Shown one piece after another: positions 1-34,211 of a DNA stretch of 34,211 bases. The notes under the pieces are model-generated. The model was given only the letters and a program-made list of their open reading frames with translations, searched no databases and had not been told where the DNA came from. This DNA is from FCB group bacterium. Its GTDB lineage: Bacteria; Zixibacteria; MSB-5A5; GN15; JAAZOE01. A program made the position numbers and the translations under genes. Numbering within the stretch: position 1 is the first letter of the stretch; every line of letters starts with the position of its first letter. Location: positions 1-34,211 of the forward strand of contig JAAEQF010000218.1 of the NCBI GenBank assembly GCA_024231695.1. The letters are read 5' to 3'.

Positions 1-648
1 ATATTGACTTCGATCAGTCCCTGTCCGCTGGCGACCAATATCGCGGCTATCTCCTATATCAGTAAACGGGTCGGCAACACTCGGGCAGTGTTTTTATCCG
101 GCGCTCTCTATACGCTGGGGCGGATGCTGGCCTATATGATCGTGGGGGCGGTGCTGGTGGCCGGAATTTTGTCGGTGCCGGAAATATCTCAGTTTTTGCA
201 AAAATACATGAACCGTCTGTTGGGCCCGATTTTGATCGTGGCCGGTATGTTTATGCTGGAATTGATCTCGTTTGCCGGTTCCGGTTCCGGCGTCGGTGAA
301 AAAATGAAAGGCGCGGTCGAACGCTCCGGTATCTGGGGAGCGTTTCTATTGGGGGCTGTTTTTGCTCTATCTTTCTGTCCCTTGTCGGCGGCGCTCTTTT
401 TCGGCAGTCTTATACCTCTGGCGGTCAAGCATGAATCGACCGTGATTTTACCGTTGATTTACGGTCTGGGAACCGGTTTGCCGGTACTTGTTTTTGCCGC
501 CTTGATCGCCGGCGGAGCTCATTATGTCGGCGGCTTGTTCAATGCTATTACTCGCTGGGAACTGTGGGCCAGGCGTATCACCGGGACTATTTTTATTCTG
601 GTCGGGTTGTATTATACATTGATTTATATTTTCAAATTCAACCTGTAA
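1..648 (+). CDS. CcdA/DsbD-like membrane protein, ArsG-type (5' truncated)
   Basis: The reading frame is open from base 1, so the start lies upstream of the window; about 215 residues are visible and the stop is TAA at 646-648. The protein is almost entirely hydrophobic, with about six membrane helices. Two helix-embedded cysteine-proline motifs are visible, ISPCPLAT near the visible start and LSFCPLSA about 110 residues later. This paired Cys-Pro pattern is typical of the CcdA/DsbD transmembrane superfamily that moves reducing equivalents across the inner membrane. The ISPCPLATNIAAISYI stretch in particular resembles proteins annotated as ArsG-family (aromatic arsenical efflux permease) or cytochrome c biogenesis proteins. 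Which of these applies cannot be decided here, because partner genes (thioredoxin, nitroreductase) would lie upstream. Family assignment is fairly sure; substrate is not. Confidence 0.75.
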   Translation: MLTSISPCPLATNIAAISYISKRVGNTRAVFLSGALYTLGRMLAYMIVGAVLVAGILSVPEISQFLQKYMNRLLGPILIVAGMFMLELISFAGSGSGVGEKMKGAVERSGIWGAFLLGAVFALSFCPLSAALFFGSLIPLAVKHESTVILPLIYGLGTGLPVLVFAALIAGGAHYVGGLFNAITRWELWARRITGTIFILVGLYYTLIYIFKFNL

Positions 649-694
649 AATTGACCGACTCGGGCGGTGCAGGTTATTTCAAGATAATACTTGA

Positions 695-723
695 TTGACA
701 TATATTTTACGCTAAATTATTAC
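695..723 (+). promoter_or_regulatory. Possible sigma-70-type promoter for the GlpX-like gene
   Basis: TTGACA (695-700) is followed after 17 bases by TATTAC (718-723), a perfect -35 hexamer and a 4/6 match to the -10 hexamer. It lies about 60 bases before the ATG at 782 in an AT-rich stretch. The phylum's true promoter consensus is unknown to me, so this is a pattern match only. Confidence 0.4.
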
Positions 724-781
724 CAACGCTGGATTCGGTTCGTATTTGGTCTAAACACCAAGGGGAAAAGGACAGAGAATT

Positions 782-2458
782 ATGGATAGCGCCTTACGAT
801 TTGATATCGCCGACAAACGACTGGCCTATACCGGTCAGCAGACAACAAAACCATTTGATGTCGATCAGATTATTGAGTTTAACCATCGTCATAAAGCAGT
901 TTTGAGCAATTATGGTATATCCCTGCAATCATGTAATATTCTAACCTTGAGCGATAAGATCAATTATAAATCCAACCTGGGCGCTTTCCGCAATCGTCAG
1001 GTCCGACAATCGGTGATCCTGTCGGCGGCTTTGTCGGCGGCGGCGGTTGGTTTGCACGGGCGGGGAAGTCTCAATAACTATCCCGCCGATCAGGTAACCG
1101 GGGACCTGACCAACAATCTCAAACGAGCCAATGACCGCACAGCTGCGCAGGTCATGGCCGAGGTGTTACAGGTTACTACCGAAACATTGCCGATGGGCGA
1201 GGAAGTTTTAATCGAATCGACTATTACCGAAGGCGCGCGGGCCAAGCCGGGGAAAGAACCGGGCGGCAACCCGACGATTGCAGTTGGAGCTGTCTTTGGC
1301 AAAAAGGACCATCGCTCGCAATACGGCCTGACCATGCCCAATGATGTGACGTTGTTGTCGATGGGCAGCGACGTGGTCGAGGGAACAACCAAGTCGGTCA
1401 ATGGTCTGCATTCCAGTATGACGGCCTTGTTTGTAACCGAGGCCAATGCCAAAAGGCATTTACCTGACGTTTATGTCGAACGCTGGGTCGGCGGCGCCTA
1501 TTTTAAAGAATTCAATCCACGGGAAACAGATTTGGGTGAAGCGGCCAAAATCATAGCCAAATCGTATGAAATGTCTGGCGTGGACAAATTGAGTACATTC
1601 TTCCTGGATCGACCCCGTCATTTGCCGGCGATGGATATTTTAAATGACCTCGGCGTCGCTACTCCCTATGACAAAGACGGCGATCTGATGCCGGCCCTAA
1701 TCATCGGGATGGACGGTTTTCAATACCCCAACCAGCGCGGTCTCCATGCCATGATCGGTGAAATTGGCGGATCGGCCGAATGGGCCATCGGCGTTTTGCC
1801 CTTGGTATGGCGCGGTGGTCAGGCGATGGGGATGTTGACCAGTCAGACGGTTTTGACCGACAAGAACATGACACCTGAGGAGCGATGGAAAGAGCGTTTC
1901 CATTTTACCGAAGAAGAATTCATGATGATTCAGGATGCGCGTTTCGAAAGAAAACCGTATTTCACCATCTATGATATTATCGATGATCCGTTTGCCGGTG
2001 GAATAAGCGCTTTCGGAGCCATCACCGATAATTATTATCTGCCCTGCATGCGCGGTGTTACCGGTCATCCCGACCAAGGCACTTTTGACGTCGATGTTTT
2101 AATGATCAATTCTCTGGGTATGGTCGAATGCTGGCAGATGACTTTCAAGTGCAACGACAGCCTGGATAAATCAATTGATCTTCTGATCTGTCCCAAAGAG
2201 ACGCTTTATGATCTTCGCGGCAACGATCTGGAAAAAGCCATAGGGAACGCCCTCAGCGAACCGTATCTGCGCAAACGTTACCGGATATTCTTCAACAACG
2301 AATACTATCCGGCCCTGATCCCGGTGCGCGACAAGATGGTCCTTCTGCACAAAGCTCTTGATAGTCTGGTTGATCGCAAGGCGCTGGAGGAATGGGATCT
2401 GGAAATCGTCAAGGCCACCGAACGGCTGGCTCCGGAATGGTTTATCAACTCCGATTAG
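782..2458 (+). CDS. Divergent class II fructose-1,6-bisphosphatase (GlpX)-like protein
   Basis: The protein has 558 residues, against about 330 for GlpX. By eye, residues about 110-455 follow the GlpX order. NDRTAAQVM (D118) matches the TADGAAVNAM region. LIESTITEG (E145/E150) matches the GEGEID loop. SDVVEGTT (D197, E200) matches DPIEGT. The strand with PRH (278-280) and the DGD (299-301) match KPRH and DGD. GGSAEWAIG (E333) matches GGAPEGVV, and FGAITDNYYLPCMRGV matches ATGITKGDLLEGI. The acidic metal-binding residues of the Li-sensitive phosphatase fold therefore look kept, so a sugar-bisphosphate phosphatase or related phosphatase is plausible. About 105 extra residues at the N-terminus and 100 at the C-terminus are not explained by GlpX. 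ATG start with AAGGA about ten bases upstream. A clear hairpin follows the gene. Substrate is unproven. Confidence 0.65.
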   Translation: MDSALRFDIADKRLAYTGQQTTKPFDVDQIIEFNHRHKAVLSNYGISLQSCNILTLSDKINYKSNLGAFRNRQVRQSVILSAALSAAAVGLHGRGSLNNYPADQVTGDLTNNLKRANDRTAAQVMAEVLQVTTETLPMGEEVLIESTITEGARAKPGKEPGGNPTIAVGAVFGKKDHRSQYGLTMPNDVTLLSMGSDVVEGTTKSVNGLHSSMTALFVTEANAKRHLPDVYVERWVGGAYFKEFNPRETDLGEAAKIIAKSYEMSGVDKLSTFFLDRPRHLPAMDILNDLGVATPYDKDGDLMPALIIGMDGFQYPNQRGLHAMIGEIGGSAEWAIGVLPLVWRGGQAMGMLTSQTVLTDKNMTPEERWKERFHFTEEEFMMIQDARFERKPYFTIYDIIDDPFAGGISAFGAITDNYYLPCMRGVTGHPDQGTFDVDVLMINSLGMVECWQMTFKCNDSLDKSIDLLICPKETLYDLRGNDLEKAIGNALSEPYLRKRYRIFFNNEYYPALIPVRDKMVLLHKALDSLVDRKALEEWDLEIVKATERLAPEWFINSD

Positions 2459-2484
2459 GCTGCTATACCCGAATGTAATAAACT

Positions 2485-2514
2485 ACGGCAGGCCTTTCCG
2501 GCCTGCCGTTTCTA
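2485..2514 (+). terminator. Terminator-like hairpin after the GlpX-like gene
   Basis: ACGGCAGGCC (2485-2494) and GGCCTGCCGT (2500-2509) form a perfect 10-bp stem with a TTTCC loop, followed by a short T-rich tail. It lies 26 bases after the stop at 2458 and separates the gene from the symporter downstream. The T-tract is short, so termination efficiency is uncertain. Confidence 0.7.
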
Positions 2515-2633
2515 CATTGTGTGATTTCAAAAACGTCCGTATCTTCATTTACTAATCGATAATAGCAGAGGTAATTCCGGTAGCGGCATTGTGAGGCTTC
2601 CGGTCCATTTCGACATTATTGGCCGAGGGGATT

Positions 2634-4040
2634 ATGATTTATTTTTGGGTGATAATAGCCTACTTGATTATTCTTATCGGCGTGGGCGCCTGGCGCAGCC
2701 GGTACGTGAAATCGCAGGATGATTTCATGGTCGCCGGTCGTAAACTGTCGGCCGGGGTATTGGTCGGTACTCTTCTGGCCACCTGGATCGGTTCCGGTTC
2801 GATTATCGCCGGTGCCGGGCTGGCTTATGATCGGGGATTCCCGGCGCTGTGGTTCAATGTCGGCGTCTGGGCGGCTCTGTTTATCCTTTATTTCGTGGCC
2901 GGCAAGGCGCGAGCGTTCGCTCAATATACCGTGCCTGATATTCTGGAAGCTCGTTACAACAAATATGCCCGAATAATGGGAACGATAATAACCATTATTG
3001 CCTATACGGCCATCGTCAGCTATCAGTTCCGGGCCGGGGGAATGGTGCTTAACCTGATCACCGGCATCCCCGTGGATACCGGGATAATCATCACCGCCGT
3101 TTTTGTGATCGGTTATACGGTAATGGCGGGCATGATCTCGGTGGCTTATACGGATGTGGTAAACGGCATAATAATGGTCATCGGGCTGTTTGTCGCCTTG
3201 CCATTTCTGTTGGATAATGCCGGTGGATGGAGCGGCGTTGTGGCCTCGCTGCCGGAAACTCATTTACAGCCGCTGGGAGAACTGACGCTTTTGCAGGCTC
3301 TGGGTTATTCACTTCCGGCTATGCTTCTGCTTCTTGGTGAATCGGGGATGTATCAACGGTTTTTTTCCGCCCGTGATGCCAAAACGGCTAAAAAGGCGAC
3401 TATCGGCTGGATTGCCGGAACGATTATTGTCGAGGGTCTTATTGTCGTTCTGGCCATTATCGGTTCGGCATTGTTCACTGACATAGAATCGGAAATGGTT
3501 ATCCTTCATGCTGTGCGTCATGGCTTGCCGCTTTTGATCGGCTGCCTTTGTCTGGCGGCAATCGTGGCCGTGATCGTTTCCACCGCCGATTCATTCCTGC
3601 TGGTACCCTCGACCAATGTCATGCGCGACATTTATCAAAGATTTATAAATCCCAATCTGTCGGATCGTAAGATGGTTATCTATTTACGCATTGTTGTCGT
3701 TTTGCTGGGTCTTTTCGCTTTCGTGCAAGTGCGCTTTTTCGAAAGAATTCTGGAAATGGCTATCTATGCCTATACTATTTACGGCGTCGGTATCACTCCA
3801 GCCGTAATGGCCGCGTTTTTCTGGAAACGGGCGACTGCTCTGGGAGGTGTGACCTCGATGATCGCCGGGACGTCAGTGACTATCGTTTGGGAAATTTTGG
3901 ATCAACCGTGGGATGTTCCGACGGTTTACCCGGCGCTGGCGTTGTCGCTGGGTTGTCTGGTAATTCTCAGTCTGCTGACTCCCCGGCCTGATCGCAGCCA
4001 ATGGGAGCCGTTTATGCAAAACGATCGGGCTATTTCATAA
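2634..4040 (+). CDS. Sodium:solute symporter family protein
   Basis: A membrane protein of about 468 residues with roughly 13 hydrophobic segments and the size of SSS-family (SLC5/PutP-like) Na+-coupled transporters. An early helix begins MIYFWVIIAYLIILIGVG, followed by DDFMVAGRKL and GTLLATWIGSGSI, matching the family's N-terminal region with its small-residue sodium site. Around residue 315 the stretch VSTADSFLLVPSTNVMRDIY matches the family signature, with its STADS core. I chose ATG 2634 because GAGGGG lies just before it; a TTG at 2619 has no ribosome-binding site. The last 11 bases overlap the end of the convergent gene. The substrate (proline, sugar, pantothenate or other) cannot be read from the sequence. 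Confidence 0.88.
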   Translation: MIYFWVIIAYLIILIGVGAWRSRYVKSQDDFMVAGRKLSAGVLVGTLLATWIGSGSIIAGAGLAYDRGFPALWFNVGVWAALFILYFVAGKARAFAQYTVPDILEARYNKYARIMGTIITIIAYTAIVSYQFRAGGMVLNLITGIPVDTGIIITAVFVIGYTVMAGMISVAYTDVVNGIIMVIGLFVALPFLLDNAGGWSGVVASLPETHLQPLGELTLLQALGYSLPAMLLLLGESGMYQRFFSARDAKTAKKATIGWIAGTIIVEGLIVVLAIIGSALFTDIESEMVILHAVRHGLPLLIGCLCLAAIVAVIVSTADSFLLVPSTNVMRDIYQRFINPNLSDRKMVIYLRIVVVLLGLFAFVQVRFFERILEMAIYAYTIYGVGITPAVMAAFFWKRATALGGVTSMIAGTSVTIVWEILDQPWDVPTVYPALALSLGCLVILSLLTPRPDRSQWEPFMQNDRAIS

Positions 4041-6627
4041 TCACCAGTTTGCCGACCTGTTCACCCATATCCGATTGCACATGCCACAGATAAATACCGG
4101 TTACCACCGCCTGTGTGTTGCGGCTGATGACATCCCATATTTCGTGCTGGGATTCCGGGCCGCCCTCGGGCCGAAAGTGATCGATTTCCCTGACCAGATC
4201 GCCATTGAGGGTATAAATCCGTATCGTACAGACGCGTGGCAGATTGGCGAAATGAATAGTCCGTGATCGAACGGCGGACTTGGTACGATCCCGGTTTTCA
4301 TAGCCGGCTTCTGCATACCCGCCGTCGATTCGATACGGGTTGGGGAAGACGATGACCCCAAGGCCATCTCTTTCCACGATGTCGGCTGTCGGCAAAGGAT
4401 AATCCTTGACCGCGTTGACCAGCGGTGATGATTCCAGCGCTCCCAACTCGACTTTTAATGAGCCGAAATCGAAGGCGGTTACAGCAAAATTGTAAGGCTT
4501 GGATGGCTGCAGGTTGTCCACAGAATATTCATACTCGTAATAGCGCAACCACCCTTCATCGGTGGTATCGGTCGAATCCTCTTTAGAGGCGTCCGGGTAC
4601 ATTTTGTGTATATTCATCTGGTCGGTCAGGTCGGATACATTCCAATCCTGGGGCGTGAAATAAAGGCGATGGCCGGTATGCGGGTCGGTGAAATCCCGAT
4701 AGGGTCCGTCATAATGAGCTGGATCGAAAGTGGCGCCATAAAGTGTCTGCAGGCTGTCCAGTGTCAATGGGAGGCCGGCCCGTTCCCAGGTCAAAAGGAC
4801 GTCATTGAATTGAAAAACGCGGAAATCGTTGAGATCATACCCGGCCAGAAATACATAATCGGAAAGGCGATCGCCTTCGGCATAATACACCTTATAACCT
4901 TCAAAATCCTTTTGCCGGGAAAAAACATCGATCGTGTTTTCGGCTTCCTGACCGTTCCAGCGTACCGTCATTTTACCGTAATCGGGAATAAGCCTGACTT
5001 CGGGAGGCGGCGGAGGTGAAGCTCCGACAAAATCTGGTTCACCGCCGGTGCCTTCACTACAGGCGCTGGTGGAGAAATCACCACGGTAATATATTTTTTC
5101 ACACAGGCTGAAAATATCTTCCGGCGGCGTTTCGCATTCCGGGAAACAGATAATATCGCCGTCCACCTGACAGCTCCAGTTATAGCGACCCGAGTCTCCA
5201 TCACCGTCGGTATCCACTCCGGGATTATCAAAAATCCAGGAAGCCCAGCGGCCATTGGTGCCAAAGTCATCGAAATTTAGTGTATTGTAAAAGACATCGG
5301 GATTGTTAGGGTCATAAAGATCAGCAAAAGCGGTCGGGGTGGTATGGAAATTGTCCCCGGCCAGATAAGCCAGTGTGATCGGCACGGTGGAATCGGGCGG
5401 AATATCAAACGGACCGAACGACAGCAAATAGCGGGTATCATATCCATTGGCGAAGTCGAGGGCCATAGTGGCTGTCGGTGGCGGCAAATATCCCTGATCG
5501 GTATGGGATACGGCCGTATAGTACTGATCATAATCGAATTCCGGATGAGACAAGATATAATATTTCACTTTATCGCCGGTGGGGGTGCCCAGATTTCCCA
5601 GAGGAAAGGGATAGAAAGGATCTTCGTCGAGGCCTTGTTTGCGTGGTCCAAAATCCTTGGCCGCATCACCGTTGGAAATCCACCAGTTGAAATTGCTGAT
5701 CAAAGAATCGTTGGGCGTACGGACGACGCGAATGCCGGTTGCTGCTACCGGTGAGGTGAAAGACCAGTTGCCATCCACCGGATCGCCGTCATTGTCAACG
5801 ATATAAGCCAGGTTGACGGTGTCCTCGTCCATGCAGAAATCATCCGGCATGGGCACGGTGCGCCTAAAGCCGCAGACATCGTCGGCATAACCGGTGGCAC
5901 TGAAGGATTGATGATAGACGTCGGCGTCAACATAAACGCCCACATAAAGTTCGCGGATCGGAAAAGGGCCGATGTTGCTTATCTGGTAATCAAAAAGAAT
6001 GAAATCCTCGGCATATTCGTAGCTCCAGGCATAAGTATTCTGCTGGATGGATAGGTTTAGGGGAACATGCCCACGGTTGTCCATGCCGTCGATGCCGGTC
6101 AATCCTCGGTCGGTAAACGTATCGGTATAAGTACAGATGAAATCTTCTTCGGAAATAGCCTCGGGGTCATAGGTCGATTTTGATTTGAGCGAGGATCGAA
6201 CGATAAACGCTCCGGCTTCACCGGCCTCAGGGAAAAGCTCGGTTGTACCGGACCAGCCGTCAGCGCCAATCGACACTAGAGTGTCTCGGCCCACGATCGC
6301 TCCGATCCAGAAGCAACCGGCAAACAGGTAATTGAGATCTGAATAGAGAGGATACTCGCATGAGGGCGCTCGCTCGCCGTCCAGAAGGGCCGAACCGGCA
6401 TAACCGGTGCCGATAGTGCCGTAATTGGTGACGGTCAGCCCGATTCTCCCGATATGATGCACTTCCCAGGCGTTATTGGGCGGATCGAAGGCGGTTGGTT
6501 TCAACAGGGTCGCACCAATCGGGGAGGCCGGTTGATCCAGAAGCGCTCTGGCCGAAATCCGGTCCGTTATACCTGATACCATGATTAGTAGCGATATAAT
6601 AATGGCAGATGAACTAAGGCGATGCAT
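4030..6627 (-). CDS. Secreted protein with fibronectin-like and C-terminal sorting (FlgD-Ig-like) domains
   Basis: This is an 865-residue exported protein. A signal peptide is visible (hydrophobic residues 8-20, possible cleavage after SARA at 28). The long middle is rich in Asp, Gly and Tyr and has no catalytic motif that I recognise. A proline run (about residue 538) leads into a fibronectin type III-like segment (VRLIPDYGKMTVRWNG, then FEGYKVYYAEG). The C-terminus from about residue 760 (FPNPYR, RTIHFANLP, CTIRIYTLNGDLVREI, GIYLWHV, ending GKLVIMK) has the shape of the type IX secretion/FlgD-Ig sorting domain, so export to the cell surface or medium is likely. The start has AAGGGA about eight bases upstream. 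Its stop lies inside the end of the convergent symporter gene. Function unknown; probably structural or adhesive. Confidence 0.82.
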   Translation of the reverse strand: MHRLSSSAIIISLLIMVSGITDRISARALLDQPASPIGATLLKPTAFDPPNNAWEVHHIGRIGLTVTNYGTIGTGYAGSALLDGERAPSCEYPLYSDLNYLFAGCFWIGAIVGRDTLVSIGADGWSGTTELFPEAGEAGAFIVRSSLKSKSTYDPEAISEEDFICTYTDTFTDRGLTGIDGMDNRGHVPLNLSIQQNTYAWSYEYAEDFILFDYQISNIGPFPIRELYVGVYVDADVYHQSFSATGYADDVCGFRRTVPMPDDFCMDEDTVNLAYIVDNDGDPVDGNWSFTSPVAATGIRVVRTPNDSLISNFNWWISNGDAAKDFGPRKQGLDEDPFYPFPLGNLGTPTGDKVKYYILSHPEFDYDQYYTAVSHTDQGYLPPPTATMALDFANGYDTRYLLSFGPFDIPPDSTVPITLAYLAGDNFHTTPTAFADLYDPNNPDVFYNTLNFDDFGTNGRWASWIFDNPGVDTDGDGDSGRYNWSCQVDGDIICFPECETPPEDIFSLCEKIYYRGDFSTSACSEGTGGEPDFVGASPPPPPEVRLIPDYGKMTVRWNGQEAENTIDVFSRQKDFEGYKVYYAEGDRLSDYVFLAGYDLNDFRVFQFNDVLLTWERAGLPLTLDSLQTLYGATFDPAHYDGPYRDFTDPHTGHRLYFTPQDWNVSDLTDQMNIHKMYPDASKEDSTDTTDEGWLRYYEYEYSVDNLQPSKPYNFAVTAFDFGSLKVELGALESSPLVNAVKDYPLPTADIVERDGLGVIVFPNPYRIDGGYAEAGYENRDRTKSAVRSRTIHFANLPRVCTIRIYTLNGDLVREIDHFRPEGGPESQHEIWDVISRNTQAVVTGIYLWHVQSDMGEQVGKLVIMK

Positions 6628-6751
6628 AGCTATTCCCTTCGATCAAATCGTCCCCGTCGGACGATTGTTTAATTGCCTCACGGGAGGGCGCTCCTGAAAT
6701 TTAAAATAACATTTCTACGCCGGAAATTCAAGTCGAAAGACCGGACTTATT

Positions 6752-6777
6752 CAAACCGATGAACCTGACTCGGTTTG
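6752..6777. promoter_or_regulatory. Inverted repeat in the divergent intergenic region
   Basis: CAAACCGA (6752-6759) and TCGGTTTG (6770-6777) are perfect 8-bp inverted repeats separated by 10 bases. They lie midway between the divergent secreted sorting-domain protein and the secreted protease. The spacing fits either an operator for a dimeric regulator or an RNA hairpin. No further evidence. Confidence 0.3.
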
Positions 6778-6850
6778 CAGTACGGGCACCTGAAACAAAA
6801 AAATAGTAGCATAATTCGACGATATTGTCTATATTATTAGCACTAAATTG

Positions 6851-6889
6851 AGATTATGCTGGTTCTTTTCGAACCTCAAGCGATAATCT
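6851..6889 (+). promoter_or_regulatory. Two-tier leader hairpin before the secreted protease
   Basis: AGATTAT (6851-6857) pairs with ATAATCT (6883-6889). Inside it, GGTTC (6861-6865) pairs with GAACC (6871-6875) around a TTTTC loop, with two more possible G-C pairs between the tiers. The structure ends just before the strong ribosome-binding site GGGAGGG and 19 bases before the ATG at 6909, so it would sit in the 5' leader and may affect mRNA stability or translation. Confidence 0.35.
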
Positions 6890-6908
6890 TCAGATTTGGG
6901 AGGGTATT

Positions 6909-9900
6909 ATGTCTGGGCGAATTCTGTCTCGCAGCTTGTTTTTGTCTATTTTGATCGGTCTGGTTTTATTGCCGGGTTTGTCGTATGGCCTCTACCGAGG
7001 TGAAAATGCCGACTATTCGGCATTACCAAAACCAACACGCATTATCGTAAAGTACAATCCGCAAATGAACAAATCGGTGCAGTGGCAAAAGGCGTCGGGT
7101 TCTCTAGTTTGCGGTATTGCCGCGGTCGATGAGCTCCATGCCCGGTATCAAATTAACGAGCAGGTTCAATTATTGCGCCAATTTACCGAAACGGCCATGA
7201 AATCGGAGGAACTGGCGGCGATCTATGTTCTGGCCGTGCCAGAGGGTGTTACGGCCGAGGATATGGCCGGGGCGTATGAGGCGCTGGCCGAGGTGGTTTA
7301 TGCCGAGCCCGATTATATCATGGAGATTTTCGAGGCGCCCAACGATATCTTGTCCTCGCATCAATGGTATCTGCATAATGACGGTCAGGCGTACCTGGGA
7401 GTCAATCGTATCCCCGGGGACTTTAACGATACACAGATATTAAAGATCGGCACTATGGATGCGGATATCGATGCCTTTGAGGCTTTTGATTCCACCGGCA
7501 CCACTACCCGGCCGTTGGTTGGTATCATCGATACCGGAGTGGATTCCGATCATCCGGATCTGGAGGCTAACATCTGGGTCAATGCGGGTGAGGATTTAAA
7601 CAGCAACGGTCAGATAGAGGCTGAAGAAATAAACGGCAAAGATGACGACCATAACGGCTTTGTCGATGATTTTCACGGCTGGGATTTTTCGGGTGACGAG
7701 TATACATTACTGTTTACGGGTGCGGGCGAGAATGATCCCGACGATAATGACACTCTGTTAGGTGTTGGCGGCCACGGTACGCATTGCGCCGGAATTGCCG
7801 GAGCCGTCAGGAATAATTCAATCGGAGTTGCCGGACTGGCCAGTCCCTGCCGGATAATGGCCATAAAAGTCTTTCCCAATGCCTTCTCTTCCGTCTGCGC
7901 TCAAGGAATAATTTATGCTGCGGATATGGGCTGTGACGTAATCAATATGAGTTGGGGCGGGCCCTGGAGGTCCGAAGTGATCAGCGATGCCCTGATTTAT
8001 GCTCGGGATAAAGGAGTCATTCCGATATCGGCCGCGGGCAACAGCGGTGGGAATCACTATTTTTATCCGGCTGCCCTGCCCCATGTATTCACCGTCGGTG
8101 CAACCAACATCCTTGATGAGGTGACGACTTTTTCCACTTATGGCGATCATATCGAGGTTGTGGCTCCGGGTGAGGATATTCTATCCTTGCGTTCCAATAT
8201 GACCGATATCTATGCTACCGGCGGATCCAGTGGTCGTGAACCCGATGTACATATTGTTGATGACTACTATTACCTGATGGATGGCACTAGTATGGCCAGT
8301 CCCTGTGTGGTCGGTGTGGCCGCTCATCTTCTGGCCGCATCGCCCGGTACGGCGCCTGAGCGGATCATGGAAATATTAATTCTGTCTGCCGACGATATCA
8401 TCTATCCCTACGGCGGCGATACGCTGGAGTCCCCGGGAAAGGATATATATAGCGGCTATGGACGGATAAATCTGAACGCGGCCCTGCAAATGCTCTCGGG
8501 GAGAATGGCCGATATTGATTATCCTTATCAGAATGCCATCGTTATCGATGAAGTGCCGATAATTGGAACCGCCGCCGGCGATGATTTCACCGAATATGTA
8601 CTTGAATACGGAGTTGGGCATAGTCCTGATGAATGGATTGAAATATCCGGTTCGACCACACCGGTAATCGATGACACATTGGGAGTTTGGAACTGCACCG
8701 GGCTGACCGGGCTGTATTCACTTCGTTTAACGGTCGGAGCCGACAATCAAACGGTAGTGGAGGTTATCGCCGCCGGTGATATACGGGTCGAGATAACATC
8801 GCCTGCAGAAGGCGACACAATCGAAGGGATTATTGAACTTATCGGCTTCACGATTATCCCCGATTTTTCGCATTATTCCCTGGAATACGGATCAGGAGCG
8901 GCTCCAAGTAGCTGGACTCCTTTGAAAACGGAAACCCGGATGGTTGCCGATAACGTTCTGGGCAAGATCGTATTGAGTTCGATGCAACAGGGGCTGTATA
9001 CTTTTCGCGTGTCAATGGAGTCGCAGACAGGTGCGGTGTACACTGATCAAATTACAGTCACCATAAAAGGTATTGTCAAATCAGCCTGGTTTCGAAATTT
9101 AAAAAATCACGGTTCTCTGTCTCCGGCTATCGGAGATATTGACGGCGACGGACAGGATGAAATAGTTATCGGTATGGGCGCTACGCCCGGTGCCAACTTT
9201 GCAGCGGGAGGGGTGACCGTTCTTGACCACTACGGTCAAATCGAGCCGGGCTGGCCTCGGGACACTTTGGAAAATATGATGTCGCCGCCGGCGGTGGCCG
9301 ATCTTGATCGGGACGGTATAGATGATATTATTATCTGTTCCGAGCAATCCGGCTTGCGGACCTATCTTTCCGGATCGCCGGATTGGAACAGCCCGATTAA
9401 AAGTAAATGGAATTTTCGCAGCCTGGCCGCGCCGGTTATTGTCGATTTGGAGAACGATGGCGATTTGGAAGTAATGGTTATGATCGACAGTGGATATGTG
9501 TATGGCTGGCGATCCAATGGCGATCCAATCGGTGCTGACGCCAGCGGTTTGTTCGATACTACTTCCTGGGGAGGCGGCGCATTCGGCTGGCCTTCGATTT
9601 CAGTAGCCGATCTCGATCAAAACGGACAGAATGAAATAATTGTGGCCAGTGCTGATTACTCACATCCATTTTGGACGACGTACGGTCTGGGAGTGTGGGA
9701 TACTGATGGCAATAATATCTGGAATACATCAGATGACAGTGATTCTTTTTGGGCGATCAGCGGATTTGCCATTGCCGATATCGACGATGAAGACGATCTG
9801 GAGATTATTCTCTGCGGACAAACATTTGAGAATATCGCCGTTTTCGTCTATAAATCTGATGGCAGTTATGTCGATGGCTTTCCCATTATAATTGAAGATT

Positions 9901-10829
9901 TGGAAGCCCAGTGGTGGTTCACCAATCATCCCGCAATCGGTGATCTGGATGGCGATGGGACCATGGAGATTGTCATATCCGTTTGGAATACGGCCGAAGC
10001 GAGAGTTTATGCCTGGCATCGGGACGGAACGCCTCTTGGGGCGCTCGACAATGACGGCACTGCTGGTAACGATCCGTTTCTGGCTTCGGCCGGACAATCA
10101 ATGGGATCACCTGTTCTGGCCGATCTGAACGGCAACGGGATGGCCGATATCCTGGTGCAAATCGGATCGTTTACGGTTCCTCAATACCAGAGAATCGTTG
10201 CCTGGGACTATCAAGGTGATTTGATTCCGGGATTTCCACTTTATGCCTCTGATAATAAGCTAACCTCGACCATTCATGAATATTGTCCGCTCGTCTCCGA
10301 TCTGGACAAAAATGGTTTGATGGAAATTTCCCTCTGTTACATCGATCTTGACAGCAGTACTTACAGCAGGGGTTCGACCGCTTCTGCCGATGCGGGCGTT
10401 ATTCGTGTTTTACATTGGGAACTTGAACAGGACTACGATTCTTCGGCCGTGCCCTGGCCGAAACTACGGCATGACAATTATAACAGCGGTATCTTCGGCG
10501 GGCCGATATTGCCGACCGACGCTGAAGATGATCTGGATATCCCGAAACCGCTGATATATTCTCTGGAAGCCAACTACCCCAACCCGTTTAACGCCAAAAC
10601 GGCCATCGAATACAACCTGCCCCGCCGAAGCCATGTTACTTTTACGGTTTTCAATATCCTCGGTCAACAGGTGCGGGTTTTACTCGACGAAAACCAGCCT
10701 GCTGGACAAAAGCAGGTCGTCTGGGATGGAAAAGACGATGCTGGAAAAACCGTCGCCAGTGGTGTATATTTCTATAAACTGGAAACGGAAGATTTTTCCG
10801 ATACGAGGAAAATGTTGCTTCTGAAATAA
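6909..10829 (+). CDS. Secreted subtilisin-family (S8) serine protease with FG-GAP repeats and sorting domain
   Basis: The protein has 1306 residues. A signal peptide occupies about 1-27. An inhibitor-type prodomain follows at about 40-140 (TRIIVKYNP, then AEPDYIMEI). The subtilase domain carries the full catalytic set: D208 in VGIIDTGVDSDHPDLEANI, H289 in GGHGTHCAGIAG, oxyanion N378 in AAGNSGG and S461 in DGTSMASPCVVG. Ig-like segments follow, then from about residue 742 to 1140 a series of calcium-type FG-GAP/VCBS repeats such as GDIDGDGQDEIVIG and GDLDGDGTMEIVIS. The last 90 residues (YPNPFNAKTAIEYNLP, GQKQVVWDGKDDAGK, GVYFYKLE) are a sorting/FlgD-Ig domain. It should be exported and act on extracellular protein. 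ATG preceded by GGGAGGG at good spacing. Very likely active. Confidence 0.95.
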   Translation: MSGRILSRSLFLSILIGLVLLPGLSYGLYRGENADYSALPKPTRIIVKYNPQMNKSVQWQKASGSLVCGIAAVDELHARYQINEQVQLLRQFTETAMKSEELAAIYVLAVPEGVTAEDMAGAYEALAEVVYAEPDYIMEIFEAPNDILSSHQWYLHNDGQAYLGVNRIPGDFNDTQILKIGTMDADIDAFEAFDSTGTTTRPLVGIIDTGVDSDHPDLEANIWVNAGEDLNSNGQIEAEEINGKDDDHNGFVDDFHGWDFSGDEYTLLFTGAGENDPDDNDTLLGVGGHGTHCAGIAGAVRNNSIGVAGLASPCRIMAIKVFPNAFSSVCAQGIIYAADMGCDVINMSWGGPWRSEVISDALIYARDKGVIPISAAGNSGGNHYFYPAALPHVFTVGATNILDEVTTFSTYGDHIEVVAPGEDILSLRSNMTDIYATGGSSGREPDVHIVDDYYYLMDGTSMASPCVVGVAAHLLAASPGTAPERIMEILILSADDIIYPYGGDTLESPGKDIYSGYGRINLNAALQMLSGRMADIDYPYQNAIVIDEVPIIGTAAGDDFTEYVLEYGVGHSPDEWIEISGSTTPVIDDTLGVWNCTGLTGLYSLRLTVGADNQTVVEVIAAGDIRVEITSPAEGDTIEGIIELIGFTIIPDFSHYSLEYGSGAAPSSWTPLKTETRMVADNVLGKIVLSSMQQGLYTFRVSMESQTGAVYTDQITVTIKGIVKSAWFRNLKNHGSLSPAIGDIDGDGQDEIVIGMGATPGANFAAGGVTVLDHYGQIEPGWPRDTLENMMSPPAVADLDRDGIDDIIICSEQSGLRTYLSGSPDWNSPIKSKWNFRSLAAPVIVDLENDGDLEVMVMIDSGYVYGWRSNGDPIGADASGLFDTTSWGGGAFGWPSISVADLDQNGQNEIIVASADYSHPFWTTYGLGVWDTDGNNIWNTSDDSDSFWAISGFAIADIDDEDDLEIILCGQTFENIAVFVYKSDGSYVDGFPIIIEDLEAQWWFTNHPAIGDLDGDGTMEIVISVWNTAEARVYAWHRDGTPLGALDNDGTAGNDPFLASAGQSMGSPVLADLNGNGMADILVQIGSFTVPQYQRIVAWDYQGDLIPGFPLYASDNKLTSTIHEYCPLVSDLDKNGLMEISLCYIDLDSSTYSRGSTASADAGVIRVLHWELEQDYDSSAVPWPKLRHDNYNSGIFGGPILPTDAEDDLDIPKPLIYSLEANYPNPFNAKTAIEYNLPRRSHVTFTVFNILGQQVRVLLDENQPAGQKQVVWDGKDDAGKTVASGVYFYKLETEDFSDTRKMLLLK

Positions 10830-10935
10830 AACCGCCCGGAGCGCTCTCTATACCGAAAGTACTTGCTTCCCGGCAATTGGACTGATAAGATGTAAACGCG
10901 AGACTACTCTACTCATTCCCGTTGCGGAAGGAAGT

Positions 10936-11982
10936 ATGGATAATATTAAAGACGCCAGTGATAGGTGGAAGGCGCCGGATAATTGGACGCGCATAACGAC
11001 TATTGATGCCCATACCGCCGGTGAACCGTTGAGGATTATTGTCGAGGGTTATCCCGAACTTTCCGGCGACACAATCCTGACCCGCCGCCGACAGGCCCTT
11101 GAAAATTATGACCGGTTTCGAACCGCCCTGATGTGGGAACCGCGCGGTCATGCCGATATGTACGGTTGTCTGATTACTCCGCCCGTCAGCGACGAGGCCG
11201 ATTTTGGAGTTTTGTTTCTGCACAATGAGGGTTACAGCAGTATGTGCGGTCACGGCATTATTGCCGTTACCAAAGTCGCTTTGGAAATTGGTCTCCTGCC
11301 GATCAAGTCCCCCGAAACAACGGTTAGAATAGACACTCCTTCGGGACTGGTCACCGCCTATGCTCGGATAGAGGATGGTCAAGTGGAGTCGGTCTATTTT
11401 CACAACGTGCCTTCCTTTGTGGTTGCTCTGGATGAGACAGTGGAAGTCCCCGGTCTGGGGCCGATTCGGTATGATCTCGCGTTTGGCGGAGCCTTTTATG
11501 CTTATGTTCAAGCTAAAGACGCCGGCGTGGAATGTACACCCGAAGATTATCCGAATTTGATCGAAAGAGGAATGTTGATCAAGCGGGCGGTGATGGCCAA
11601 CCGGGAGATAGAACATACGTTTGAAAAGGATTTGAATTTCCTCTATGGGACGATATTTATCGGCCCGCCGAAGGGTGAGAAGGCCGACAGCCGCAATGTC
11701 TGTGTTTTTGCCGAGGGCGAAGTGGACCGGTCTCCGACCGGAACCGGGGTTAGCGGAAGAATGGCCCTTCAATATGCCCGAGGTGAAATCAAAGTCGGCG
11801 AACCGATGGTGATTGAAAGCATCATCGACAGTTGTTTTACCGGACGAGTGGTACGTGAGGTCGAGTTCGGTTCATACCGGGCGATTATCCCGGAAGTCGA
11901 AGGACAGGCCTATATTACCGGCCGCCACGAATTTGTCGTCGATCCTGCCGATCCGTTGGCCGATGGCTTTATCCTGCGCTGA
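10936..11982 (+). CDS. Proline racemase family enzyme, probable trans-3-hydroxy-L-proline dehydratase
   Basis: The protein has 348 residues, normal for the proline racemase/hydroxyproline epimerase family. Visible motifs are DAHTAGEPLRI (about 24-34), the first catalytic site SSMCGHGIIA with C104, and the second site DRSPTGTGVSGRMAL. In racemases and epimerases the second site carries a catalytic cysteine (SPCGTG). Here it is T268, the substitution that marks trans-3-hydroxy-L-proline dehydratases such as human L3HYPDH (C104/T273 from memory). The expected reaction is dehydration of trans-3-hydroxy-L-proline to pyrroline-2-carboxylate in the cytoplasm. ATG preceded by GGAAGGAAG. It follows the secreted protease by 106 bases on the same strand. 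No ketimine reductase is visible nearby, and no clear terminator separates it from the protease. Confidence 0.85.
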   Translation: MDNIKDASDRWKAPDNWTRITTIDAHTAGEPLRIIVEGYPELSGDTILTRRRQALENYDRFRTALMWEPRGHADMYGCLITPPVSDEADFGVLFLHNEGYSSMCGHGIIAVTKVALEIGLLPIKSPETTVRIDTPSGLVTAYARIEDGQVESVYFHNVPSFVVALDETVEVPGLGPIRYDLAFGGAFYAYVQAKDAGVECTPEDYPNLIERGMLIKRAVMANREIEHTFEKDLNFLYGTIFIGPPKGEKADSRNVCVFAEGEVDRSPTGTGVSGRMALQYARGEIKVGEPMVIESIIDSCFTGRVVREVEFGSYRAIIPEVEGQAYITGRHEFVVDPADPLADGFILR

Positions 11983-12130
11983 CCACCGAAAATATCCTAA
12001 ATAACGCTGCCAAAATGAACCTCGGAACCGATCTACAGCGTTGAAATTTTCCGGTCTATCCTGATTTCATCACCAATTGATTTCCCGATATTTGAAAATC
12101 CCGGCCGCGACAGCCAAGAGTACAATGAAT

Positions 12131-12162
12131 TTGTGGCGTGACCTTCTGTTTATAGGTATAAT
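12131..12162 (+). promoter_or_regulatory. Weak promoter candidate for the putative porin
   Basis: A perfect TATAAT (12157-12162) lies 54 bases before the porin ATG, with TTGTGG (12131-12136) upstream at a 20-base spacing. That spacing is longer than usual, so only the -10 element is convincing. Confidence 0.3.
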
Positions 12163-12216
12163 CAGGCAAATATAGGGAATAATGCGGCTTTAGGGGTCGC
12201 AAGGCAAAGGAAAAAG

Positions 12217-13344
12217 ATGCAGATGAAAAAAGTAATTGTTGCTCTGATGATGACCGGCCTGTTTTGGCCGACCGGGAGCGTTTTCGCCGGGAACATATCG
12301 GAGAATATCTCACTCAAAGGTGACTTTCGTTATCGCCACGAGATGATTGACAAGGAAGACAAAGATCCACGGCACCGGCAGCGCATTAGGGCGAGAATAG
12401 GCATTGAAGGAAAAGTGTCTTCGGCAACATCAGTCACAGTCCAATTGGCTACCGGTTCAGACGATCCGGTTTCCACCAATCAGACCCTTGATGGTTCATT
12501 CTCGACCAAGAATATCGGCCTCGATCTGGCTTATCTGAAAATTAAACCGGAACAGGTTTCCGGGCTGACTATCATGGGCGGCAAATTCAAAAACCCGTTT
12601 TACAAACCGGGTAAATCTGAACTAATCTGGGATTCGGATTTCAATCCCGAGGGCGGCATTGCCTCGTTCACCAAAAAGACCGATGATTTGAGTTTCACTC
12701 TTATCGGTGCCGGACTGTGGATTGACGAACGTTCAACAGGCGATGATTCCTGGATGGGTGCCGGGCAGGGATTGGTCAAGTATGATCTGGAAGACAGTAA
12801 GATAGCGTTTACTCTGGGCGGCGGGTATTTCAACTATGTCAATACTCAAGGATTTGGAATTTTCCACGATGCCTCCGATCCGATGGGCAACAGCGCCAGT
12901 ACTTATGTGTCGTCCGATGAAACCGACACCTTTTTGGTCTATGACAATGATTATGAACTCTTCGAATTTTTTGCTGAGATGTCCACCGAGCTTAGCGAAA
13001 TGCCGGTGACGGTTATGTTTGATTATGTGACCAATAACGCCGCCGATAGCCTGGGTGACGGCTGGCTGGCCGGGATTCGGCTGGGTAAAATCAAGAATCC
13101 GGGATCCCGGTCGCTTCGCTATATCTATCGCGAAGTTAAAAAGGATGCGGTTCTGGGTACTTTCACCGACTCCGATTTCCGCGGCGGCGGTACCGATGCC
13201 AAAGGACATGAATTCGGCGGGACTTTGCGTCTGGATACCAACACCGATTTTAGCATTACCTATTTCGCCAATAAAACCGGACTCGAAGGCGCGGAATCCA
13301 ATTACGGACGGCTACAGGTTGATCTGCAATTGAAGTTCAAATAA
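12217..13344 (+). CDS. Putative outer-membrane porin (Porin_5-like)
   Basis: The protein has 375 residues, with a signal peptide at about 1-24 (MQMKKVIVALMMTGLFWPTG, cleavage near VFA). The mature part is a run of amphipathic strands with alternating polar and hydrophobic residues. It opens with ISLKGDFRYRHEMIDKED and RHRQRIRARIGIEGKVS and contains GLTIMGGKFKNPFYKPG. This is the pattern of bacterial putative porins of the Porin_5 kind, a single beta-barrel of about 16 strands. It ends QVDLQLKFK, with Lys rather than the usual terminal Phe, which would need confirming. AAGGA lies five bases before the ATG. A pstS-like relic directly follows, so a role in phosphate uptake is possible but not shown. 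Confidence 0.75.
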   Translation: MQMKKVIVALMMTGLFWPTGSVFAGNISENISLKGDFRYRHEMIDKEDKDPRHRQRIRARIGIEGKVSSATSVTVQLATGSDDPVSTNQTLDGSFSTKNIGLDLAYLKIKPEQVSGLTIMGGKFKNPFYKPGKSELIWDSDFNPEGGIASFTKKTDDLSFTLIGAGLWIDERSTGDDSWMGAGQGLVKYDLEDSKIAFTLGGGYFNYVNTQGFGIFHDASDPMGNSASTYVSSDETDTFLVYDNDYELFEFFAEMSTELSEMPVTVMFDYVTNNAADSLGDGWLAGIRLGKIKNPGSRSLRYIYREVKKDAVLGTFTDSDFRGGGTDAKGHEFGGTLRLDTNTDFSITYFANKTGLEGAESNYGRLQVDLQLKFK

Positions 13345-13350
13345 ACGCGG

Positions 13351-13470
13351 ATGCGGAAAAGATTGCTATAACTTTGGCGATTGTTCTGCTGGCGATGACA
13401 CTGATTTCAGCCGGAAACAGGGTAACCATCACAGGTTCCAATACGCTGGTCCGTCTGGGGTCAGCCAGCC
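13351..13470 (+). pseudogene. Possible decayed 5' fragment of a pstS-like phosphate-binding protein gene
   Basis: Seven bases after the porin stop, ATGCGGAAAAG starts a frame that stops at once. Adding one A to the A-run gives MRKKIAITLAIVLLAM, then TLISAGNRVTITGSNTLVRL. This is a well-formed signal peptide followed by a TITGSNTLVRLG motif that closely resembles the mature N-terminus of PstS phosphate-binding proteins (KGSDTMVRLGQRWAE in typical members, from memory). Similarity ends after about base 13,470, and the open frame then runs into the 3' end of the opposite-strand anti-sigma gene. I read this as a frameshifted and truncated relic. A chance hydrophobic frame is the alternative. Confidence 0.45.
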
Positions 13471-13515
13471 ATTATCTGAGCGGCCTTGAACTGTCGCTTC
13501 TCACTTTTCCGGGTT

Positions 13516-15786
13516 TTACGATTTCTGTTTCAGACGTTCCAGTCGCCGTCGGGCATCGGTAATTTCGGGAAGCTCAGTATCGGTTTTTTCCCAGATGGTC
13601 AGGAATATTTCATATTGCTCGATGGCTTTTTCATTCCAGCGCGATTGTTCGTATGCCTGCCCCAAATAATAATGCATCAGGACATCCCAGGAGGCCAGGC
13701 TTAATCGCCACAGAGACAATTCTCGATTTATTTTCTCAAAAACCTCAACGGCAATGTCGGCCCTATCCAGTTTCAGAGCGACTCGGGCCTGCATGAATTG
13801 ATAGGGGAATTCGTTGGTGCTGTCGGCCGCTAAGGTATAATTATCCAAGGCTGTATTAAAATCGCCTTCGGCCTCAGCAATAGCCCCTTGGGCAAACCAA
13901 TAAGCCATCGATCTGGCATCTTCTTCGGTAATTTTTACTCGCAGTTTTTCGGCTTCTTCCTTGGCCTTATCTATGAAGCCATTTTCGGCCAGCAGAAGAA
14001 TGTATAAATCCCGAAAGACGATTTTATTCCGAGAATGCTGTTCGCGAATGCTGAGACATTTTTCCATCTCCTCAATCGCCCGAACCGAACGTCCCATGGT
14101 CTGCAGGACAAAAGCCTTGGCCCGATGCTTGTATGCGATATTAAGCTCATTGTATTCGAGCTGCCTTTCGAGCACGATAATGCTGTCAAAAGCATCGAGT
14201 GAGGCCTGGAATTTACCCATGTGCATTGGCAGAAAGGCCAAATAATACCGACCCTCAGCCTGTGTGCCCTGGTAAGGCGATTGTACAAGTCGCTGGAAAT
14301 ACTCTTCGGCGATGCCATACTCTCTTTTTTGCATATAAAGATATCCCAGAAACACCGCAGAGGAATGGAAATCAGGTTTGATCTCCAGCGCCTTTTTGTA
14401 GGAAGCTATAGCTTTCTCAATTTCTCCACCGGCGGCATAAAGTTGTCCACGCGTATCATAGGGATTGGCTTCATTGGGATAAAGCTTGATATAAGTGTTT
14501 ATGGCCAGAATGGAATTTTCATAATCATCGGCGGCATGATAGGTATAAGCCTGTAAATTATAGGCTTCTTTGTAGAGAGAATCGATGGCGATGGCCTGAT
14601 TCAGATAGTCGATGGCCTCCAGGTATTTGCCCCGAGCGTATTTCGACCAGCCCAACCGATAAAAGGCCTCCTTTTCGTCGGGATACCGTTGCACGAGCTT
14701 TTGCAAATGACCCACAGCCTCCACATACTCGCCATCGGCTTGAGCATTTAAGCTGGCAATATATAACTGTTCTTTTTCACCGGTTTTGGAAGCGTACTTG
14801 ACAGCCCGCTTGATATATTTGGCGTTTTCAACCAGAGCCAGATGATAATAAACCATGGCGAAGGTTGAATCGTGCTCAAGCGCTTGCTTGAAACTGGCCG
14901 CCGCTTCCCGGTTGTAATGCTTGGAGAAATAGTCCATACCTTCGATGTAATATCTATAAGCGTCTGCAGAATATGTCGTGACATCGGCCACACGTAAATC
15001 TTTCTCCTCTCCCGCCCCCGGGGGGAGGCTGAGACTGTTTTTCACTTCCGTCGAAAGCCGGTCGATAATTGTGAATATACTCTCACCGGGCTGCCCGGTG
15101 ATTTGGAATGATTGGACAATGACACCCGATTCCGTCTGGGCCAATTGACCGGTTAAAACCGGTGCCGGGCTGTCTTCAATGATTGATCCGGTAAATATCC
15201 AATGGGCCTTGACCGCCGCCGCAATTTTCCCGGCCAGGTCGCCCGGAAGCAAAGTCTCTTCTTTTCTCTCCAGAAGAGAATTGACGTCATCGAGCCGCCG
15301 ACTTGAAATCACCTGCATGTATTGAGAGCCGGAAAGGTCGGTAATCAACAGGTCCGCTATAATCCGGCCGAGATTGAGGCTGTCACTGGGATCGGCTAAA
15401 TTGTTAAACGGCAAAATGGCCAATCTATTTTCGGCAGCTACGGCTTCAAGATCCGGCTGGAACTCAATATGCCAGGGCTTCAATATGAATACCAACAAGG
15501 CAATCGCGACAACTGCCATGGCCGGAATAACTCGCCGCCAACCTCGCGTTGGAACCTGTGCCGTCGTATCGGCCGGCTGCCTTTCCGCTTCCCGGTTGAT
15601 TATTTCTCTGACTTTCGGATTATGCCTGATCTGTCGGGCCGTATTCTGGAACTTTTGCACCGCTTCAAAGCAGGCCTCGCACTCAAGGAGGTGGAGTTCA
15701 AACTCACGCCGTTCAGCGGCCGACAATAGACCCAACTCATAATGATGGCGCCGGGCAGATAATCGCTTTTCAGTACAGCCGTTCAT
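13516..15786 (-). CDS. Anti-sigma-factor-like membrane protein with TolB-like domain and TPR array
   Basis: The start at 15786 gives 756 residues. Its ATG shares one base with the TAA of the sigma-factor gene, so the two are translationally coupled; a longer frame upstream would only overlap that gene. Residues 32-39 form H-x3-C-x2-C (HLLECEAC), the zinc-binding motif of zf-HC2 anti-sigma factors. One membrane helix spans about 87-102 (VIPAMAVVAIALLVFIL). Residues about 121-165 (RLAILPFNNLADPSD, then GRIIADLLITDLSG) resemble the TolB/FlgO-like domain often placed before TPRs. From about 275 to the end there are many TPR repeats (for example GKYLEAIDYLNQAIAIDSLY). It probably holds the sigma factor at the inner membrane, with the TPR part facing the periplasm as a sensor or scaffold. 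The signal is unknown. Confidence 0.83.
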   Translation of the reverse strand: MNGCTEKRLSARRHHYELGLLSAAERREFELHLLECEACFEAVQKFQNTARQIRHNPKVREIINREAERQPADTTAQVPTRGWRRVIPAMAVVAIALLVFILKPWHIEFQPDLEAVAAENRLAILPFNNLADPSDSLNLGRIIADLLITDLSGSQYMQVISSRRLDDVNSLLERKEETLLPGDLAGKIAAAVKAHWIFTGSIIEDSPAPVLTGQLAQTESGVIVQSFQITGQPGESIFTIIDRLSTEVKNSLSLPPGAGEEKDLRVADVTTYSADAYRYYIEGMDYFSKHYNREAAASFKQALEHDSTFAMVYYHLALVENAKYIKRAVKYASKTGEKEQLYIASLNAQADGEYVEAVGHLQKLVQRYPDEKEAFYRLGWSKYARGKYLEAIDYLNQAIAIDSLYKEAYNLQAYTYHAADDYENSILAINTYIKLYPNEANPYDTRGQLYAAGGEIEKAIASYKKALEIKPDFHSSAVFLGYLYMQKREYGIAEEYFQRLVQSPYQGTQAEGRYYLAFLPMHMGKFQASLDAFDSIIVLERQLEYNELNIAYKHRAKAFVLQTMGRSVRAIEEMEKCLSIREQHSRNKIVFRDLYILLLAENGFIDKAKEEAEKLRVKITEEDARSMAYWFAQGAIAEAEGDFNTALDNYTLAADSTNEFPYQFMQARVALKLDRADIAVEVFEKINRELSLWRLSLASWDVLMHYYLGQAYEQSRWNEKAIEQYEIFLTIWEKTDTELPEITDARRRLERLKQKS

Positions 15787-16334
15787 TATTTGATATCTCC
15801 CGTGTCGAGGCACAACTCCAGCATTGACCTGGCCCGCGAAAGAGTCACATACGAGTGGTTCGCGGTCATCTTCAGCCGCCGACATACTTCCTCGGTCGTA
15901 TAACCCTGATAATACAGGTTAAGTATCCGGGCATAGCGACGATTCGAGGCCGCGACTTTCCTGATACAATCCAGAAGCATCGACTCCAAATCGGGATCAG
16001 GATCTACAGCACCGGCCGAAACCTCCTCTTCACCCATCGGCTCCAGCCTGCGGCGGCGACTGCTTTTGGTTTTGATATAACTGAGAATACGATTATCGAG
16101 AACTTTGTACGCCCAGGCGGTGAAGCTTTTTTCGATGGCGAGGGACCGGTACTCTTTGGCAATGGCCATCATGGCGCTCTGCACAATATCGTCAACATCA
16201 TCTTCATTCCATATTCGTTGGTGCGCGAATAACCGAAATCTTACTGATAGATGTTGAAAAAGCTCCTCTTCCGCCTGATTATTGCCGGAGCGAGCCTCAT
16301 TGTAGAAAGCATCAATATTCACATCTACGCCCAT
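15786..16334 (-). CDS. ECF-type RNA polymerase sigma factor
   Basis: The protein has 182 residues, the usual ECF length, with region 2 and region 4 only. Region 2 shows EDDVDDIVQSAMMAIAKEY and KSFTAWAYKVLDNRILSYIK (about 44-88), covering core binding and -10 recognition. Region 4 near the C-terminus (RYARILNLYYQGYTTEEVCR, then a helix ending LSRARSMLELCL) is the -35-binding helix-turn-helix. It is co-encoded with the downstream membrane anti-sigma-like protein (TAATG overlap), the standard arrangement for a sigma factor released by an envelope signal. The ATG at 16334 has only a weak ribosome-binding site. The divergent dockerin protein gene could be a target; this is inferred only from position. 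Confidence 0.9.
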   Translation of the reverse strand: MGVDVNIDAFYNEARSGNNQAEEELFQHLSVRFRLFAHQRIWNEDDVDDIVQSAMMAIAKEYRSLAIEKSFTAWAYKVLDNRILSYIKTKSSRRRRLEPMGEEEVSAGAVDPDPDLESMLLDCIRKVAASNRRYARILNLYYQGYTTEEVCRRLKMTANHSYVTLSRARSMLELCLDTGDIK

Positions 16335-16508
16335 GTAAGCCGTTGTTGAACCTCAATATACACAGCAAGTTCAGAATAAGTCAATCGTCAAGCCAAACCA
16401 GCCGGTGATAAAAACGACAATCAGGAGTAAGATTTTATCCTCTATAGCACCGAATGATTGACAGTTGTGCAACAATAGGAACTACATTTTGACTGAGCGG
16501 AGGATAAA

Positions 16509-19142
16509 TTGCTTAAAAAAATATCCATTCTCTTAATAATTCTGGCCTGTGTGGCGACTACGGTTACCGAGGCGCAAGATCTGTTTAATAGGACGGAAAG
16601 TGTGGCTTATGATTCGGTTAATAATCGATACCTGGTTTCCAACATTGCCGGCGGGTCCATTGTTCAGGTTGATAGCAATGGTGTGCATAGCTATTTCAAA
16701 ACCGGATTGGGAGCATGTTATGGTAATCAAATAGCCGGTGATGTTTTTTATGTGTCGGTCGGGACTGGAATTGTTGGTCTCGATTTGAACACCGCTGAAA
16801 TCGTTATGAATCTACCCATCAGTGCTATCGCCCATATCGATGGTCTCGCCGCTGATACGACCGGCTATCTGTATGCGGTTGATACCGGTGGCAGGATTAT
16901 TCGAATCCGCTTAAGCGATCAATCACAATCGGTTATCATTTCCTCCGGATTTCCTCAATACCTTCAGGATATCACCTACGATCCGGCTAACCATCGTCTC
17001 CTGGCCGTAGCCTGGTCAGCCAATGCTCCGATTCAGGCGGTGGATTTGAGCAGCCTTAATCTTTCCATCGCAGTGGAAACAAACCTCGGTTATTTTGACG
17101 GTATCACTATCGACCGCTTCGGCAATGTCTATGTGGCCACCCATCAAAACCACGGCGTTTACAGATACGATTCCCAATTTCTAAACCCTCCCGAACTGAT
17201 TGCCGATGGATTTGATGAACCGGCCGGGCTCGATTATAACAATCGCGACGATATTCTGGCAGTGCCCAACTATGGTAGCAGCCGGGTTGATTTTATATCG
17301 ATTTTAGTCGCACCCGAAATAAGCACTGTTTCCTTTTCCGATGATCTTTACGGCGATGGCGACGGCCTGCTTGAAGAAGCTGAGATAATTGAGATGACCA
17401 TCTCCATTGCCAATACTACCGGAGAGCCGATTACCGATCTACAGGCGGTGCTATTCAGCGAGGATCTGTCACTCTACTTGACAGATAACTCAACTTCTCT
17501 GGGAGATGTCGGCGCCGGCGATACGGCCGACAATATTGCTGATCCGTTTGTATTCGAAATACCGGTTCCTTATCCAAGCCGGTTAAATGCCTTTTTTGTG
17601 GAAATTAAATGGATTAATGGGTCAGACATACTGACCGATACGCTGGAGATTTTACAGGCCATCGGGGAAACTTCGATCCTTCTGATCGATGATGACGGCG
17701 GCGGCAATATCGACTATTACTACAGGCAAACACTGGAGACTCTTCGTGTCCCATTTGATTACTGGGACGCATCATTGAGTACGCCTGATGCGGCCGACTT
17801 GGGCAATTATGAGATAGTTATCTGGTTTACAGGCGATTTCCGCATTTCACCGCTGGCAATGGATGAAATCACGGCCATGGAAGGATACTTGGACGGCGGC
17901 GGCAAGTTATTCTTGACCGGTCAGCGTATAGCGGGACAGCTGAATGCTGTCGATCCGGACTTCTTACATGATTATCTCAAAACCGAACAGTTGTCGACCG
18001 GGGTAGTGGCCACATTAGCCGGAGTTTCCGGTGGTCAGATTCTCAACATCCTGGACCAGATAAACATTATCGGCCCCGGCGGAGCCAATAACCAAACCGG
18101 TAGTAACCAGGTCGAGGCTATCGGTGGCGGCGTGGCCGAACTCAGTTATCAGGGGACAACCAATCTGGGCGGCTTGTCCTATACCGGCGCTTTTCAGGTG
18201 GTTTTCTTTTCTTTCGGTTTCGAAGCGATTACCAACGGCGACAGCCAGTATTTGGAGCGGGAAGAGGTCATGGCAAAAATACTCGCATTTTTCGATCTGG
18301 CTCTACCGGTATCTTCGATGACTTTGACCGTGTCGCCGGGTGAGGCAATGCATTTGGTCAATCACAACCCAGAAATTGGCTGGGAGCACGGATCTCCGGA
18401 TTTTATTCAGCAGGAATATCAAATTCAACTCGGCAATGATGACGAATGGAGTACGATTGAAATGTGGGATTCTTATCCGGTGACCGCTGCTGCCTCCTCT
18501 GCTGTCTATGACGGCGCCGAGTTGCAGGACGGCCTTGAATATTATTTTCGAGTTCGAATTTCCGATGGAAATGATTGGACCAACTGGCATTATGGCCGAC
18601 TGCGGATGAATTCCCTGCCTTCGGCCCCGACCGATCTCAGTCCCGACGGGATGGTGGAAATGCCCGATGGAGCCCCTGTGCTGCAGCATGATAATTCCAC
18701 TGACGGTGAAGGGGATGGCCTGACCTATACTTTCGAAGTTTACGAGGATGAACTTCTGACCTCAATGGCGGGCGGAATTGAGAACTGGCCGGAAGATGGA
18801 AGTGGGACTTCCCTTTGGACGGTCGATCCGGCCCTGCCGCCGGGAGAAGAATATTTTTGGAGGGTGCGGGCTGCTGATGGCTACGAAGCGGGGCCATGGA
18901 GCATGATTGCTTCATTTTCGGTAAAGCCGGCTTTTATCTGCGGTGACGCCAATGGAGACGACGCGATCAACGTCGGCGATGCTGTCTTTTTAATCACTTA
19001 TGTATTCAAGGGAGGAACAGCCCCTTATCCATTCGAGGCCGGTGACGTCGATTGCAACCCCGGTATCAACGTCGGCGATGCTGTCCATTTAATCAACTAT
19101 GTCTTTAAAGGCGGAGCGGAGCCCTGCGCGATCTGTCCATGA
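16509..19142 (+). CDS. Secreted beta-propeller protein with GATase-like, fibronectin-like and dockerin domains
   Basis: The protein has 877 residues and starts at TTG 16509, supported by GGAGG five bases upstream. A signal peptide is visible (KKISILLIILACVATTVTEA). Residues about 25-270 contain NHL/SMP-30-like propeller strands such as VGLDLNTAEIV and GLAADTTGYLYAVDTGG. From about 388, SILLIDDDGGGNIDYYY through GGGKLFLTGQ looks like a Rossmann/GATase1-type domain of unknown activity. Fibronectin-like repeats follow (about 600-805). The C-terminus is a type I dockerin pair (DANGDDAINVGDAV and DVDCNPGINVGDAV), which should bind calcium and a cohesin partner. It is probably surface-attached or part of an extracellular complex. 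The gene diverges from the sigma/anti-sigma pair, so that sigma factor may control it. Confidence 0.82.
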   Translation: MLKKISILLIILACVATTVTEAQDLFNRTESVAYDSVNNRYLVSNIAGGSIVQVDSNGVHSYFKTGLGACYGNQIAGDVFYVSVGTGIVGLDLNTAEIVMNLPISAIAHIDGLAADTTGYLYAVDTGGRIIRIRLSDQSQSVIISSGFPQYLQDITYDPANHRLLAVAWSANAPIQAVDLSSLNLSIAVETNLGYFDGITIDRFGNVYVATHQNHGVYRYDSQFLNPPELIADGFDEPAGLDYNNRDDILAVPNYGSSRVDFISILVAPEISTVSFSDDLYGDGDGLLEEAEIIEMTISIANTTGEPITDLQAVLFSEDLSLYLTDNSTSLGDVGAGDTADNIADPFVFEIPVPYPSRLNAFFVEIKWINGSDILTDTLEILQAIGETSILLIDDDGGGNIDYYYRQTLETLRVPFDYWDASLSTPDAADLGNYEIVIWFTGDFRISPLAMDEITAMEGYLDGGGKLFLTGQRIAGQLNAVDPDFLHDYLKTEQLSTGVVATLAGVSGGQILNILDQINIIGPGGANNQTGSNQVEAIGGGVAELSYQGTTNLGGLSYTGAFQVVFFSFGFEAITNGDSQYLEREEVMAKILAFFDLALPVSSMTLTVSPGEAMHLVNHNPEIGWEHGSPDFIQQEYQIQLGNDDEWSTIEMWDSYPVTAAASSAVYDGAELQDGLEYYFRVRISDGNDWTNWHYGRLRMNSLPSAPTDLSPDGMVEMPDGAPVLQHDNSTDGEGDGLTYTFEVYEDELLTSMAGGIENWPEDGSGTSLWTVDPALPPGEEYFWRVRAADGYEAGPWSMIASFSVKPAFICGDANGDDAINVGDAVFLITYVFKGGTAPYPFEAGDVDCNPGINVGDAVHLINYVFKGGAEPCAICP
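18966..19085 (+). repeat. Internal duplication encoding the dockerin repeats
   Basis: The 21-base stretch at 18966-18986, beginning ATCAACGTCGGCG, recurs without change at 19065-19085, exactly 99 bases (33 codons) apart. It encodes the INVGDAV core of both calcium-binding dockerin segments. The unusually high nucleotide identity suggests a recent duplication or gene conversion between the two halves. Confidence 0.7.
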
Positions 19143-19271
19143 CTATCCGAGAGTACCGGTATCATGGTCTGAACGGGGAAGAAGTATTTGTAGGAATGAA
19201 GATTTAGATCAAAAAGAACGGAGAATCGGCGCCGGTGCAAGGAGGGAATCGACGAGTTTGTCTCCAATTGT

Positions 19272-19320
19272 GGCGGCGTGAAAGAGGCAGACGAATGATA
19301 TTCAATGCCCTCACGGCGCC
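19272..19320. terminator. Long imperfect stem-loop in the convergent gap before cheB
   Basis: GGCGGCGTGA (19272-19281) pairs with TCACGGCGCC (19311-19320) with one mismatch. Inside it AGGCA can pair with TGCCCT, and GAAT-GAT-ATTC (19293-19303) forms the tip. The structure lies between the dockerin gene stop (19142) and the cheB stop (19350) and could terminate one or both convergent transcripts. A T-run (19339-19343) follows only after about 18 bases, so a structured RNA is an alternative. Confidence 0.4.
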
Positions 19321-19349
19321 GACCCCTCCCTTGTAACGTTTTTCCCCAA

Positions 19350-20833
<1,484 letters not shown>

Positions 20834-20850
<17 letters not shown>

Positions 20851-21229
20851 TGACCACTCCCAGAACTTTATCGATTATTTCACCGATAGTTTCCGGTGAA
20901 AAGGGTTTGCGAATATACTCCCGAATGCCCTTTTCCTTCAATTCTTCAATCCTGGTTGCGCTGCCGTCGGTGGAAATGACGATTACCGGAATGTCGTTTA
21001 ACATTCCGTCTTCGGCCATGATATTGACCATTTCCACTCCGGACATCTCGGGCATGTTCAAATCACTTAATACCAGATCGACCCAATTATCCTTCAGGCA
21101 ATCCAGCGCCTCCCTGCCGTTTCCGGCTTCAAGTATCTCGCCGATTTCAAGGGTGGTCAGGCGCAACGTCTTGATGATGATCGACCGGATGGTTTTGGAA
21201 TCGTCAACCACCAAAATGTTGTAGGCCAT
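20834..21229 (-). CDS. CheY-like single-domain response regulator
   Basis: The protein has 131 residues, a lone receiver domain. The acidic pocket is D9/D10 (LVVDDS). The phospho-acceptor is D56 (VLSDLNMPEMSG), the switch Ser/Thr lies in VIVISTDGS and the lysine in REYIRKPFSP. There is no output domain, so it should act by binding a partner (flagellar or pilus motor, or a phosphatase). The ATG is preceded by GGAGG. It lies eight bases after the HDOD gene and overlaps the cheX-like gene, so the two are probably a CheY/phosphatase pair. Confidence 0.93.
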
Positions 21230-21236
21230 CTTATTA

Positions 21237-22112
21237 CTACCTCCTTACCGCGGCACATTCCGCAGGTTTATCGGAAAACATATCTTCTATATTCTCAAGC
21301 GAATCCATTACCCGGCTGACGGCCGTCTCCACGGTCTCCTTCGTAAGGTCCAAGCGTGACAACGACTCCTGACAGACATGATATTGCAAACCTTCCTTGC
21401 CCAAACCAAATCCTTCCATCATGCATAGAGCGTCGGCGGCGTGGACGATATCAATGGCGGATGTGATTTGTTCCGCTCCCTGGGGGTAGTGATGCCACCG
21501 AATGATGTCAATAATCGCTGGCGAAAACTTCCAGTGTTCGGCAATCAGTGCTCCGACCTCAGCATGATCGATACCCAGCAGCTTTCGTTCAGCCTCCTCA
21601 AAGGACAACTCATCGGTATCGACTATTTCCTGCAATTGGTCATAATATTCATCCACTGCGTCATGCAAAGCGATCTTGCCGATATCGTGGACCAACCCTC
21701 CGGTGAAAATCATACCGGTATCGCCAAGACGCAGGATTTTACCGAAATTTTCCGACATCAAGGCCACGGCCATGGAGTGCCTCCATAACTGTTCGGCCGT
21801 CAGTTCATACCCCTTGGCAAAGACATTGAGATTGGAGTAGATTAACGACGAAACGGCGATTTGAAAAATCCACTTTTTGCCGACACGAACACTCGCTTCA
21901 GTGATGGAACTGACCGGTTTGGAAAACCCCAAAAAGGCAGAGTTGGCCGCTTTGAGCACATTAGCCGTTAAGGCCGGATCGTACTGGATCACTCGGCCAA
22001 TCTCCGCATCGGCGGCATTGGGATCCTCAATAATGCTTAGCAGACGCTGGGTAATCGTCGGTAGAGTCGGGAATGAGGTAACCTTCTCGAATATCTGATC
22101 GCGGATATTCAT
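21237..22112 (-). CDS. HDOD-domain protein
   Basis: The protein has 291 residues spanning one HDOD domain. It opens with FPTLPTITQRLLSIIEDPNA and IGRVIQYDPALTANVLKAAN, which is diagnostic of the family. HDIGKIAL and WHHY are HD-like remnants, but the complete phosphohydrolase metal set is not evident. HDOD proteins commonly sit in signalling operons and affect c-di-GMP or motility signalling without proven catalysis. Its ATG overlaps the cheD stop (ATGA), so the two are translationally coupled. Exact role here unknown. Confidence 0.92.
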   Translation of the reverse strand: MNIRDQIFEKVTSFPTLPTITQRLLSIIEDPNAADAEIGRVIQYDPALTANVLKAANSAFLGFSKPVSSITEASVRVGKKWIFQIAVSSLIYSNLNVFAKGYELTAEQLWRHSMAVALMSENFGKILRLGDTGMIFTGGLVHDIGKIALHDAVDEYYDQLQEIVDTDELSFEEAERKLLGIDHAEVGALIAEHWKFSPAIIDIIRWHHYPQGAEQITSAIDIVHAADALCMMEGFGLGKEGLQYHVCQESLSRLDLTKETVETAVSRVMDSLENIEDMFSDKPAECAAVRR

Positions 22113-22588
22113 AATTCATTGAGTCCTTTCACCGATTTTACCGTGACTTTTCCCGTATCCAGATTTAGTCTGACCGTGCGGGCCATGCTACCGCCGACAT
22201 CCTCGGCAGCGATGAGAATATTGTTTTTCCAGAGCAGCTTCCTCAATACCAGATAATTTCTTTCCCCGATATTGAATATCTTATTTTTATCCATTAGTTG
22301 TGATCCGCCGACGACCTTGACAATCAATCGGTTTTTAACCGCTCCCATGGCAAACATCTGTTTTAACAGCTCCGGAATACCGGTGTCGGCAAACATGGCC
22401 GGTTTGGCCTTGGCCTTTTCTGGCGAGGTTTTAGACAGGGGAAGCATGTAATGAATCATCCCGCCGATTTTCGCTTCCGGATCGTAGGCCGTAACGCCGA
22501 TGCAGGAGCCGAGCGAAAACGTGACGATATCCATGCCTGGATCACGAGATACGCAAATGTCCGATATTCCAACCACCTTTTGCGGCAC
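22109..22588 (-). CDS. cheD: CheD chemoreceptor glutamine deamidase
   Basis: The protein has 159 residues from GTG 22588, with AAGGA eight bases upstream. The catalytic residues are visible: T23 (IVTFSLGSC), C29 (SLGSCIGVTAYD) and H46 (GGMIHYMLP). CheD deamidates receptor glutamines to glutamates and in many bacteria also binds CheC/CheX to raise phosphatase activity, which would fit the two CheX-type proteins here. It lies three bases after cheR and overlaps the HDOD gene by four. Confidence 0.95.
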   Translation of the reverse strand: MPQKVVGISDICVSRDPGMDIVTFSLGSCIGVTAYDPEAKIGGMIHYMLPLSKTSPEKAKAKPAMFADTGIPELLKQMFAMGAVKNRLIVKVVGGSQLMDKNKIFNIGERNYLVLRKLLWKNNILIAAEDVGGSMARTVRLNLDTGKVTVKSVKGLNEL

Positions 22589-22591
22589 TTT

Positions 22592-23425
22592 TTATTCCTT
22601 TACATAAATTGACGGTTTGACACATTTCATGTTCTTAACGATACCGGTCAGACTCTCGGCATGGCCGATTAACAGGTATCCGCCCGGCCTGATCAGGCGT
22701 TCAAATTCAGCCGCCAGCATGCGGCGCAGTTTATGATCGAAATAAATCATCACGTTGCGACAGATGATCATATCCAAATCGGGCTGAATCGGGTAGGGGG
22801 GAGTTATCAAATTGAACTGCCGGAAAAGAATCATCTTTTTAAGATCATTAACTACTGCGTACTGACTGCGGTTGCCCGCACTTTGCCGCGAGAAGTACTT
22901 ATTTCTGAGCGGCTTGGGCACCGGGAGCACGTTGTCTTCAGAGTAGATTCCTTTTTGGGCAGCGATCAGGACTTCCTGGTTAATATCCGTGGCCAGAATT
23001 TTCGTGTCAATGTTCGTTTGGCCGAAAACCTCTCGTAACTCAATTGCCAGAGTATAAGGTTCCTCGCCGGTCGAACTGGCCGCCGACCAGAAGCGGAAGG
23101 AACGCTTGCCTTTTTTCATCCAGTCGTTAACTACACTGCGAATAAATTTAAAATGCTCACTTTCCCGATAAAAACTGGTAGTGTTGGTCGAAACGGCATC
23201 GACCAGATACTGTAATTCCCGGCCGCTGGTATCATCCAGTATCAAACACAAATACTTGTCGTATTCGATCAGTCCGAGTTTTTGCATACGCTTGGCGATT
23301 CGCGCCTTTACCAACGAACCTTTGTTTTCCTTCAACATTATACCAGTCTGATCCTGGACCAATTGGCGGATGCGGTCGAGCGCACGATCCTGACTGCGAG
23401 ATGCAAGCGTGGCGGTTGGCGACAT
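22592..23425 (-). CDS. cheR: CheR chemotaxis protein methyltransferase
   Basis: The protein has 277 residues. The N-terminal all-helical domain is followed by NTTSFYRESEHF (81-92), the SAM-binding SAASSTGEEPYTLA (114-127), ATDINQEVL and the substrate region MIICRNVMIYFD, with GGYLLIGHAESL near the end. All are canonical CheR motifs. It methylates receptor glutamates using S-adenosylmethionine in the cytoplasm. No pentapeptide-binding insertion is evident. The start follows AGGGAA, and the gene lies nine bases after cheY. Confidence 0.97.
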   Translation of the reverse strand: MSPTATLASRSQDRALDRIRQLVQDQTGIMLKENKGSLVKARIAKRMQKLGLIEYDKYLCLILDDTSGRELQYLVDAVSTNTTSFYRESEHFKFIRSVVNDWMKKGKRSFRFWSAASSTGEEPYTLAIELREVFGQTNIDTKILATDINQEVLIAAQKGIYSEDNVLPVPKPLRNKYFSRQSAGNRSQYAVVNDLKKMILFRQFNLITPPYPIQPDLDMIICRNVMIYFDHKLRRMLAAEFERLIRPGGYLLIGHAESLTGIVKNMKCVKPSIYVKE

Positions 23426-23434
23426 TGATTTCCC

Positions 23435-23809
23435 TTACTCGGCCGGCTGGAGGAATTTCTCCAGCTTGGTTTGAATATCTTTGGGATTGAATGGTTTGAC
23501 CAGATAATCATTGGCGCCGGCTTTGATCGCTTCGATCACCTTTTGTTTTTCACCTTCCGTGGTCACCATGACTATCGGTGTCGAATTCTGACTCTTGCGA
23601 ATCGCCTCCACTGCCTCAATACCAGTCATAACCGGCATGTTCCAATCCATCAGGATGAGACCGATATCGCTTTGTTCTTGGGCGGCATCTACGGCTTCCT
23701 GACCGTTGGCGGCTTCCATAACTTCCAAACCATCGATGCCCAATTTGCTCAACGTGCCGGTTATAATTCGGCGCATGATCTGCGAATCATCAACCACTAA
23801 TACACGCAT
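23435..23809 (-). CDS. cheY: CheY response regulator
   Basis: The protein has 124 residues, a single receiver domain: acidic pocket D7/D8 (VLVVDDS), phospho-acceptor D55 (ILMDWNMPVMTG), threonines in VMVTTEGE and the lysine in NDYLVKPFNP. I chose ATG 23809 because AGGAGG lies seven bases upstream; the frame is open for eight more codons. It directly follows cheX, overlapping it by 20 bases, so the pair likely forms the main phosphorylated output and its phosphatase. Confidence 0.95.
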   Translation of the reverse strand: MRVLVVDDSQIMRRIITGTLSKLGIDGLEVMEAANGQEAVDAAQEQSDIGLILMDWNMPVMTGIEAVEAIRKSQNSTPIVMVTTEGEKQKVIEAIKAGANDYLVKPFNPKDIQTKLEKFLQPAE

Positions 23810-24290
23810 GAGTAGCCTCCTTTTCAGATACAATCACCGGCTTGATGGCCACCATCAGGGAAAAATCACCCAGTTCCGAATTGAAGGGGATAGCCAGGAA
23901 AACCGAGTCCTTGGCGTTGCAGACATTATAAATTGTTCCGCGTACTACCGTGGGAAGACTGAGATTGATGGAGTGGTCCTCGAATTTGGTTTTGGCGTTG
24001 CCGGCAATCATATTGACCAATTCGCCGACGCCGTCAATAATGGAGGCATCGACTTCCTCAAATTTGGCTCCCACCATGTGGCCGATCATATTCAAAGCCG
24101 TATTCACAGGCAGAGTCAGGGCCACAATACCCTGCACCGTCCCGGACAGACCGATAACCCCGATCAGAAATGAGTCGGTACTGTCCTTTTCGGCCAGACT
24201 GGGTTGGCCGGTGGTTATCTTGCAGTCCAACATGTTTTCAAACAATTCATGAACCGAATTGATAAATGGATTAATATCCTCAGCGTTCAT
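23790..24290 (-). CDS. cheX: CheX chemotaxis phosphatase
   Basis: The protein has 166 residues from ATG 24290; an ATG four codons upstream lies directly on the AAGGA motif and is less likely. The core helix IIDGVGELVNMIAGNAK contains the E90-x2-N93 active-site pair of CheX, which dephosphorylates CheY-P. The flanking strands (GTVQGIVALTLPVNTA and VFLAIPF) fit the family. It starts 14 bases after the FapA-like gene and runs into cheY. Confidence 0.92.
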   Translation of the reverse strand: MNAEDINPFINSVHELFENMLDCKITTGQPSLAEKDSTDSFLIGVIGLSGTVQGIVALTLPVNTALNMIGHMVGAKFEEVDASIIDGVGELVNMIAGNAKTKFEDHSINLSLPTVVRGTIYNVCNAKDSVFLAIPFNSELGDFSLMVAIKPVIVSEKEATHACISG

Positions 24291-24304
24291 TGATGGCACC
24301 ATCC

Positions 24305-25729
24305 TTATTCGTCGGGTTGAGATGACAGGACTATTTCATGTTTGGCCCGGTCCAAACTGGCCACAATCGGGCCGACCAGGGCATGTTCAACGACGTATTG
24401 CTGATCGCTGATACGCAGGGTTACTCCGGGATGGAGCAATTTGAGAATGCGTATCTTGGCGCTGCTGTTTTCAATTATGCGGGCATAGACAACTTTGTTG
24501 TCTGCCTCCAGACGGGTGACTTCTTCTTCACCTTCCATCATCTTAAATTGGATTTCCGTCAGCTTTTCCCTCTGCCCATGATCGAGAGTCTGAATATTTC
24601 TCGTCAAATGCCGTTGAACCTCATCCAGCTTCTTGATCATTCCCTTCACCCGCTTGATTTCCTTGCTGTTGGATTTCAGTTTGACTTGCAGATCACGATT
24701 CACCCCGGCGACTAGAAGTGTCGGAGTGTCTTGTCCGGCACCGGCCTCACCGACAGTAATACCCTTTGTGGCCGAGATTATGCCGCCGAATATCCGTCCC
24801 TCGTGGCAATTGACTTCGCCGATAGTATTAATTTTACTTTGCACTATTTCGGAATTGACCAGAATATTGCCTTTTGAATCGATCCCGGCATTCATGATAT
24901 ACTTAGCCAGCAAATCCCCGGCGACAGTAATTTTATGGGTGTCGTCGCCGTTTATTCCGCCTGGTGCGGTCAGGTTTCCGCCAGCCTTGAGGTTGGATGC
25001 ATAAACGACGCCGGAGGCATCAATGTCACCGGTGGCTTCGACCGAAAAATTCACTTCGATATCACCACTAATGATAACCTTGCCGTTATGATGAATATTA
25101 CCGGTATCGGCGCCGACGCCATCATTCAATCGCAAAATATGATCGACATCAAGTACTTTGCCGGTAAGACGAACCCGTCCCGAACATCCGGCTCGAAATC
25201 CGCCGACCTCTTCATCCCAGATAACATTGGGTCCCGATTTCAGATTTATTTCCCGGGGGAGGGGTACTTTAATGGCTTTGCCGAGAACATTGAGACCGTT
25301 CCGGCCGGGAATGCCCGGTGTTACCTTAGCCAGTAGCTGCCGCTTTTCAACCATCGATTCTTCGCTTTTTTCCTGAAAATTGATCCGCTTGTTTTCCGGG
25401 TCGATACGATAGCCAGCAATGAAAAAGTCGTCGGTCCAATCCAGTATGCCGTTCACCGGGGGTACGGCAGGTCGCCCGGTTATAATCGGGATATTCGTCG
25501 GCGTTTGTCCACTCGAGGAGTATTCCCGCAAGCCTGCCTTAACCGCCTCCAAATCAGGTTGCCCGATGGTTTTCATCCCCTCCAGCCGAGCGGTAAGAAT
25601 CTCAAGCGCCCGATCGTTTTCGGCAAACTCCGGTTCGCAGGAAAACAGCACTTGCATCTTGTCATCCGAGATTGTCAGTGTGAACTCGGCTTCGACGACA
25701 TTGGTCTTTTTATCTTTGGTTTGGACCAT
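24305..25729 (-). CDS. FapA (DUF342) family protein
   Basis: The protein has 474 residues. The N-terminal half contains the segment VTPGIPGRNGLNVLGKAI, typical of DUF342. The middle is a right-handed beta-helix of glycine-rich rungs (GKVIISGDIEVNFSVEATGD, GGNLTAPGGI, GNILVNSEIVQSKI). The C-terminal third is a coiled coil (about 340-420) followed by a small beta domain. FapA-type proteins affect flagellar assembly or polar targeting in some bacteria. Here it sits inside the chemotaxis block between the receptor and cheX, so placement of the chemotaxis apparatus is a reasonable guess. AGG lies just before the ATG. A strong hairpin precedes the gene. Confidence 0.88.
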   Translation of the reverse strand: MVQTKDKKTNVVEAEFTLTISDDKMQVLFSCEPEFAENDRALEILTARLEGMKTIGQPDLEAVKAGLREYSSSGQTPTNIPIITGRPAVPPVNGILDWTDDFFIAGYRIDPENKRINFQEKSEESMVEKRQLLAKVTPGIPGRNGLNVLGKAIKVPLPREINLKSGPNVIWDEEVGGFRAGCSGRVRLTGKVLDVDHILRLNDGVGADTGNIHHNGKVIISGDIEVNFSVEATGDIDASGVVYASNLKAGGNLTAPGGINGDDTHKITVAGDLLAKYIMNAGIDSKGNILVNSEIVQSKINTIGEVNCHEGRIFGGIISATKGITVGEAGAGQDTPTLLVAGVNRDLQVKLKSNSKEIKRVKGMIKKLDEVQRHLTRNIQTLDHGQREKLTEIQFKMMEGEEEVTRLEADNKVVYARIIENSSAKIRILKLLHPGVTLRISDQQYVVEHALVGPIVASLDRAKHEIVLSSQPDE

Positions 25730-25745
25730 AAAACCTCATTTAACC

Positions 25746-25774
25746 GGGATGCCGGATTAGCTGCCCGGCATCCC
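25746..25774 (-). terminator. Hairpin between the chemoreceptor and FapA-like genes
   Basis: GGGATGCCGG (25746-25755) and CCGGCATCCC (25765-25774) form a perfect 10-bp stem with a nine-base loop, ending 17 bases before the FapA-like start codon. On the minus strand no T-run follows directly. It may weaken read-through, protect the receptor mRNA end, or attenuate the downstream genes. Confidence 0.5.
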
Positions 25775-25853
25775 CGTTCGTCTGCGTACATTGCCGAAAA
25801 TCATAACTTCATCGGCAAAGAGCTCCCCCTTTTAGTTTATCGACCGTTGTTCA

Positions 25854-27902
25854 TTAAAAGGCGGCCATTTCATCTTCTTCCAGTGGCAGCACCTCTTCCG
25901 GATTGATGCTATTGCTGTTTCTCTCCTGAGTCACTACTTCGGTCTCGCCATTACTGAGATTATGACCTCCGGCAGAAACGGTTTTTGGTTTCGCCGGATT
26001 ACTAAGAGTTACAGCTTTGCCACCGATTTCCTGGAACGGTTGTATATTTGCTCGTTCCGCCCTCTCTGCACCTATAGTTTCCTGATGTGACCCACTGATA
26101 ATGGCAGTCAGATTGCTCACTATATGCATTAGTTGCTGTGATTGAGCGGATAGCTCCTGACTGGCCGAGGATGACTCTTCAGCGTTGGCAGCGTTCTGCT
26201 GAGTGACCTGATCCAATTGAGATATGGCCGTATTCAACTGTTCAATCCCCTGAGCCTGTTCACCGCTGGCGGCGGCAACCTCGCCGATCAGGCTGGTTAC
26301 TTTATTAATGCCGTCGGTGATATTCTTTAGGATGCCCATCAGTTCATCAGCTGTTCGGACGCCATCATCGGCGCTCTTCTGTGAACCCTCGATTAGAGCG
26401 CTTGTATCCTTGGCCGCCTCGGCGGATCTCATGGCCAGATTGCGGACTTCTTCGGCTACTACAGCAAAGCCTTTACCGGCTTCACCGGCGCGGGCGGCCT
26501 CAACCGCGGCATTGAGTGCCAACAGATTGGTCTGGAACGCAATCTCATCGATAACCTTGATAATCTTGGCAGTTTCGTCCGATGACTTCTTAACTTCAGT
26601 CATTGCTTCAGACATTTGAGTCATAGCACCAACACCCTGATCGGAACGCGCACTGGCTTCAGAAGCCAGCGTGTTTGCCTGGCGGGCATTTTCGGCGTTC
26701 TGACGAGTCATGCTCGACATTTCTTCCAAAGAGGAAGATGTTTCCTCCAGCGAAGAAGCTTGCTCCGTTGATCCCTCGGCCAGTGATTGACCGGCTGCTG
26801 ATACTTGTTCACTAGCGGAGGCCACTTGATCCGCACCGGCAGCCAATTGAGAGTTTATCTTGCTCAAAGCCTTCGTAATACCACGGGCAATGATTATGGC
26901 AATGACGATGCCGAAAATTGTTGCGAGAACACTAATCACAATCATGAGGATATTCGTCTGCCCGACTGTGCTCGATAGCTCCTGACGATTTTCGGCACTT
27001 TGCTCAACTGCCAATTTAACCATATTTGTCAACAGACCATTGACTTCCTCAAGATATTTCTTTGTTTCCGAAGAGTAAATATCTTTGGCCTTAGCATTAC
27101 CGGCTCCCAAAACTTCAGCCCTATCAATTATTGCGTGAAGAGCCTCTTGTGTCTTTATTTGAGTCGGTTCGGCGGTATTGACGAAAATCTCTAAAGTCTT
27201 AGCTTGTGCCTGAGTATCATCTCGATTCCAATTGTTCTGCATTTCTATGGCGGATTCGTGCAAATGACGATGAGGTGTTTTTATAGCATCGATCAAAGAT
27301 GCCAGCTCAGCATCGGATTCGGATAACTTCCGCCCTTTTTCTCCATAAATAAATTTGCCTAATCCGCAGCGATGATCGTCGGTTTCAACCGTAAATCGTT
27401 CCTTTCGTGAAGCAATGGTCGAGAGGCAAGAATTCGCCCACTTCTGGTGATCGACTTCCTTCTCGATTAGAAACTTGACTAATCCCGGGTCTACCTGGTG
27501 AAAAACTTCACCAATACTCACGGCCGTCTGGTGAAGCCTGTTATGTGGCTCCTCTACTTTGGCCAGAAGATCTTTCAATTCAGGTATGGCAGCTTCTGCT
27601 TGCTTGCGACCCTCACCATAATACCATTTCCCAAAGGCACATTTGTGGGGATCGGTTTGAACTGAGAGCTCAGTCATATGATCATCTAAAAAGAGATCGC
27701 TGACGGCTTTGGCCCAATTCAAATGATCAATTTCTCGCTGATGTAGGCTGATTGCTATCTCATCTGCACCAACGACTTGATCAGCATAACCCACGATCTT
27801 GTCAGTGCCGAGTAACCCGCTAACCACTGCTGTAATCAGCATGATTATCAAAAGTGCAAATCCGCCCCCGAGTTTTTTGGCGATACTCATTTGAGAAATC
27901 AT
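25854..27902 (-). CDS. Methyl-accepting chemotaxis protein with two CZB zinc-binding domains
   Basis: The protein has 682 residues from ATG 27902, supported by AGGAG ten bases upstream. Helix 1 (about 11-31) and helix 2 (about 318-340) frame a roughly 285-residue outside region with two tandem chemoreceptor zinc-binding (CZB) domains. The first has H60-x2-W63, C88-x2-G-x-W and H120/H124; the second has H152-x2-W155, C179-x2-G-x-F and H211/H215. Only a very short HAMP-like stretch follows helix 2. The cytoplasmic hairpin contains the canonical tip ([18 protein letters not shown], then [12 protein letters not shown]), and methylation-type Glu/Gln-rich helices lie on both sides. The tail is acidic. 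It likely senses zinc, redox or hypochlorous-type oxidants outside the membrane and signals through CheW/CheA. Confidence 0.95.
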
Positions 27903-27987
27903 TTCGGTGTCACTCCTGTATTGTGTTGCTTCAAAGCTTAATTCCACCTGTCGCTTAGCTCGAAGATTTTTGGTAACTCCTCTTATG

Positions 27988-28773
27988 CTAAGTTCCCATG
28001 ATCAGGCTGGAATTTCCTACTGTGGTTTCGGCTATGAGCTGACCCCATAGGCCGGAAACACCAGCGCGAACATAACCATTCTTGGTCCAGGAATGGTTCA
28101 CTTCCCACAAACCCTGAATTGAAGGTATACCGGCGTCCGTTCCATCATCTTCACCGTCTTTTACTTCATCAACGGCCAATGAGAAGGTCGGGGTGAGGTC
28201 GGTGCCGATGGTGCGGAAAAATCCGGATGCAAAAGTCATCGTAGTCTTTTCATTAGGCATTAAAGTTACCCAACCGGTAATCTGCGGCCGACGATATCCA
28301 GTATTTCCACATCCCCAAAGTACCGGGTAATTCAAGGTTGAAGGATTCAACGGAGAAATGATATCCCAGGTTTGCCCGGCGAGAAATTTGACGTTTCCCT
28401 TTTGAACCGAAAAATAGGCATGTCATAATTGCAGCATAGCCTTATTCTGGGCGACCGTGGCTCCACTAACACTGCCGTACAGGTCAAATTCAATTTTTCC
28501 GTTGATCTTTAGCTCGCCATATCCAGTGCCGTTAAGCTTGAGGCCCATTCTGGTTTGATTGGCGGTCATATTGAATTGTTCATCACCACCCTCATAATCA
28601 GGGAGGGGGACCCACATGGCAAAATTGCCATGACTGGTCAGATTTTGATCATAAGAGCCGTCAAGCTTAATATAACCATAAGGTTTGATCTCCATTGACG
28701 GGCTGTCATTTGCCTGAACTACCGGGCCCAGACATAAAAATAAGCCAACCAGGATTAATAAGATTGTTTTCAT
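27988..28773 (-). pseudogene. Broken porin-like gene (in-frame TGA, truncated)
   Basis: From ATG 28773 the frame encodes a signal peptide (KTILLILVGLFLCLGPVVQA) and MEIKPYGYIKLDGSYDQ, then strands ending NKAMLQL at a TGA (28423-28425). The same frame continues at once with HAYFSVQKGNVKFLAGQTWD, then IISPLNPSTLNYPVLWG and GYRRPQITGW, typical of DcaP-like porins, up to TAG at 27988-27990. Homologues have Arg where the TGA stands (LRHAY), so CGA to TGA is the simplest change. The product is also short, about 260 codons where porins of this type have well over 300, so the barrel would be incomplete. TGA is a normal stop elsewhere in this window. It lies between cheW and the chemoreceptor gene and may only be carried along. 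Read-through is possible but unsupported. Confidence 0.8.
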
Positions 28774-28869
28774 AGTTTCTCCCTTTCAGCCTTCTAAGAC
28801 TTGATTCGAACTAACATTTTGACCAGCCTCATAGGCCAGAGGTCACCTAAGGAAGTGCAAATCAGTTGT

Positions 28870-29442
28870 TTATTGAATTTCCTCTGCATATTCCTGTTCT
28901 TTGGTTGCTTCCTCAGGTTTTTGATCCATATTTTGAGCAATCTCGACGTCACTGGCAGATAAAACCTGATCTATATCCAAAAGGATTTTGACGCCGTCCT
29001 TGGTTTTTGCGAGTCCGATTATAAAATCACCGTTAAAGTTGTTTCCGATGACCGGCGCATCCTCAATATCACTCTCTTCAATGTCGAGAACCTCGGATAC
29101 GGCATCTACAAGTATGCCGATCTGAACGGGTGAGCCTTGAATCGAGGATTCAACGACAATAATACATGTCTCCTCGGTGTCTTCCTTTGTTTCCATTCCG
29201 AACTTTGCTCTTAAGTTGAGAACGGGAATGACCTTGCCTCGTAGGTTGATGACTCCACGGATATGATGAGGAGTCCGAGGGACATTGGTGATAGCCATCA
29301 ATCCAATGATTTCTCGTACGCGGAGTATGGCCAATCCGTATTCCTCGGCACCCAGGCAGAAAGTAAGGTATTTGCCCGCCCTGATTTCGACCGCTGTTTC
29401 AGCCCCATTGGGGACCTCGAGGATTTGTTGTTCATTTGTCAT
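28870..29442 (-). CDS. cheW: CheW coupling protein
   Basis: The protein has 190 residues from ATG 29442, which has GGAGG nine bases upstream; another ATG three codons earlier lies directly against that motif. Residues about 20-165 form a CheW/SH3-like domain: KYLTFCLGAEEYGLAILRVR, then EIIG, VPRTPHHIRGVINLRGKVIP, and later GLAKTKDGVKILLDID. It links chemoreceptors to CheA at the cytoplasmic membrane. The last 25 residues are an acidic, glutamate-rich tail without known function. It directly follows cheA, 32 bases apart. Confidence 0.95.
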   Translation of the reverse strand: MTNEQQILEVPNGAETAVEIRAGKYLTFCLGAEEYGLAILRVREIIGLMAITNVPRTPHHIRGVINLRGKVIPVLNLRAKFGMETKEDTEETCIIVVESSIQGSPVQIGILVDAVSEVLDIEESDIEDAPVIGNNFNGDFIIGLAKTKDGVKILLDIDQVLSASDVEIAQNMDQKPEEATKEQEYAEEIQ

Positions 29443-29474
29443 TTGATTCATCCTCCAAATTACTTTTTGCTTTG

Positions 29475-31811
29475 CTAAACTGTCATTGGATAGAGATCTT
29501 CTTGGCTACTAACAATCGTCGACTCGTCCTTATCGATTTCCGTATCAATTGAAATATCCAAGCCTTCCGATACGGAGGTTCCTTTTGCATTTTGATCGAA
29601 AGTAAAAGTTTTGGCCATTTCCGAAATACCGCTGATATCGATAATCAAACCGACATTGCCGTTAGCCAGGATTGCGCCGCCCGCGATCCATTTCTTATTT
29701 TGGAACAGCGGACCCAAATTCTTGATTACTGTCTGACGCTGGCCGTAAAGATGATCTACAACCAGTCCGATTTTGCGTTCCATATCCTCTACTATCACAA
29801 CCGTGCTATCGACATCATCCTTGGAGGAGAATGGAAGACCAAAGAGGCGACGGATCCGATGAAGTGGTATTACTTCTCCGCGCAACGTGATCATTTCGTG
29901 CAGTCCGTTGACGGTATGAATCATATCTGGACTAACGGGTAGGGACTTCACGACTGACAGAGTTGGGATAATCAGCTGTTCCTTGCCGATACCGACCAGC
30001 ATGCCATCAATGATCGCCAGAGTCAAAGGCAGCCTCATCGAGAATTTCGTTCCCTTGCCCGGTTCCGAATCGATTTCCAGATGGCCCCGCATGGCTTCAA
30101 TGTTCTTTTTAACCACGTCCATACCGACTCCACGTCCGGAAATGTCGGTGACCTTGCTGGCGGTGGAGAAGCCGGGAAGCATGATCAGATTATATATTTC
30201 CCGGTCGGTCAAGTCTTTATTATTTGCCAGCAGGCCCTTTTCCTTGGCCTTGGCCATGATTTTTTCCTTGTCCAGTCCCTTGCCGTCGTCTTCTATTTCC
30301 AGATAGATATTCCCGCCCTTGTGGAAAGCCCTGATCCAAACCGTACCGGCTTTGGTCTTGCCACTCGCCATCCTCTCCGTGGAGGTTTCCAAGCCGTGAT
30401 CGAGGGAATTACGGATCATATGCATCAGAGGATCGCCGATATTTTCAACGATTGAGCGATCGACTTCGGCGTCTTCGCCGGAAAGCTTCAGATCGACCTG
30501 CTTGCCCGATTTGCGGGCCAGATCGCGGACCGCCCGGGCCAGTTTACGGAAAGTAGCCTGAATCGGCACCAGCCGCATGGCCATACCCATTTCCTGCAGT
30601 TCACGGGTGATTTTATTAAGATGAGAAATATTCTTGTTTACTTTAGTTGAGGCCAGAGCCAGTATCTCTTCGTCCTGCCCAACCATCGATTCGGCGATGA
30701 CCATTTCACCGATAGTATCGACCAGCTTATCGAGCCGCTCGGTATCGATCTTGACCATTTCCTTGACGGCCGTGCCGACGGTTTTCCCTTTCTGATCCCG
30801 GAGGGCATGAACCACGGCCTTGGCCGTAACTTTGCCCTGCCTGACCAGCGTTTCACCGATTTTTTCATCGGACGATTTTTTGTGCTTGAGTGCCTCTTCG
30901 ATTTCTCGCTGGCTGACGGCTCCCATCTCGACCAATTTGTCACCAACCCGCTGCGGCGTATTGTCTTCAAACATATCGTCATCATCACCATTCCCGGCCT
31001 TGGCGATTAATTGGCGCAACTGTGAAACATGTTCTGAGACGATATCGGCGCTGTCAAATGATCCGCCGTCGTTTAAAACTTCCTCGACACCCTTGAGCAG
31101 AGCGCGCATGGCGTCTATCGATTCAAAAACGGCGTCGGCGATCCGGTCGGCGATGATGACTGTCTCTTGGCGGGCCAGATCGAGCAGCGTTTCCGATTCG
31201 TGAGCCAGCATGGATATCGGGGTCAATTCCATAAATCCGGCGGCTCCCTTGATGGTGTGGAAACTGCGGAAAATGGCGTCGATGGCCTCTTTGTTCCGGG
31301 GATCGGTTTCCAGATCCATCAACATCTGTTCGGCCGTGGCGCAATGTTCCTCGGCTTCGGAAATAAACTCGGCCACCAGTGAGGAGTCGTTACCCTCAAG
31401 CGATAATCTTAGATCGTTTTCACCCAGCGAATTGCATTCGGCGGCTGGTTCCTCCGGCATCGGTTCGCCGGGCAAATCGGCTTCAGGCGTATCCTCTTTG
31501 ACGGACAGGTTTAGAATGGCGGTAGGGAAAGAAACTTCTTCGGGTTCGCGTTTGTCACGGATTATTCCCTGCAGGCCGGTGACCGCACCGTTGAGCATTT
31601 TCAGAATCGATTCCGGATCATCAACCTCGCGAAGAATTATTTTCTCAACATGATTAGCGCAGGATTGAGCCACGACTGAAGCCGTTGGCGATATTTCGTC
31701 GGCCTGAATTGAAAGTTGACTGAATGCCTCATGTAGTCCGGCCAGCGCCTGCATATCATCCGGGATGATTAATATTAAATCGGCGGCAATTCTATCAAGT
31801 ATTTTTTCCAT
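29475..31811 (-). CDS. cheA: CheA histidine kinase with an MshEN-like module
   Basis: The protein has about 778 residues. ATG 31811 is used; a GTG four codons upstream (31823) is the alternative, and neither has a strong ribosome-binding site. After a 140-residue N-terminal region comes the Hpt (P1) domain with phospho-acceptor H185 (AIFRSFHTIKGAAGFMEL). Residues about 287-342 hold two MshEN/GspE-N-like half-repeats (QRVGDKLVEMGAVSQREIEE and KIGETLVRQGKVTAKAVVHA), and no P2 CheY-binding domain is recognisable. The dimerisation helices follow, then the ATPase with N-box HMIRNSLDHGLE, DDGKGLD and GRGVGMDVV, and a C-terminal CheW-like P5 domain. It autophosphorylates and passes phosphate to CheY and CheB. 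It is the first gene of the block. Confidence 0.96.
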   Translation of the reverse strand: MEKILDRIAADLILIIPDDMQALAGLHEAFSQLSIQADEISPTASVVAQSCANHVEKIILREVDDPESILKMLNGAVTGLQGIIRDKREPEEVSFPTAILNLSVKEDTPEADLPGEPMPEEPAAECNSLGENDLRLSLEGNDSSLVAEFISEAEEHCATAEQMLMDLETDPRNKEAIDAIFRSFHTIKGAAGFMELTPISMLAHESETLLDLARQETVIIADRIADAVFESIDAMRALLKGVEEVLNDGGSFDSADIVSEHVSQLRQLIAKAGNGDDDDMFEDNTPQRVGDKLVEMGAVSQREIEEALKHKKSSDEKIGETLVRQGKVTAKAVVHALRDQKGKTVGTAVKEMVKIDTERLDKLVDTIGEMVIAESMVGQDEEILALASTKVNKNISHLNKITRELQEMGMAMRLVPIQATFRKLARAVRDLARKSGKQVDLKLSGEDAEVDRSIVENIGDPLMHMIRNSLDHGLETSTERMASGKTKAGTVWIRAFHKGGNIYLEIEDDGKGLDKEKIMAKAKEKGLLANNKDLTDREIYNLIMLPGFSTASKVTDISGRGVGMDVVKKNIEAMRGHLEIDSEPGKGTKFSMRLPLTLAIIDGMLVGIGKEQLIIPTLSVVKSLPVSPDMIHTVNGLHEMITLRGEVIPLHRIRRLFGLPFSSKDDVDSTVVIVEDMERKIGLVVDHLYGQRQTVIKNLGPLFQNKKWIAGGAILANGNVGLIIDISGISEMAKTFTFDQNAKGTSVSEGLDISIDTEIDKDESTIVSSQEDLYPMTV

Positions 31812-31823
31812 TATGTCGGTCAC

Positions 31824-32350
31824 ACTCTTGTAAGGCGGTTCAATGCAACTCTATTAACTGTTCGCGCCCATTGGCCCGCATGCCAGTTGCGCGAATAACC
31901 GGTAAGCATAACTCACTATTTAACGTACTCGCCGGATCAATTAGATTGTCGGGGGATTACTATTTTTTAAAGCATATTGCTGTAGCCCTCCTGAGCCGTT
32001 TTCTCAATAACACAATAAGATTTATCGACCGGGCTAAGACTTACTTAATAACAAGCGTATACTTTTTCGTCCGGTTTTCCACTTTAAGTCCGCATTTGTT
32101 ACAACACGAGCAAAAATGCGTAGAAAATGCCCACATGTTTGTATTTGACTGATTAATAATTTCGAGACAAACCTCGTCTGAGTCTATGTCTCCTATGGCC
32201 CTAAAAAGTAATTGACATAACGTTATCGGTTGGTTAACTTAATACGACATCCCGCTAAATTCGCATCGCGGTCAAAAGCTCCAACAAGGCAGGCGTTAAC
32301 GACGATACCTTGAAGAGCTATCCGTTTGTGTTCAAAAACAGGAGGAGGCC
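31824..32350. other. Divergent intergenic region between cheA and the DUF2235 gene
   Basis: These 527 bases are AT-rich and hold no convincing gene. One plus-strand frame (31871-32152) would give a 93-residue product but lacks a ribosome-binding site and any family resemblance. The region must carry the promoters of the chemotaxis block (minus) and the hydrolase gene (plus). I see a promoter candidate only on the plus strand. I found no sigma-28 or sigma-54 consensus on the cheA side. Confidence 0.6.
32212..32240 (+). promoter_or_regulatory. Promoter candidate with embedded palindrome before the DUF2235 gene
   Basis: TTGACA (32212-32217) is followed after 17 bases by TAACTT (32235-32240), a perfect -35 and a weak -10. 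The spacer begins with a perfect 10-bp palindrome, ATAACGTTAT (32217-32226), which could be an operator. It lies about 110 bases before the ATG at 32351. Confidence 0.35.
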
Positions 32351-33412
32351 ATGGCGAAAAATATCGTTATTTTTTCCGATGGTACCGGGCAGGATGGGGG
32401 CGAAGGGTACAGCACTAATGTTTACAAACTTTTCAACATGATCGAGAACAGGACAAATAATCAGATTGCCTTCTACGATCGGGGACTGGGGACCGGCTGG
32501 AGAAAGATATCCGGCAACGCTTTCGGCGTCGGCATCTCAAAGAACGTTAGAGATTGTTACCAGTTCCTCTTTGAAAATTTCCAGGCCGATGACCGTGTTT
32601 TTCTTTTCGGCTTCAGTCGTGGAGCCTTTACTGTCCGATCGCTGTCCGGCTTTGTCGATCTGATCGGAATATTACCCAAATCCCGACCGGAGTTGATCAA
32701 AAAGGCTTACAAAATTTATAAAATGAAAGATCGTACAGAGAAAGAGCGCAAGAAGAAAAACGACAAGCTCACACAATTTAAAAATGCGCACCACCCCATG
32801 AACTGTACTATCGAATTCATAGGTGTTTGGGATACGGTCAGAGCTCTGGGCGTACCTTTTAAAGCGTTGGAAATAATAAACCCGTTCAAGAACAAATTTC
32901 ACAATGCCAAACTCTGTAAAAACGTCCTTTGCGGCTGTCATGCCCTGTCCATCGATGATGAGCGCCGGGTTTTTCACCCGACTCTCTGGGATGAAAAGAA
33001 TAAAGATGATCGGCAGGAAATTTCTCAGGTCTGGTTTGCCGGTGTGCACACTGATGTCGGCGGCGGATACCCGGAACCGGGATTGTCCGATATAACCCTG
33101 AAGTGGATGGTGGCCAAGGCCGAAGCCAAAAAATTGCTTATCTATCCCAAACATGAAATCGTCATCGATCCGAATCCGAACGATAAAATGCATAATCCGT
33201 TTAAAAAGTGGGGGCGGATGTATCGCCGGAAAGTTAGAAATTGCGACGCCCTGACCACAAAGCCGGTCATTCATCCCAGTGTGCTGGAACGCGATTTGGA
33301 TGATAAAAACAAACCGGGCAGTAAATACAAGCCGTGGATTCTTTCCTCTGAGTATGATATCGAACCCCAGCCGGTCACTGCCGCGGCCGAAAAAGAGACG
33401 GTTCACGAATAA
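32351..33412 (+). CDS. DUF2235 (Tle1-like) alpha/beta-hydrolase family protein
   Basis: The protein has 353 residues with no signal peptide and no membrane helix. It opens KNIVIFSDGTGQD, the hallmark start of DUF2235. The nucleophile elbow is GFSRGAFT with S89. D161 (GVWDTVRALG) and H233 (GVHTDVGGGYPE) complete a plausible Ser-Asp-His set. Residues 115-150 are a lysine-rich insertion. The family includes the Tle1 phospholipase effectors of type VI secretion as well as many uncharacterised stand-alone enzymes. No Hcp, VgrG or immunity gene is near, so an effector role is not supported here. Esterase or phospholipase activity is inferred. AGGAGG lies two bases before the ATG. It stands alone, divergent from cheA and followed by the hairpin array. 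Confidence 0.88.
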   Translation: MAKNIVIFSDGTGQDGGEGYSTNVYKLFNMIENRTNNQIAFYDRGLGTGWRKISGNAFGVGISKNVRDCYQFLFENFQADDRVFLFGFSRGAFTVRSLSGFVDLIGILPKSRPELIKKAYKIYKMKDRTEKERKKKNDKLTQFKNAHHPMNCTIEFIGVWDTVRALGVPFKALEIINPFKNKFHNAKLCKNVLCGCHALSIDDERRVFHPTLWDEKNKDDRQEISQVWFAGVHTDVGGGYPEPGLSDITLKWMVAKAEAKKLLIYPKHEIVIDPNPNDKMHNPFKKWGRMYRRKVRNCDALTTKPVIHPSVLERDLDDKNKPGSKYKPWILSSEYDIEPQPVTAAAEKETVHE

Positions 33413-33419
33413 CGGGGCA

Positions 33420-33471
33420 CAGGCGGTGCCTGTTTTTGGCTGTCGGTGGCGAAGCCACTTTTTGGCTGTCG
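33420..33471 (+). repeat. Tandem hairpin-tail modules (copies 1 and 2)
   Basis: Two 26-base modules lie head to tail. Each is a 13-base hairpin (CAGGC-GGT-GCCTG, then GTGGC-GAA-GCCAC) followed by the identical 13-base tail TTTTTGGCTGTCG (33433-33445 and 33459-33471). The stems differ in sequence but are fully paired, while the tails are identical. Hairpin plus T5 also resembles an intrinsic terminator and lies just eight bases after the hydrolase stop. Confidence 0.8.
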
Positions 33472-33676
33472 CCAGTATGATCCAAGCATAGAAACACGCG
33501 ATGCGTGTGGGTTCGATTCGGAAAGCCAAAAAAGCCAAATCTCTCGTAAGTGAAAGCAGTGTAGTGAGTAGGGCTTTGGGTTCGGTTTGGGTTCGCTCAT
33601 GTTTTAGCCGATCAGACATTGTTTAGACCTCGCATATATTTATAAGGCAGGAACCCACCGCAACGCGGTGGGCCAC

Positions 33677-33766
33677 ACACACAGGTGTGTTGTTGGTTGT
33701 CGGTGGCGGAGCCACTTTTTGGCTGTCGCGTGAATGACCACAGGCGGTGCCTGTTTTTGGCTGTTG
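33677..33766 (+). repeat. Hairpin-tail modules (copies 3 to 5)
   Basis: ACACAC-AG-GTGTGT (33677-33690) is followed by the degenerate tail TGTTGGTTGTCG. Then GTGGC-GGA-GCCAC (33703-33715) with the exact tail TTTTTGGCTGTCG (33716-33728) and, after a 12-base gap, CAGGC-GGT-GCCTG (33741-33753) with TTTTTGGCTGTTG. The last hairpin is identical to copy 1. A sixth, more decayed copy (GCGGC-ATC-GCCGC with TTTTTGACTGACG) lies at 33977-34002. Confidence 0.75.
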
Positions 33767-34211
33767 CGTGGACGACCATGAATTTCTTCCTCGTAAGTCA
33801 TACACTGGATTAACCGCTCATCCTTCTATATTATTATCGTTTTTAGGATTATGGGAAATTTGGGTTTGGTTGCTCATTTTTAGGGGGTCCCCAAGTTTTT
33901 GCTCCTTCTCTTTTGCCTTGCGGTGTCTCTGAAGGGAGTGTAAAGTCCTCAGGGTACGGTACATCTGGCGGTCGAGGCGGCATCGCCGCTTTTTGACTGA
34001 CGTCGGGATGACCATAATTCCAATTGTGAGGCAAGCGAAGCGAGACGAACCAAAAGCAGGCTCCGCCTGCCGGTTGATTTTTGGGCGTTTTGGCGGTTGG
34101 CCGCCAGTTTCTTTTCGGACATACGCATAGCTAACTCCGCAGGTTAGAGTTTCACATTAGCGGGCGTATTCGGAATTTGTAGTGGTTTTGTGGGGGAATT
34201 GCAATTCAATA

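Follow-up and report, generated by a model that had tools for sequence, protein, structure and literature searches.

The question raised by this locus is what kind of element is formed by short palindromes whose stems vary in sequence and stay paired while a common tail follows them, and which process keeps the two arms complementary. The locus lies in a contig of 34,211 nucleotides from an FCB group bacterium of the Zixibacteria, and the whole of this stretch is referred to here as the window. Past the stop codon of a gene for a Tle1-like phospholipase (32351-33412, with a match to PF09994), 800 bases run to the contig end. The original prediction counted about nine or ten palindromes in this gene-free DNA, six of them tailed, and that description holds: ten palindromes are present, of which six are units made of a hairpin and a tail and four are of other kinds (Table 1).

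The array at the contig end

The six units span 33420-34013, lie head-to-tail and are all on the + strand; because the region coincides with the contig end, the array may extend further. The window has 9 matches to the tail with at most two mismatches, where chance would give 1.1, and none of 100 shuffles reaches 9, while Rfam gave no match at E<=1 across 33300-34211. The left arm of unit 3 overlaps the end of a neighbouring REP. Another dispersed module, of the GGGTTTGGTTGCTCATTTTTA type (GCTCATTTTTAAAG in the related genome G001, where it has many copies), is found at 33575-33605 and 33859-33884 of the window and often lies just 5' of units. The genes at 21237-31823 are of the chemotaxis type (CheA-, CheR- and MCP-like, FapA, HDOD), and the Tle1-like alpha/beta hydrolase, a phospholipase of the T6SS type, immediately precedes the array.

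Table 1. Palindromes in the gene-free contig end, with positions in the window
Feature	Position	Strand	Description
Unit 1	33420-33445	+	Hairpin CAGGC-GGT-GCCTG 33420-33432; tail TTTTTGGCTGTCG 33433-33445
Unit 2	33446-33482	+	Hairpin GTGGC-GAA-GCCAC 33446-33458; tail TTTTTGGCTGTCG 33459-33471, continuation CCAGTATGATC; head-to-tail with unit 1
Palindrome CACGCGATGCGTG	33495-33507		Not a unit
Classic GTRG-tagged REP	33647-33677	-	GTGG + CCCACC...GGTGGG; neighbour in the array, not a unit
Unit 3	33675-33702	+	Hairpin ACACAC-ACAG-GTGTGT 33675-33690; degenerate tail TTGTTGGTTGTCG 33690-33702
Unit 4	33703-33739	+	Hairpin GTGGC-GGA-GCCAC 33703-33715; tail TTTTTGGCTGTCGCGTGAATGACC, 13-base part 33716-33728
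Unit 5	33741-33777	+	Hairpin CAGGC-GGT-GCCTG 33741-33753; tail TTTTTGGCTGTTGCGTGGACGACC, with TTTTTGGCTGTTG at 33754-33766
Unit 6	33977-34013	+	Hairpin GCGGC-ATC-GCCGC 33977-33989; tail TTTTTGACTGACGTCGGGATGACC, with TTTTTGACTGACG at 33990-34002; second tail sub-family
Related hairpin	34026-34071	-	Hairpin CAGGC-GGA-GCCTG 34055-34071, then a different constant tail, TTTTGGTTCGTCTCGCTTCGCTTGCCTCAC
Palindrome TTGGCGGTTGGCCGCCAG	34090-34107		Not a unit

Anatomy of the unit

The tail had been described as 13 constant bases, which was right as to its constancy and too short as to its length, since conservation continues to about 24-30 nt (TTTTTGGCTGTCGCGNGGATGACCnGAAT). In a 960-kb sample from three genomes it reads TTTTTGGCTGTCGC-GNGG-ATGA(C/T)C-nGAAT before fading, and a sub-family has the form GACTGTCGTGTG.ATGACC. 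Five T residues directly follow the hairpin in nearly all copies, and upstream of the stem no base is conserved among the first units of arrays in the same sample. The hairpins are of 5 bp, with 129 of 133 perfect stems having 5 or 6 bp, and their loops are mostly of 3 nt in this genome and of 4 nt (purines) in G001, whereas those of G006 are mostly GGGAT-N3-ATCCC. The stems had been said to pair around a GC-N3-GC core; the pairing stands, but the core is instead GGC-N3-GCC and is lacking in the ACACAC unit. Terminal inverted repeats, a trait of MITEs, are absent, each unit having a single 13-nt hairpin, placed at one of its ends, and an unconserved upstream side. A second hairpin within the tail (GGCTGTC/GATGACC or NNGG-ATGA-CCNN) was considered and found to be unsupported, with no covariation.

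Hairpins of the same kind are followed elsewhere by other constant tails, such as TTTTGGTTCG..CTCGCTTCGCTTGCCTCAC (locus L094, 5591-5690) and TTTTTTTGCTCGATCGCTGGCGCTATCTCA in a tandem array (L087, near 12659), as if heads and tails were modular. Several 87-nt tandem repeats in G001 (L112, 13035-13513) contain the unit, with the stem CTTGC-AAAA-GCAAG, together with a module GTTCTATATTTGTCCCAACTTCTCC, which is also found in the present genome beside tRNA-Ser (L005, L006, L011).

Distribution of the unit

The material consists of MAGs, one per species. The host assembly is a 5.14-Mb MAG of 1001 contigs, 96% complete and 8% contaminated, so that a few contigs may be foreign to the host; its relatives show the unit family to be native. 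The census is based on searches and on the 960-kb sample, which was centred on known copies. A whole-genome search for copies had been proposed with the original prediction, which named confinement to this locus as evidence against it, and many copies were found. The exact 13-mer tail occurs 34 times in this genome and 100 times at one mismatch or fewer (25 for the reversed pattern, used as control, at one mismatch), and a covariance model built from 30 copies recovered at least 146 copies among 150 candidates scored.

Across the genomes of the GTDB family, exact tails number 34, 99, 58, 2, 1, 0 and 0, the counts of 99 and 58 belonging to two other genera, and model matches at E<=0.001, with E-values that are rough owing to a shortened calibration, number 102, 110, 56, 16, 5, 1 and 0. 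G004 and G005 hold few copies; these are true units and have other hairpins again. Every other family among 133 genomes of the class is at control level for the exact tail, and 53 genomes from other families of the order have 0-1 model matches at the same threshold. The unit is therefore common to several genera of one Candidatus Zixiibacteriota family and at background in the other families tested. In a named scan of about 85,000 species, the extended tail was found only in Candidatus Zixiibacteriota MAGs (CSMAG_807 and RS_7_36, the copy in the latter being identical to one of G004), besides a Streptococcus sanguinis locus (two records, one copy each) that has no perfect hairpin and was taken as chance. 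No viral contig carries the tail pattern, and viral carriage was rejected on this ground.

Pairing and covariation of the stems

To avoid selecting for hairpins, units were picked on the tail alone. A perfect Watson-Crick stem of at least 5 bp abuts the T-run in 77% of 172 such units, compared with 1.2% in shuffled sequence and 2.1% where T5 occurs elsewhere, and an exchange of right arms among the units of a genome leaves 20% (maximum 32%); with a looser tail threshold, 167 of 236 units pair at 5/5 positions and 30 at 4/5. The three genomes have 11, 15 and 2 distinct perfect stems, some of them in common, and more than 20 overall. Across the 150 copies aligned to the model, changes are two-sided in 193 cells and one-sided in 6, and slid controls collapse. 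This alignment leans towards structure, and the first one, built without structure, agrees for the stem; the cells overcount events, as four outer dinucleotides (CA, GT, CC and GC) cover most units. The compensating stems of the original prediction are thus confirmed, with covariation far above chance, and pairing at chance level, another outcome that it had named as adverse, is excluded. The dispersal of the unit also argues against the remaining one, a decayed coding gene. Chance hairpins multiplied by local tandem duplication at one locus, a reading that the adjacent and similar units 1 and 2, and likewise 3 and 4, might have suggested, is refuted by these pairing values and by dispersed copies in several genera, and keeps practically no probability.

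Selection on a fold in RNA, which had been proposed for the paired stems beside one in single-stranded DNA, is not singled out: mispairs of the G-T kind (19) are about as frequent as those of the A-C kind (17), and RNA-specific selection was rejected for this lack of a G-T excess. Template switching during replication could likewise produce paired stem changes. Under this explanation, the stems would be altered by switching between the two arms (quasipalindrome correction) and covariation would be a product of mutation, a view that is compatible with a mobile repeat. The mechanism has been published for RNA genes (PMC8794818), and several observations agree with it: intermediates between two-sided changes are nearly absent, G-T pairs show no excess, hairpins with hybrid arms such as CAGGC/GCCAC occur, and in G001 the stem type is linked neither to the loop nor to most tail positions. 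In addition, the rare stem TAGGC/GCCTA starts at TAG in both cases, and CCATT/AATGG uses a tRNA-encoded CCA. On the other hand, the statistical link between stem and flank vanished once arrays and duplicated flanks were removed, and the four outer dinucleotides that cover most units resemble old founder types. Template switching is regarded as a serious rival account of where the covariation comes from, at a fairly low probability. The related idea that a hairpin arm derives from the insertion target was set aside for the same loss of the stem-flank link; its suggestive examples are isolated ones (the CCA of tRNA-Tyr, a TAG stop codon and the CCACA end of a REP).

Arrays, orientation and gene ends

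Neighbouring units are direct in 78 of 81 pairs and inverted in 3, with spacing peaks at 26-29 bp, and 49 of 53 multi-unit clusters lie on a single strand. Copies are mostly intergenic. With genes defined as long ORFs called by script, clusters in gaps between same-direction genes are co-directional with the genes at 27:11 (p 0.014); 26% of clusters lie in convergent gaps, compared with 17% of random intergenic sites (p 0.049). A replication-strand preference was discarded (units 31:14, but genes likewise 202:111).

At the orthologous tRNA-Tyr site, units are present or absent by genus: they directly follow the tRNA in this genome (G000) and in G001, with differing hairpins, and are missing in G002, G003, G004 and G006, of which G003 and G004 have ordinary terminators there. 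In G001 the hairpin after tRNA-Tyr is CCATT-ACA-AATGG, with the tRNA-encoded CCA as its left arm (L111, 7708-7828; L188, downstream of tRNA-Tyr), and G000 differs at this site in both hairpin and tail sub-family.

These mild biases of orientation and gene ends fit terminator-like behaviour without proving it, and the tandem terminators of the original prediction are compatible with the data in the same unproven sense. A stronger form of this idea holds that units are chiefly transcription terminators that spread as sequence-varied cassettes, with the tail as a downstream element or a passenger. The T-run directly after the hairpin, the 11 terminator-like sites of the window against 1.4 in shuffles, the cluster orientations and convergent gaps, and the position right after tRNA-Tyr, where relatives have ordinary terminators, all argue for it. 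Nevertheless, many copies are remote from any gene end or oppositely oriented, at least 19 constant bases past the T-run would be unnecessary, the stem shows none of the tolerance for G-U pairs that RNA would be expected to have, and arrays of up to six would be redundant, which makes termination an unlikely main role.

Y1 transposases and resident REPs

The look-up for a Y1_Tnp/RAYT gene proposed with the original prediction was positive, as this genome has 11 Y1_Tnp matches, most of them RAYT-like genes located between inverted copies of hairpin repeats of their own. Several of these flanking repeats are clearly GTRG-tagged (e.g. GTGGCCCACC...GGTGGGTT), and all differ from the unit. The REP in the window belongs to a kind that flanks a resident RAYT gene on contig C786 and has 20 copies in the genome, the reversed pattern having 0. 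Several different RAYT/REP pairs per genome are found in Zixibacteria (L084, L086, L080, L081, L085), and these classic modules look active in the genomes where the unit is found.

The unit has no linked transposase, which counts against a mobile repeat. At 25 Y1 loci, 11 in this genome and 14, a subset of all those in the relatives, read in G001, G002, G003, G004 and G006, the repeats at the ends are others, and no RAYT is flanked by the unit; units sometimes lie beside REPs or RAYT modules, never as the inverted ends of the inspected ones. Y1 gene counts from G000 to G006 (11, 10, 4, 5, 9, 0 and 7) do not track unit counts, and a survey of 849 ORFs gave no other gene family that recurs next to units.

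Comparison with known palindromic repeats

Most REPs have been sorted into the GTAG and CGTC superfamilies (Di Nocera et al., PMC3733652), RAYT genes are stated always to lie between two inverted REPs (Nunvar et al., PMC2817692), and Marinomonas REPs have perfect palindromes of 5 bp (PMC8266576). The unit resembles GTAG REPs, BIMEs and REPINs with their RAYT (TnpA-REP) (PMC3733652, PMC2817692, PMC3116915) in being an extragenic palindrome within the 20-40 bp of the GTAG type, with more than 100 copies and variable paired stems, in its clusters and preference for same-direction and convergent gaps, and in the presence of RAYTs in the same genome. It differs in lacking the GTAG tag 5' of the stem (no GTRG tetranucleotide stands at the 5' foot, and on the other strand it is the A-run of the tail that precedes the hairpin), in its long constant 3' tail, in its direct neighbours instead of predominantly inverted (head-head) dimers, and in the failure to find a RAYT gene that it flanks. 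CGTC-tagged REPs, including dRS3 and RPE-4/6 (PMC3733652), are likewise palindromic with no dedicated transposase known, but they have stems of 8-9 bp, loops of 4-5, a tag at the stem foot, a CCA end and mostly inverted dimers, in contrast to the 5-bp stems, T-run, long tail and direct arrays of the unit. TGTCG before the stem, the nearest approach to a CGTC/TGTC tag, occurs only within arrays and there belongs to the tail of the preceding unit.

Intrinsic (Rho-independent) terminators share the GC-rich hairpin with T5 directly after it; the unit differs as a dispersed family with a conserved tail past the T-run, in both orientations and also far from gene ends. Organellar double-hairpin elements are palindromic mobile elements with exchangeable stems, in which sequence varies and pairing is kept, while the unit is bacterial, with a single hairpin, a constant tail and head-to-tail arrays.

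Owing to the missing tag, the orientation of its neighbours and the lack of RAYT linkage, the unit is not filed as a GTAG or a CGTC REP. That it is the ordinary REP of a resident RAYT, a GTAG superfamily member, is in agreement with the RAYT-like genes and the highly repeated short palindromes; the lack of conservation 5' of the stem in first units, the other REPs at the ends of inspected RAYTs and the direct neighbours make this very improbable. The REP/RAYT-type element proposed originally is thus retained in its REP-like character and given up as the REP of a RAYT. As far as its sequence can tell, the unit works like a REP.

A model for the unit

The unit is probably a lineage-specific, non-autonomous REP-like mobile repeat for which no mobiliser has been found yet, a RAYT acting in trans being included in this reading. 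No exact empty or filled site with defined ends was obtained, there being one MAG per species, so it is the dispersal that points to mobility; the presence or absence of units by genus at the tRNA-Tyr site was counted in its favour. The unit is composed of a 5-bp hairpin, free in sequence and kept in pairing, a T-run and a non-pairing constant tail of about 19-25 nt. A putative protein would recognise the shape of the hairpin and the sequence of the tail, probably within one single strand, and such recognition would maintain pairing with a free stem sequence and a constant tail. This protein would copy or move units into gene-free DNA, and its best candidate is an enzyme of the Y1/HUH type, be it a resident RAYT in trans or an enzyme not found. 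Tandem duplication, or insertion of a unit next to an existing one, may lengthen the head-to-tail arrays, whose period is 26-29 bp, and copies pointing with the upstream gene may be tolerated best if the hairpin and T5 can end transcription.

A bolder proposal makes the unit a mobile palindrome of a third kind, next to the GTAG and CGTC REPs, in which an undescribed enzyme recognises hairpin shape and a long single-stranded tail, arrays are one-directional, and stems are re-made by template switching at or after insertion. It is considered speculative and rather improbable; if it were true, covariation would record replication and not selection.

Implications

A tag of 4 bases defines each of the two REP superfamilies recognised so far, and an enzyme is known for just one. 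The tagless layout, long constant tail and direct arrays of the unit pose the question of which protein reads it. No report of such repeats in the phylum was found in the literature searched, and the unit appears to represent a new branch among the REP-type repeats already known. The REP tests that it failed are also a caution that a palindrome in a RAYT-bearing genome need not be a RAYT substrate. Two genomes with over 100 copies apiece, more than 20 stems and one tail provide natural replicates, well suited to testing whether selection or template switching is the source of hairpin covariation.
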